A stretch of 64,000 nt of DNA, taken from NCBI RefSeq assembly GCF_000657795.2, contig NZ_JHEP02000004.1, forward strand, positions 1 through 64,000, written 5' to 3'. Under the pieces are notes generated by a model. It ran no database searches, was not told the origin of the DNA, and saw only the letters and a list, made by a program, of their open reading frames with translations. Shown piece by piece: positions 1 to 64,000 of this stretch. This stretch comes from Bordetella pseudohinzii (GTDB lineage Bacteria; Pseudomonadota; Gammaproteobacteria; Burkholderiales; Burkholderiaceae_B). The first letter of the stretch is position 1; the number at the start of each line of letters is the position of its first letter. Both the position numbers and the translations under genes were made by a program.

Positions 1-1073
1 CCCGGCCCATCGCCGATCTCGACGCCTATGTCGAGCAGCTGCAGCAATTCGTCTATCACTCCGGCGCCTTTATGAAACCCCTGTTCGCCATCGCCAAACA
101 GGTGGTGCGCGATCAGGGCCGCGCGCGCATCGTCTTTACCGAAGGCGAAGACGAGCGCGTGCTGCGCGCCGTGCAGGTCATCGTCGACGAGAAAATCGCC
201 AAACCCATCCTCGTGGGCCGACCCTCCGTGCTGCTGTCGCGCATCGAAAAATACGGCCTGCGCCTGCGCCTGGGCGAAGATGTCGAAGTCACCAATCCCG
301 AATACGACGAGCGCTTCCACCAGTACTGGACCACCTACTGGGAACTGATGAACCGCCGCGGCATCAGCAAGGAGATGGCGCGCGTCGAAATGCGCCGCCG
401 CATGACGCTCATCGGCGCCATGATGGTGCGCTTGGGCGATGCCGACGGCATGGTCTGCGGCGCGGTGGGCGCGTATCACGACCACCTGCGTTTCATCGAT
501 GAGGTGCTGGGCAAACGTCCTGGCGCCAAGACCTATGCGGCCATGAACATCCTGCTGCTGGATCAACGCACCATCGCCCTGGTCGACACCCACGTCAACG
601 ACGATCCCACGGCCGAGCAGATCGCCGAATTCACCATCGCCGCCGCCGAAGAAATGAAGCGCCTGAACCTGGCGCCCAAGGTGGCCCTGCTGTCGCGCTC
701 CAACTTCGGCTCGGGCAGTTCGGCTTCCGGCGCCAAGATGCGCGAAGCGCTGGAGCGCGTGCGCCAGCAAGCGCCCGACCTGGAAATCGATGGCGAGATG
801 CATGGCGACTGCGCGCTGGACGAAGCGCTGCGTCTGCGCATCCTGCCGTCCTCCACGCTCAAGGGGACGGCCAATCTGCTGGTTTGCCCCAACGTGGACG
901 CGGGCAATATCGCCTACAACCTGCTCAAGACGGCGGCCGGCGGCAATGTGGCGGTCGGCCCCTTCCTGCTGGGGGCCAATGCGCCGGTCAACATCCTGAC
1001 TTCCAGCGCCACCGTGCGCCGTATCGTCAACATGGCCGCGCTGACCGTCATTGACGCCAATCGGCCGGCCTGA
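1..1073 (+). CDS. maeB: NADP-dependent malic enzyme, C-terminal part (5' end outside window)
   Basis: The reading frame is open from the left edge and ends at a TGA at 1071-1073. It encodes the phosphotransacetylase-like C-terminal half of the large MaeB-type malic enzyme (malate to pyruvate, CO2 and NADPH). The first visible residues (RPIADLDAYVEQL) belong to the linker after the malic-enzyme catalytic domain. From about residue 24 the chain follows the phosphate acetyltransferase fold (FTEGEDERVLRA near its start, SRSNFGSGSS further on). In this family the PTA domain does not transfer acetyl groups but binds acetyl-CoA as an allosteric inhibitor. The Met at 72 is internal, not the start. 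The gene ends at a strong terminator at 1095-1120. Confidence 0.9.
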   Translation, partial: RPIADLDAYVEQLQQFVYHSGAFMKPLFAIAKQVVRDQGRARIVFTEGEDERVLRAVQVIVDEKIAKPILVGRPSVLLSRIEKYGLRLRLGEDVEVTNPEYDERFHQYWTTYWELMNRRGISKEMARVEMRRRMTLIGAMMVRLGDADGMVCGAVGAYHDHLRFIDEVLGKRPGAKTYAAMNILLLDQRTIALVDTHVNDDPTAEQIAEFTIAAAEEMKRLNLAPKVALLSRSNFGSGSSASGAKMREALERVRQQAPDLEIDGEMHGDCALDEALRLRILPSSTLKGTANLLVCPNVDAGNIAYNLLKTAAGGNVAVGPFLLGANAPVNILTSSATVRRIVNMAALTVIDANRPA

Positions 1074-1094
1074 GGTCCTAGCGCCTGTCCCAAG

Positions 1095-1120
1095 CCGCCC
1101 CCGACGGGGCGGTTTTTTTT
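1095..1120 (+). terminator. Rho-independent terminator after maeB
   Basis: A perfect 7-bp GC stem (CCGCCCC 1095-1101 with GGGGCGG 1106-1112), a 4-nt loop and a run of eight T (1113-1120) lie 21 nt after the maeB stop codon. Confidence 0.9.
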
Positions 1121-1363
1121 CGCCCGCGACGCGCGGCCAAGGGCAAAAGCAAAGATCGGACAGCGATTTTTCTTGCTCAATTTCTGAGCGCCATGGCGTC
1201 TTGCAGGCCTTGGCCGGCGAGCGCGCGCCCGCCCGCTCCCGAGCGTTTTGCGCCGCCCAGAGACCCGATTTTTCCCCTTGCCGGGCCGGATTTTCATGCT
1301 CCCGGACCGGGCTGTTGTGCCGGAAAAACGGGTCGAAAAATGGGCCAGGCAAGGAAACCGACC

Positions 1364-1372
1364 TGTGGATAA
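1364..1372 (-). promoter_or_regulatory. DnaA box (perfect TTATCCACA)
   Basis: TGTGGATAA on the plus strand is the exact complement of the consensus DnaA box. It forms the left arm of a 14-bp inverted repeat with the box at 1545-1553. Confidence 0.6.
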
Positions 1373-1544
1373 CTACTAGGGCGCGTGCTTGTGCACATTG
1401 TGTGCACCCATGTTGAACAAGCCGGGCTTTTGGCATCCGTCCAAAAACTTGTTCAACTTGGGCTTTCTCGCCAAACAGAGTTCTTGCACAGCCTAAAATC
1501 CGTCCAAGCCGTTGAAAAAGATACGGTTTTCAACGTTAAGGTAG

Positions 1545-1553
1545 TTATCCACA
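1545..1553 (+). promoter_or_regulatory. DnaA box (perfect TTATCCACA)
   Basis: Exact consensus 9-mer directly beside an AT-rich tract that begins at about 1557. This is the box-plus-AT-tract geometry seen in DnaA-opened origins, though two boxes alone do not prove an origin. Confidence 0.6.
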
Positions 1554-1645
1554 GCCCTTATTAATCATTAGTCTTTATATAAAGAAAAAAAAAGGAAAAG
1601 CCAAAACATGCTTTCCCACCGCCACCGCCCCACGGGGTCCCCGCT

Positions 1646-2326
1646 ATGCGCATTCTGTTGATCGAAGACGAAGCCGACCTGGCGCACTGGCTGTCACGCA
1701 GCCTCGCCCGCCACGCGGGCTTCGTCGTGGACTGGGCCGACAATGGCCTGCTTGCCGAACGCCGCCTGGCGCTGGAAGAATTCGATGCCGTCATCCTCGA
1801 CCTCGGCCTGCCGGGCATGGATGGGCATACATTGCTCACCAAAATGCGGGCTCGCGATGACCGCACGCCGGTTCTGGTGCTGACCGCAAGAGACTCGCTG
1901 GCCGAAAGAGTGGGTACACTGCACGAAGGCGCCGACGATTTTTTGCCCAAACCTTTCGTGCTCGAAGAACTCGAGGCCCGGCTCACCGCCTTGATACGAC
2001 GCAGCCGCGGACGCGACCATCCCCGTCTGTCGCTGGGCAATCTGGTCCTGGATACTTCAGCCCAGCGATTTACGGTCAGCGGACAGAACCTGCAGTTATC
2101 CCCAAAGGAATACGCGGTGCTGCGCGTACTCATCCAACGCAGCGGCGAACCCATCAACAAGCAGCAAATCCTGGACCGCATCCAGGGCGAGGACAGCGAT
2201 GTCAACCTGGAAGCCATCGAAGTCCTGGTGCACCGGCTGCGCAAAAAACTGACCGACACCGGCGTGCAGATCGTCACCATGCGCGGCATGGGCTACAGCC
2301 TGGAGGCGGCTGTTGAAAACTCGTGA
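1646..2326 (+). CDS. bctD: OmpR-family response regulator of the Bct/Tct citrate-type uptake system
   Basis: This 226-aa DNA-binding response regulator has a receiver domain (residues 1-115) with all key residues: acidic pair E7-D8, phosphoacceptor D52, T80 and K102. A winged-helix Trans_reg_C domain fills about 135-222 (LSPKEYAVLRVLIQ, VLVHRLRKKL). It overlaps the downstream sensor kinase by 14 nt, so the two are co-translated. Its position directly upstream of a TctCBA-type transporter matches the TctD/TctE arrangement, called bctDE in Bordetella, where the pair activates tricarboxylate transporter genes. The symbol rests on gene order and family; the substrate is inferred. Confidence 0.85.
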   Translation: MRILLIEDEADLAHWLSRSLARHAGFVVDWADNGLLAERRLALEEFDAVILDLGLPGMDGHTLLTKMRARDDRTPVLVLTARDSLAERVGTLHEGADDFLPKPFVLEELEARLTALIRRSRGRDHPRLSLGNLVLDTSAQRFTVSGQNLQLSPKEYAVLRVLIQRSGEPINKQQILDRIQGEDSDVNLEAIEVLVHRLRKKLTDTGVQIVTMRGMGYSLEAAVENS

Positions 2327-3770
2327 TACGCCGGCGGCGCGCACATTGCGCGCCACTTTGCTGCTGTGGCTCATTCCCGCGCTGGTCACCATCCTGGTCG
2401 CCGGCCTGTGGCTGTCCAACCAGCAGCTGCGCGAACAGGTCGATATTGCCTACGATCGCGCGCTTGCCGGCGCGCTGCGTTCCATCGACCACAACATATC
2501 CACAGCGAGCGGTGGATTAAGTCTGGAGCTGCCTTACCTCATGCTGGAATTCTTCGAGCTGACGGCCAATGGCAGCGTGTATTACCGGGTGGCCACCGAG
2601 GACGGGCTGGCCGAAATCGGCAATCCGGACCTGCCCATGCCCGACCATCCGCTGCAGTCCGGCAAACCGGAATTCTTCTACGCCAACTATGAGGGCCAGC
2701 CGCTGCGGGTCGCGGCGCTGGCCCGGCCGATGGACCCGCCCTTGTATGCCAACCAGGGCGGGCGCGTCATCGTCCAGGTGGCCGAAGGCCTGGAAACCCG
2801 CGAGGACTTCTTAAATCGAGCGCTGCTGCGTTCGGTGGAGCGGGACGTCGCCCTGCTACTGATCAGCGTTTTGGCGGTCATATGGAGCGTTCTGATGGCT
2901 CTCAGGCCCCTTGAGCGGCTCAGGGACGAAGTCGCCAGCCGTTCCGCGGACGATTTAAGCCCCATCAGCGCGTCCGACGTGCCGGGTGAGGTCCTACCCC
3001 TGCTGGAGGCGATTAATCTCCACACGGGCCGTTTTGAGGCTCAGGCGAGGGTGCAGAGGCAGTTCCTGGATGACGCTTCGCACCAACTGCGCACGCCGCT
3101 GTCGGTTTTGCGCACGCAAACCGCCTATGCCCTGCGGGAAACCGACCCCCAGGAGATCCATGCCGCCTTGCTCGCCATGAAAGAAGGCCTGGACCGGGCC
3201 GTGCGCACGACCAACCAGATGCTGACCCTGGCCCGGGCCAAGGACGCCCCCTGGGCCGAAGGCGGCCTGCCGCTGGAGACGGTGGACCTGGCCGAGCTGG
3301 CCGACAGCGTGAGCCGCTCGCTGCTGCCGGCCATCCGCATGAAGCGTATCGACTTCGGCCTGGAGCGGCCTGCCGAACCCGTCCGCATCCAGGCCGCCGA
3401 GGGCCTGCTGCGCGAAGCCCTGTCCAATCTGCTGGACAATGCCCTGCGCTACAGCCCGGCTGGCAGCGAGGTCACCATCCGGGTCGGCAGCGGGCAGGGA
3501 CAGGCCTGGATCTGCGTGGAAGACGCCGGGCCGGGCATGTCTCCGGAAGACATTGCGCACGCCAGCGTGCGCTTTCGCCGCGGAGCGGCGGGCAAGAACA
3601 AGCCCGGCGCCGGGTTGGGGCTGGCCATCGTGGGGACCATCGTCGGCCTGCATGGCGGAACGCTCAAACTTGAAAACCGCGAACCCGGGCCAGGCTTGCG
3701 CGCCACATTAGTGTTTTCCCTAGGTTTTACGGCGGATGCTGCTTTGCAGCAGAAAAACGGCCAGACTTGA
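2313..3770 (+). CDS. bctE: Sensor histidine kinase of the Bct/Tct system
   Basis: This 485-aa inner-membrane histidine kinase starts at a TTG (2313) inside the 3' end of bctD. One membrane helix lies at about residues 13-34, then a periplasmic sensor region of about 140 residues, then a second helix at about 178-198. A HisKA domain follows with phosphoacceptor H257 in DDASHQLRTPLSV. The HATPase domain has the N box (NLLDNALRYSP), G1 (EDAGPGM) and G2 (GAGLGLAIV). In the Bordetella Bct system the periplasmic binding protein BctC is reported to help this kinase sense substrate, and bctC is the next gene here. Confidence 0.85.
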   Translation: MKTRDTPAARTLRATLLLWLIPALVTILVAGLWLSNQQLREQVDIAYDRALAGALRSIDHNISTASGGLSLELPYLMLEFFELTANGSVYYRVATEDGLAEIGNPDLPMPDHPLQSGKPEFFYANYEGQPLRVAALARPMDPPLYANQGGRVIVQVAEGLETREDFLNRALLRSVERDVALLLISVLAVIWSVLMALRPLERLRDEVASRSADDLSPISASDVPGEVLPLLEAINLHTGRFEAQARVQRQFLDDASHQLRTPLSVLRTQTAYALRETDPQEIHAALLAMKEGLDRAVRTTNQMLTLARAKDAPWAEGGLPLETVDLAELADSVSRSLLPAIRMKRIDFGLERPAEPVRIQAAEGLLREALSNLLDNALRYSPAGSEVTIRVGSGQGQAWICVEDAGPGMSPEDIAHASVRFRRGAAGKNKPGAGLGLAIVGTIVGLHGGTLKLENREPGPGLRATLVFSLGFTADAALQQKNGQT

Positions 3771-3859
3771 AAGCAAACGGAAAGGGTGGATTTTGTACGG
3801 TGCGGTTCCTGTCGGCGCATGCCGGCCAAGAATCCAACAACAATCGGAGACCGCATCTC

Positions 3860-4861
3860 ATGCAGATCCTGCAAAAAATCCGTATTGGCGCCGTGGCGGC
3901 CCTGGGTATCCTCGGCCTGGGGGCCAGCCTGACCACGCACGCCGCCGGCGAACCGCGCCGCCCCGAGTGCATCGCGCCGGCCCAGCCTGGCGGCGGCTTT
4001 GACCTGACCTGCCGCCTGGCCACCGAAGGCCTGAAGCAAAGCGGCGCCCTGAAGGCGCCCATGCGCATCGTCTACATGCCGGGCGGCATCGGGGCGGTGG
4101 CCTACAACAACATCGTCGCGCAGCATCCCAAGGAGCCGGGCACCATCGTGGCCTTCTCGGGAGGTTCGCTGCTCAACCTGGCCCAGGGCAAGTTCGGCAA
4201 GTACAACGTCAACGATGTCCGCTGGCTGGCCGGTATCGGTTCGGACTATGGCGTTGCCGTGGTGCGCAATGATTCGCCCTACAAGGACTTGAAGAGCCTG
4301 ATGGAGGCTTTCAAGCAGGATCCGACCAAGATTGTCCTGGGCGCCGGCGGCACCGTGGGCAGCCAGGATTGGATGAAGGCCGCGCTGACCGCCAAGGCGG
4401 CCGGCGTGGATTTCCGCAAGATGCGTTTCGTGGCGTTTGAAGGCGGCGGCGAAGCCGTGACGGCGCTGCGCGGCGGCCATATTCAGGCCTATATGGGCGA
4501 CGCCGCCGAAGCCTTCACCATGCTCGAGGGCGGCGCGCCCATCCGCGTGCTGGCGGTGTTCAACAGCGAACGCCTGCCGGGCAAGCTGGCCGACATCCCC
4601 ACCGCCAAGGAGCAGGGCTACGACATCGTCTGGCCCATCATCCGCGGCTTCTATGTGGGCCCCAAGGTGTCGGATGAGGATTACCAGTTCTGGGTCGATG
4701 CCTTCAACAAGGCGATGGCCTCGCCCGAATACGCCAAGCTGCGCGAGCAGCAAGGCCTGTTCCCCTTCGCCAAGACGGGCAAGGAGCTTGACGACTACGT
4801 CAAGGAACAGGTCAAGCAATACACCGAACTGGCGGACTCCTTCGGCCTGATCAAGAAGTAA
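3860..4861 (+). CDS. bctC: Tripartite tricarboxylate transporter substrate-binding protein (TctC/BctC family)
   Basis: This 333-aa periplasmic binding protein has a signal peptide (MQILQKIRIGAVAALGILGL, then ASLTTHA-A). The ATG at 3860 is chosen because it begins the signal peptide and has GGAG about 10 nt upstream; an in-frame start at 3767 would add a non-signal extension. The mature part has the TctC/Bug pattern: CIAPAQPGGGFDLTCRL, then MPGGIGAVAYNN. The family captures di- and tricarboxylates such as citrate and delivers them to TctAB. Burkholderiales carry many paralogues, but this one is linked to its own permease and two-component genes. It may also take part in signalling to BctE. Confidence 0.9.
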   Translation: MQILQKIRIGAVAALGILGLGASLTTHAAGEPRRPECIAPAQPGGGFDLTCRLATEGLKQSGALKAPMRIVYMPGGIGAVAYNNIVAQHPKEPGTIVAFSGGSLLNLAQGKFGKYNVNDVRWLAGIGSDYGVAVVRNDSPYKDLKSLMEAFKQDPTKIVLGAGGTVGSQDWMKAALTAKAAGVDFRKMRFVAFEGGGEAVTALRGGHIQAYMGDAAEAFTMLEGGAPIRVLAVFNSERLPGKLADIPTAKEQGYDIVWPIIRGFYVGPKVSDEDYQFWVDAFNKAMASPEYAKLREQQGLFPFAKTGKELDDYVKEQVKQYTELADSFGLIKK

Positions 4862-4873
4862 CCCTCTCCACGG

Positions 4874-4904
4874 CGCCGCGCGCTCCTTCGGGCCGCGCGC
4901 GGCG
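4874..4904 (+). terminator. GC-rich hairpin between bctC and bctB (attenuator-like)
   Basis: A perfect 10-bp stem (4874-4883 with 4895-4904) and an 11-nt loop sit right after the bctC stop, with only a weak T run (CTATTTTCC) further on. Such hairpins after a binding-protein gene usually stabilise or partly terminate the transcript, so that binding protein exceeds permease. The function here is inferred. Confidence 0.55.
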
Positions 4905-4937
4905 TCGCTGCTATTTTCCTTGCTTGGATCCCGGATC

Positions 4938-5375
4938 ATGAATGATCGTTTGCTGGGCATCATTGCCCTGGTCCTGGCCGCCTTCATGACATGGGTGGGC
5001 TGGGATATCGAGGCGCCTTTCGCCTACGAACCCGTGGGCCCGCGCGCCTTCCCGCTGCTGATCGCGCTCATCATCGGCCTGTGCGGCCTGCGCCTGGCCA
5101 TCAAGGGCGGGCATCCCGTGGAAGCCAATCCGCCCGGCGCCAATGCGCGCATCGCGCTGATGGTGTTGTTCGCGGCGGCCTATGCCTTTCTCTTCCAGTG
5201 GCTTGGTTTCATCATCTCCACGGCCGTCATGACCGTGGCCGTCGGCCGCCTGTTCGGCGGGTCCTGGATCAAGGCGACCGTGGGCGGCCTGGTAATGGGT
5301 CTGTTTTTCTTTCTGTTGTTTGACAAGGTCCTGGATGTCGTATTGCCGGGCGGCCTGCTGGAGGGTCTGATATGA
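4938..5375 (+). CDS. bctB: Tripartite tricarboxylate transporter small permease (TctB family)
   Basis: This 145-aa polytopic membrane protein has about four hydrophobic segments (LLGIIALVLAAFMTWVGW; FPLLIALIIGLCGLRLAI; IALMVLFAAAYAFLF; VGGLVMGLFFFLLFDKVL). It is the small membrane subunit of the TTT transporter and pairs with the large TctA subunit. The ATG at 4938 gives the usual MNDRLLG N-terminus; a TTG at 4920 would add six residues. Its TGA overlaps the ATG of bctA, so they are translationally coupled. Confidence 0.85.
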   Translation: MNDRLLGIIALVLAAFMTWVGWDIEAPFAYEPVGPRAFPLLIALIIGLCGLRLAIKGGHPVEANPPGANARIALMVLFAAAYAFLFQWLGFIISTAVMTVAVGRLFGGSWIKATVGGLVMGLFFFLLFDKVLDVVLPGGLLEGLI

Positions 5376-6883
5376 GCGGCGTTCTCGATCATTTGTCCAT
5401 GGGCTTTGGTGTGGCGTTCTCGCTCACCAATGTGCTCGTGGCGGCCATCGGCTCCTTCTTCGGCACCATGGTGGGCGTGTTGCCCGGGCTGGGTCCGATC
5501 AACGGCGTGGCCATGCTCATCCCCATTGCCTTCGCCATGAACCTGCCGCCGGAAACGGCGCTCATCCTGCTGGCCGCGGTCTATGTGGGCGCGGAGTATG
5601 GCGGTCGCATCACCTCCATCCTGCTGAACGTGCCCGGCGAGGCCAGCGCCATCATGACGACGCTGGACGGCTATCCCTTGGCGCGCCAGGGCATGGCCAA
5701 CGTGGCCTTGTCGCTGTCGGCCTGGTCGGCCTTCTTCGGCGCCATCGTGTCGGTCAGCGGCATCATCCTGCTGGCGCCCACGCTCGCCAAGTGGGCGCTG
5801 GCCTTCGGGCCGGCCGAGTATTTCGTGCTGATGGTCTTCGCCTTCTGCTGCCTGACCAGCCTGCTGGGCAAGCAACCGGTCAAGGGCGTGCTGGCGGCCA
5901 TGATAGGCCTGGGCATTTCCGTCATCGGCGTCGATTCCAACTCGGGCGTCTACCGCTATACCTTCGAGTCGGTGCATCTGGCCGATGGCATCGACTTCGT
6001 GGTGGTGGTCATTGCGCTGTTTGCCGTGGCCGAAATGCTGGAGATGCTGGAAAAAGTCATCGGCGGACAAAGCGTCGAGGTCAAGCCCAGCGGACGCAAA
6101 CTCTTCAATCTGAAAGAACTCGCCTTCACCTGGTGGAGCGTGGTGCGCAGCGCGCTGGTGGGTTTTGGCGTGGGCGTGCTGCCGGGCGCGGGCGCCAGCG
6201 TGGCGGCCGCCGTGGCCTATTCGCAAGAAAAACGCATCATCGAAGGCAAGGATCCCAATGCCAAGTTCGGCAAGGGCGATATGCGCGGGCTGGTGGCGCC
6301 GGAAGCGGCTGCCACGGCCTCGGCGGTCGGTTCTTTCGTGCCCATGCTGACGCTGGGCGTGCCCGGCTCGGGCACCACCGCCGTGATGATGGGCGCGCTG
6401 ACCCTCTACAACATCACGCCGGGCCCCGTGCTGTTCGAGAGCAAGCCGGAGCTGGTGTGGGGCCTGATCGCCTCGCTCTTCATCGCCAACGTGCTGCTCT
6501 TCGTGATGAACGTGCCCATGGTGCGGGTCTTCTCCAAAGTGCTGTCGGTGCCGGCCTGGCTGATGGTGCCCGGCATCCTGTGCATCAGCTATATCGGCGT
6601 CTATGCGATCAACGCGGGCAGCTTTGATCTCATGATGGTGGTGGTGATCGGTACGTTGGGCTACTTCCTGCGCAAGTTCGAAGTGCCCATGGCGCCGCTG
6701 GTGCTTGGCGTGGTGCTGGGCGACATGATGGAACAGAACCTGCGCCGCGCCCTGTCCATTACCAATGGCGAGATCAGCGTGCTGTTCCAGAGCGGCGTGT
6801 CGATCGGTCTGTGGATCGCCGCGCTGGCGGTGGTGGTGGTGCCGCAATCGCTGCGCTATCTGCGCAAACGCCAGCAGGCCTAA
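5372..6883 (+). CDS. bctA: Tripartite tricarboxylate transporter large permease (TctA family)
   Basis: This 503-aa integral membrane permease has about 12 predicted helices and carries the ion-coupled transport step. The family signature is visible near the N-terminus (FFGTMVGVLPGLGPINGVAM) and repeated in the second half (GFGVGVLPGAGASVAAAVAY, then TLGVPGSGTTAVMMGAL). These repeated PGxG loops are typical of TctA. It overlaps bctB by 4 nt and closes the operon at a strong terminator (6921-6954). Confidence 0.9.
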   Translation: MSGVLDHLSMGFGVAFSLTNVLVAAIGSFFGTMVGVLPGLGPINGVAMLIPIAFAMNLPPETALILLAAVYVGAEYGGRITSILLNVPGEASAIMTTLDGYPLARQGMANVALSLSAWSAFFGAIVSVSGIILLAPTLAKWALAFGPAEYFVLMVFAFCCLTSLLGKQPVKGVLAAMIGLGISVIGVDSNSGVYRYTFESVHLADGIDFVVVVIALFAVAEMLEMLEKVIGGQSVEVKPSGRKLFNLKELAFTWWSVVRSALVGFGVGVLPGAGASVAAAVAYSQEKRIIEGKDPNAKFGKGDMRGLVAPEAAATASAVGSFVPMLTLGVPGSGTTAVMMGALTLYNITPGPVLFESKPELVWGLIASLFIANVLLFVMNVPMVRVFSKVLSVPAWLMVPGILCISYIGVYAINAGSFDLMMVVVIGTLGYFLRKFEVPMAPLVLGVVLGDMMEQNLRRALSITNGEISVLFQSGVSIGLWIAALAVVVVPQSLRYLRKRQQA

Positions 6884-6916
6884 GCCTGGCAGGGCCGGTC
6901 CAGGCGGCCGGCATGC

Positions 6917-6955
6917 AAAACGGGTTTCCCGCAACATGGCGGGAAACCCGTTTTT
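6917..6955. terminator. Bidirectional terminator between bctA and the aminotransferase gene
   Basis: A perfect 12-bp stem (6921-6932 with 6939-6950) is flanked by AAAA on the left and TTTTT on the right, so it can stop transcription from both convergent genes. Confidence 0.9.
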
Positions 6956-6981
6956 GTTAGCCGCGCCGCTTGTGCGGCGCC

Positions 6982-8148
6982 TCAGACCTTTGCCAGGCGC
7001 TCGATGGCGGCGTCCAGGGTGGCGTCCTTCTTGGCGAAACAGAAACGCACGATGTGATGGTTGGAACCATCCGCTTGCGGATCGCGATAGAAGGCCGAGA
7101 CCGGGATCACAGTCACCCCGTGTTCGATGGTCAGGCGCTGGGCGAAATCGCCTTCTTTTTCCTTTGAAATCTCGCTGTAGTCGGCCAGCATGAAGAAGGT
7201 GCCAGGGCTGGGCAGGGCGCGGAAGCGCGTGCCCGCCAGGCCTTCGGCCAGGCGATTGCGCTTGGTCTCGTAGAAGGCGGGCAGATCGAGGTAGGGACGG
7301 GGATCGGCCATGAACGCCGCCAGTGCGTACTGCATGGGCGAGGACACGGTGAACACCATGAATTGATGCACTTTGCGCAGCTCGGCGCTCAGCTGCCGCG
7401 GGGCGCAGCAATAACCGATCTTCCAGCCGGTGGTGTGATAAGTCTTGCCGAAGGAGGAAATCACGAAGGCGTGTTCGGCCAGGAGCGGGCGGCGTGCGAT
7501 GCTGGCATGCGGCTTGCCATCGAACACGATGTGTTCATAGACCTCGTCGGCCAGCAGCAGGATGCCGGTATCGCGCACGATGGCCTCCAGGGCGTCCAGA
7601 TCGCTGTCGTCCAGGATGGCGCCGGTCGGGTTGTGCGGAAAGTTCAGCATCAACAGCCGGGTGCGCGGCGTGACGGCGTCGCGCACCCGCTGCCAGTCCA
7701 CACGATAATGCGGATCATTCAAGGTGGGCGCGCGCATGGGCACGGGCACGGCGGTGCCGCCGGCCAGGCGGATCGCCGGCAGGTAGGAGTCGTAGCAGGG
7801 CTCGATGACGACGACCTCATCCCCGCTGTTCACCGCGGCCAGCACGGTGGCCATCAACGCTTCGGTGGCGCCGCTGGTGACGGTGATCTCGGTCTCGGGG
7901 TCATAGCGATGACCATAAAGCGTGGCGACCTTGTCGGCGATGGCCGCGCGCAGCGGCGCCACGCCGGGCATATAGGGATATTGATTGTGTCCCGCGTCCA
8001 TGGCCTTGGTGACAAGTTCGCGCAGCTTGGGATCGGGATCGAAGTCAGGAAATCCTTGGCCCAGGTTGATGGCCTGGTGTTCGATGGCCAGGCGGCTCAT
8101 GACAGTGAAAATAGTGGTCCCGACATCGGGCAGCTTGGAGCGGATCAT
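6982..8148 (-). CDS. PLP-dependent aminotransferase, class I/II (methionine aminotransferase YbdL-like)
   Basis: This 388-aa fold-type I aminotransferase shows the PLP lysine motif SFGKTYHTTGWKIGY, the NFPHNPTGAIL segment, LADEVYEHIVFDG and a C-terminal arginine in HHIVRFCFAKK. The N-terminal IFTVMSRLAIEHQAINLGQGFPDF is typical of the kynurenine/glutamine transaminase and YbdL group, which transaminates methionine and aromatic amino acids to 2-oxo acids. The start at 8148 (MIRSKLPDVG) fits family alignments; the frame stays open to 8268 but the extra 40 residues look non-coding. The gene is convergent with bctA and probably monocistronic. Confidence 0.85.
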   Translation of the reverse strand: MIRSKLPDVGTTIFTVMSRLAIEHQAINLGQGFPDFDPDPKLRELVTKAMDAGHNQYPYMPGVAPLRAAIADKVATLYGHRYDPETEITVTSGATEALMATVLAAVNSGDEVVVIEPCYDSYLPAIRLAGGTAVPVPMRAPTLNDPHYRVDWQRVRDAVTPRTRLLMLNFPHNPTGAILDDSDLDALEAIVRDTGILLLADEVYEHIVFDGKPHASIARRPLLAEHAFVISSFGKTYHTTGWKIGYCCAPRQLSAELRKVHQFMVFTVSSPMQYALAAFMADPRPYLDLPAFYETKRNRLAEGLAGTRFRALPSPGTFFMLADYSEISKEKEGDFAQRLTIEHGVTVIPVSAFYRDPQADGSNHHIVRFCFAKKDATLDAAIERLAKV

Positions 8149-8520
8149 GGTTCTGAAGGGTAGGGGACGGTGGATCGGCGTCTGGGTTCGGGCATAAGTA
8201 TCCCAAAACTTTAAAGCACGGGCGGATATGTGCTCATGCCCGGCGGACGCGGCACAGTACTGCAACAAAGTTGTGGTCTGATGAGGGCTTCACTTGTGAG
8301 ACAAGTGAAAAAAAGCCACATACGGGTAAACAATAATATGTATGCCCAACTCCGGATGAGTATGCTGGCCGTGCAGTTGATTCAAGCAGTGCGCAAGCCC
8401 GGTTAATGCCATTGTCGGCAAGCGACAAACGAAACGTGCAGCCGCAAAGTTGTACGATAAGTTGGTGTCAGCGTCCTTGATTCACTTGCAATTCGTTTTT
8501 TTTTCCAGGACGCTATAAAA
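8149..8520. other. 372-bp divergent intergenic region, aminotransferase / cspA
   Basis: No gene was recognised. It must carry the promoter of the minus-strand aminotransferase and the promoter and 5' leader of the cold-shock gene. A perfect 9-bp inverted repeat (TTCACTTGT 8289-8297 with ACAAGTGAA 8301-8309) is followed by an A run. The half-site TTCACTTG recurs at about 8480. The cspA ribosome binding site is AGGA at 8507-8510, 10 nt before the ATG. Confidence 0.5.
8289..8309. repeat. 9-bp perfect inverted repeat upstream of cspA
   Basis: TTCACTTGT, 3-nt spacer, ACAAGTGAA. There is no T run after it on either strand, so it is not a terminator; the shape fits an operator or an RNA hairpin. 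Its role is unknown. Confidence 0.5.
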
Positions 8521-8727
8521 ATGGCTCAAAAGGGCAAAGTTAAGTGGTTCAACGCCGATAAGGGTTACGGTTTCATTACGCCGGACGGCGGTGGTACTGA
8601 TGTGTTCGCGCACTTCTCCGCGATTCAAGGCCGAGGCTATCGCAGCCTCAACGAAGGCCAGGAAGTCGAATTCGAAGTCAAAGATGGTCCGAAAGGACCT
8701 CAAGCGGCCGAAATTCGCCCGCTCTAA
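8521..8727 (+). CDS. cspA: Cold-shock domain protein (CspA family)
   Basis: This 68-aa single OB-fold nucleic-acid chaperone has RNP1 (KGYGFI, residues 15-20) and RNP2 (DVFAHF, about 28-33). The canonical start [19 protein letters not shown] is preceded by an AGGA ribosome binding site. Family members bind single-stranded RNA and DNA, melt mRNA structure and act as antiterminators at low temperature or in stationary phase. The gene lies directly before the long non-coding oriC/parS region. The symbol denotes the family; which paralogue it is cannot be told from the sequence. Confidence 0.92.
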
Positions 8728-8774
8728 GTCGGGAAATCCCTTTTTCCCGGTACGCCAGGCCTAACCCCCTGGCG

Positions 8775-8812
8775 CAACGCCCCAAGACCCAAAGTCTGGG
8801 GCGTTGTCATTT
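8775..8812 (+). terminator. Probable terminator after cspA
   Basis: A 13-bp stem with one bulged A (8775-8788 with 8794-8806), a 5-nt loop and a weak T-rich tail (TCATTT) lie 47 nt after the cspA stop. Confidence 0.7.
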
Positions 8813-8908
8813 CCGCTCCCCTGTTAGCGCGCACTAACCCGCACACTCCTCATTTGGGGGCCGTCCCTCATGGCGGCGGTATTTTGTCGCGCGGGCGCGG
8901 TTCCAGCC

Positions 8909-8929
8909 TTTGGATAACTTTGTGGATAA
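8909..8929 (-). promoter_or_regulatory. DnaA box pair (one perfect, one single-mismatch)
   Basis: TGTGGATAA at 8921-8929 is a perfect DnaA box on the minus strand. TTTGGATAA at 8909-8917 is the same 9-mer with one mismatch. They are in the same orientation with starts 12 bp apart, about one helical turn. Confidence 0.6.
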
Positions 8930-9287
8930 AAATCCGAGGCGGGCGATTTTCAGACCACTCCGAGCGCGGCTTCCTGGATATGGCGCGGCGGTTTTGCACA
9001 AAAGCTGGGATGGGATTTCCACATTGTTTTACCCAGAATGAATAGCCATCCATGATTGCGCAATACTTGCGCGTTGCCGTAAGCGCCATCGAAAAAACCG
9101 TGCATTATCACGGAATTACGGGACCTATCACGAAGGGGAGGTCCCGCAAGAGCTGAATAACTGTTGCGGCGCCGGGCGGGCAAGGGCGGAGTTTTCCACC
9201 GGCCGCGCGGCCCGGTTCTTCACAAAGATATCCCCATCTGCCCCGACGCCCGGTAGTCCCGTTGTTGGGCTGTGTATCGTTTTGGCT

Positions 9288-9406
9288 TGTGGATAGTTCT
9301 GGGGATTAATATCCAGGCCATGCGGGACATGCTCTCGTTCTGGTGCACCAGGGTTTATCAACAGACTTATCCGTGGCATCCGGGGCGTGAACAAGTCTGT
9401 GGAAAA
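9288..9406. promoter_or_regulatory. Cluster of three one-mismatch DnaA boxes
   Basis: TGTGGATAG (9288-9296, minus), TTATCAACA (9355-9363, plus) and TGTGGAAAA (9398-9406, minus) each differ from the DnaA consensus at one position. Weak boxes in such clusters can bind DnaA-ATP cooperatively; this is inferred. Confidence 0.45.
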
Positions 9407-9571
9407 GATAAACACTATTGGCGCAATAGTTTTCTTTGGCGGAAGAAGTGGCGTGGAACTATCCCACCGCGACACACTCTAATATCTATCCGCCTGACAC
9501 GGTGGACATCTTGTTGCACCTGTCCGCTAGTCTTTTCCCGATAAAGGGCATTTCAGCTTTTTGTCGGCTCA

Positions 9572-9587
9572 TGTTTCACGTGAAACA
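9572..9587. promoter_or_regulatory. parS: parS site 1 (perfect)
   Basis: The exact 16-bp palindrome TGTTTCACGTGAAACA, the conserved chromosomal ParB-binding site, with symmetric A/T flanks. The parA and parB genes lie 2.8-3.7 kb downstream. Confidence 0.95.
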
Positions 9588-9618
9588 TCCTTTTTACGGA
9601 TCCGTGATAAGGGTTAAG

Positions 9619-9634
9619 TGTTCCACGTGAAACA
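9619..9634. promoter_or_regulatory. parS: parS site 2
   Basis: TGTTCCACGTGAAACA fits the degenerate consensus TGTTNCACGTGAAACA exactly. It lies 31 bp after site 1. Confidence 0.9.
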
Positions 9635-9650
9635 TTCAACATCGCGCCAA

Positions 9651-9666
9651 GGTTTCACGTGGAACA
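9651..9666. promoter_or_regulatory. parS: parS site 3 (one mismatch)
   Basis: GGTTTCACGTGGAACA. Read on the minus strand it matches TGTTNCACGTGAAACA except for the last base, so it may bind ParB more weakly. Confidence 0.8.
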
Positions 9667-9751
9667 CTCCCGTACCTGAGTATCCATACAGTGGTATGGC
9701 GTTCATCGCGATTTTCGTACCCACCACCCCACGGATTTGCTCGGCTTACGA

Positions 9752-9767
9752 TGTTTCACGTGAAACA
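9752..9767. promoter_or_regulatory. parS: parS site 4 (perfect, overlaps the mnmG promoter)
   Basis: An exact TGTTTCACGTGAAACA whose symmetry extends to a 24-bp perfect palindrome (9748-9771). It covers the expected -35 position of the mnmG promoter, whose TATAAT is at 9784-9789. Confidence 0.95.
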
Positions 9768-9789
9768 TCGTGGGGGCTGACTCTATAAT
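9761..9789 (+). promoter_or_regulatory. Promoter of mnmG-rsmG-parA-parB
   Basis: A perfect -10 TATAAT at 9784-9789 lies 36 nt before the mnmG ATG. At 17-bp spacing the -35 hexamer would be TGAAAC (9761-9766), which is poor and lies within parS site 4. Confidence 0.65.
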
Positions 9790-9825
9790 GCCTCCTGAAA
9801 GCCCATTCTTGCTTCCCCCCACACC

Positions 9826-11745
9826 ATGGATTACCCCCGCGAATTTGACGTCATTGTCGTCGGTGGCGGCCACGCCGGCACTGAGGCGGCCTTGGCTGCT
9901 GCGCGCACTGGCGCCCAGACCCTGCTGCTGACGCACAACATTGAGACGCTAGGCCAGATGTCCTGCAACCCCTCCATAGGAGGGATAGGCAAGGGCCATC
10001 TGGTCAAAGAGGTGGACGCCCTGGGCGGCGCCATGGCGATCGCGACCGACGAAGCGGGTATCCAGTTCCGCATTCTCAATGGCTCGAAGGGCCCGGCTGT
10101 GCGCGCGACTCGCGCCCAGGCCGATCGCGTCCTCTACCGCAAGGCGATCCGGCACCGACTCGAGAATCAGCCCAATCTCTGGCTATTTCAGCAGGCGGTC
10201 GAAGACCTGATGGTGGAGGGCGATAAAGTCGTCGGCGCCGTCACCCAGATCGGTCTGAAGTTCCGTGCCCGCGCCGTCGTGCTGACGGCGGGCACCTTCC
10301 TCAACGGTTTGATCCACGTGGGGCTGCAGAACTATTCCGGGGGCAGGGCAGGGGATCCGCCCGCCATATCCCTGGGCCAACGCCTGAAGGAACTCAAGCT
10401 GCCGCAAGGCCGCCTGAAGACCGGCACGCCGCCGCGCATTGATGGCCGCACCATCAATTACGCCATCCTGGAAGAGCAGCCCGGTGATCTCGACCCCGTG
10501 CCTGTCTTCTCTTTCATGGGGTCGGCAGACCTGCATCCGCGTCAATTGCCGTGCTGGATCACCCACACCAATGAGCGCACCCACGAGATTATCCGCGGCG
10601 GACTGGACCGCTCCCCTATGTATAGCGGCGTGATCGAAGGCGTGGGGCCTCGTTACTGCCCATCCATCGAAGACAAGATCCACCGCTTTGCCGACAAGAG
10701 CTCGCACCAGGTATTCCTGGAACCCGAGGGCCTGGACACCCATGAGGTCTATCCCAACGGGGTGTCCACCAGCTTACCGTTCGACGTGCAGTACGAGCTG
10801 ATCCACTCCTTGCCCGGCCTGGAGCAGGCCCATATCCTGCGCCCCGGCTATGCGATCGAGTACGACTACTTTGATCCACGTGGATTGAAGTCCAGCCTGG
10901 AAACCAAGGCAATCTCGGGGCTGTTCTTCGCGGGCCAGATCAATGGGACGACCGGCTATGAAGAGGCCGCCGCCCAGGGCCTGCTGGCGGGCGTGAATGC
11001 CGCCCTGCATGCCAATGGACGCGAAATCTGGGTGCCGCGGCGCGACGAAGCCTATCTCGGCGTGCTGGTCGACGACCTTGTCACCCGTGGCGTGACCGAG
11101 CCCTACCGCATGTTCACCTCCCGGGCCGAATACCGCCTGAGCCTGCGCGAAGACAATGCCGACCTGCGTTTGACCGAAATCGGCCGCAAGCTGGGCCTGG
11201 TCGACGATGCCCGCTGGGATGCGTTCAACCGCAAGCGCGACGCGGTCGAGGCCGAAGTGCAGCGTCTGCAATCGACCTGGGTCAATCCGCGCCTGCTGCC
11301 CGAAGACGCCGCCCAGGCCCTGTTGGGCAAGGCCATCGAACGCGAGTACTCCTTGGCCGATCTGCTCAAGCGCCCCAACATCAGCTATGAAGCCCTGATG
11401 CAGGCCCACGATGGGCAAGGGCAGCTGCTTGCCGGGCCGGGCGTGTTCGGCGATGCCGTGCTGGCCGAACAGGTCGAGATCCAGATCAAGTATGCCGGCT
11501 ATATCGCCCGCCAGCGCGACGAGGTGCAAAAGCACGCCTCGCACGAACAACAAGCCATTCCGGCCGACATTGATTACGACGCGGTGACCAGCCTGTCCTT
11601 TGAAGTCCGCCAGAAACTCAAGACCCATCGCCCCGAGACCGTGGGCCAGGCCGCGCGCATTTCGGGCGTGACGCCAGCGGCGATCTCCTTGCTGCTTATC
11701 CACTTGAAGCGCCTGCATTACGGCTCGCGCAAGCAGGCCGCATGA
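9826..11745 (+). CDS. mnmG: tRNA uridine-5-carboxymethylaminomethyl(34) synthesis enzyme MnmG (GidA)
   Basis: This 639-aa FAD-dependent enzyme works with MnmE to place cmnm5 at U34 of tRNAs that read split codon boxes. The N-terminal dinucleotide-binding motif is [19 protein letters not shown]. GidA signatures follow ([44 protein letters not shown]), and the length is normal. The ATG at 9826 has no Shine-Dalgarno upstream; the short leader is pyrimidine-rich (CTTCCCCCCACACC). It overlaps rsmG by 4 nt and heads the probable mnmG-rsmG-parA-parB operon. Confidence 0.97.
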
Positions 11746-12413
11746 GCGACTTGCCCGAAGATATCGCCGCCCCGCAGCGGCTGGAACAGGCTTGCCAGGC
11801 ATTGCAGCTGTCGGCCAGCCCGGACCAGCAGGAAAAGCTGCTGCGCTATATGGCGCAGATGCAACGCTGGAACCGCACCTACAACCTCACCGCCATACGC
11901 GATCCGGAGCAGATGCTGATCCAGCATCTGTTCGACAGCTTGTCCGTCGTGGAACCCCTGGCCCAGTCCCTGCAGGGACGGCCGGCCAAGATCTACGACG
12001 TCGGCTCGGGAGGCGGCCTGCCCGGCGTGGTCCTGGCCATCATGCAGCCGGACTGGGACATCACCTGCGTGGACGCCGTCGAGAAAAAGACGGCTTTCGT
12101 GCAGCAGATGGCCGGCGCCCTGATGCTGCCCAATCTGCATGCCATGCATGCGCGCATCGAGCGCGTGGCGCCCGCGGATTGCGATGTCGTGATCTCGCGC
12201 GCCTTCGCATCGTTGCAGGATTTCGCAAATTGGGCCGGCCGTCACGTCCGTCCGGGTGGTACCCTCGTCGCCATGAAGGGCAAGGTCCCGGGCGAGGAAA
12301 TCGAAGCATTGCCGGCCGCCTGGCAGGTCGAACGCATTCAGTCATTGCACGTGCCAGAACTCGATGCCGAGCGCTGCCTCATCTGGATGCGCCGTAGTCA
12401 AGGAACCCTATGA
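11742..12413 (+). CDS. rsmG: 16S rRNA (guanine(527)-N7)-methyltransferase RsmG (GidB)
   Basis: This 223-aa SAM-dependent enzyme methylates G527 of 16S rRNA; in other bacteria its loss gives low-level streptomycin resistance. The SAM-binding motif [14 protein letters not shown] is at about residues 86-99, and [18 protein letters not shown] is typical of the N-terminal part. It is translationally coupled at both ends (ATGA overlaps with mnmG and parA). Confidence 0.95.
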
Positions 12414-13204
12414 ACAATATTCCGCCCACCAAATCCGCCCGTGTATTTTGTATCGCCAACCAGAAAGGAGGCGTGGGCAAGACCACGACGGCGATCAATC
12501 TCGCGGCGGGTTTGGCCACCCATCAACAACGTGTCCTGCTGGTCGATCTGGATCCTCAGGGCAATGCGACCATGGGCAGCGGCATCGACAAGAATTCCTT
12601 GCAGTCCAATCTTTATCAGGTCCTGATCGGCGAGGCGAGCATCGAGGATGCGCGCGTGCGTTCGGAATCCGGCGGCTACGATGTGCTGCCCGCCAATCGC
12701 GAGCTTTCCGGCGCGGAGATCGATCTGGTACAAATGGAAGAGCGCGAGCGCCAGCTCAAGCTCGCCATCGCAAGCATTGCCGGCCAGTACGACTTCGTGC
12801 TGATCGATTGTCCGCCGACCCTGTCGCTTTTGACCCTCAACGGGCTTGCAGCGGCGCACGGGGTGATTATTCCCATGCAGTGCGAGTATTTCGCCCTGGA
12901 AGGCCTGTCCGACCTGGTCAACACGATCAAGCGCGTGCATCGCAATATCAACAACGATTTGCGCGTCATCGGCCTTCTGCGCGTGATGTTCGACCCGCGC
13001 ATGACGCTGCAGCAACAGGTCTCGGCCCAGTTGGAGGCCCACTTTGGCGACAAGGTGTTCAACACGGTCGTGCCGCGCAATGTGCGGCTGGCCGAAGCGC
13101 CCAGCTATGGCATGCCGGGCGTGGTATATGACCGCGCTTCGCGTGGCGCGCAGGCCTATATCTCCTTTGGCGCCGAGATGATAGAGCGCGTGAAGGCGAT
13201 GTAG
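12410..13204 (+). CDS. parA: Chromosome partitioning ATPase ParA (Soj)
   Basis: This 264-aa deviant Walker-type ATPase has Walker A' KGGVGKTTTAIN at about residues 20-31, LVDLDPQGNATMGSG (switch I) and FVLIDCPPTLSLLTLN (Walker B). ParA-ATP coats the nucleoid non-specifically and is released by ParB-parS complexes, moving sister origins apart. The gene overlaps rsmG by 4 nt. Linkage to four parS sites 2.6 kb upstream makes this the chromosomal system rather than a plasmid remnant. Confidence 0.97.
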   Translation: MNNIPPTKSARVFCIANQKGGVGKTTTAINLAAGLATHQQRVLLVDLDPQGNATMGSGIDKNSLQSNLYQVLIGEASIEDARVRSESGGYDVLPANRELSGAEIDLVQMEERERQLKLAIASIAGQYDFVLIDCPPTLSLLTLNGLAAAHGVIIPMQCEYFALEGLSDLVNTIKRVHRNINNDLRVIGLLRVMFDPRMTLQQQVSAQLEAHFGDKVFNTVVPRNVRLAEAPSYGMPGVVYDRASRGAQAYISFGAEMIERVKAM

Positions 13205-13287
13205 TAAGCGGCGCCGGGCCTCGGGCCCCGCCGCCAGACGATACAAGACAATGCATCTTGCTGCGTTGAAGAAAGAGGACTCATAAG

Positions 13288-14202
13288 ATGGCTACCAAGA
13301 AACCCAAGGGCCTGGGCCGAGGGCTGGATGCCTTGCTCGGGGCGGATGCCCCGGTGATCGACAATATCGGCAAGGCGACGGCGCGCCCCGAGGGCCCGCC
13401 CACCGTGCTGGACATCGACAAGCTGCGCGCAGGCAAATACCAGCCGCGCACCCGCATGGACGAGGGCGCCCTGAATGAGCTGGCCGAGTCCATCCGCACC
13501 CAGGGCATCATGCAGCCCATCCTGGTGCGCGAACTGGCCGGCGGCGCGGCCGGCGTGTATGAAATCATCGCTGGCGAGCGGCGCTTTCGCGCCGCCCAGC
13601 TGGCCGGCCTGAAAGAAGTGCCGGTGCTGGTGCGCGAGGTGGCCGACGAAAACGCGGCCATCATGGCGCTGATCGAAAACATCCAGCGCGAAGATCTCAA
13701 TCCGCTTGAAGAGGCGCACGGCGTGCGCCGCCTGCTCGATGAATTCGGCCTGACCCATGAGCAGGCTGCCCAGGCCATCGGCCGCTCGCGTTCGGCGACC
13801 AGCAATCTGCTGCGCCTGCTCAACCTGGCCGCGCCCGTGCAGACCATGCTGCTGGCCGGCGATATCGACATGGGCCATGCCCGGGCCCTGCTGGCCGTCG
13901 ACGCCGCCATGCAGATCCAGCTGGCCAATCTCATCATCGCGCGCCGCCTGTCCGTGCGCGAGGCCGAGAAGCTGGTGGCCAAGACCGTCAAGGACGCCGA
14001 AGCTTCGCCCAAGAAAAAGAGCGTGAGCGCATCGCGCGATGTCACCCGCCTCGAAGAAGCGCTTTCCGATCATCTCGGCACGCGCGTGACGCTGAAGATA
14101 GGCGCGCGCGAAAAAGGCCAGATCATGATCGACTTCCATGGCTGGGATCACTTGAATGCCCTGCTGGAGCGCCAGGGCCTGGCGGGAGTGATCGATGCCT
14201 GA
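13288..14202 (+). CDS. parB: Chromosome partitioning protein ParB (Spo0J)
   Basis: This 304-aa parS-binding CTPase clamp has an N-terminal CTP-binding domain with GERRFRAAQ and ENIQREDLNPLEEA. A helix-turn-helix (LTHEQAAQAIGRSRSATSNLLRLL) follows at about residues 155-178, and the C-terminal dimerisation segment ends in IMIDFHGWDHLNALLERQGL. ParB loads at parS and spreads to form the partition complex. An AAAGAGGAC ribosome binding site precedes the ATG. The gap to parA is 83 nt and the 3' end overlaps the asparaginase gene by 8 nt. Confidence 0.97.
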   Translation: MATKKPKGLGRGLDALLGADAPVIDNIGKATARPEGPPTVLDIDKLRAGKYQPRTRMDEGALNELAESIRTQGIMQPILVRELAGGAAGVYEIIAGERRFRAAQLAGLKEVPVLVREVADENAAIMALIENIQREDLNPLEEAHGVRRLLDEFGLTHEQAAQAIGRSRSATSNLLRLLNLAAPVQTMLLAGDIDMGHARALLAVDAAMQIQLANLIIARRLSVREAEKLVAKTVKDAEASPKKKSVSASRDVTRLEEALSDHLGTRVTLKIGAREKGQIMIDFHGWDHLNALLERQGLAGVIDA

Positions 14203-15196
14203 GCGCGCGCGCATCGCGCTGCTGGCCACGGGCGGCACCATCGCTGGTGTCCAGGACAGCGCGGGCAGCGCCTCCTATCGTGCCGGCAGCGTGAGCGCCG
14301 AAGCCCTGCTGCAGGCCGTGCCGGGCCTGCAGCGCGTCGCCCAGGTCTTCCCGGAGCAGCTGGCCAATGTCGGCAGCCAGAACATGACCTACGATGTGTG
14401 GCGCGCGCTCGCCGCCCGCGTGGGCGAACTCTGCGCCGACTCAAGTGTCCACGGTGTGGTCATTACCCATGGCACGGACACGCTTGAAGAGACCGCCTAT
14501 TTCCTGAGCCTGGTGCTGCCTTTCGACAAGCCGGTGGTGCTGGTCGGCGCAATGCGTCCGGCCACGGCCCTGAGCGCCGACGGCCCGCGCAACCTGTTCA
14601 ATGCGGTGACCATCGCCGCCCATGCCCAAAGCCGCGGCCGCGGGCCCCTGGTCACCATGAACGACGATATCCACTACGCGCGCGCGGTGCAAAAGATGTC
14701 CTGCGGCGGCGTGGACGCCTTCGCCTCGCCCAACAGCGGCCGGGCAGGGTGGGTGCGCGGCAGCCAGGTGGGCTTTTATGGATCGGCCGGCATCGCCAGC
14801 GCCGCGGCCAAGCAGGTGTTCAGCCTGCCGCTGCCTCCGGCGCGCAACTGGCCCCGGGTCGAGATCGCCTATGCCTGCGTGGACATGGACGGCAAGCTCA
14901 TCGACTTCATGGCCAGCTACGCGCAGGGCATCGTGCTGGCGGGCGTGGGCGACGGCAATGCCACGGCCGATGCCATCCTGGCGCTGGACCGCGCCGTGGC
15001 CAATGGCGTGATCGTGGTGCGCGCCACGCGCACCGGCTCCGGCCGCGTCGTGCGCAATGTCGAAGTCGACGACGACGGCCACGGCACCATCGCCGCCGGC
15101 GAACTCAATCCCCAAAAAGCGCGCATCCTCCTCACGCTGGGCCTGATGCATTCACAGGACCCGGCCGCGCTGCAGCAGCTTTTTAACCACTATTGA
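14195..15196 (+). CDS. Asparaginase
   Basis: This 333-aa L-asparaginase/glutaminase-family amidohydrolase converts asparagine to aspartate and ammonia. Both catalytic threonine motifs are visible: LLATGGTIAG (T15) at the N-terminus and VVITHGTDTLEETAYFL in the middle. No signal peptide is present, so the enzyme should be cytoplasmic, although the sequence is closer to the type II pattern. It starts within the last 8 nt of parB and so is probably co-transcribed with parAB, with no obvious functional link. Confidence 0.9.
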   Translation: MPERARIALLATGGTIAGVQDSAGSASYRAGSVSAEALLQAVPGLQRVAQVFPEQLANVGSQNMTYDVWRALAARVGELCADSSVHGVVITHGTDTLEETAYFLSLVLPFDKPVVLVGAMRPATALSADGPRNLFNAVTIAAHAQSRGRGPLVTMNDDIHYARAVQKMSCGGVDAFASPNSGRAGWVRGSQVGFYGSAGIASAAAKQVFSLPLPPARNWPRVEIAYACVDMDGKLIDFMASYAQGIVLAGVGDGNATADAILALDRAVANGVIVVRATRTGSGRVVRNVEVDDDGHGTIAAGELNPQKARILLTLGLMHSQDPAALQQLFNHY

Positions 15197-15238
15197 TCCG
15201 CCCCGGAAACAGGACTGCCCCGGCCCGCCTGGCGCGGT

Positions 15239-15267
15239 TTGACACCGATAATAAATGTGTTCATAAT
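15239..15267 (+). promoter_or_regulatory. Strong sigma-70 promoter of the tRNA-tuf operon
   Basis: A perfect -35 TTGACA (15239-15244), 17-bp spacer and -10 CATAAT (15262-15267) lie 13 nt before the mature tRNA-Tyr. Confidence 0.85.
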
Positions 15268-15280
15268 CTCGTTTCTCTCA

Positions 15281-15367
15281 GGAGGGGTGCCCGAGTGGTT
15301 AAAGGGGGCAGACTGTAAATCTGTTGGCCTTGCGCCTACGTTGGTTCGAATCCAACCTCCTCCACCA
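15281..15367 (+). tRNA. tRNA-Tyr (GTA)
   Basis: An 87-nt class II tRNA with encoded CCA. The acceptor pairs GGAGGGG with CTCCTCC, the anticodon GTA is at 15315-15317, there is a long variable arm, and the T-loop is GGTTCGAATCC. Confidence 0.97.
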
Positions 15368-15485
15368 AGAGAAACCATTTCAAATCCAGGCGCGGTATTG
15401 GCCTGGATTTGCATCTGAGGCAGACAATGCCTCGATGCTGCGAACCACACGCGAAGTGGTAGTGAAGCAAGGTGAAAGGGTAGCC

Positions 15486-15559
15486 GCGGGTGTAGCTCAA
15501 TGGTAGAGCAGAAGCCTTCCAAGCTTACGACGAGGGTTCGATTCCCTTCACCCGCTCCA
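15486..15559 (+). tRNA. tRNA-Gly (TCC)
   Basis: A 74-nt cloverleaf with encoded CCA. The acceptor is GCGGGTG/CACCCGC, the anticodon loop is CTTCCAA with TCC at 15518-15520, and the T-loop is GGTTCGATTCC. The gene order Tyr-Gly-Thr-tuf matches the enterobacterial tyrU-glyT-thrT-tufB operon. Confidence 0.97.
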
Positions 15560-15563
15560 AAAT

Positions 15564-15638
<75 letters not shown>

Positions 15639-15693
15639 AAATTCTCTAATCTTTTCTTCAGTCAGAAGCTTCAATCCAGGTCCAGGAGTCAGC

Positions 15694-16896
<1,203 letters not shown>

Positions 16897-16901
16897 CCTA
16901 A

Positions 16902-16929
16902 GGAAACGGGGCCGCAAGGCCCCATTTCC
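16902..16929 (+). terminator. Hairpin after tuf copy 1
   Basis: A 12-bp stem with one C-A mismatch (16902-16913 with 16918-16929) and a GCAA tetraloop is followed by TTG only. It may terminate or attenuate. Confidence 0.6.
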
Positions 16930-16943
16930 TTGTGCACAAAAAC

Positions 16944-16973
16944 TTGCACACAGGCTTAAAAAAGTAGTACTAT
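16944..16973 (+). promoter_or_regulatory. Probable promoter of tRNA-Trp-secE-nusG
   Basis: TTGCAC (16944-16949), an 18-bp AT-rich spacer and TACTAT (16968-16973), about 75 nt before tRNA-Trp. It is a moderate match. Confidence 0.45.
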
Positions 16974-17049
16974 GTATGGTTCCGCGAGGTGCCATGCGAA
17001 TTGCAGCGGTGTCTTGCATTAACCTTGCTGCAAATCAAGTGAAAGCCAT

Positions 17050-17125
17050 AGGGGTATAGCTCAATTGGCAGAGCGTCGGTCTCCAAAACCGAAGGTTGTA
17101 GGTTCGATTCCTACTGCCCCTGCCA
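17050..17125 (+). tRNA. tRNA-Trp (CCA)
   Basis: A 76-nt cloverleaf with encoded CCA. The acceptor is AGGGGTA/TGCCCCT, the anticodon CCA is at 17083-17085, and the T-loop is GGTTCGATTCC. Placement between tuf and secE is typical of beta-proteobacteria. Confidence 0.97.
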
Positions 17126-17182
17126 CCACCCGCCGGAGAGTACCGCGAGTTGCGCACATTCACGGCGGGCTCGTGTCGCAAA

Positions 17183-17563
17183 ATGTCTAATACCAGCGTA
17201 GAAACCGTTACTAGTACCGCTGACCGGATCAAGCTCGGGTTGGCGGTTCTTGTCGTTATTGCTGGCATCGTTGGGTTTTCCGTGCTGAGCGCGCAACCCA
17301 TGGTGGCCCGCATCGGCGTATTTGTTGGCGGTCTGGTGATCGCTGCCGTCATTGCCTGGTTCAGCGAACCCGGCCGGCGCACCATCAGCTTCGCCCAAGA
17401 GTCGTACAACGAAGTCAAGCGTGTCTCCTGGCCCACGCGCAAAGAAACATTCCAGATGACTGGGATTGTTTTCGCGTTCGTCGCGGTGATGGGCATTTTC
17501 ATGTGGGTGCTCGACAAGGGCATCGAGTGGATACTTTACGGCCTGTTGCTGGGCTGGAAATAA
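17183..17563 (+). CDS. secE: Preprotein translocase subunit SecE
   Basis: This 126-aa inner-membrane subunit clamps the SecY channel. Three hydrophobic segments are visible ([55 protein letters not shown]), the E. coli-like long form. The conserved amphipathic stretch [15 protein letters not shown] precedes the last helix. The start at 17183 ([11 protein letters not shown]) gives the normal length; an in-frame codon at 17150 lies close behind tRNA-Trp and is less likely. nusG follows after 8 nt. Confidence 0.93.
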
Positions 17564-17571
17564 GGACAGGC

Positions 17572-18105
17572 ATGAGTAAACGTTGGTATGTCGTCCATGT
17601 GTATTCCGGCATGGAGAAAAGCGTACAAAAGGCCCTGAACGAGCGTATCGAGCGTGCGGGGCTGCAAACGTCTTTTGGCCGCATCCTTGTGCCCTCCGAA
17701 GAAGTCGTCGAGGTCAAGGGTGGTCAAAAGTCGATCACCGAGCGCCGGATTTTCCCCGGTTACGTCCTGGTCGAAATGGACCTGACCGACGAAACCTGGC
17801 ACTTGGTCAAGAACACCAATCGGGTCACCGGCTTTTTGGGTGGCTCGGGCAATCGCCCGACCCCGATTTCCGAGCGCGAGGTCGAGAAGATCCTGTCGCA
17901 GATGGAAGAGGGCGTCGAGAAGCCGCGGCCCAAGATTCTCTTCGAAGTGGGCGAGATGGTCCGCGTCAAGGAAGGCCCGTTCGCGGACTTCAACGGCAAC
18001 GTCGAAGAAGTCAATTACGAAAAGAGCAAGGTGCGTGTGTCGGTCACGATTTTCGGTCGTGCCACCCCCGTCGAGCTCGATTTCAGCCAGGTCGAAAAGA
18101 CCTGA
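17572..18105 (+). CDS. nusG: Transcription termination/antitermination protein NusG
   Basis: This 177-aa factor binds RNA polymerase and couples it to Rho or to ribosomal S10. The NGN domain starts [20 protein letters not shown], and a KOW motif ([20 protein letters not shown]) lies near residues 125-145. The start at 17572 is preceded by AAGGACAGG; the open frame extends upstream into secE but that is not NusG-like. Confidence 0.97.
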
Positions 18106-18121
18106 TTTTCAACCCCGGGGA

Positions 18122-18140
18122 GCCCGCCGCCAAGGCGGGC
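18122..18140 (+). terminator. Hairpin between nusG and rplK
   Basis: A 7-bp GC stem (GCCCGCC 18122-18128 with GGCGGGC 18134-18140) has a 5-nt loop and no T run. It is more likely an RNA processing or attenuation hairpin than a full terminator. Confidence 0.4.
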
Positions 18141-18164
18141 GCTATCACCCGTTAGGAGCAAAGC

Positions 18165-18596
18165 ATGGCGAAGAAGATCGTCGGCTTTATCAAGCTGCAA
18201 GTACCGGCTGGTAAGGCAAACCCCTCCCCCCCGATTGGCCCGGCCCTGGGTCAGCGTGGCCTGAACATCATGGAATTCTGCAAGGCGTTCAACGCCAAGA
18301 CCCAAGGCATGGAGCCGGGTCTGCCGATCCCCGTGGTGATCACCGCCTTCGCGGACAAGAGCTTCACCTTCATCATGAAGACCCCGCCCGCGACGGTCCT
18401 CATCAAGAAGGCCGCCGGCGTGCAAAAGGGTTCGTCCAAGCCGCATACCGACAAGGTTGGCACGCTGACCCGCGCGCAAGCCGAAGAAATCGCCAAGACC
18501 AAGCAGCCTGACCTGACCGCTGCCGATCTGGATGCCGCGGTTCGCACGATCGCTGGCAGCGCCCGCAGCATGGGCATCACCGTTGAGGGGGTCTAA
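18165..18596 (+). CDS. rplK: 50S ribosomal protein L11
   Basis: This 143-aa protein of the GTPase-associated centre binds 23S rRNA near position 1070 and is the stringent-response and thiopeptide site. The N-terminal signature [20 protein letters not shown] is intact. It is separated from rplA by only 2 nt, forming the conserved L11 pair. TTAGGAGCAAAGC gives a strong ribosome binding site. Confidence 0.98.
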
Positions 18597-18598
18597 TC

Positions 18599-19297
18599 AT
18601 GGCTAAATTGTCCAAGCGCGCCGCCGCCATCGCCCAGAAGATCGATCGCACCAAGCTGTATCCGGTCGCCGAAGCCCTGACCCTGGTCAAGGAAACCGCC
18701 ACCGCCAAGTTCGATGAGTCCATCGACGTGGCTGTGCAGCTCGGCATCGACCCCAAGAAGTCCGACCAGCTGGTTCGTGGCTCCGTGGTCCTGCCCGCCG
18801 GTACCGGCAAGAGCGTTCGCGTCGCCGTGTTCGCCCAAGGCGACAAGGCTGAAGCCGCCCGCGCCGCCGGCGCCGATGTGGTCGGCCTGGACGACCTGGC
18901 TGACCAGATCAAGGCTGGCCAGATGGATTTCGACGTGGTCATCGCCTCGCCCGACACGATGCGTGTCGTCGGCGCCCTGGGTCAGATCCTGGGCCCGCGC
19001 GGCCTGATGCCGAACCCCAAGGTCGGCACCGTGACCCCGGACGTCGCCACCGCCGTCAAGAACGCCAAGGCTGGTCAAGTGCAATACCGTACCGACAAGG
19101 CCGGTATCATCCACGCCACCATTGGCCGCGCTTCGTTCGGCATCGAACAACTGCAATCCAACCTGGCCGCTCTGGTCGACGCCCTGCAAAAGGCTCGTCC
19201 GGCTGCCGCCAAGGGTATTTACCTGCGCAAGCTCGCCGTGTCCTCGACCATGGGCGGCGGTGCTCGCGTGGAAATCGCTTCGCTGTCGGCCAACTAA
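18599..19297 (+). CDS. rplA: 50S ribosomal protein L1
   Basis: This 232-aa protein of the mobile L1 stalk helps E-site tRNA leave and in other bacteria represses its own operon. Signatures include [20 protein letters not shown] and the [12 protein letters not shown] loop. The length is normal for beta-proteobacteria. A 243-nt leader separates it from rplJ. Confidence 0.98.
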
Positions 19298-19540
19298 GGC
19301 CGCTGGCAAAAAGTACTTTGGGCCGCATCCGGGATTTTCGGATGCTGCTGTCAAAGACCGCTGGAGCGGTCCGTCGCAAGCACTGGACGGACGGCTTAAT
19401 CCCGGAGCTCTCATAGGCCGGATCCAGCGTAGACGGCGTCCCCAGGAAGAATTCTTTACCCGAAGAACTCAACCAGGCGCCGCATTCGGTTGACGCGCAA
19501 GGCTCAGGCCCCAGGCGTCTTTTGATGGAGTGTTCAAACC
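19298..19540 (+). promoter_or_regulatory. rplJ leader, probable L10 autoregulatory RNA
   Basis: This 243-nt non-coding gap lies before rplJ, where the L10(L12)4 complex binds a structured mRNA leader to repress rplJL. Visible hairpins include GCATCCG/CGGATGC at about 19325-19345 and ACCGCT/AGCGGT at about 19358-19371. The assignment is by position and structure, not by a covariance search. Confidence 0.6.
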
Positions 19541-20065
19541 GTGAGTCTCAATCGCCAAGAGAAAGCGGTGGTAATCGAGGAAGTCTCGGCGCAAGTCGCC
19601 AAGGCCCAATCGATTGTTATCGCCGAGTACCGTGGTCTGGACGTCGCCTCTGTCACCGTACTGCGCAAAACTGCGCGTGAATCGGGCGTTTACCTGCGTG
19701 TTCTGAAGAACTCGCTGGCCCGTCGTGCGGTTGCCGGCACGGCTTTCGAGCCGTTGTCCGAGCAACTGACCGGTCCGCTGATCTACGGTATCAGCAACGA
19801 CCCGGTCGCGGCGGCCAAGGTTCTCGCCGGTTTCGCTAAGAGCAACGACAAGCTGGTCATCAAGGCGGGCGCTCTGCCCAACAACTTGCTGAGCCAAGAT
19901 GGCGTCAAGGCTTTGGCCACGATGCCCTCGCGCGAAGAGCTGCTCTCGAAACTGCTGGGCACCATGCAAGCCCCGATCGCGCAATTCGTGCGTACGCTCA
20001 ACGAAGTTCCGACCAAGTTCGCCCGTGGCCTCGCCGCCGTGCGCGACCAGAAGGCCGCCGCCTGA
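19541..20065 (+). CDS. rplJ: 50S ribosomal protein L10
   Basis: This 174-aa protein is the base of the L7/L12 stalk. It starts at a GTG (19541, [15 protein letters not shown]). The RNA-binding N-terminal domain includes [17 protein letters not shown], and the C-terminal helix that holds L12 dimers follows. GTG use and the long leader fit autoregulation. Confidence 0.97.
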
Positions 20066-20149
20066 TATCAGGCGCGGTTTGCGGATCCTCGCTGAACGAC
20101 AAAGCGACACCCAACCCTGGCATTACCCAATTTTGGAGTTCTAAAGAAA

Positions 20150-20530
20150 ATGGCACTTAGCAAAGCTGAAATCCTTGACGCCATCGCTGGCATGACCGTG
20201 CTCGAACTGTCCGAGCTGATCAAGGAAATGGAAGAGAAGTTCGGCGTGTCGGCTGCTGCCGCCGCTGTGGCCGTGGCCGCTCCGGCCGCCGGTGGCGCCG
20301 CCGCCGCTGCTGAAGAGCAGACCGAGTTCACCGTTGTGCTGGCTGAAGCCGGCGCCAACAAGGTGTCCGTGATCAAGGCCGTGCGCGAGCTGACCGGTCT
20401 GGGCCTGAAGGAAGCCAAGGACCTGGTCGACGGCGCTCCGAAGCCCGTCAAGGAAGGTCTGGCCAAGGCTGACGCCGAAGCCGCCAAGAAGAAGCTGGAA
20501 GAAGCTGGCGCCAAGGTCGAAGTCAAGTAA
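20150..20530 (+). CDS. rplL: 50S ribosomal protein L7/L12
   Basis: This 126-aa stalk protein has an N-terminal dimerisation domain ([20 protein letters not shown]), an alanine-rich flexible hinge at about residues 37-56, and a factor-binding C-terminal domain with [20 protein letters not shown]. It is present in several copies per ribosome and recruits translational GTPases. A terminator-like hairpin follows, as at the rplL-rpoB attenuator of E. coli. Confidence 0.98.
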
Positions 20531-20545
20531 ACCTTTGCGTCATCT

Positions 20546-20582
20546 GCCCGGGGACAGCGCAGTATGCCGTCCCCGGGCTTTT
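20546..20582 (+). terminator. rplL-rpoB attenuator/terminator
   Basis: A perfect 10-bp stem (20546-20555 with 20569-20578), a 13-nt loop and TTTT follow rplL by 15 nt. Partial read-through here would set rpoBC below ribosomal-protein levels, as known for E. coli. Confidence 0.75.
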
Positions 20583-20691
20583 GCGTTTCCAGGAAACCCC
20601 TCCTGATGGCAGTAGTTTTAGGGGTGTTTCCTGGAGTCGTATCACCTGGGGCCGTGGTTGACGGCCCATGCAACCTCGAGTCGGAGTGCTC

Positions 20692-29045
<8,354 letters not shown>

Positions 29046-29065
29046 GCCGTCGCCTGCCAACGGGA

Positions 29066-29097
29066 AACTGCCGGCCTTGTGCCGGCAGTTTTCTTTT
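29066..29097 (+). terminator. Terminator 1 after rpoC
   Basis: A perfect 10-bp stem (29066-29075 with 29081-29090), loop CTTGT and a T-rich tail (TTCTTTT), 20 nt after the rpoC stop. Confidence 0.92.
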
Positions 29098-29117
29098 GCG
29101 GACAGCGAGCGCCATGC

Positions 29118-29148
29118 AAAAAAGCCAGCCCTGACGGCTGGCTTTTTT
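29118..29148. terminator. Terminator 2, bidirectional, at the left edge of the signalling island
   Basis: An 8-bp stem (AGCCAGCC 29123-29130 with GGCTGGCT 29136-29143) has A on the left and T on the right, so it serves rpoC and the converging lipoprotein gene. Confidence 0.88.
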
Positions 29149-29170
29149 AGCTTGGCCGCCGAAGGCGGGA

Positions 29171-29569
29171 TCAGCTCGCTTGTTTGGCGCGCTTATAGGC
29201 CGGTCCCCAAATGGGGTGGCCAATTTCGGCGGGCGTCAATTCGAAGCCGGGGTCGAGATCGAGAATGCGGGCAAAAGCATCCTGGCACAGTTGGGGATAA
29301 TTGCTCACGCAATAACTGAAGGCCTGCAGCTTGAGAGCCGGTATCTTCACGCTGGCCGGAGCGCTGGCCAGGTCATCCGACCTGGCGACATAGCGGATGA
29401 CGTCGCCATACCGGCCGGCCTGGTAGTCGGTTTGCACCCGCTCCAGCGCCTGTTGCGCGGCGGGGGTGGGCGGCAGCTCGGCGGCGGTTCTCGGCCCGGT
29501 GCAGGCGGCCAGGCCGCAAGACAGGACGAGCATGCCAAGCGGAAACAGTTGGATGTTTATACGTTTCAA
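29171..29569 (-). CDS. Putative TssQ-family T6SS-associated lipoprotein
   Basis: This 132-aa small lipoprotein has a signal peptide (MKRINIQLFPLGMLVLSCGL) and lipobox LAAC with lipidated Cys23. The residue after Cys is T, consistent with outer-membrane sorting. The helical body (QALERVQTDYQAGRYGDVIRY, then IPALKLQAFSYCVSNYPQLC) resembles a TPR-like fold. The C-terminus (DPGFELTPAEIGHPIWGPAYKRAK) resembles the family annotated TssQ; this is from memory and moderate. The start is a TTG; the next Met (residue 13) would leave too short a signal peptide. It is divergent from the kinase-like gene with 138 bp between. No other T6SS gene is in the window. Confidence 0.65.
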   Translation of the reverse strand: MKRINIQLFPLGMLVLSCGLAACTGPRTAAELPPTPAAQQALERVQTDYQAGRYGDVIRYVARSDDLASAPASVKIPALKLQAFSYCVSNYPQLCQDAFARILDLDPGFELTPAEIGHPIWGPAYKRAKQAS

Positions 29570-29707
29570 CTGGAATCTCGATCAGGGTACGAGGTAGTTT
29601 ATGCTTGGCCTCGGACTCCTGCAAAGGAGTGCGATCTGGGTGGCATAATACCCAATTGTCGACAATCTCGTGTGTGATTTCCGTGCGGAAATCTTTCAGG
29701 ACAAGTA

Positions 29708-30928
29708 GTGGCCGCGGGCAGTTTTCGCCGCGCATATTTGATTGAAATGTCTTTACCAGCCGGTCCATCAATATCGCGCAGTCCGTTTGCCGGCGCTGCC
29801 CCGTTGGCCCACAGGCCACTGAATGCCATTGCCGCCACGGCAGGCGGAGGTGTTCCCGAGGCCCGCATCAAGCGGCTGCTGGGCGAACTATTCGCGCCCC
29901 TGCAGGCTTTGCACGACAGAGGCCGTATTTGCGGCGATATCACGACTGCCTCGGTCGGCCTGGATGAAAATGGCAGGGCCCACCTGATGGCGGTCGACAC
30001 CCAGCCGCGCCAAAGCGAAGGCGCGGCGCCCACGACCGCGGCGGGCTTCGCGCCCTATGAGTTTTATCTGCAGTCGGCCCAATGGCCGCGCGGCCCCTGG
30101 AGCGATATCTATAGCCTGAGCGCCGTGGCGCATTCCCTGGTCACAGGGGACCTGCCGCCGCCGGCCATGGAGCGCATCGAGCACGACGGCTACCTGCCCC
30201 TGGCCCAACGCGGTCTCAAGCGCTATGACGCCGACTTCCTGCGGGCCATCGATGCCGGCCTGGCGCTGCGTCCGGCGGACAGGCCGCAATCGGTATCCGA
30301 TTTCGCCGACAGCCTGGCGTTCGCGCCGGCCGTGGACAACACCGAACTGGCCACCATTCCGCCCATCGAATTGCATACCCCCATGCCGCGCGCCGAGTAT
30401 GTGCCGGTGCATCCGGCAACCTCTTATACGCGCCGCATTCTGCTGGCCGGAGTGCTGCTGCTGGCCGCGGCCGGCGTGGGTGTCTACTGGTGGGAGCGCC
30501 TGTCCAGCACGGCCTCGCCGGTGATCGCCGGGTCCCAGCTGGTGCATATTGCGCAGGCTCCCGCGCCTAAGCCGCAGCCCGTCGAAACGGTCGAGCCGCC
30601 TCCTGCGCCGGCCGCCGCGCCACAACCCCCCGCCGCGCCCGCGGCGAGCGAACAGGCCGAACCGCCCACGGCCACCGCCTCGCCCGGCGAGTTGCTGCAG
30701 CCGCCTAGCGCCGCCGTGGCGCGTGTCGCCGTGGCCGTCCATATCCAGCCCTGGGGCGAGGTCTGGGTCAATGGCGTGAACCGCGGCATCTCGCCGCCGC
30801 TGCGCGAACTCAAGCTGGCGCCCGGCAAATACCGCGTGGTGGTGCGTAATGCGGATCTGCCGGCCTATCAGACGACGCTGGAGGTCAAGGCCGGCCGTCC
30901 GGCCGCGATCGGCCACACCTTTCGGTAA
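29708..30928 (+). CDS. Membrane-anchored Ser/Thr kinase-like protein (probable pseudokinase) with PEGA-like C-terminus
   Basis: The 406-aa product starts at GTG (29708) with AGGAC upstream. Residues 10-205 match a Hanks-type kinase from the hinge onward: LIEMSLPAG, LHDRGRICGDITTASV, GFAPYEFY, WSDIYSLSAVAHSLVTG and RPADRP. The glycine loop and VAIK lysine are absent, HRD is CGD (D77), the catalytic-loop Asn is S82 and DFG reads DTQ, so catalysis is unlikely. One membrane helix (243-261) follows, then a Pro/Ala-rich periplasmic linker (about 283-335) and a PEGA-like beta domain (340-406, GEVWVNGVNRGISPPL). An in-frame stop at 29675 rules out a longer N-lobe in this frame. An alternative start is the ATG at 29747. 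Confidence 0.7.
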   Translation: MAAGSFRRAYLIEMSLPAGPSISRSPFAGAAPLAHRPLNAIAATAGGGVPEARIKRLLGELFAPLQALHDRGRICGDITTASVGLDENGRAHLMAVDTQPRQSEGAAPTTAAGFAPYEFYLQSAQWPRGPWSDIYSLSAVAHSLVTGDLPPPAMERIEHDGYLPLAQRGLKRYDADFLRAIDAGLALRPADRPQSVSDFADSLAFAPAVDNTELATIPPIELHTPMPRAEYVPVHPATSYTRRILLAGVLLLAAAGVGVYWWERLSSTASPVIAGSQLVHIAQAPAPKPQPVETVEPPPAPAAAPQPPAAPAASEQAEPPTATASPGELLQPPSAAVARVAVAVHIQPWGEVWVNGVNRGISPPLRELKLAPGKYRVVVRNADLPAYQTTLEVKAGRPAAIGHTFR

Positions 30929-30933
30929 GCGGC

Positions 30934-33237
30934 TCAGGCGGGCTGGCAGGGCAGGCGCAGCATGAAGGTCGAGCCCTGGCCCGGCGTGCTGCGCACATCG
31001 GCCTGGCCGTGATGCCGTTGGGCCACGGCGCGCACAAAAGCCAGCCCCAGGCCGGCGCCGCCGGCATCGGCCTGCACCGCCGAAGCCGCGCGCGTAAAGG
31101 GCTGGAAGACTTGTTCCAGCTGGTCTGCGGCGATGCCCGGCCCCTGGTCGGCAATGCTGAGCACCCATTGCGTGCCGTCGCGCTGGATATCGCAATGGAT
31201 GCGGCTATCCCCGGGGCTGTACTTGATGGCGTTGTCCAGGAGGTTGGACAAGGCGCGCCGCAACAGGGTCTGGTCTCCCATCACGAAGGCCGGCGCCTGC
31301 GGCTCCCGCAGCTCGATGGTGATGCCGCGGGCCTGGGAAGGCGCCCAGAAATCATCGCAGACTTCGCGCAAGAGTTCGGCCAGGTCCAGCGGCACCGGAT
31401 GGATCTTCATGGATTCAGCGCGGGTCAGCTGCACGAAGCCCTCGACCAAATGCAACGTGCGCCGCGACAGCTGCGCGATGCGCTGCAGGGTCTCGGCCTG
31501 GTCCTGGTCCGCCGGATCGTGCTCGTGCATGGCCACCAGGGCCAGGATGGAATTCTGCGGCGCGCGCATGTCATGCGAAATAAAGCGCAGCGTCTCCTCG
31601 CGCTGGCGTTCGGCATGCCGGATGTCGCTGATATCGCTCAGCGTCAGGATGGTGCCGACGAATTCGCCTTCGCCTGAATGAATGGGGGCGCACTTGAAGA
31701 TCACGTCCCGCGAACCGTGCACGCGCGCCTCGACATCGGCGCTCCAGCCCGAGCGCGGCGGTTTGGCGGCGGCTTCCTGCATGGAGGCGGCAATGCGCTC
31801 GCGCGTGGCGTCCGAGGGCAGCAGGGGTGTCAGGATTTCATCCAACCGCTGTCCCGCATGCGGCGCGCGCCGCTTGAGCTGCCTGAAGAATTGCGCGGCG
31901 GCGCGATTGCGGAATTGCAGGCGTCCTTCCTGGTCGAACACCAGCGTGGCGTCGGGCAGGCCGTTCAGGCCGTCCGTCAGGAACTGGCGCAGGTTGCGCA
32001 CCAGGGCCAGCGCCCGGCGGAACTGTCCCAGCCTGTCCTCGACCGAGCGGTGGCCCAGCAGCAGCGAAGCCGGGCGCCGGTCGAGCACCGGCGCATAGTC
32101 CTTGCGCAGGCGCTTGAGTTCATCATCCATATAGCGCAACACCGCTTCCTGGCTGCGCCAGCTCCAGATCGGATAGCAAAGCGCCAGGCTGAACAGCGCG
32201 GCCGAGGGCGGAAACCAAATCTGGCCGTAGCGCAGCATCAGCGCCGCGCCGGGCAGGATGAGCACCAGCAGCACGCCATTGAGGGCCAGCGACAGCTTGG
32301 GCGAACCATGGCGCATCACCAGGCAGAGCAGCAGCACGGGCAGCGCGGTGGCCAGCGCGTTCTCCCAGGACGAGGCGGTGCGCAAGGAGCGGTCCTCGTT
32401 GGCCGCCTGTAGAAGATTGGCCAATATCTCCATGCCCGCCGTGCCGTTGGCGCGGTGCGACACCGGCGTGGGGAAGGTATCGGTCATGCCGGTCGCCCAG
32501 GCGCCGACAATGACGTATTTGTCCCGGAACCGGCTGGGCGGGACGCGGCCTTCCAGGACATCCAGGTAACGCACCATGGCATAGTGGCCCGGCGGTCCGG
32601 CGAAGGGGATCAGGGCCTCGCTGTCATCCTCGATACCGGCGGCGAAGCGCCGGGCCTGTTCGGCCTGGCCGCCGGCGCGCAGCAAAGCGAGCGAAAAATG
32701 CGTCCAGCGGTGGCCGTCGACGTTGCGCTGCCAGGCCGTATGGCGCACCACGCCGTCGGCGTCGACCGGGATGTTGATAAAGCCCATGTCGGCGGCCGCC
32801 TGGGCCAGCATGGGGATGGGGGGCTGGTAGCCCGCGGGCGCGTCCAGTTTGTCCAGGACGATGGGCAGCACCACTTTGCCATGGGCGCGCATCGCGCGCG
32901 CCAGGGCGGCGTCGGCGGCCGGGTCGGTCTGGTCGGCCTCGGAAAAAATCAGGTCCAGCCCGACCGCGCGCGCCTCGTGCAGTTTGTCGATCAAGGCCGC
33001 GTGGACCTGGCGTTTCCAGGGCCACCGGCCCAGCATGGCGATGCTGTCGTCGTCGATCGTGACCAGCACGATATTGGCCTGGGCAGGCCGGCTGATCAAT
33101 GACAGGGCGCGGTCATAAAGCGTCTGGTCGGCGCGGCCCAGGCCCGTAAAGGCGCCCAGCAGCGCGGCCAGCAAGGTCAGCAGCGCCGTAAGGAGGAAAC
33201 CCGAGCGGGGAGTGAGCGCGCGTCGATCCGCTGGCAT
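30934..33237 (-). CDS. CHASE2-domain sensor histidine kinase
   Basis: This 767-aa membrane kinase has an N-terminal helix (residues 13-33) and then an extracytoplasmic CHASE2 domain (about 40-300; DQTLYDRALSLISRPAQANI, DDDSIAMLGRWPWKR, DKYVIVGAWATG). Three closely spaced helices follow (about 290-370), then a PAS-like region (FDQEGRLQFRNRAAAQF). The HisKA domain has H555 in RFISHDMRAPQNS, and the HATPase has NLLDNAIKYSPGD, DQGPGI and GAGLGLAFVRAV. It is last in a minus-strand operon after the response regulator and the LysM-FecR gene, 11 nt after the latter. It ends 5 nt from the convergent kinase-like gene. Confidence 0.88.
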   Translation of the reverse strand: MPADRRALTPRSGFLLTALLTLLAALLGAFTGLGRADQTLYDRALSLISRPAQANIVLVTIDDDSIAMLGRWPWKRQVHAALIDKLHEARAVGLDLIFSEADQTDPAADAALARAMRAHGKVVLPIVLDKLDAPAGYQPPIPMLAQAAADMGFINIPVDADGVVRHTAWQRNVDGHRWTHFSLALLRAGGQAEQARRFAAGIEDDSEALIPFAGPPGHYAMVRYLDVLEGRVPPSRFRDKYVIVGAWATGMTDTFPTPVSHRANGTAGMEILANLLQAANEDRSLRTASSWENALATALPVLLLCLVMRHGSPKLSLALNGVLLVLILPGAALMLRYGQIWFPPSAALFSLALCYPIWSWRSQEAVLRYMDDELKRLRKDYAPVLDRRPASLLLGHRSVEDRLGQFRRALALVRNLRQFLTDGLNGLPDATLVFDQEGRLQFRNRAAAQFFRQLKRRAPHAGQRLDEILTPLLPSDATRERIAASMQEAAAKPPRSGWSADVEARVHGSRDVIFKCAPIHSGEGEFVGTILTLSDISDIRHAERQREETLRFISHDMRAPQNSILALVAMHEHDPADQDQAETLQRIAQLSRRTLHLVEGFVQLTRAESMKIHPVPLDLAELLREVCDDFWAPSQARGITIELREPQAPAFVMGDQTLLRRALSNLLDNAIKYSPGDSRIHCDIQRDGTQWVLSIADQGPGIAADQLEQVFQPFTRAASAVQADAGGAGLGLAFVRAVAQRHHGQADVRSTPGQGSTFMLRLPCQPA

Positions 33238-33248
33238 TGCGTGGCTCG

Positions 33249-34352
33249 TCAGTAGTCTTGCAAGGTGATCAGGCCTCCAGTGCCGTTGGCCACGGCCTGG
33301 CCGTCGCTGCTCAATAATGCCAGGGCGCCTTCAAACGGCTGGCGTGTCTCATAGCCCGCCAGGCCGGTCTGGTCCACGGCGCTGACGTTCACATAATAGG
33401 TGCCGGGGCCCGGAGCGGTAAAGCGGATATCCGGCGCCGTGAATCGCTGGGCCGAGACCACGTGCATGCCTTGGGCATCGCGTGAGACCTGCACGTTGTA
33501 GGCCTGCGCGCCGGGCACGGGCGCAATACGGCTGGTCCAGCTGCCGCCGTTGCGTTGCGGCGTCTCCAGCACGGGCGCGGCCAGCAGGGGCTGCACGCCA
33601 AGCAGGCTGCCGTCGCCGCTGACGCGGGCGCCCTGGCCCTGGCGCACGGTGGTCACTTGCGCCGGCGCCTGGCCGCGCGCATGGGCCTGCACCCGCACAT
33701 TGCCTTCCAGCACGGCCTGGCTGGCCCCGTCGCGGCGGGCCTCGACGCGAAAGCGCGTGCCGCGCACGCCCGTGACAGCCACGGGGGCGCGGATCTCGAA
33801 GCGGCCCACGCCCGCGCCTTCCGGCGCGACCCGGGATTCCATCGACCCTTCCTCCACCGAGACCACGGTGTCGGTGATCGGCACACGCTCGAAGCGGCGC
33901 AGGCGCTGAAGCTGCACGGTGCTGTTGGGCGGCAGGGTGATCTCGCTGTTGTCCGACAGGCGCACCGTGACGAAGCCGCCGGCGCCGGTCGACAGTACGC
34001 CGCCTTCGGGCAGCGGGCTGCCCGGGCTGGCCTGCTGCCCGTTGACGCTGGCGCTGCCCGCCACGCTGACGATCTGGGCCGCGCCCGGCACTTCGGGGAT
34101 CATCGCCAGGGGAATGCGCAGCTCCATCGCGACCGGCAGGGCCAGGGTGTCGGCGATCTTGTTCAGCTGCTGCAACGCCGGCCAATTGCTTTCTTTGCCG
34201 GTATAGGTCGTGGCCAGGCCGATCAGGGTATCGCCCGGACGCACGCGATAAATGAAGTCTTCGTTCAATGTGCCCGCAGGCTGAGCCTGGACCGCGCCAG
34301 CGGCCAGGGCAATGCTCAGCGCCAGGGACGCATACCGGATACTCCGGTTCAT
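33249..34352 (-). CDS. Secreted LysM- and FecR-domain protein
   Basis: The 367-aa product has a signal peptide (MNRSIRYASLALSIALAAGA, cleavage after VQA) and is presumably periplasmic. A LysM domain (about residues 32-85; FIYRVRPGDTLIGLATTY) suggests peptidoglycan binding. A FecR domain follows (about 110-205; GGVLSTGAGGFVTVRLSDNS, ITGVRGTRFRVEA-like core). The C-terminal part (about 265-345) looks like a fibronectin-type or Ig-like fold. The start at 34352 has AGGAG upstream; the frame is open to 34559 but has no signal there. LysM-FecR proteins often neighbour CHASE2 sensors, so it may present an envelope signal to the kinase downstream (inferred). Confidence 0.85.
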   Translation of the reverse strand: MNRSIRYASLALSIALAAGAVQAQPAGTLNEDFIYRVRPGDTLIGLATTYTGKESNWPALQQLNKIADTLALPVAMELRIPLAMIPEVPGAAQIVSVAGSASVNGQQASPGSPLPEGGVLSTGAGGFVTVRLSDNSEITLPPNSTVQLQRLRRFERVPITDTVVSVEEGSMESRVAPEGAGVGRFEIRAPVAVTGVRGTRFRVEARRDGASQAVLEGNVRVQAHARGQAPAQVTTVRQGQGARVSGDGSLLGVQPLLAAPVLETPQRNGGSWTSRIAPVPGAQAYNVQVSRDAQGMHVVSAQRFTAPDIRFTAPGPGTYYVNVSAVDQTGLAGYETRQPFEGALALLSSDGQAVANGTGGLITLQDY

Positions 34353-34402
34353 AGCGACGCTCCTGTGTGTAGATGCGCGCGCGGTGTTTCCCGCGCTTGT
34401 CA

Positions 34403-35101
34403 TTAATTGGACGGTTCGGTCACCGCTTCCAGGCGATAGCCGAGCGCGTAGGAGGAGGTCAGGCGCAGGCCGTTCTGGGGGCGCAGCTGCAGTTTCTGGC
34501 GCACATTGGACAGATGGGTATCCAGCGTGCGCGAGGTCGGTGGAATTTCCCGATTCCACACGGTCTCGGCCAGCAGGTCGCGCGACAGCAGGCGGCCGAT
34601 ATTGCGCAGGAACAGCAGCGCCAGTTCATATTCTTTGGGCGCCAGGGTGACCGGCTCACCGTGCAATTCGATGATCCGGCGCGCCGGGTCGACGTGGTAA
34701 GGGCCCACGTCAAAAGGCGGACTGTCCTGCGCGGCGGGCTGCGTGCGGCGCAATAAGGCGGAAACACGGGCCAGCAGCTCGGCCGGGCGCAGGGGTTTGA
34801 CGATGTAGTCGTCGGCGCCGGCCTGCAATCCCTGCACCAGGTCTTCTTCCTGGTCGCGGCTGGTCACGAAAATAATCGGCAGGCCCATGCCGTAGCGCGA
34901 ACGCAAATATCGAACAACCTCGTCGCCGTCCATGTCGGGCAGCTGCCAATCGACAAGAATCAAGTCAAAGGTTTCATTGCGCAGCGCCGCCAATAAATCC
35001 TGGCTCTGTTGAAAACTGCTGCACTCATACCCGGCATGCTGCAGCAATTGCTGTATTTGCCGGGCCTGGTCCAGGTCATCTTCTAATGAGGCGATTCTCA
35101 T
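34403..35101 (-). CDS. OmpR-family response regulator
   Basis: This 232-aa regulator has a complete receiver: D8-D9, phosphoacceptor D51 (LILVDWQLPDMDG), T80 and K102. A winged-helix C-terminal domain follows (VTLAPKEYELALLFLRNIGR, LDTHLSNVRQKL). It is first in the minus-strand operon with the LysM-FecR and CHASE2 kinase genes, so it is the likely phosphorylation partner of that kinase. Its target genes are unknown. The 273-bp upstream region is shared with the divergent atypical regulator. Confidence 0.87.
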   Translation of the reverse strand: MRIASLEDDLDQARQIQQLLQHAGYECSSFQQSQDLLAALRNETFDLILVDWQLPDMDGDEVVRYLRSRYGMGLPIIFVTSRDQEEDLVQGLQAGADDYIVKPLRPAELLARVSALLRRTQPAAQDSPPFDVGPYHVDPARRIIELHGEPVTLAPKEYELALLFLRNIGRLLSRDLLAETVWNREIPPTSRTLDTHLSNVRQKLQLRPQNGLRLTSSYALGYRLEAVTEPSN

Positions 35102-35374
35102 GGGCCGTGTTTCTTAAAGGTTGGGGCCAGTTATTACCGGCCTGAGAAAACCGTCGCGCAGCGACTCCTCTTACCCCTTCATCATAACCTTTGTCATATC
35201 TTGTCTACATTGCCGAAAAGCGCGATGAAATAACACTGTCAATCATTGCAAAATTGACGAAGTTTGACTCACGGCTTTGCGCAATAGAGCGTCACACTAT
35301 CTCCAATCGCATCAAGGTCTGTGTTTCGCATACCCGGGGTGCGTAACCACCTAACGGTGAGATAGGGCCTGGTC
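35102..35374. other. 273-bp divergent regulatory region between two regulator genes
   Basis: Less GC-rich than its surroundings. It must hold both divergent promoters. TTGACG (35254-35259) and TTGACT (35264-35269) resemble -35 elements, but no -10 at good spacing was found. Confidence 0.35.
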
Positions 35375-36088
35375 ATGAAGCAATTGAGCACTTTAATCAT
35401 GGTGCCGGATTCAGCCAGCCGCGCTCGGACCATTTCGGTGCTGCTGCAAGCTGGCATCTCCACAAAGGGTTGTTCCACGCCGCTGGAACTCTTCGGCATG
35501 CTTAACGAAGAGCACTACGACATTGTCGTGCTTGATGTGAGTACATTGGGCGAACTGGGTTTCGCCCTGATCGCGCGTTTGCGCGGATCCTCGGAACTGG
35601 GAGTCATCGTCAAGGGCGAGGACATGCCGGTCGAAATGCGCCTGCGCTGCCTGCAAAGCGGCGCCGACGCCGCCTTGGCCGAACCGGTCGACGACCGTGA
35701 ACTGGCCTGCGTGCTTCTGGCGCTGGCCCGCCGCCTGCCGGTCTGGCAGGACGAGCCTGTCGAGGACGTCGGCATGGAATTGATGGCCTCCGGCAAATGG
35801 GAGCTGCGCGACCAGGATTGGACCCTGGCCGCGCCCACGGGCGCCACGCTGTCGCTTTCGACCAACGAAAGGCTGATCGTGCGGGCGCTGCTGCAGGCCG
35901 AAGGCCGCGCCGTCAGCCGCGGCGCGCTGGCCGATGAACTCAGCGCCGACGGCGCCAACGCCCGCATGACGGGGGCGCGCAGCATCGACGTCGTGATCAG
36001 CCGCCTGCGCCGCAAGGCCGAATTGGCCGGCCTCATCCTGCCCATCCGCACGGTCTACGGCAGCGGCTACCTGTTCGCCCACACTTGA
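35375..36088 (+). CDS. Atypical response regulator (degenerate receiver, winged-helix output)
   Basis: The 237-aa product has an N-terminal receiver-like domain and a C-terminal Trans_reg_C winged helix (LSLSTNERLIVRALLQAEGR, SIDVVISRLRRKA, YGSGYLFAHT). The receiver keeps the aspartate at the phosphoacceptor position (D54 in IVVLDVS). It has only one of the usual two acidic residues (P11-D12), K80 instead of Thr/Ser, and E103-P104 where canonical receivers have Lys-Pro. Normal phosphorylation switching is therefore doubtful. It is divergent from the canonical regulator and has no kinase gene of its own. It could bind DNA constitutively or as a partner of the other regulator. Confidence 0.75.
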   Translation: MKQLSTLIMVPDSASRARTISVLLQAGISTKGCSTPLELFGMLNEEHYDIVVLDVSTLGELGFALIARLRGSSELGVIVKGEDMPVEMRLRCLQSGADAALAEPVDDRELACVLLALARRLPVWQDEPVEDVGMELMASGKWELRDQDWTLAAPTGATLSLSTNERLIVRALLQAEGRAVSRGALADELSADGANARMTGARSIDVVISRLRRKAELAGLILPIRTVYGSGYLFAHT

Positions 36089-36533
36089 CTCAGGGCGCGT
36101 CCCCAATAAAAGGGGACGCCCTTGCCAACGCCTACGCGCATTTTTTGCGCAGGACCTTTGACAGCGGTGGATAACTAAGTTAAGCTAAAGGGCTTACTGC
36201 TTTATGCGCGCAAAGTACAGGTGCTGCGGATTGAGCAAGACTGCCGGATGCGTCACGAGTTCAGGCAGTGTTGTCCGCAACCACCCACAGCAGGGGGCCG
36301 CCCGCCAGGCCATCGTAGATGGTTCCGGCGCAGCGATGCCTGTGTGGGTAATAGCAGTGAAACAGGCATCTCTCACACTTTGCGCGCTTGTCTGCAAGAC
36401 CCGCTCTTTTACGTCACCCACGTCAGAGGCGGTTTTGCGCAAACTGCCTCCGCCAGGCGTCTAAGCATCAGGCGTCCGGAGGACATAGTACGTAAGTACT
36501 TACCAGTGGTACGTAAAAGGGATTTCAAAGGTC
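36089..36533. other. 445-bp intergenic region upstream of rpsL (str operon leader)
   Basis: No convincing gene; short open frames here have no family likeness. A hairpin GCGTCCCC/GGGGACGC (36097-36104 with 36112-36119) after the regulator lacks a T run. A perfect -35 TTGACA (36158-36163) lies 17 bp before a weak -10 (TAAGCT, 36181-36186), which would give a leader of about 340 nt. A near DnaA box (GGTGGATAA) is at 36167-36175. A 12-bp perfect palindrome GTAAGTACTTAC (36492-36503) sits 30 nt before rpsL. Confidence 0.5.
36492..36503. repeat. 12-bp perfect palindrome before rpsL
   Basis: GTAAGTACTTAC is preceded by TAC and followed shortly by GTACGTAA, so TACGTAA occurs twice around it. It may be an operator or an mRNA structure in the str leader; the role is unknown. 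Confidence 0.4.
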
Positions 36534-36911
36534 ATGCCTACCATTAGCCAACTCGTGCGCAAGCCGCGCGAAGTCAGCATCATCAAGAGCAAGAGCCCCG
36601 CGCTGGAGAATTGCCCCCAGCGTCGCGGCGTTTGCACCCGTGTCTACACCACCACCCCCAAGAAGCCGAACTCCGCTCTGCGTAAGGTTGCCAAGGTGCG
36701 TCTGACCAACGGTTACGAAGTCATTTCGTACATCGGCGGCGAAGGCCACAACCTGCAAGAGCACTCGGTCGTCCTGGTGCGTGGCGGTCGTGTGAAGGAC
36801 TTGCCCGGTGTGCGTTATCACATCGTGCGCGGCTCCCTTGACCTGCAAGGCGTCAAGGACCGTAAGCAAGCCCGCTCGAAGTACGGTGCCAAGCGCCCGA
36901 AGAAGGCCTAA
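36534..36911 (+). CDS. rpsL: 30S ribosomal protein S12
   Basis: This 125-aa decoding-centre protein is the first gene of the str operon. The streptomycin-relevant lysines are wild type: K43 in [11 protein letters not shown] and K88 in [12 protein letters not shown]. The start [13 protein letters not shown] is canonical, although the upstream AAAGG is only a modest ribosome binding site. Confidence 0.98.
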
Positions 36912-37076
36912 GCCTTATACGCAGTACCCCGGTCGCGGGATGTCCCGCAGCCCGGAAAGTGTGCAGCTGCGCCAGTGAACGCTGGAATAGTGTGCAGCAC
37001 GTAAGGGGTCATTCTGGATGGATGACCATGGCCGTGCGAAAGCGCGGTTCAACTGAACAGACACAAGGAAGCAAAA

Positions 37077-37547
37077 ATGCCCCGTCGTCGCGAAGTACCC
37101 AAGCGCGAGATCCTGCCCGATCCCAAGTTCGGCAGCGTCGAGCTCGCCAAGTTCATGAACGTTGTGATGCTGGACGGCAAGAAGGCCGTCGCCGAGCGTA
37201 TCGTCTACGGTGCCCTGGCTCAGGTCCAGGCCAAGACCGGCAAAGAGCCGATCGAAGTGTTTACGCTGGCCATCAACAACATCAAGCCGATCGTCGAAGT
37301 CAAGAGCCGCCGCGTGGGCGGTGCCAACTACCAAGTGCCGGTTGAAGTGCGCCCCGTGCGCCGCCTGGCCCTGGCTATGCGTTGGCTCCGTGAAGCCGCC
37401 AAGAAGCGTGGCGAAAAGTCGATGGATCTGCGTCTGGCTGGCGAACTGATCGACGCCTCCGAAGGTCGTGGCGCCGCAATGAAGAAGCGCGAAGACACGC
37501 ACAAGATGGCCGAAGCCAACAAGGCCTTCAGCCATTTCCGCTGGTAA
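37077..37547 (+). CDS. rpsG: 30S ribosomal protein S7
   Basis: This 156-aa primary 16S-binding protein of the 30S head represses the str operon in other bacteria. It starts [20 protein letters not shown] after an AAGGAAGC site. The 165-nt gap from rpsL is longer than usual and could carry the S7 regulatory RNA. fusA follows after 18 nt. Confidence 0.98.
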
Positions 37548-37565
37548 TTTAAGGATTAACCCACC

Positions 37566-39668
<2,103 letters not shown>

Positions 39669-39743
39669 ATAACCGTCGCCGCGACCCCGTGATCCGGGGC
39701 GCGGCAAATATCCAAGTTTCCTTGAAAGTTAAAGGATATAGAT

Positions 39744-40946
<1,203 letters not shown>

Positions 40947-40998
40947 GGGGCGGTCAGGCTTGCCGGCCGCCTTCGTTTTTCGTTCTTTAGGAAACGCC

Positions 40999-41310
40999 AT
41001 GAAAAACCAAAAGATCCGCATCCGTCTGAAGGCTTTCGATTACAAACTGATCGACCAGTCCGCAGCGGAAATCGTTGACACCGCCAAGCGTACCGGCGCT
41101 GTCGTCCGCGGTCCGGTTCCCCTGCCCACGCGCATCCGTCGCTACGACGTGCTGCGTTCGCCGCACGTCAACAAGACGTCGCGCGACCAGTTCGAAATCC
41201 GCACCCATCAGCGTCTGATGGACATCGTGGATCCCACCGACAAGACCGTTGACGCCCTGATGCGTCTGGACCTGCCGGCCGGCGTCGACGTCGAGATCGC
41301 TCTGCAGTAA
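40999..41310 (+). CDS. rpsJ: 30S ribosomal protein S10 (NusE)
   Basis: This 103-aa protein of the 30S head also acts as NusE in antitermination. The start at 40999 ([19 protein letters not shown]) follows TTTAGGAAACGCC. It belongs here to the end of the str operon: a perfect 15-bp terminator stem follows, cutting it off from rplC, its usual S10-operon partner. Confidence 0.97.
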
Positions 41311-41347
41311 GCAAGGCTTGAGGGTTTCGCCTCGCGCGAGACCCAAG

Positions 41348-41388
41348 AAATGGCCGCACTTCTTCCGAAGTGCGGCCATTTTGTTTTT
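41348..41388 (+). terminator. Strong terminator after rpsJ
   Basis: A perfect 15-bp stem (41348-41362 with 41367-41381), TTCC tetraloop and the T-rich tail TTGTTTTT. Confidence 0.93.
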
Positions 41389-41464
41389 GCAGACCGGCCA
41401 GCATCCGGCCCGATTTTTGGCCTGTGGCCTGGGTCAGACACTGGAGCCTGAAATGGCTAAGTGC

Positions 41465-41494
41465 TTGTGCCAGCTGCGAAAAACGTGCTAATAT
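41465..41494 (+). promoter_or_regulatory. Candidate promoter of the rplC operon
   Basis: TTGTGC (41465-41470), an 18-bp spacer and TAATAT (41489-41494), about 130 nt before rplC. Its position just after the rpsJ terminator supports it. Confidence 0.5.
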
Positions 41495-41626
41495 GCGAAG
41501 CTTGCCATTTTGTGGCAAGAGAAACTATGGCATCGAACGATGCTTGGTTCTTTGTCCTGTAGGGTGAGGGCCGTTACCCTTTGCCTGATTAGCCCCGACC
41601 AATCGCAGTCGGGAATGGAGAAAACA

Positions 41627-42316
41627 ATGTCGAATACGACGCCCACGCCCGCCGCCCATCGGCTGGGTCTGGTGGGTCGCAAGGTCGGCATGACCCGCAT
41701 TTTTACCGAGGAAGGCGAGTCCATCCCGGTCACTGTGCTGGACGTGTCCAACAACCGCGTGACCCAAGTCAAGTCCCTGGAATCCGACGGCTACGCCGCC
41801 ATCCAAGTGACTTATGGCAATCGCCGCGCCTCGCGCGTGACCAAGGCTGAGGCCGGTCACTTCGCCAAGGCTGGCGCTGAAGCCGGCAGCATCCTGAAGG
41901 AATTCCGCCTCGACCCCGCCCGCGCCGCCGAATTCGCGGCTGGCTCGGTCATCGCCGTGGAATCCGTCTTCGAAGCCGGTCAACAAGTCGACGTCACGGG
42001 CACCACGATCGGTAAAGGCTTTGCCGGTACCATCAAGCGCCACAACTTCGGCTCGCAACGTGCCTCGCACGGTAACTCGCGCTCGCACCGTGTGCCTGGC
42101 TCCATCGGCCAAGCACAGGATCCGGGCCGCATCTTCCCCGGCAAGCGCATGGCTGGCCACCTGGGCGATGTGACCCGTACCGTTCAGAACCTCGACGTCG
42201 TTCGCGTCGACGCTGAGCGCGGCCTGCTGATGGTCAAGGGCGCTGTCCCTGGCCACGCTGGTGGCGATGTCATCGTGCGTCCGGCAGTCAAGGCGCCGGC
42301 CAAGAAGGGGGCGTAA
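41627..42316 (+). CDS. rplC: 50S ribosomal protein L3
   Basis: This 229-aa early assembly protein reaches the peptidyl transferase centre. The start at 41627 ([20 protein letters not shown]) has GGAG upstream; the frame is open to 41510 but that part is leader. The loop [20 protein letters not shown] near the centre is conserved. Confidence 0.96.
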
Positions 42317-42320
42317 GTAA

Positions 42321-42938
42321 ATGGATCTCAAGCTCCTGAACGACCAAGGTCAGGCCGCCACGTTTAGCGCGCCCGACACCGTCTTCGGCCGCGACTTCAA
42401 CGAAGCGCTGGTGCACCAGATCGTTGTCGCCTTCCAGGCCAACGCTCGCAGCGGCAACCGCGCTCAGAAGGACCGCGCTGAAGTCAAGCACTCCACCAAG
42501 AAGCCCTGGCGCCAGAAGGGTACCGGCCGCGCTCGCGCCGGTATGACCTCGTCGCCGCTGTGGCGTGGGGGTGGTCGCACGTTCCCGAATTCGCCTGAAG
42601 AAAACTTCAGCCAGAAGGTCAACAAGAAGATGTACCGTGCCGGGATCCGTTCGATCCTGTCGCAGTTGGCTCGTGAAGACCGCATCGCCGTGGTTGACAC
42701 CTTCTCGCTCGAGTCGCCCAAGACCAAGCTGGCCGCCGCCAAGCTGAAGACCCTGGGCCTGGATTCCGTGCTGATCATCACCGACACGGTGGATGAAAAT
42801 GTTTACCTCGCCACGCGCAACCTGCCGCACGTTGCCGTGGTCGAGCCCCGCTATGCCGATCCGCTGTCGCTGATCCACTACAAGAAAGTGCTGATCACCA
42901 AGCCGGCCATCGCGCAACTCGAGGAGATGCTCGGATGA
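42321..42938 (+). CDS. rplD: 50S ribosomal protein L4
   Basis: This 205-aa protein has an extended loop lining the exit tunnel ([20 protein letters not shown]) and in E. coli represses the S10 operon. It starts 4 nt after rplC and overlaps rplW by 4 nt. Confidence 0.97.
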
Positions 42939-43231
42939 ACGCCGAACGCTTGATGCAAGTCATTCTCGCGCCGGTCGTGACTGAAAAAGCCACGTTCGTC
43001 GCCGAGAAGAACCAGCAAATCGCTTTCCGTGTGGTGGCCGACGCTACCAAGCCGGAGATCAAGGCTGCCGTCGAACTGCTCTTCAAGGTGCAGGTCGAAG
43101 CCGTGCAGGTCCTCAACCGTAAGGGCAAAGTCAAGCGCTTTGGCCGTTTCGTTGGCCGTCGTCGCAATGAGCGCAAGGCCTACGTCTCGCTCAAGGACGG
43201 CCAGGAAATCGACTTTGCGGAGGTGAAGTAA
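42935..43231 (+). CDS. rplW: 50S ribosomal protein L23
   Basis: This 98-aa tunnel-exit protein docks trigger factor and SRP. It starts [20 protein letters not shown], overlaps rplD by 4 nt, and its stop is directly followed by the rplB ATG. Confidence 0.97.
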
Positions 43232-44059
43232 ATGGCCCTCGTTAAAGTTAAGCCGACCTCGGCTGGCCGCCGTGGCATGGTGAAGGTTGTCAGCCCCAAG
43301 CTGCACAAGGGCGCGCCTCACGCTGCTCTGCTCGAAAAGAAGACCCGTGGTTCGGGCCGTAACAACAACGGTCACATCACGGTTCGTCATCGTGGCGGTG
43401 GCCACAAGCAGCACTACCGCGTTGTCGACTTCCGTCGCAACAAGGATGGTATCCCTGCGAAGGTTGAGCGTCTGGAATATGACCCCAACCGCACGGCTCA
43501 CATCGCCCTGCTGTGCTACGCCGACGGCGAGCGCCGCTACATCATCGCGCCGCGCGGCCTGGAAGTGGGCGCCACGCTGATCTCGGGCATCGAAGCCCCG
43601 ATCCGCGCCGGCAACACGCTGCCGATCCGCAACATCCCGGTGGGTACGACGATTCACTGCATCGAGATGATCCCCGGCAAGGGTGCTCAGATGGTCCGTT
43701 CGGCCGGCGCTTCCGCCGTGCTGATGGCCCGCGAAGGCACGTACGCCCAGGTCCGTCTGCGCTCTGGTGAAGTGCGCCGCGTGCACATCGAGTGCCGCGC
43801 CACCATCGGTGAAGTCGGTAACGAAGAACACAGCCTGCGCCAAATCGGTAAGGCCGGTGCCATGCGTTGGCGTGGTATCCGCCCGACGGTCCGTGGTGTC
43901 GCCATGAACCCGATCGACCACCCGCACGGTGGTGGTGAGGGCCGTACTGGTGAAGCTCGCGAGCCGGTCAGCCCGTGGGGTACTCCGTCGAAGGGTTACA
44001 AGACCCGTCGCAACAAGCGGACGAACAATATGATCGTCCAACGGCGCAAGCGCAAGTAA
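43232..44059 (+). CDS. rplB: 50S ribosomal protein L2
   Basis: This 275-aa protein is needed for subunit joining and peptidyl transfer. The highly conserved C-terminal segment [20 protein letters not shown] holds the key histidine. There is no gap from rplW. Confidence 0.98.
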
Positions 44060-44071
44060 GAGGCGAACACT

Positions 44072-44347
44072 ATGTCACGTTCGATCAAGAAAGGCCCGTT
44101 TGTCGACGCGCACCTGATCAAGAAGGTGGAAGCGGCCGTGACGGGCAAAGACAAGAAGCCGATCAAAACCTGGTCGCGCCGTTCCACGATCCTGCCCGAG
44201 TTCATCGGTCTGACGATCGCTGTGCACAACGGCCGCCAGCACGTTCCCGTTTACATCAACGAGAACATGGTCGGTCACAAGCTTGGCGAGTTCGCCCTGA
44301 CCCGTACGTTCAAGGGTCACGCCGCGGACAAGAAGGCGAAGAGGTAA
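44072..44347 (+). CDS. rpsS: 30S ribosomal protein S19
   Basis: This 91-aa head protein pairs with S13 and contacts the A-site finger. It starts [20 protein letters not shown]; the core includes [20 protein letters not shown]. Confidence 0.98.
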
Positions 44348-44350
44348 GCG

Positions 44351-44680
44351 ATGGAAACTACTGCCATTATCCGTGGGGTTCACATCTCGGCCCAGAAGAC
44401 CCGTCTGGTCGCGGACCTGATCCGCGGCAAGTCGGTCGCCCAGGCGCTGAACATCCTCAACTTCTCGCCGAAGAAGGCTGCCGGCATCCTGAAGAAGGCT
44501 GTCGAATCCGCCATCGCCAACGCCGAGCACAACGACGGCGCCGACATCGACGAGCTGAAGGTCACCACGATTTACGTGGACAAGGCTCAATCGATGAAGC
44601 GTTTCTCGGCTCGCGCCAAGGGCCGTGGCAACCGTATCGAGAAGCAGACCTGCCACATCACGGTCAAGGTCGGAGCTTAA
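44351..44680 (+). CDS. rplV: 50S ribosomal protein L22
   Basis: This 109-aa protein has a hairpin that lines the exit tunnel near L4, a macrolide-related site. Conserved parts are [20 protein letters not shown] and the C-terminal [18 protein letters not shown]. It lies 3 nt after rpsS. Confidence 0.97.
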
Positions 44681-44689
44681 GGAGTCAAG

Positions 44690-45481
44690 ATGGGTCAGAA
44701 AATTCACCCCACTGGGTTCCGTCTCGCGGTCACCCGTAACTGGTCCTCGCGTTGGTACGCTGACGACAAGGCTTTCGGCGGCATGCTGGCCGAAGACATC
44801 CGCGTGCGCGAATACCTGAAGAAGAAGCTCAAGAGCGCTTCGGTCGGTCGCGTGGTCATCGAGCGTCCCGCCAAGAACGCCCGCATCACCGTCTACTCGG
44901 CTCGTCCGGGCGTGGTGATCGGCAAGCGCGGCGAAGACATCGAAAGCCTGAAGGCTGATCTGCAGCGTCTGATGGGCGTGCCCGTGCACGTCAACATCGA
45001 GGAAATCCGCAAGCCGGAAACCGACGCTCAGCTGATCGCCGACTCGATCGCCCAGCAGCTCGAAAAGCGCATCATGTTCCGCCGCGCCATGAAGCGCGCC
45101 ATGCAGAACGCCATGCGTCTGGGCGCCCAGGGCATCAAGATCATGAGCTCGGGCCGTCTGAACGGTATCGAAATCGCTCGCACCGAGTGGTATCGCGAAG
45201 GCCGCGTGCCGCTTCACACGCTGAAGGCGAACATCGACTACGGCACCTCCGAAGCCCACACCACCTATGGTGTGATCGGCATCAAGGTGTGGGTCTACAA
45301 GGGCGACATGCTGGCCAATGGCGAGCTGCCCCCTGAAACCGCCGCCCCGCGTGAAGAAGAGCGTCGTCCGCGTCGCGCCCCCCGTGGCGATCGTCCGGAT
45401 GGTGCCCGCAACGGCCGTCCGGGTGGTCGTGGCCGTGGTCCCCGCAAGGCGGACGCGGCTCCGGCGCCTGAAGGAGAATAA
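44690..45481 (+). CDS. rpsC: 30S ribosomal protein S3
   Basis: This 263-aa mRNA-entry protein has a KH domain with [18 protein letters not shown]. It carries a C-terminal tail of about 45 residues rich in Arg, Gly, Pro and Ala (about 219-263), longer than the E. coli protein (233 aa). Such tails occur in beta-proteobacteria. Confidence 0.97.
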
Positions 45482-45483
45482 CA

Positions 45484-45900
45484 ATGCTGCAACCGTCTCG
45501 CAGAAAGTATCGCAAAGAGCAGAAAGGCCGTAACACCGGCCTGGCGACTCGCGGCACCAACGTGTCCTTCGGCGAATTCGGCCTGAAGGCCACCGGCCGT
45601 GGCCGTCTGACCGCCCGTCAGATCGAAGCCGCTCGTCGTGCCATCAACCGTCACATCAAGCGTGGCGGCCGTATCTGGATTCGTATCTTCCCGGATAAGC
45701 CGATCTCGCAAAAGCCGGCTGAAGTCCGGATGGGTAACGGTAAAGGCAACCCCGAGTACTGGGTCGCGGAAATCCAGCCCGGCAAGGTGCTCTACGAAAT
45801 GGAAGGGGTCAGCGAAGAGCTGGCGCGCGAAGCGTTCCGCTTGGCCGCCGCCAAGCTGCCGATCTCGACCACGTTCGTTGCGCGTCATATCGGTGCTTAA
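45484..45900 (+). CDS. rplP: 50S ribosomal protein L16
   Basis: This 138-aa protein contacts tRNA near the A site. It starts [20 protein letters not shown], and [20 protein letters not shown] is characteristic. It lies 2 nt after rpsC. Confidence 0.97.
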
Positions 45901-45911
45901 GGAGTACAAAT

Positions 45912-46103
45912 ATGAAAGCTAGCGAACTCCGTTCGAAAGACGCCGCCGAGCTGGGCAAAGAGCTCGAAAGCCTGCTGAAGGCGCAATTTGGTCTGCGCAT
46001 GCAGAAGGCTACGCAGCAGCTTGCCAACACCAGCCAGCTGCGCAACGTGCGTCGCGATATCGCGCGTGTGCGTACCTTGCTGACCCAGAAGGCAGGGAAA
46101 TAA
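45912..46103 (+). CDS. rpmC: 50S ribosomal protein L29
   Basis: This 63-aa helical hairpin protein at the tunnel exit starts [20 protein letters not shown]. It is followed after 2 nt by rpsQ. Confidence 0.96.
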
Positions 46104-46105
46104 AC

Positions 46106-46387
46106 ATGAGCGAAACGCAAAACACCCAGGTTACCAAGCGCCAGCGTACGCTGGTCGGCAAGGTCGTCAGCAACAAGATGGACAAGACTGTCGTCGTGCT
46201 CGTTGAGCGCCGCGTCAAGCACCCCATCTACGGCAAGATCGTCATGCGTTCGGCCAAGTACAAGGCCCATGACGAATCCAACCAGTACAACGAAGGCGAT
46301 ACCGTCGAAATCGCGGAAGGCCGCCCCATCTCGCGCTCCAAGGCGTGGCGTGTGGTGCGTCTGGTCGAAGCGGCGCGCATCATCTAA
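46106..46387 (+). CDS. rpsQ: 30S ribosomal protein S17
   Basis: This 93-aa OB-fold primary 16S-binding protein has the conserved core [20 protein letters not shown] and [20 protein letters not shown]. In most bacteria rplN follows at once; here the operon ends at a terminator and rplN lies 9.7 kb away. Confidence 0.97.
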
Positions 46388-46436
46388 GTTGTGCCTTCGC
46401 GGCGTTCCGGGGCTTGCTCCGGCGTGCCGCGAAATA

Positions 46437-46469
46437 AAACGGCAGGGATTATTCCCTGCCGTTTTTTTT
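46437..46469 (+). terminator. Terminator after rpsQ
   Basis: A perfect 10-bp stem (46439-46448 with 46453-46462), loop TTAT and a T run (46463-46469) end the S10 operon. Confidence 0.93.
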
Positions 46470-46474
46470 GCCCC

Positions 46475-46500
46475 AAAAAAAGCGCGCCATCGGGGCGCGC
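46475..46500 (-). terminator. Terminator of the liv operon (minus strand)
   Basis: The stem GCGCGCC/GGCGCGC (46482-46488 with 46494-46500) is followed on the minus strand by a T run (complement of the A run 46475-46481), 13 nt after the livM stop. Confidence 0.88.
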
Positions 46501-46513
46501 CTTGCGGCCGCGT

Positions 46514-47560
46514 TCAGCGCCGCAGCTTGCCCGCGATCCCGCCAGGGAAGTAATACACCGACAGCACGAAGAGCACGCCCAGCCATAGCAGCCAGCGATC
46601 GGGCTCGAACAGCGGCGCGATGAGGCCGGCGGCCGAGACGGCTTCGTGCAGCACATGCAGGCCGTCCTGCAGATAGCTCTGCGCAAAGACGAACAGGGTC
46701 GCGCCCAACACCGCGCCATACATCGTGCCCATGCCGCCGATGACCAGCATCAGCAGGATGTTGAGCATGATCTCGAAGGACAGCGTGGTGTCCGGGCCGT
46801 TGTAGCGCAGCCAGAGCGCGTACAGCGCGCCGGCCACGGTGGCAAAGAGCGCCGCCAGGACGTTGGAGGCGCTGCGATAGACCACGGTGTGATAGCCGAT
46901 GGCTTCGGCGCGGAAGGCATTTTCCCGAATGGCCTGCAGCACCCGTCCAAAGGGAGAATTGACGATGCGCAGCAACAGCAGAAAGAGCAGCAGCGCGGCC
47001 AGGAAAATCAGGTAGTAGGTGATGATGCGCCCGTCGATGTTCAGGCCCAGCACGGGCTGGGCGTAGGCCTTGTAGGCCGGACGCAGCATCTGCGGCACCT
47101 TGAAGTTCAGGCCATCCTCGCCGCCGGTCAGCCAGGACAGCTGCGAGCTGAGCGTCTGGAAGGCCGCGGCGACGGCCAAGGTGATCATGGCGTAGAAGAT
47201 GGCCCTTACCCGCAGGCTGGCCAGGCCGATCACCAGGGCGAACAGCAGGGAGACAGCCAGGGCGCAGAGCAGCCCGGCGCCGACCGCCGTCCAGCCCGGC
47301 TCCATGCGCGTGCTGGCGATGGCCACGCCGTAGGCGCCGATGCCGAAGAACATCGTATGCGCGAAACTGACGATGCCGGTATAGCCCAGCAGCAGGTCGT
47401 AGCTGGCGACCAGCACGATGAAGATCAGGATCTTGGCCGCCACGGCCAGGGCGCGCGGGCCCGGAAAGGCAAAGGGCGCCGCGGCCAGCAGCAGCAGGAT
47501 GAGGACGAGCAGCAGGGCCAGGAGCCGGCTGCGGGGCGGGTCGCCGGAGAGCAATGACAT
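46514..47560 (-). CDS. Branched-chain amino acid ABC transporter permease (LivM type)
   Basis: This 348-aa integral membrane protein has about eight to ten helices. The LivM signature is visible (YDLLLGYTGIVSFAHTMFFG; FGRVLQAIRENAFRAEAIGY, the ATPase-contact EAA-like loop; IGGMGTMYGAVLGA). It is last in the minus-strand operon hydrolase-SBP-livG-livF-livH-livM, 4 nt after livH. The substrate cannot be told from the permease; the family imports branched-chain amino acids, amides, urea and aromatic acids. Confidence 0.88.
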   Translation of the reverse strand: MSLLSGDPPRSRLLALLLVLILLLLAAAPFAFPGPRALAVAAKILIFIVLVASYDLLLGYTGIVSFAHTMFFGIGAYGVAIASTRMEPGWTAVGAGLLCALAVSLLFALVIGLASLRVRAIFYAMITLAVAAAFQTLSSQLSWLTGGEDGLNFKVPQMLRPAYKAYAQPVLGLNIDGRIITYYLIFLAALLLFLLLLRIVNSPFGRVLQAIRENAFRAEAIGYHTVVYRSASNVLAALFATVAGALYALWLRYNGPDTTLSFEIMLNILLMLVIGGMGTMYGAVLGATLFVFAQSYLQDGLHVLHEAVSAAGLIAPLFEPDRWLLWLGVLFVLSVYYFPGGIAGKLRR

Positions 47561-47564
47561 GGCG

Positions 47565-48584
47565 CTAGCGCGGTTGCGCGACAGGATAGACGCCTTGCGG
47601 CCGCCACAGCAGGACGGCGACCATCAGGGCGATATTGGAGAAGAGGGCGGCCTTGGGCAGCAGGAAGCCGGTGTAGTTGGCCATCAGGCCGACAAGCAGC
47701 GCGCCGATGAGACAGCCGGCCGTCGATCCCAGGCCGCCTATCATGATGACGATGAAGATCAGCACATTGACCTGGGCGCCGAGCTGAGGCACCACGGATT
47801 GCTGGTACAGGCCCCAGAGCACGCCGCCCAGTCCGGCCAGCATGGAGCCGGCGACAAACACGGCCACGAAGAGATGCCGGATGCGGTAGCCCAGGCTTTC
47901 GACCATTTCGCGGTCTTCCACGCCGGCGCGTATCAGCAGTCCGAGCTTGCTGCGGTTGAGCACCCAGAGCAGCAGGCCCAGCACGATGAGGCCGACCACC
48001 AAGGCCAGCAGGCGGAATTTCTCGATGGCGGCATCGCCCACAAGCAGGGCGCCGCGCAAGGCCTCGGGCAGGGCGAGCGCGATGGTCTGCGGACCCCAGA
48101 TCATTTTTATGAGCTCCTCGCCGATGATCATGCCGCCCATGGTGATGAGGATCTGCTTCAGATGCTGTCCATACACCGGGCGCACGATCACGCGCTCGAA
48201 CACCGCGCCTATCGCGCCGGCCACCAGCATGCCGACGATCATGGCCGGCAGGATGGCGCCCAGGTTGGCCAGCAGGCTGGGGTTGTTTGTCCAGCCGCCC
48301 ATCAGCGACAGCACCGTGGTCGCCATATAGGCGCCGATGGCAATGAACAGGCCGTGGCCGAAATTGAGCACGTCCATCAGGCCGAAGACCAGGGTCATGC
48401 CGGAGGCGACGATGAAGATGATCATGCCCATGGCCAGGCCGGCCACGGTGAGCGTGAGCCAGGTCGACCAGGAGCCCACCAGGGGCAGGGCCAGCAGGGC
48501 CAGGCCCACTACCAGCAGGACAGGCAGATAATCGCGGCGCGCGGCAGGCAGGCTGGCGTCGGCGGCGGAAAGCGCGGCATTCAT
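47565..48584 (-). CDS. Branched-chain amino acid ABC transporter permease (LivH type)
   Basis: This 339-aa integral membrane protein shows GMTLVFGLMDVLNFGHGLFI, the classical LivH motif, and GVEDREMVESLGYRIRHLFV as the coupling loop. It overlaps livF by 4 nt. It forms the heterodimeric channel with the LivM-type protein. Confidence 0.88.
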   Translation of the reverse strand: MNAALSAADASLPAARRDYLPVLLVVGLALLALPLVGSWSTWLTLTVAGLAMGMIIFIVASGMTLVFGLMDVLNFGHGLFIAIGAYMATTVLSLMGGWTNNPSLLANLGAILPAMIVGMLVAGAIGAVFERVIVRPVYGQHLKQILITMGGMIIGEELIKMIWGPQTIALALPEALRGALLVGDAAIEKFRLLALVVGLIVLGLLLWVLNRSKLGLLIRAGVEDREMVESLGYRIRHLFVAVFVAGSMLAGLGGVLWGLYQQSVVPQLGAQVNVLIFIVIMIGGLGSTAGCLIGALLVGLMANYTGFLLPKAALFSNIALMVAVLLWRPQGVYPVAQPR

Positions 48585-49315
48585 TGGTGACTCCCCAGGG
48601 ACAGGCCCAGCAGGCGTTGTTGCAGGGCGTCGTCGTCGGCCAGCTCGGCCATGCCGCCGGCGTGCACGACACGTCCGTCGTCCATGACGGCGACGTGGTC
48701 GCCCAGCTGGCGGGCGAAGCCGAAATTCTGTTCGACCAGCAATATGGTCGTGCCGCCGCGCTTGAGTTCGACAAAGGCGGCGATCATGTTCTGCACGATG
48801 GCCGGCGCCAGGCCCTTGCTGGGCTCATCGACGATAAGCAGCCGCCTGGGCTCGATGATGGCGCGCGCCACGGCCAGCATCTGTTTTTGGCCGCCGGACA
48901 GGTTGCCGGCCGGGTAAAGCCAGAACTTGCGCAGGGCTGGAAAGAATCCGAATATCCATTCCAGCCGGGTGCTGTCCAGGTCCCTGGCGTGACGCGCCTG
49001 GCGGGCGGCCAGCAGGAGGTTTTCCTTGACCGACAGCCCCGCGAAGATGCCCATGTTTTCGGGCACATAGGCGATGCCGCGGCGCGCCATGTCGGCCGGC
49101 AGGGCCTTGACCGGGCTGCCCGCGAAATCCAGCGCGCCCTGCGAGGCCCGCCACAAGCCCATGATGGTGCGCAGTGTCGTCGTCTTGCCGGCGCCATTGC
49201 GGCCCAGCAGCATGGTGACGGCGCCCTCGGGGACATCCAGGTCCACGCCATGCAGGATGTGATAGGCGCCGATATGCGTGTGCACATCGCGCAGTCGCAG
49301 CAGCGGCGTCGTCAT
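48581..49315 (-). CDS. ABC transporter ATP-binding protein (LivF type)
   Basis: This 244-aa ATPase has Walker A LGRNGAGKTT, signature LSGGQKQMLAVARAI and Walker B RLLIVDEPSKGLAP. It starts MTTPLLRLRDVHTHIGAYHI and overlaps both neighbours by 4 nt, indicating coupled translation. It pairs with the LivG-type ATPase. Confidence 0.9.
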   Translation of the reverse strand: MTTPLLRLRDVHTHIGAYHILHGVDLDVPEGAVTMLLGRNGAGKTTTLRTIMGLWRASQGALDFAGSPVKALPADMARRGIAYVPENMGIFAGLSVKENLLLAARQARHARDLDSTRLEWIFGFFPALRKFWLYPAGNLSGGQKQMLAVARAIIEPRRLLIVDEPSKGLAPAIVQNMIAAFVELKRGGTTILLVEQNFGFARQLGDHVAVMDDGRVVHAGGMAELADDDALQQRLLGLSLGSHQ

Positions 49316-50067
49316 GAGGCGCTTCCCGTTCCCAGATAGGCCTGCTGCACCAGCGGCGAAGCGATGACCTCCGCCGGCGGGCCGTCGGCCATGAGGCGGC
49401 CGTTGTGCAGCACGACGATGCGGTCGGCAAGCTCGCGCACGACGTCCATCTTGTGTTCGACCAGCATGATGATCTTTTCGGGATCGCGCTTGAGCTCGCG
49501 TATCAGGTCAAGCACGACCGGCACTTCGTCCACGCTCATGCCGGCGGTGGGTTCGTCGAACATGAAGACCACCGGGTCCAGCGCCACCAGCATGGCGATT
49601 TCTAGCTTGCGCTGGTCGCCATGCGGCAGGTCGGCGGCGGCCTGGTCGCGCCGGTGTTCGAGCCGGGCGCGCGCCAGCAGCGTGTCGGCGCGCTCGATCA
49701 GCGCCCGGTCATCCTGCCAGCAGCGCCAAAGGCGGAGCCGCCGGGGCCCTTGCGAGCGGGATTGCAGGGCCAGCCTTACGTTCTCATGGACAGACAGCCG
49801 CGGGAACAGCTGGGTCAGCTGGAAGGCGCGGCCCAGGCCCGCATGCAGGCGCGCGGCCACGCCCAGGCGGGTCAGGTCCCGCCCGCCCAGCCGCACGGAT
49901 CCCGCGCTGGCGCGCAACTGCCCCGATATGAGGTTGAAGTAAGTGGTCTTGCCGGCGCCGTTGGGGCCGACGATGGCCGTGAGCGTGCCCGGCGCATAGC
50001 GCGCGCTGACGTCCTCGACGGCCGTATGGCCGCCGAACCGGATGGTGAGCGAACAAGTCTCCAGCAT
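49312..50067 (-). CDS. ABC transporter ATP-binding protein (LivG type)
   Basis: This 251-aa ATPase has Walker A VGPNGAGKTTYFNLISG, signature LPHGDQRKLEIAM and Walker B PVVFMFDEPTAGMS. The Met at 50067 (MLETCSLTIRFGG) is preferred because it starts 4 nt after the binding-protein stop; an upstream in-frame Met at 50097 lies inside the binding-protein gene. Confidence 0.9.
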   Translation of the reverse strand: MLETCSLTIRFGGHTAVEDVSARYAPGTLTAIVGPNGAGKTTYFNLISGQLRASAGSVRLGGRDLTRLGVAARLHAGLGRAFQLTQLFPRLSVHENVRLALQSRSQGPRRLRLWRCWQDDRALIERADTLLARARLEHRRDQAAADLPHGDQRKLEIAMLVALDPVVFMFDEPTAGMSVDEVPVVLDLIRELKRDPEKIIMLVEHKMDVVRELADRIVVLHNGRLMADGPPAEVIASPLVQQAYLGTGSAS

Positions 50068-50071
50068 GCCG

Positions 50072-51244
50072 TCAGCGCTTGTTGAGGATGGGCACATCCA
50101 TCTGATCGGGTGTGATTTCGCGCACCAGATCCTGCACGGCCCAGGGCACGGCCGGATCGTTCTTGATGCGGAAGTGGTACATCGACTGCATGGCTTGGTG
50201 ATCCTGCGGGCGGAAGCTCATCTTGCCCTTGGGCGTGTCGAAGCTCATGCCTTCCATGGCCTTGATGAGCGTGTCGGTGGCCGAATTGCCCTGGGTTTTC
50301 TTCAAGGCCTCGACGATGGCGATGCCGGCCGACATGCCGCCGGCGGTGAAGAAATCGGGCGGTTGGCCAAAGCGTTTCTGGTGTTCGGCGACCAGCCAGT
50401 CATTGATGGGGTTCTTGGGTATGCCGTAGTAATAGTAGGTGGCGCCCTCCATGCCGGCCAGGTTCTTCAGCGGCGTCATGGCGGCCAGGGTGTTGCCGCC
50501 AGTGGCGATCTCGATCCCATAGCGCTTGGGATCGAGATCGGCGATCTTGAAGGGATTGCCCGCGCCGGCCCAGAGGATGAAGATGATCTTGCGGCCCGGC
50601 TTGTCCTTGAGCGCATCGAACAGGCGCTGCGCGCCGCCGGTGAAATCCGTGGCGTTGGCCGGCAGGTATTCTTCATGCACGATCTTGGCATGCTTGAGCG
50701 CGCCCTTGAAGGCGCGCACGCCGTCGCGCCCGAAGGCGTAGTCCTGGGCCAGCATGCCGATGGATGTGCCTTCCTGGTCGAAGGCCACCGCGTTGGCGAT
50801 GGCGTCCTGGGAAGAGTTGCGGCCCGTGCGGAAGATATAGCGGTTCCATTTTTCGCCGGTGATGGAGTCGGCCACGGCCGGCTCCACGAGCAGGATTTTT
50901 TCGTACTCTTCGGCGATCGGCAGCATGGCCAGCGCCACGCCCGAGGAGGTCGGTCCCACGGCCAGGTCGGCGTTGTCATCGGCATAGGCCGAAGCCAGCT
51001 GCGCGCGCGCGACATCCGGCTTGCCTTGGTTGTCCTTCTCGATCACGCGGATCTTGCGGCCGGCCACCGTCATGCTGCCCTGGGTGGCGTATTCCAGACC
51101 CATCATCAGGCCATTGTGCGTCTGCTTGGCATAGGCTTCCAAGGGACCGGTCTTGTCATAGACATGCGCCACCACCAGGTCGGCGGCGAGGGCGGGGGCG
51201 GCAAGGGCGAAGCTTGTCAGGGCGGCTGCCAGGATGCGTTTCAT
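50072..51244 (-). CDS. ABC transporter substrate-binding protein (LivJ/LivK type)
   Basis: This 390-aa periplasmic protein has a signal peptide (MKRILAAALTSFALAAPALA-A). The type I binding fold is seen in TGPLEAYAKQTHNGLMMGLE, DNADLAVGPTSSGVALAMLP and the lobe-exchange segment FRTGRNSSQDAIANAVAFDQ. Nothing in the sequence fixes the ligand. It overlaps the hydrolase gene by 4 nt, so hydrolase and uptake are co-expressed. Confidence 0.9.
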   Translation of the reverse strand: MKRILAAALTSFALAAPALAADLVVAHVYDKTGPLEAYAKQTHNGLMMGLEYATQGSMTVAGRKIRVIEKDNQGKPDVARAQLASAYADDNADLAVGPTSSGVALAMLPIAEEYEKILLVEPAVADSITGEKWNRYIFRTGRNSSQDAIANAVAFDQEGTSIGMLAQDYAFGRDGVRAFKGALKHAKIVHEEYLPANATDFTGGAQRLFDALKDKPGRKIIFILWAGAGNPFKIADLDPKRYGIEIATGGNTLAAMTPLKNLAGMEGATYYYYGIPKNPINDWLVAEHQKRFGQPPDFFTAGGMSAGIAIVEALKKTQGNSATDTLIKAMEGMSFDTPKGKMSFRPQDHQAMQSMYHFRIKNDPAVPWAVQDLVREITPDQMDVPILNKR

Positions 51245-52110
51245 GCGGATTCTCCTTGGGCCCCATGCTGGGCCAGGAATTGGCGTATGGGTTCGATCTG
51301 CGCGGGGATGTTCAGGCTGGGGGCGTGGCCGCAGCCGGCAAACGTCAGCAGGCGCGCGCGCGGCCCGCGTTCGGTCATGGCCTGGGCGGTGTCTTCGAGC
51401 AGCAGGTCGGATTGCTCGCCGCGCAGCAGCAGCAGCGGCTGCCGGATGCTGTCGTATTCGGCCCAGCGCTCATAATCGTCGGGATGGTGCTCGAACTGGC
51501 CGACGATGGCCGGGTCGTAGTGCAGGGTGACGCGGCCATCGGGCAGGCGCCGCACCGAGGTTTCGGTCATGCGGCGCCATTGCTCGTCGCTCTGCCAGCC
51601 ATAGGGCTTGTAGGCGCCGCGCAGCCAGTCCTCCAGCGCCGTCACCGTGTCGAAGGCCGGCGGCTTGCCCGTATAGGCCTGGATGCGCATCATGGCCGGA
51701 CGCGGCAGGGTGGGCCCGATGTCGTTGATCACCAGCTGAGTGAGGCGGTCGCGCAGGCGCGTGGCGGCGGCCAGCATGCCGATGGCGCCGCCCATCGAGG
51801 TTCCCACCCAGGCGGCGCGGCCGATGCCCAGGCCATCGAGCAGGTCCTCGGCCAGGCGGACATAGAAAGACAGCTGGTATTCCTGGCGCGGCGCGGGGCT
51901 CCATTGCGACAGGCCGCGGCCCAGGGTGTCGGGGCAAATGACGCGCCAATCGGCGCTCAAGGCCCGGGCCAGGTCGTCAAAGTCGCGGCCGGTGCGCGCC
52001 AGGCCATGCCACAGGACGATGGCGGGCGATTCGGGCTGTCCCCATTCGACGTAATGCAGTTCGCGGCCCTGCGCGCCCAGATAGCGCGAGGCCGGCTGGT
52101 TTACCGCCAT
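51241..52110 (-). CDS. Alpha/beta hydrolase
   Basis: This 289-aa cytoplasmic hydrolase has the oxyanion motif LWHGLART, nucleophile S105 in WVGTSMGGAIG, a probable acid in RGEQSDLL and catalytic His in FAGCGHAPSL. The start at 52110 has a GGGAGGAG ribosome binding site; the frame is open further upstream without one. It is the first gene of the liv-type operon. It may hydrolyse an ester or lactone imported by, or feeding, the same transporter (inferred). Confidence 0.85.
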   Translation of the reverse strand: MAVNQPASRYLGAQGRELHYVEWGQPESPAIVLWHGLARTGRDFDDLARALSADWRVICPDTLGRGLSQWSPAPRQEYQLSFYVRLAEDLLDGLGIGRAAWVGTSMGGAIGMLAAATRLRDRLTQLVINDIGPTLPRPAMMRIQAYTGKPPAFDTVTALEDWLRGAYKPYGWQSDEQWRRMTETSVRRLPDGRVTLHYDPAIVGQFEHHPDDYERWAEYDSIRQPLLLLRGEQSDLLLEDTAQAMTERGPRARLLTFAGCGHAPSLNIPAQIEPIRQFLAQHGAQGESA

Positions 52111-52262
52111 GTCTCCTCCCGGATTTCCCAGGTTGTTCTCTATTGGGCCCGAATATAGACTTGTCGGCGCGGCCCGGACAATGCGCCGCGGCCCGCAAAG
52201 AGGCACAGTCAAGAGAATGTGGACGCTCAGTCAAATCCCGGGCGTGCCTGGAGGCAGACACC
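52111..52262. promoter_or_regulatory. Divergent control region hydrolase / AraC regulator
   Basis: This 152-bp gap between divergent genes is the likely place for AraC-family operators controlling the hydrolase-transporter operon. No clear direct repeats were picked out by eye. Confidence 0.4.
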
Positions 52263-53234
52263 ATGGTTGATACGCGATTCGCCACGACGCAGGTTGAGGC
52301 GCGCCGGCAGCTGGACAGCTGGCGCGATGCGCTCGCGCATGCCTTCGGCCCCTTCGAGGTCCATGCCGGCCAGGGGGCCGGCTCCTTCGCCGGCAGCCTG
52401 CGCTACGCGCGCCGGGCCAATCTGCAATTCAATGACCTGCACTACCAGGGGCAGAAACTGGAGCGCACGCGCGGCAACGTCTCGCAGCTGGACGAAGAGT
52501 TCTACACTTTTGGCATGCCGCTGGCCGGCCCCCTGGCCGTCACCCAATCGGGCAGGCATTTCGAAGTCGAGCCCGGCTGTGTCTATCTCATGAACCAGAG
52601 CGCGCCCTATCAGGCCGTGGCGCTGGGCCAGGGCGGCTATCGCAGCCTGAGCATCTCTTTTCCGCGCTCGGCGCTGGCCCAGCGCGCCGCGCGGCTGGAG
52701 TCCTTCTACAAGCTGCGCGTCGATGGCGGCGCGCCCGGCGGGCAGCTGCTCAAAAGCTATCTGGACCATCTGCTGGGCGGCATGGCCGCCTGGAGCGATG
52801 CCGAAGTGGGCGTCCTGGGCGAGCACCTGATCGATCTCATCGTGCTCTTCCTGGTGCAATCGCAGGCCGCCCAAGCCTCGGAGAACGACAGCAGCGTGAC
52901 CCTGGCGCATCGCGAACGGGCCCTGGCCTATATGCGCCGCCATCTGTCGGACACCGCATTGACCCCGGCCCGGGTTGCCCAGGCCTGCGGGCTTTCGGCC
53001 AGCTATCTGCACCGGGTGTTCCAGGCCGCGGGCCTGGGGGTGGAATCGCAGCTTTATGCGCTGCGCCTGGCGCATTGCCAGCGCCTGCTGCGGGATCCGG
53101 CCAACGCCCATCGCTCGATTGCCGAACTGGCCTATCAAAGCGGCTTTGCCCATCCTTCGCATTTCAGCCGCGCGTTCCGCCAGCGTTTCGGCGTGACGGC
53201 GCGCGAGTACCGCGCGGCGGGCGGGCGCGGCTGA
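52263..53234 (+). CDS. AraC-family transcriptional regulator
   Basis: This 323-aa activator has an N-terminal AraC-binding-like beta domain (about residues 30-190) and two C-terminal helix-turn-helix motifs (TPARVAQACGLSASYLHRVF; SIAELAYQSGFAHPSHFSRA followed by FRQRFGVTAREYR). The start at 52263 has GGAGG 8 nt upstream. It is divergent from the hydrolase-ABC operon and convergent with the aldehyde dehydrogenase gene, so it is probably the local regulator. The inducer is unknown. Confidence 0.88.
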   Translation: MVDTRFATTQVEARRQLDSWRDALAHAFGPFEVHAGQGAGSFAGSLRYARRANLQFNDLHYQGQKLERTRGNVSQLDEEFYTFGMPLAGPLAVTQSGRHFEVEPGCVYLMNQSAPYQAVALGQGGYRSLSISFPRSALAQRAARLESFYKLRVDGGAPGGQLLKSYLDHLLGGMAAWSDAEVGVLGEHLIDLIVLFLVQSQAAQASENDSSVTLAHRERALAYMRRHLSDTALTPARVAQACGLSASYLHRVFQAAGLGVESQLYALRLAHCQRLLRDPANAHRSIAELAYQSGFAHPSHFSRAFRQRFGVTAREYRAAGGRG

Positions 53235-53269
53235 TTGTCTCGGCCCGCCCGCCGTGCCCGGGCCGCGGC

Positions 53270-54697
53270 TCAGATCTGGGTGATGTACTTGGTGACGAGG
53301 TAGCCGTCAAAGGTCTCCAGGCCGCCTTCGCTGCCGATGCCGCTGTCCTTGATCCCGCCAAACGGGGTCTCGGCCAGGGCGCTGCCGAAATGGTTGATGT
53401 TGACCATGCCGGCTTCCAGCGCATTGGACACCTTGGTGGCGGTCTTCAGCGACTCCGTGAACACATACGAGGACAGGCCGAAGGGCAGGCTGTTGGCGCG
53501 CTTGATGACCTCGTCGGTATCCTTGAAGCGCACCACCGGGGCCAGGGGGCCGAAGGGCTCTTCGGTCATCAGCATGGCGTGGTCCGGGATATCGGTCACG
53601 ACCGTGGGGCTGAAGAAATAACCCTTGTCCGAAGGCGCTTCGCCGCCCAGCACGACCTTGGCGCCATGCTTGCGGGCATCATCGACGAATTGCTTCATGG
53701 CGGGAACGCGGCGCTCATGGGCAAGCGGGCCCATTTCAACGCCGGCTTCCAGGCCGTTGCCCACCTTGATGCCGGCCAGCACCTCGGTAAAGCGCGCCAG
53801 GAAGGATTCGTAGGCGCCTTCCTGGACATAGAAGCGGGTGGGCGACACGCAGACCTGGCCGGCGTTGCGGACCTTGAAGCGGGCCAGCATCTCGGCGGCG
53901 CGATTGACGTTGGCGTCATCGAAAACCAGCACCGGCGAATGGCCGCCCAGTTCCATGGTGACGCGCTTCATGTGGGCGCCGGCCAGGGCGGCCAGCTGCT
54001 TGCCCACCGGCACCGAACCGGTGAAGGACACCTTGCGCACAATGGGCGAGCGGATGAGGTAGTCGGAAATCCGGGCCGGCTCGCCCCACACGATATTCAG
54101 GCAGCCCTTGGGCAGCCCGGCCTCATGAAAGAGCCGGGCAATGGCCATCACCGCGCTGGGCGAGTCCTCGGGGCCCTTGAGCACCATGGTGCAGCCGGCG
54201 CCCAGCGCCGCGCAGATCTTGCGGATGGCCTGGTTGTACGGGAAGTTCCAGGGCGTGAAGGCGGCGCACACCCCGATGGGTTCGCGCACCACCAACTGGC
54301 GGGCGTCGGGATTGCGCGGCGGCACGACGCGGCCATAGATGCGGCGGCATTCTTCGGCGTGCCAGTCGGCATGCTCGGAGCAGCTGGTCACTTCGCCGAT
54401 GGCCTCGGCCAGGGGCTTGCCCTGGTCCAGCGTCATATTGCGGCCGATTTCCTTGGCCTGCTCGCGCGACAGCGCGCCCACCTTGCGCAGGATGGCCGAG
54501 CGCTCCATTGGCGAGGTGCGCTTCCAGGTTTCAAATGCGCGGGCGGCCGCTTCGAGGGCGCGGTCCAGATCGGTCTGGGTGGCATGGGGCAGCTGGCCCA
54601 GCACTTCGCGCGTGGCCGGATTGACCACATCCTGGGTCTTGCGGCCGTCGCCGCTCAGAAATTCACCATCGATATACAAAGCCAACTGTTCGTACAT
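53270..54697 (-). CDS. NAD(P)-dependent aldehyde dehydrogenase (succinate-semialdehyde dehydrogenase type)
   Basis: This 475-aa ALDH has N151 in FTPWNFPYN, the glycine motif FTGSVPVGK, catalytic base E249 in MELGGHSPV and nucleophile C283 in NAGQVCVSP. The length and [11 protein letters not shown] resemble the GabD and ketoglutarate-semialdehyde group, but substrate cannot be assigned. The start at 54697 ([13 protein letters not shown]) follows the pattern AAGGAAAGACAGGC. It is probably monocistronic. Confidence 0.87.
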
Positions 54698-54987
54698 GCC
54701 TGTCTTTCCTTGGGGAGGAGGGGATTGGGGTGAAGCGCGAGGCGCGTGCCGCGCCCGGTGTGGCGCCAGTCTAAACCAGCTTGGTTCCGTGGGGAGGGGC
54801 CACTCCGGACACAAGAGGGGGATCCAATGCGCGGAGGGCGGGGATAGCCCGTAGACGCGGCGGGGGGCTGATTCGGTATGATCGTTCCCTACTAATACGG
54901 AAATCCAGCGCGTTTGGGCCCATCACTGCCGGCTCCGGCCAGAGCCGGACGATCGGTCAAACCCACTTTGCCAGCCGACCTCAGACC

Positions 54988-55740
54988 GTGCAGCCAGCCA
55001 CCGAGACCAAGCAAAGCCTGTTTTCGAAAATCCTCTTTCGTTTCATCGATTGGCTCCATGTCAGGATCGCCCGGGCCTCCAAGGTCGGGGACCAGCCCAT
55101 CTTCGAGAATCGCCTGTTTCCCTGGGTGCCGGCCCTGGAGGCGCAGACGCCGGCCATCCGCGCCGAGCTGGAACAACTGCTCGCCGAGCGCGACCGCTTG
55201 CCGGCCTTTCACGAAATATCGCCTGATGTGGGCATGATCACCGGCGATGACCAATGGAAGACCTTTGTCTTCATGGGCTATGGCATGCGCTCGGAGCGCA
55301 ACCTGGCGCGCTGCCCGGCCACGGCCCGCGCGCTGCGGGGCATACCCGGGGTCCGTACCGCTTTTTTCTCCATCCTGGAGGCCGGCAAGCGCATCCCGCT
55401 GCACAAAGGGCCGTATAACGGCGTGCTGCGCCTGCACCTGGGCCTGCGGGTGCCCGAGCCGCGCGAACAGTGCTGGATCGAGGTCGACGGCCAGCGCTAC
55501 GCCTGGCGCGAGGGCGAGGCGGTCATTTTTGACGATCTCTACCCCCACCAGGTGCATAACGACACCCAAGGCCTGCGCGCCGTCCTCTTCGTGGATTTCG
55601 AGCGCCCGTGCCGGGCGCCGGTGCGTTGGCTCAACCGCCTGGTGCTGGCCGCCGCGCCCATGAGCGATGAGATCCGGCGCGGCAAAGCCAACCACGATGC
55701 CTGGGAAAAAGCCTATTACGACAAAAACGGGGCCGGTTAA
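54988..55740 (+). CDS. Aspartyl/asparaginyl beta-hydroxylase family protein (LpxO-like)
   Basis: The product has about 250 aa. FENRLFPWVPALEAQTPAIR and the double-stranded beta-helix core match the Fe(II)/2-oxoglutarate hydroxylase family that includes LpxO, which hydroxylates the secondary myristate of lipid A. Candidate iron ligands are the His in IPLHKGPYNG and in LYPHQVHNDT. No in-frame ATG exists near the 5' end. GTG at 54988 is the best start, but there is no good ribosome binding site; the frame stays open to 54781. Lipid A as substrate is inferred. The N-terminal helix (SLFSKILFRFIDWL) may associate with the membrane. Confidence 0.75.
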   Translation: MQPATETKQSLFSKILFRFIDWLHVRIARASKVGDQPIFENRLFPWVPALEAQTPAIRAELEQLLAERDRLPAFHEISPDVGMITGDDQWKTFVFMGYGMRSERNLARCPATARALRGIPGVRTAFFSILEAGKRIPLHKGPYNGVLRLHLGLRVPEPREQCWIEVDGQRYAWREGEAVIFDDLYPHQVHNDTQGLRAVLFVDFERPCRAPVRWLNRLVLAAAPMSDEIRRGKANHDAWEKAYYDKNGAG

Positions 55741-56108
55741 GGCGCGTGCAGAATGTTGCGCGGCAAGGACAAGCCCTTGTTTTTTCGCCCAAAAGCGGCT
55801 TGCTTTACCTCGCGGGCTGGGATAGAATAAACAGCTTTCCCAAATTGTTAGTTGGGTTGGCCCAGGCCATAGCCGCAGTGCGATCTTAAGGTTGCGCCGC
55901 GCAAAACGGATCCCAGGGATTAGTCCCGGGGGAAAGATAGGCTTGGCGCCGGTTTGACTGACTTGCGGGAAATCCCCAGCAGGATTTCAACCCAGGGTCG
56001 TTGCCGCCAGCAGGCGGCGCGGACCTGACGGGACCAAAACTGGCAGGAAATGCGGGCCTATCCAACCGGGAAGGACGTGTTTTCAGTTAAGTTGGAACAG
56101 GAAAAATC
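55741..56108 (+). other. 368-bp intergenic region upstream of rplN (spc operon promoter and leader)
   Basis: No gene was recognised. It contains a good sigma-70 promoter (55800-55828) and about 270 nt of untranslated leader. ATCCCAGGGA-like and GGGATT/CCCGGG-type short repeats occur near 55911-55931, suggesting leader structure. No match to a known leader family is claimed. Confidence 0.55.
55800..55828 (+). promoter_or_regulatory. Promoter of the spc operon
   Basis: TTGCTT (55800-55805), an exact 17-bp spacer and TAGAAT (55823-55828, five of six matches). It supplies rplN and following genes, which the island has cut off from the S10 operon. Confidence 0.65.
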
Positions 56109-56477
56109 ATGATCCAAATGCAGACCACGCTGGACGTGGCCGATAACACTGGTGCGCGTGCTGTCATGTGCATCAAGGTGCTCGGTGGCTCCAAGCGCCG
56201 CTATGCCGGTATCGGCGACATCATCAAGGTGAGCGTCAAAGATGCGGCCCCGCGCGGGCGCGTCAAGAAAGGCGAAATCTACAACGCTGTGGTGGTTCGT
56301 ACCGCCAAGGGCGTGCGCCGCAAAGACGGTTCGCTGATTCGTTTCGGTGGCAATGCCGCCGTGTTGCTCAATGCCAAGCTGGAGCCCATCGGCACCCGCA
56401 TCTTCGGACCCGTTACGCGCGAACTGCGTACCGAGAAGTTCATGAAGATCGTGTCGCTGGCCCCGGAAGTGCTGTAA
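56109..56477 (+). CDS. rplN: 50S ribosomal protein L14
   Basis: This 122-aa bridge protein at the subunit interface has the conserved start [20 protein letters not shown] and [20 protein letters not shown]. It is the first gene of the spc operon here. Confidence 0.98.
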
Positions 56478-56487
56478 GGAGCCCACG

Positions 56488-56808
56488 ATGAACAACATCC
56501 GTAAAGGCGACGAAGTCATCGTTCTGACCGGCCGCGACAAGAAGCGTCGCGGCGTTGTGCTGGCCCGCGTTGACGCCGACCACGTGCTGGTCGAAGGCGT
56601 GAACGTCGTGAAGAAGCACATGAAGGCCAACCCCATGGCCAACAACCCCGGCGGCATCGTCGAAAAGACGCTCCCGATCCATATCTCGAACGTGGCGCTC
56701 TTCAACCCCGCCACCGGCAAGGCCGATCGCGTGGGTATCAAGGAAGAGGACGGCCGCAAGGTTCGTGTGTTCCGTTCCAATGGTGCCGTCGTCGGCGCCA
56801 AGGCGTAA
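56488..56808 (+). CDS. rplX: 50S ribosomal protein L24
   Basis: This 106-aa assembly initiator has a KOW motif at the N-terminus ([20 protein letters not shown]) and the [17 protein letters not shown] core. It follows rplN after 10 nt. Confidence 0.97.
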
Positions 56809-56820
56809 GGGGCGAAAGAC

Positions 56821-57360
56821 ATGTCTCGTTTGCAAGATTTCTACAAGAGCAAGGTCGCTGCCGACCTGCAGGCCAAGTTTGGCTACAAAAGCGTGATGGA
56901 AGTCCCCCGCATCACCAAGATCACCCTGAACATGGGTGTCTCGGAAGCCGTGGCGGACAAGAAGGTCATCGAGCATGCCGTCTCGGACCTGACCAAGATC
57001 GCCGGTCAAAAGCCCGTCATCACCAAGACGCGCAAAGCTATCGCGGGTTTCAAGATCCGTGAAAACTACCCGATCGGTTGCATGGTCACGCTGCGCGGCC
57101 AGCGCATGTACGAATTCCTGGATCGCCTGGTTGCGGTCGCGCTGCCGCGCGTGCGTGACTTCCGCGGCATCTCGGGTCGTGCTTTCGACGGCCGTGGCAA
57201 CTACAACATCGGGGTGAAAGAGCAGATCATTTTCCCCGAAATCGAGTACGACAAGATCGACGCGCTGCGTGGGCTGAACATCAGCATCACCACCACCGCC
57301 AAGACCGACGAAGAAGCCAAGGCGCTCCTGACCGCCTTCAGCTTCCCGTTCCGCAACTAA
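56821..57360 (+). CDS. rplE: 50S ribosomal protein L5
   Basis: This 179-aa 5S rRNA-binding protein of the central protuberance shows [20 protein letters not shown] and [20 protein letters not shown]. Length and motifs are canonical. Confidence 0.98.
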
Positions 57361-57372
57361 GGGGCTGATGAC

Positions 57373-57678
57373 GTGGCTAAACTCTCCCTCATCAATCGCG
57401 ACATCAAGCGCGCCAAGCTGGCTGACAAGTTCGCCGCTCGCCGTGCCGAATTGAAAGCGATCATCGACGACCAGTCGAAGACCGACGAAGAACGTTACCA
57501 AGCTCGGCTGAAGCTTCAGCAACTGCCGCGCAATGCCAACCCGACGCGCCAACGCAATCGCTGCGTGGTGACCGGTCGTCCGCGCGGCGTGTTCCGCAAG
57601 TTCGGCCTGACCCGTCACAAACTGCGTGAAATGGCCATGAAGGGCGAAGTGCCCGGCATGACCAAGGCCAGCTGGTAG
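57373..57678 (+). CDS. rpsN: 30S ribosomal protein S14
   Basis: This 101-aa long-form S14 lacks a zinc ribbon (a single Cys in [18 protein letters not shown]). It starts at GTG (57373). The long, zinc-free form is the usual proteobacterial type. Confidence 0.97.
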
Positions 57679-57688
57679 GAGAACGAAT

Positions 57689-58084
57689 ATGAGCATGAGC
57701 GATCCCATCGCCGATATGCTGACCCGCATTCGCAATGCGCAGCAAGTTGACAAGACTACGGTGAACATGCCCTCCTCGAAGCTGAAAGTGGCTATCGCCA
57801 CCGTGCTGAAGGACGAAGGCTATATCGACGGTTTTGAAATCAAGGGCAGCCAGGCCAAGCCTGAGCTGGAAATCACCCTGAAGTACTACGCCGGCCGCCC
57901 GGTCATCGAGCGCATCGAACGTGTCTCGCGCCCCGGTCTGCGTATCTACAAGGGCCGCAGCAACATTCCTCAGGTCATGAACGGCCTGGGCGTGGCTATC
58001 GTTTCGACCTCGCGCGGCGTGATGACCGACCGCAAGGCTCGCGCCAACGGCGTGGGCGGCGAAGTGCTTTGCTACGTGGCCTAA
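57689..58084 (+). CDS. rpsH: 30S ribosomal protein S8
   Basis: This 131-aa 16S central-domain protein represses the spc operon in E. coli. Two possible starts lie 6 nt apart ([11 protein letters not shown]); AGGAG at 57677-57681 is 7 nt before 57689, so the upstream ATG is favoured. Confidence 0.96.
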
Positions 58085-58094
58085 GGAGACTCGA

Positions 58095-58628
58095 ATGTCA
58101 CGTATCGCTAAGTATCCGGTCGAACTGCCCAAGGGTGTTGAAGCCAACATCCAGCAGGATCAGATCACCGTCAAGGGCCCGCTGGGCACCTTGGTGCAGG
58201 CGCTGACGGGCGACGTCAACGTGGTTGAGGACGCCGGCAAGCTGACCTTCGCCGTCGCCAACGACTCGCGTCACGCCAACGCCATGTCGGGCACCGTGCG
58301 CGCGCTGGTCGCCAACATGGTGACCGGTGTGAGCAAGGGTTTCGAGCGCAAGCTGACGCTGGTCGGCGTGGGTTACCGTGCCTCCGTGCAGGGCGACGCC
58401 GTCAAGCTGCAGCTGGGCTTTTCGCACGACATCCTGCACAAGCTGCCCGCCGGTGTTAAGGCCGAGTGCCCGACCCAGACGGAAATCGTCATCAAGGGCG
58501 CCAACAAGCAAGTCGTCGGTCAGGTGGCCGCGGAACTTCGTGCTTATCGCGAACCCGAGCCCTACAAGGGCAAGGGCGTGCGTTACGCCGATGAGCGCGT
58601 CGTCATCAAAGAGACCAAGAAGAAGTAA
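58095..58628 (+). CDS. rplF: 50S ribosomal protein L6
   Basis: This 177-aa protein near the sarcin-ricin loop has two related domains. The C-terminal signature [20 protein letters not shown] is present. Confidence 0.98.
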
Positions 58629-58646
58629 AGGCGACAAGGACGAATC

Positions 58647-59012
58647 ATGGACAAAAAAGTTACCCGTTTGCGTCGTGCGGTTCCGACCCGCCGGAAGATT
58701 ACGCAGCTGGGCGTTCATCGCCTGTCGGTCTTCCGCTCGAACCTGCACATCTACGCCAACATCATTTCGCCGGAAGGCGATCGTGTGGTCGTCAGCGCCT
58801 CGACGCTCGAGGCCGAAGTGCGCTCGCAGCTGGCTGGCCAGTCCGGCGCCGGTGGCAACACCGCCGCTGCCGCGCTGATCGGCAAGCGTGTGGCCGAAAA
58901 GGCCAAGGCCGCCGGTATCGAACTGGTTGCCTTCGATCGCTCGGGCTTTCGTTACCATGGCCGCGTCAAGGCGCTGGCCGATGCCGCGCGTGAAGCCGGC
59001 CTGAAGTTCTAA
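58647..59012 (+). CDS. rplR: 50S ribosomal protein L18
   Basis: This 121-aa 5S rRNA-binding protein is recognised by [20 protein letters not shown] and the C-terminal [20 protein letters not shown]. Confidence 0.97.
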
Positions 59013-59027
59013 GCGAGGATCAGTCAA

Positions 59028-59549
59028 ATGGCTAAAGTACAAGGCAAGAACGCCGCGGAAAAAGAGAACGACGACGGTCTGCGCGAAAAGATGATCGCGG
59101 TCAACCGCGTGAGCAAAGTGGTCAAGGGTGGTCGCACCATGAGCTTTGCCGCGCTGACCGTGGTGGGCGATGGCGATGGCCGTATCGGCATGGGCAAGGG
59201 CAAGGCGCGTGAAGTGCCGGTGTCGGTCCAGAAGGCGATGGAACAGGCCCGCCGCGGCATGTTCAAGGTGGCCCTGAAGAACGGCACGCTGTACCACACC
59301 GTGGTGGGCAAGCACGGCGCCTCGACGGTGCTGATCTCGCCGGCCGCTGAAGGTACCGGCGTGATCGCCGGCGGCCCGATGCGCGCCATTTTCGAAGTGA
59401 TGGGCGTGCGCAACGTCGTGGCCAAGAGTCTTGGCTCGAGCAACCCGTACAACATGGTTCGCGCCACGTTGAACGGCCTGCGCAATTCCCTGACCCCGTC
59501 GGAAGTTGCTGCCAAGCGCGGCAAGACCGTCGAAGAGATCCTGGGGTAA
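59028..59549 (+). CDS. rpsE: 30S ribosomal protein S5
   Basis: This 173-aa fidelity protein at the mRNA entry has a double-stranded RNA-binding fold ([20 protein letters not shown]) and [20 protein letters not shown] near the C-terminal half. Confidence 0.98.
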
Positions 59550-59552
59550 ATC

Positions 59553-59738
59553 ATGGCTCAGAAGCAGATCAAAGTTACGCTCGTACGCTCGGTGATCGGT
59601 ACCAAGCAATCCCACCGCGACACGGTTCGCGGCCTGGGTCTGCGCGGTCTCAACAGCAGCCGCGTGCTGCTCGACACGCCGGAAGTGCGCGGGATGATCC
59701 GCAAGGTGGATTATCTCGTCTCCGTGTCGGAAGCCTAA
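59553..59738 (+). CDS. rpmD: 50S ribosomal protein L30
   Basis: This 61-aa small protein has [20 protein letters not shown] and [14 protein letters not shown]. It lies 3 nt after rpsE. Confidence 0.97.
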
Positions 59739-59747
59739 GGAATTACG

Positions 59748-60188
59748 ATGTCGGATATTCAACTCAATACGCTGAAGCCCGCTGAGGGCGCTAAGCACGC
59801 CAAGCGCCGCGTCGGCCGTGGCATCGGTTCCGGCCTGGGTAAGACCGCCGGCCGTGGTCACAAGGGTCAGAAGTCGCGTTCGGGCGGTTTCCACAAGGTT
59901 GGCTTCGAAGGCGGCCAGATGCCGCTGCAGCGTCGCCTGCCCAAGCGTGGTTTCACCCCGCTCGGCCAGCATCTGTACGCCGAAGTCCGTCTGTCGGACC
60001 TGCAGCGTCTCGACGTCGAGGAAATCGACGTCCAGGCCCTGAAGGCCGCGGGCGTGGTTGGCCAGGGCGTGCGTTATGCCAAGGTCATCAAGTCGGGTGA
60101 ACTCTCGCGCAAAGTGGTGCTGCGTGGCATCACTGCGACGGCTGGCGCTCGCGCCGCCGTCGAGGCCGCGGGCGGCTCGCTTGCTTGA
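59748..60188 (+). CDS. rplO: 50S ribosomal protein L15
   Basis: This 146-aa assembly protein has a Gly/Arg-rich N-terminal extension ([20 protein letters not shown]) and the core [18 protein letters not shown]. It precedes secY by 14 nt. Confidence 0.97.
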
Positions 60189-60202
60189 TCGCGAGGTGAC
60201 GC

Positions 60203-61528
60203 GTGGCTAAAGCGCAGGCACTGGGCAAGACCGGTACGCGATACGGCGATCTGAAGCGCCGTCTCGTGTTCCTGGTCCTCGCCCTCGTGGTTTACCGTCT
60301 CGGTACTCACATCCCTGTTCCGGGCATCAATCCGGACGCGCTGGCGGACTTGTTCCGCCAGAACCAGGGCGGGATCCTGGGCCTGTTCAACATGTTCTCG
60401 GGCGGTGCGCTTTCGCGCTTTTCGATCTTTGCCCTGGGGATCATGCCGTACATTTCGGCATCCATCATCATGCAGTTGATGTCGGTGGTGGTGCCGTCGC
60501 TGGAAGCGCTCAAGAAAGAGGGCGAGGCCGGCCGGCGCAAGATCACCCAATACACCCGCTACGGCACGGTCGTGCTGGCGCTGGTGCAGGCTGTGGGCAT
60601 TTCGGTGGCGTTGGAGTCGCAACCCGGGCTCGTTGTCGATCCGGGCATGTTGTTCCGCTTCACCACGGTGGTGACGCTGGTCACCGGCACCATGTTTGTC
60701 ATGTGGCTGGGTGAACAGATTACCGAACGTGGTCTGGGCAATGGTATTTCGATCCTGATCTTCGCTGGTATCGTCGCGGGCTTGCCCACGGCCTTGGCCG
60801 GGCTGCTGGACCTGGTGCGCACCAACTCGATGTCGGTGGTGTCCGCCCTGTTCATCATCGCCCTGGTGATACTGGTGACGGCGTTCGTCGTGTTCGTCGA
60901 ACGCGGGCAGCGCAAGATCACGGTCAACTATGCCAAGCGCCAAGTGGGCAACAAGGTCTACGGCGGACAGAGCTCGCATCTGCCGCTCAAGCTGAACATG
61001 GCCGGGGTGATTCCGCCGATCTTCGCGTCGTCGATCATTCTGTTCCCGGCCACGATCACCAGCTGGTTCTCCAGTGGTGACCGTATGGTCTGGCTGCGTG
61101 ACCTGGCTGCCGCGCTTGAACCTCGTCAACCGCTCTACATCACGCTGTATTCGGTCGCGATCATCTTCTTCTGCTTTTTCTACACGGCTCTGGTGTTCAA
61201 CAGCCGCGAAACGGCGGATAACCTGAAGAAGAGCGGTGCGTTCGTCCCGGGCATTCGTCCCGGTGAGCAAACCGCGCGTTACATCGACAAGATTCTGATG
61301 CGTCTCACGCTGGCTGGTGCCCTCTACATCACGCTCGTGTGCTTGCTGCCGGAATTCTTGGTGATGCGTTGGAACGTACCGTTCTACTTTGGTGGAACGT
61401 CCCTATTGATCATTGTTGTGGTGACGATGGATTTCATGGCGCAAGTTCAGGCCTACATGATGTCGCACCAATACGACTCGCTGCTCAAGAAGGCCAACTT
61501 CAAGGGTACGGGTTTGCCCATGCGGTAA
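60203..61528 (+). CDS. secY: Preprotein translocase subunit SecY
   Basis: This 441-aa core channel of the Sec translocon has ten helices, with the plug region after [20 protein letters not shown]. The cytoplasmic loop [20 protein letters not shown] contacts SecA and the ribosome. It starts at GTG (60203) with GAGGTGAC upstream. Its partner secE is at 17183-17563. Confidence 0.98.
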
Positions 61529-61537
61529 GCAAAGAGT

Positions 61538-61756
61538 ATGTCAAAGGACGACGTCATCCAGATGCAAGGTGAGGTTCTTGAGAACCTCCCCAACGCGACT
61601 TTTCGCGTCAAGCTCGAAAACGGCCACGTGGTGTTGGGCCATATTTCCGGCAAGATGCGCATGCATTACATCCGGATTCTGCCCGGCGACAAGGTCACAG
61701 TGGAGCTCACGCCCTATGATCTGACGCGAGCAAGAATAGTCTTCCGCTCCAAATGA
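61538..61756 (+). CDS. infA: Translation initiation factor IF-1
   Basis: This 72-aa OB-fold factor occupies the A site during initiation ([40 protein letters not shown]). Its place between secY and rpmJ is the standard beta-proteobacterial order. Confidence 0.98.
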
Positions 61757-61791
61757 TGCGGAACCGGGTTACGGAAAATTAGGAGTCAACC

Positions 61792-61905
61792 ATGAAAGTA
61801 ATGGCATCGGTTAAGCGGATCTGCCGCAACTGCAAAGTTATCAAACGTCACGGCGTCGTGCGTGTCATCTGCACCGACCCGCGTCACAAGCAGCGTCAAG
61901 GCTAA
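61792..61905 (+). CDS. rpmJ: 50S ribosomal protein L36
   Basis: A 37-aa protein: [20 protein letters not shown] and then [17 protein letters not shown]. It is the zinc-binding form, with C11, C14, C27 and H32 as ligands. The ribosome binding site AGGAG lies 9 nt before the ATG. The infA-rpmJ-rpsM order supports the call. Confidence 0.97.
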
Positions 61906-61947
61906 CCCCGGTTAGCGGTACGCAACGGATTAAATCAAGGAACAGTC

Positions 61948-62313
61948 ATGGCCCGTATTGCTGGCATTAACATTCCGCCGCAACAGCACGCCGAGATCGG
62001 CCTGACCGCCATTTTTGGCATCGGTCGTACGCGCGCCCGCAAGATCTGCGAAGCTGCTGGTGTGCCCGTTACCAAAAAGGTCAAAGATCTGACCGACGCT
62101 GAGTTGGAACGCATCCGTGAACACCTGGGTGTGTTCACTGTCGAGGGTGACCTGCGTCGTGAAGTACAGCTCTCGATCAAGCGTTTGATCGACCTGGGAA
62201 CCTACCGCGGTATGCGTCATAAGCGCGGTCTGCCCGTGCGCGGCCAGCGCACTCGCACCAACGCCCGCACCCGCAAGGGCCCGCGTCGTGCTGCTGCGTC
62301 CCTGAAGAAATAA
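61948..62313 (+). CDS. rpsM: 30S ribosomal protein S13
   Basis: This 121-aa head protein forms the bridge with L5 and contacts P-site t[23 protein letters not shown] and the C-terminal [18 protein letters not shown] are typical. It is the first gene of the alpha operon. Confidence 0.98.
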
Positions 62314-62328
62314 TCGAGGATTTAGATT

Positions 62329-62730
62329 ATGGCGAAAGCTTCCACCAGCGGCGCTTCGCGCGTGCGCAAAAAGGTCAAGAAGAACGTCTCGGACGGCATC
62401 GCGCACGTTCACGCATCGTTCAACAACACCATCATCACCATCACCGATCGCCAAGGCAATGCCCTGTCCTGGGCGACTTCGGGTGGTGCCGGCTTCAAGG
62501 GCTCGCGCAAATCGACCCCGTTCGCCGCTCAGGTCGCCGCCGAAACGGCCGGCCGCGTGGCGATGGAATACGGCATCAAGACCCTCGAAGTCCGCATCAA
62601 GGGTCCTGGTCCTGGCCGCGAATCGTCCGTGCGCGCCCTGAATGCGCTGGGTATCAAGATCTCGAGCATTGCCGATATCACGCCCATCCCGCATAACGGC
62701 TGCCGTCCGCCGAAGCGTCGTCGTATCTAA
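62329..62730 (+). CDS. rpsK: 30S ribosomal protein S11
   Basis: This 133-aa platform protein is recognised by [20 protein letters not shown] and the C-terminal [17 protein letters not shown]. Confidence 0.98.
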
Positions 62731-62741
62731 GGGGAACCTTC

Positions 62742-63365
62742 ATGGCTCGTTATACTGGTCCCAAGTGCAAACTCTCGCGCCGCGAGGGCACCGATCTGTT
62801 CCTGAAGAGCGCCCGCCGCTCGCTGGATTCCAAGTGCAAGCTGGATTCCAAGCCTGGCCAGCATGGCCGCACTTCGGGCGCCCGCACCTCTGACTACGGT
62901 CTGCAGCTGCGTGAAAAGCAAAAGCTCAAGCGCATGTACGGCGTGCTGGAAAAGCAATTCCGCAAGTACTTCGCCGAAGCCGAGCGCCGTCGTGGCAACA
63001 CCGGCGAAACGCTGATCCAGCTGCTCGAATCGCGTCTGGACAACGTCGTCTACCGCATGGGTTTCGGTTCGACCCGCGCCGAAGCCCGCCAACTGGTGAG
63101 CCACCGCGCCATCGAACTGAACGGCCACACCGCCGATATCGCTTCGATGCTGGTCAAGGCTGGCGACGTCATCACGGTGCGCGAAAGCGCCAAGAAGCAA
63201 GCCCGCATCCGCGAATCGCTGGATCTGGCTTCGAGCATCGGCATCCCCCAGTGGGTGGAAGTCGATACCAGCAAGATGGCCGGTACGTTCAAGTCGGCTC
63301 CGGATCGCGCTGATGTCGCCCGCGACGTCAACGAATCCATGGTCGTCGAACTGTATTCGCGTTAA
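62742..63365 (+). CDS. rpsD: 30S ribosomal protein S4
   Basis: This 207-aa primary 16S binder represses the alpha operon in E. coli and can act in rRNA antitermination. [20 protein letters not shown] starts the chain and the S4 domain follows ([34 protein letters not shown]). Confidence 0.98.
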
Positions 63366-63403
63366 TCGTATCGCGGGCCTTGCGCCCGCGAACGGCGCGT
63401 CCC

Positions 63404-63439
63404 AGCCCGCCCAGGCCCTTATCGGCCGAGGCGGGCTTT
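63404..63439 (+). terminator. Hairpin between rpsD and rpoA (attenuator-like)
   Basis: GCCCGCC (63405-63411) pairs with GGCGGGC (63430-63436) across an 18-nt loop, followed by TTTG. It is a weak terminator that could lower rpoA relative to the ribosomal genes. Confidence 0.45.
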
Positions 63440-63540
63440 GCGGTGTTCTAAGCCGCTGTTTTACCCCGCTGTCCGCAGCATTTACTTCCATCAGCCTTAT
63501 CGGTGTAACGAGCCGAGGGTATTGAAAAGGAACCCAGTAC

Positions 63541-64000
63541 ATGTCCACTCAAGGTTTTCTGAAGCCGCGTTCCATCGAAGTCGAACCGGTCGGCCCCAAC
63601 CACGCCAAGATCGTGATGGAGCCGTTCGAGCGCGGCTACGGCCACACGCTGGGCAACGCCCTGCGCCGCATCCTGCTGTCTTCGATGACCGGCTACGCGC
63701 CGACCGAAGTGCAGATGACCGGCGTCGTGCATGAATACTCGACCATTCCGGGCGTTCGCGAAGATGTCGTCGACATCCTGCTGAACCTGAAGGGCGTCGT
63801 GTTCAAGCTGCACAACCGCGACGAAGTCACCCTGATCCTGCGCAAGAACGGCGCCGGCCAGGTGCTGGCCAGCGACATCGAATTGCCGCATGACGTCGAG
63901 ATCGTCAATCCCGATCACCCCATCTGCAACCTGACCGATGCCGGCAAGCTGGAGATGCAGATCAAGGTCGAGAAGGGCCGCGGCTATGTGCCGGGCAATG
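63541..64000 (+). CDS. rpoA: DNA-directed RNA polymerase subunit alpha (3' end outside window)
   Basis: The first 153 residues of the alpha N-terminal domain are visible, which dimerises and nucleates RNA polymerase assembly ([40 protein letters not shown]). The start at 63541 is preceded by AAAAGGAACCC. The DNA-contacting C-terminal domain lies beyond the right edge. Confidence 0.98.

Follow-up and report, generated by a model that had tools for sequence, protein, structure and literature searches.

The question raised by the rpoC-rpsL junction of Bordetella pseudohinzii is whether the six genes found there belong to a single pathway. The window, the whole stretch of 64,000 nucleotides that was analysed, contains all six open reading frames of the original prediction between the two flanking genes and in the order given there (Table 1). 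Profile matches bore out the earlier domain calls for TssQ, the CHASE2 kinase, LysM, FecR and both regulators. The description of rpoC and rpsL as usually near neighbours also held. In a sample of 37 genomes with neither CHASE2 nor the pseudokinase at the junction, 24 were usable, with both genes on one stretch, and in 19 of these the gap, taken as the distance between the best tblastn segments, was at most 1.5 kb. Homologies, gene order, shared synteny, N-lobe loss, constraint and separate loss were computed here. Our analyses indicated that the locus is probably a composite of two modules at one rpoC-rpsL address, module 1 (regulator, LysM-FecR protein and CHASE2 kinase) being the BiofilmReg operon and module 2 (TssQ lipoprotein and pseudokinase) the remainder of a type VI secretion system (T6SS). 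Promoter and terminator scans of the locus were uninformative, and no annotated gene lay beneath the match in the plasmid record H1.

Table 1. Features at the rpoC-rpsL junction, with positions in the window.
Feature	Position	Strand	Remarks
rpoC, flank	24804..29045	+	
TssQ-family lipoprotein	29171..29569	-	Lipobox LAAC at residues 20-23 (TTG-start reading), two conserved Cys beyond
TssQ fold	29171..29569	-	Predicted all-alpha, TPR-like
Pseudokinase	29747..30928	+	PpkA-type C-lobe, membrane helix, periplasmic PEGA-like domain
Pseudokinase start	29747	+	ATG (fits homologues); GTG at 29708 a possible alternative
Pseudokinase C-lobe part	29807..30325	+	Residues 21-193; HRD is CGD, DFG motif lost, without N-lobe
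Pseudokinase predicted membrane helix	30425..30505	+	Residues 227-253; helix in model, membrane role inferred from residues
Pseudokinase PEGA-like domain	30725..30919	+	Residues 327-391; seven strands in model
CHASE2-PAS-HisKA-HATPase_c sensor histidine kinase	30934..33237	-	CHASE2 E 1.5e-53, HATPase_c E 6.9e-29, HisKA E 1.7e-6
LysM-FecR periplasmic protein	33249..34352	-	FecR E 2e-17, LysM E 2.1e-6
Canonical OmpR/PhoB-type response regulator	34403..35101	-	All receiver key residues present
Divergent two-regulator promoter	35102-35374		Gap between the two regulator genes
Conserved box CAAANTTGACNNANNTTGACT	35249..35269	+	Inside two-regulator promoter; alignment of 20 gaps
Pseudo-receiver OmpR-type regulator	35375..36088	+	Receiver and Trans_reg_C domains
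rpsL, flank	36534..36911	+	Ribosom_S12_S23 E 3.1e-42

Module 1 matches the published BiofilmReg operon as described in the accessible portions of PMC5192318, and the earlier view that no system of this composition had been described thus fails for the core of the locus. According to those portions, the operon of Burkholderia contaminans consists of a response regulator, a LysM-FecR protein and a CHASE2 kinase, three-gene versions occur in Bordetella and Achromobacter, the kinase is damaged in B. pertussis 18323, and a fourth gene, DUF4136, is limited to Burkholderia; they say nothing of a location between rpoC and rpsL. In the window the three genes are likewise adjacent on one strand with LysM-FecR in the middle (intergenic gaps of 50 and 11 bp), the kinase has the same CHASE2, PAS (PAS_4), HisKA and HATPase_c domains, and the LysM and FecR domains both scored above cut-off. 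The window differs from the operon, as reported there, in having no DUF4136 gene, in the convergent pseudokinase gene next beyond the kinase, and in the addition of a divergent pseudo-receiver regulator, TssQ and the pseudokinase alongside. The subfamily scores of the canonical regulator (PhoB 157.6 bits, CreB 156.7 bits) were both far under the curated cut-offs. In the open-licence PMC literature, no such operon was apparent for CHASE2 with Bordetella beyond this 2016 paper, and searches for CHASE2 with FecR and LysM, and for BCAL1443, returned that paper alone.

The original prediction had regarded the six genes as inserted, which proved misleading. Among 121 sampled family genomes, 74 bore CHASE2 and 53 had the CHASE2 module at this same junction (53/74 of the bearers; 51 with CHASE2 within 15 kb of rpsL, plus G031 and G092, where it adjoins rpoC). 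Module 1 is therefore not a new insertion. Recent insertion of one six-gene island was also rejected, as each module is found at the junction in genomes that do not have the other there.

Every interaction and output of both modules is one that we infer. In module 1, the LysM-FecR protein would hold peptidoglycan and condition the CHASE2 sensor, the kinase would phosphorylate the canonical regulator, and this regulator and its pseudo-receiver partner may act on the TTGAC-N5-TTGAC box between them, the output being, putatively, envelope or biofilm state. As both regulators would act on a box between their own genes, we propose at least autoregulation.

The pseudo-receiver regulator is a lineage-specific companion of module 1. 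Its receiver departs from that of a phosphorylatable OmpR-type regulator (acidic pocket, Asp, Thr/Ser, Lys): the window copy keeps the Asp, with Gly at the Thr position, Glu at the Lys position and one acidic residue left. Its earlier description as degenerate was apt for the conserved Lys, which is lost in all 15 aligned orthologues, but not for the phospho-acceptor Asp, which is kept in 13 of the 15, the window copy included. The box in Table 1 was the sole place in the window at three or fewer mismatches, and the strict form TTGACNNANNTTGACT had a single occurrence in each of the six genomes searched, always in the two-regulator promoter. No TTGAC box was present in the window's TssQ-pseudokinase promoter (looser boxes were sought within the window), nor was one seen in an alignment of 16 TssQ-pseudokinase gaps. 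Shared regulation of the two modules via this box was considered and rejected, the box being missing from the TssQ-pseudokinase promoter in the strict search.

All six genes had originally been assigned to one envelope-to-gene pathway; on such a reading the pseudokinase would modulate the CHASE2 kinase or the regulators. The six gene positions are all present in 17 of the 21 verified islands, drawn from three genera. Two of the 17 carry damaged copies: module 1 is broken in G123, and in G092 the kinase is broken and the pseudokinase has a stop close to its end. Kinase and pseudokinase are encoded tail to tail, their stop codons lying -20 to 51 bp apart (measured in 19 genomes), LysM-FecR and TssQ are jointly missing in G068, G121 and G128, and the modules show a weak positive association, somewhat above chance (Fisher p 0.029, uncorrected and with phylogeny ignored). 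However, the three genera may form one clade, and shared descent would therefore explain the co-occurrence. Across the 121 genomes, module 1 was alone at the junction in 39 and module 2 alone in seven. The expected co-occurrence of the six families was borne out within one three-genus set of islands. G123 has broken copies of the regulator, LysM-FecR and kinase genes (its second regulator was matched only up to residue 218 of 237), whereas its pseudokinase and TssQ genes are open. G036 is without TssQ alone, and the confinement of the strict box to one promoter per genome also speaks against a joint system. Given the single-module genomes, the separate decay in G123 and the single box per genome, one shared pathway for both modules is not supported and we regard it as unlikely.

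For module 2, the lipoprotein scored 127.3 bits against the TssQ family NF038027, nearly twice the cut-off of 65. Of 42 TssQ copies, 22 lay within 40 kb of TssC. TssQ in the window is not beside a T6SS, and a profile search of its genome (G000) for the sheath gene TssC (PF05943) gave none (0/1), T6SS absence being judged by this one gene. No solved homologue of TssQ was found by profile (best E 0.12) or Foldseek (best E 0.046), the likeness being at most a TPR-like arrangement. Judged by titles and the starts of abstracts, the name TssQ in the open-licence PMC literature referred to other uses or to Bacteroidota/gut T6SS.

The pseudokinase is a PpkA C-lobe without the N-lobe. Profile and fold comparisons both identified a kinase C-lobe, with homology and fold common to PpkA, the Ser/Thr kinase of the T6SS (5hnv, 5x1r); Pfam gave no kinase match. 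Unlike PpkA, the window protein begins after the N-lobe and is without the ATP-binding Lys, has CGD in place of HRD and AVD in place of DFG, and is encoded in a genome without the T6SS sheath gene. The open frame 5' of its ATG adds at most 23 residues, with the divergent TssQ gene beyond. The N-lobe was missing in all eight Bordetella, Achromobacter and Advenella loci with a C-lobe match, and at least 72 residues lay upstream of the C-lobe in 68 of the 77 loci overall. Matches to PEGA (PF08308) fell below the cut-off of 20.8 bits in both the window protein (12.3 bits, E 0.16) and the G047 copy (18.1 bits), and the model of the PEGA-like region was strand-rich with pLDDT mostly above 90. The predicted layout, with a cytoplasmic C-lobe, one membrane helix and a periplasmic PEGA-like domain, would resemble the inner-membrane layout with a periplasmic tail given for PpkA of Acidovorax citrulli in the available parts of PMC12607579.

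Module 2 probably derives from a T6SS cluster formerly at the junction. Two relatives keep T6SS genes there (G009 and G049), and five further relatives have the pseudokinase-TssQ pair at the junction with the sheath gene absent there; the order and orientation rpsL, pseudokinase, TssQ, rpoC is the same in G009, G049 and G047 as in the islands. In G009, rpsL and rpoC are 32 kb apart, and this interval holds genes for the pseudokinase, TagF, TssM, TssL, TssK, TssJ, TssQ, an AAA ATPase, TssG, TssF, ImpE, TssC, TssB and TssA, together with non-T6SS genes. Pseudokinase, TssQ and TssC genes lie between rpsL and rpoC in G049, and VgrG and DUF2169-pentapeptide genes separate pseudokinase from TssQ in G047. 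In the pseudokinase tree (29 of 30 rows; G117_T, with a misaligned start, was left out), the island copies formed a clade (100/99), which was joined by the five junction copies (97/94) and then by the G009 copy (88/84, not starred), with nine T6SS copies from elsewhere outside. The TssQ tree, from a short alignment of poor resolution, did not unite island and junction copies (p-AU 0.023 against such a clade); for the island copies alone p-AU was 0.133.

Judging from substitution patterns, the TssQ-pseudokinase pair looks to be maintained by purifying selection despite the missing sheath gene. The dN/dS of the two genes was 0.09-0.18 in five close pairs among G000, G122, G126 and G123, and between G000 and G126, both without TssC, it was 0.12 for TssQ and 0.15 for the pseudokinase; these values span time before T6SS loss in each lineage, and dS is about or above 1 in most pairs. 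The kinase and pseudokinase of G092 and the kinase, LysM-FecR and pseudo-receiver regulator of G123 were excluded, and the G123 regulator row, covering 63 codons before a stop alone, is to be disregarded. That the pair is an idle relic with no remaining function would be in keeping with the absence of TssQ from four of the 21 islands (G036, G068, G121, G128) and with the pseudokinase stop in G092, but it is scarcely credible in view of these dN/dS values and the presence of the pseudokinase in all 21 islands. Alternatively, the pair could act in trans for a T6SS whose genes lie at another place in the genome. The family sample includes 14 island genomes, and in eight of them (G003, G015, G053, G075, G081, G098, G103 and G118), the island TssQ is the only TssQ found and TssC lies elsewhere. 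However, the five island genomes without TssC (G000, G092, G113, G123, G126) all keep the island TssQ, the four islands without TssQ are in genomes with TssC, and comparisons between TssC-less genomes show constraint on the pair, all of which make service in trans very unlikely.

Our preferred reading of module 2 is that the secretion cluster at the junction decayed, leaving PpkA minus its N-lobe and the TssQ lipoprotein, which may together form an inner-membrane/outer-membrane scaffold that would need no catalysis and would work without the secretion machine. This proposal resembles the TssW-PpkA pair of A. citrulli, with PpkA in the inner membrane and its partner in the outer membrane; their contact and placement, according to the available parts of PMC12607579, are independent of PpkA catalysis, although that pair works in an active T6SS. 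A variant that we consider quite improbable is that the freed pair was co-opted as an envelope-spanning sensor for the CHASE2 system, with TssQ binding the PEGA-like tail and the C-lobe docking onto either the kinase or the pseudo-receiver regulator, the latter acting independently of phosphorylation.

What is new here is a T6SS pseudokinase/lipoprotein pair kept without its machine. In the open-licence PMC literature, nothing on this locus was apparent for Bordetella with type VI secretion and remnant, there were no matches for type VI secretion with rpoC, rpsL and Achromobacter, no such protein was among the matches listed for pseudokinase with type VI secretion, and no kinase of this sort was apparent for PEGA with type VI secretion. 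What survives of the secretion cluster is PpkA, minus the N-lobe, together with its lipoprotein; those PpkA copies of the lineage that lie within T6SS clusters also have no N-lobe, and PpkA can therefore be kept as a non-catalytic part. The question that A. citrulli poses in those parts of PMC12607579, what PpkA does beyond phosphorylation and whether it has a role outside secretion, now becomes directly testable. The published biofilm operon is also set apart from neighbours of different origin, and this one address presents an apparent graded series, running from a T6SS cluster through pieces of a cluster to just two genes, and finally to those two in a genome that has no sheath gene.

Analyses of the rpoC-rpsL region of the Bordetella pseudohinzii window confirmed the six-gene locus of the original prediction, with all six open reading frames found in their places. 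The CHASE2 kinase, the LysM-FecR protein and both regulators gave clean Pfam matches and the TssQ lipoprotein matched its family far above the cut-off, all as assigned previously; the pseudokinase, a PpkA-type C-lobe lacking the N-lobe, had no kinase match in Pfam. We refer to the canonical regulator, LysM-FecR and CHASE2 kinase genes as module 1, beside which lies a divergent pseudo-receiver regulator (dRR), to TssQ and the pseudokinase as module 2, and to a junction holding both modules as an island.

The expectation that rpoC and rpsL are normally close was borne out. Among 47 family genomes without CHASE2, seven had a junction pseudokinase, three had no rpsL match and 37 were retrieved, 24 with rpoC and rpsL on a single stretch and 13 without rpoC on the stretch. 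The gap, measured between best tblastn segments, was at most 1.5 kb in 19 of those 24. The other five junctions held inserts of 4-13 kb without any of the six genes (L230 in G016, L232 in G019, L243 in G054, L245 in G057 and L256 in G096), which suggests repeated DNA uptake at this site. GC content at window positions 30000-34000 was 0.68-0.70, compared with about 0.60-0.64 in the rpo and ribosomal genes on either side; codon use in these flanking genes could account for the difference. Elsewhere in the window, positions 61871-61980 matched the Alpha operon ribosome binding site (RF00140, 49.9 bits).

The interpretation in the original prediction, that all six genes suit one envelope-to-gene pathway of a composition without known precedent, was partly supported. 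According to a 2016 report (PMC5192318), the three genes of module 1 constitute the BiofilmReg operon, discovered through a regulator insertion that abolished biofilm in B. contaminans, with three-gene versions in Achromobacter and Bordetella and a damaged kinase in B. pertussis 18323; the core operon was already in print. CHASE2 was present in 74 of the 121 sampled family genomes and at the junction in 53 (51 less than 15 kb from rpsL, plus G031 and G092, where it adjoins rpoC), which indicates that module 1 is, as far as the sample shows, old at this address.

The single-pathway part of the prediction was also disfavoured. Junctions of the 121 family genomes held both modules in 14 cases, module 1 alone in 39, module 2 alone in seven and neither in 61, a co-occurrence with a Fisher p of 0.029 when phylogeny is ignored. 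In G123, a 3.7 Mb relative (L216), the canonical regulator had a stop at codon 64, the kinase and LysM-FecR genes were in several pieces and the dRR match ended at residue 218 of 237, with TssQ and the pseudokinase both open. In G092, of the window's genus, the kinase was in two pieces and the pseudokinase had a stop near its end. The sole pattern that hints at a link between the modules was the joint absence of LysM-FecR and TssQ from G068, G121 and G128. On balance, these data favour two modules at one address rather than one pathway. On a 4.04 Mb contig of G092, the island (L036) and rpoC map to about 0.02 Mb but rpsL to 3.29 Mb (G092:C1:3293234), indicating that a rearrangement split the junction there.

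Orthologues of dRR (E <1e-70) were identified in 14 of the 121 family genomes, with a weaker one in G031, and every one of these adjoined module 1. The receiver Lys was lost in all 15 aligned sequences and the phospho-Asp retained in 13. By visual count, 16 of 20 genomes carried an exact TTGAC-N5-TTGAC in the promoter common to dRR and the canonical regulator. In each of six genomes searched, a stricter TTGAC-box pattern had a single match, located at this promoter, and its reversed control matched once over all six. Based on its domain content, module 1 would link peptidoglycan-based sensing to an autoregulated phosphorelay, with dRR as a second regulator that probably acts independently of phosphorylation. 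An OmpR-type regulator gene with 31-35% identity to dRR adjoins, on the opposite strand, the pseudokinase of the type VI secretion system (T6SS) at L054 (G053), L057 (G015), L058 (G081) and L059 (G103). These four stretches had no TssQ match, and each genome had one TssQ, located in the island.

In seven genomes without a CHASE2 match, module 2 lay at the junction beside T6SS genes or as a pair. The roughly 32 kb rpsL-to-rpoC stretch of G009 held the pseudokinase, TagF, TssM, TssL, TssK, TssJ, TssQ, an AAA ATPase, TssG, TssF, ImpE, TssC, TssB and TssA, as well as DUF3540, ABC transporter and oxidoreductase genes; that of G049, of the same genus, held the pseudokinase, TssQ and TssC. The pseudokinase and TssQ were about 7 kb apart in G005 and G047, separated in G047, the one of the two scanned, by VgrG and a DUF2169-pentapeptide gene, and adjoined one another in G077, G100 and G120, as judged from match positions for these two genes alone. 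Order and orientation (rpsL, pseudokinase, TssQ, rpoC) were identical across these junctions and the islands. In the 29-row pseudokinase tree, the 13 island copies formed one clade (100/99), joined by five junction copies (97/94) and then by the G009 copy (88/84, branch not starred). Outside these fell nine T6SS copies located away from the junction, of which six belong to island genomes. The TssQ tree, short and largely unresolved, counts against the proposed origin of module 2 from a T6SS series at this address, as an island plus junction clade had a p-AU of 0.023 (0.133 for the island copies alone). The 42 TssQ copies of the 121 genomes comprised 22 less than 40 kb from TssC, the sheath gene (including two junction copies), 17 junction copies without TssC and three in other places. 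In the titles and abstract openings searched, we found no description of a T6SS origin and retention of the TssQ-pseudokinase pair. PpkA relatives beyond Bordetella, Achromobacter and Advenella (L117-L191) mostly had N-lobe sequence; those within these genera (L112-L116, L122, L160, L163) lacked it.

Module 2 appears to have been kept in genomes without TssC, the gene used here as the T6SS marker. Verified islands numbered 21, 14 from the family sample and seven from a genus search in which 12 of 15 genomes had the pseudokinase. TssC was absent from five of the 21 island genomes (G000, which is the window's own genome, G092, G113, G123 and G126), all of which kept the island TssQ; the four islands without TssQ (G036, G068, G121 and G128) were all in TssC-bearing genomes. 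Nei-Gojobori dN/dS over 13 pairs, with dS about 1 or greater in most and values that include constraint dating from before T6SS loss, was 0.06 to 0.27 for TssQ (five pairs with both copies) and the pseudokinase in the pairs outside the table.

Pairwise dN/dS of the module 2 genes; values include constraint from before T6SS loss
Genome pair	TssQ	Pseudokinase
G000-G122	0.13	0.18
G000-G126	0.12	0.15
G122-G126	0.09	0.14
G000-G123	0.13	0.18
G126-G123	0.17	0.10

The TssQ model is predicted to be TPR-like (pLDDT 88.6), and we infer that this outer-membrane-type lipoprotein and the inner-membrane pseudokinase would form a non-catalytic scaffold. The nearest tested parallel is in A. citrulli, where, according to PMC12607579, outer-membrane TssW binds both PpkA and a catalytically inactive PpkA mutant and determines where PpkA foci form. 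TssQ also adjoins the pseudokinase away from the rpoC-rpsL junction in G028 (L077, G028:C6:92922-95110), a genome from which TssC is absent and which may provide a separate example of these two genes occurring without a T6SS.
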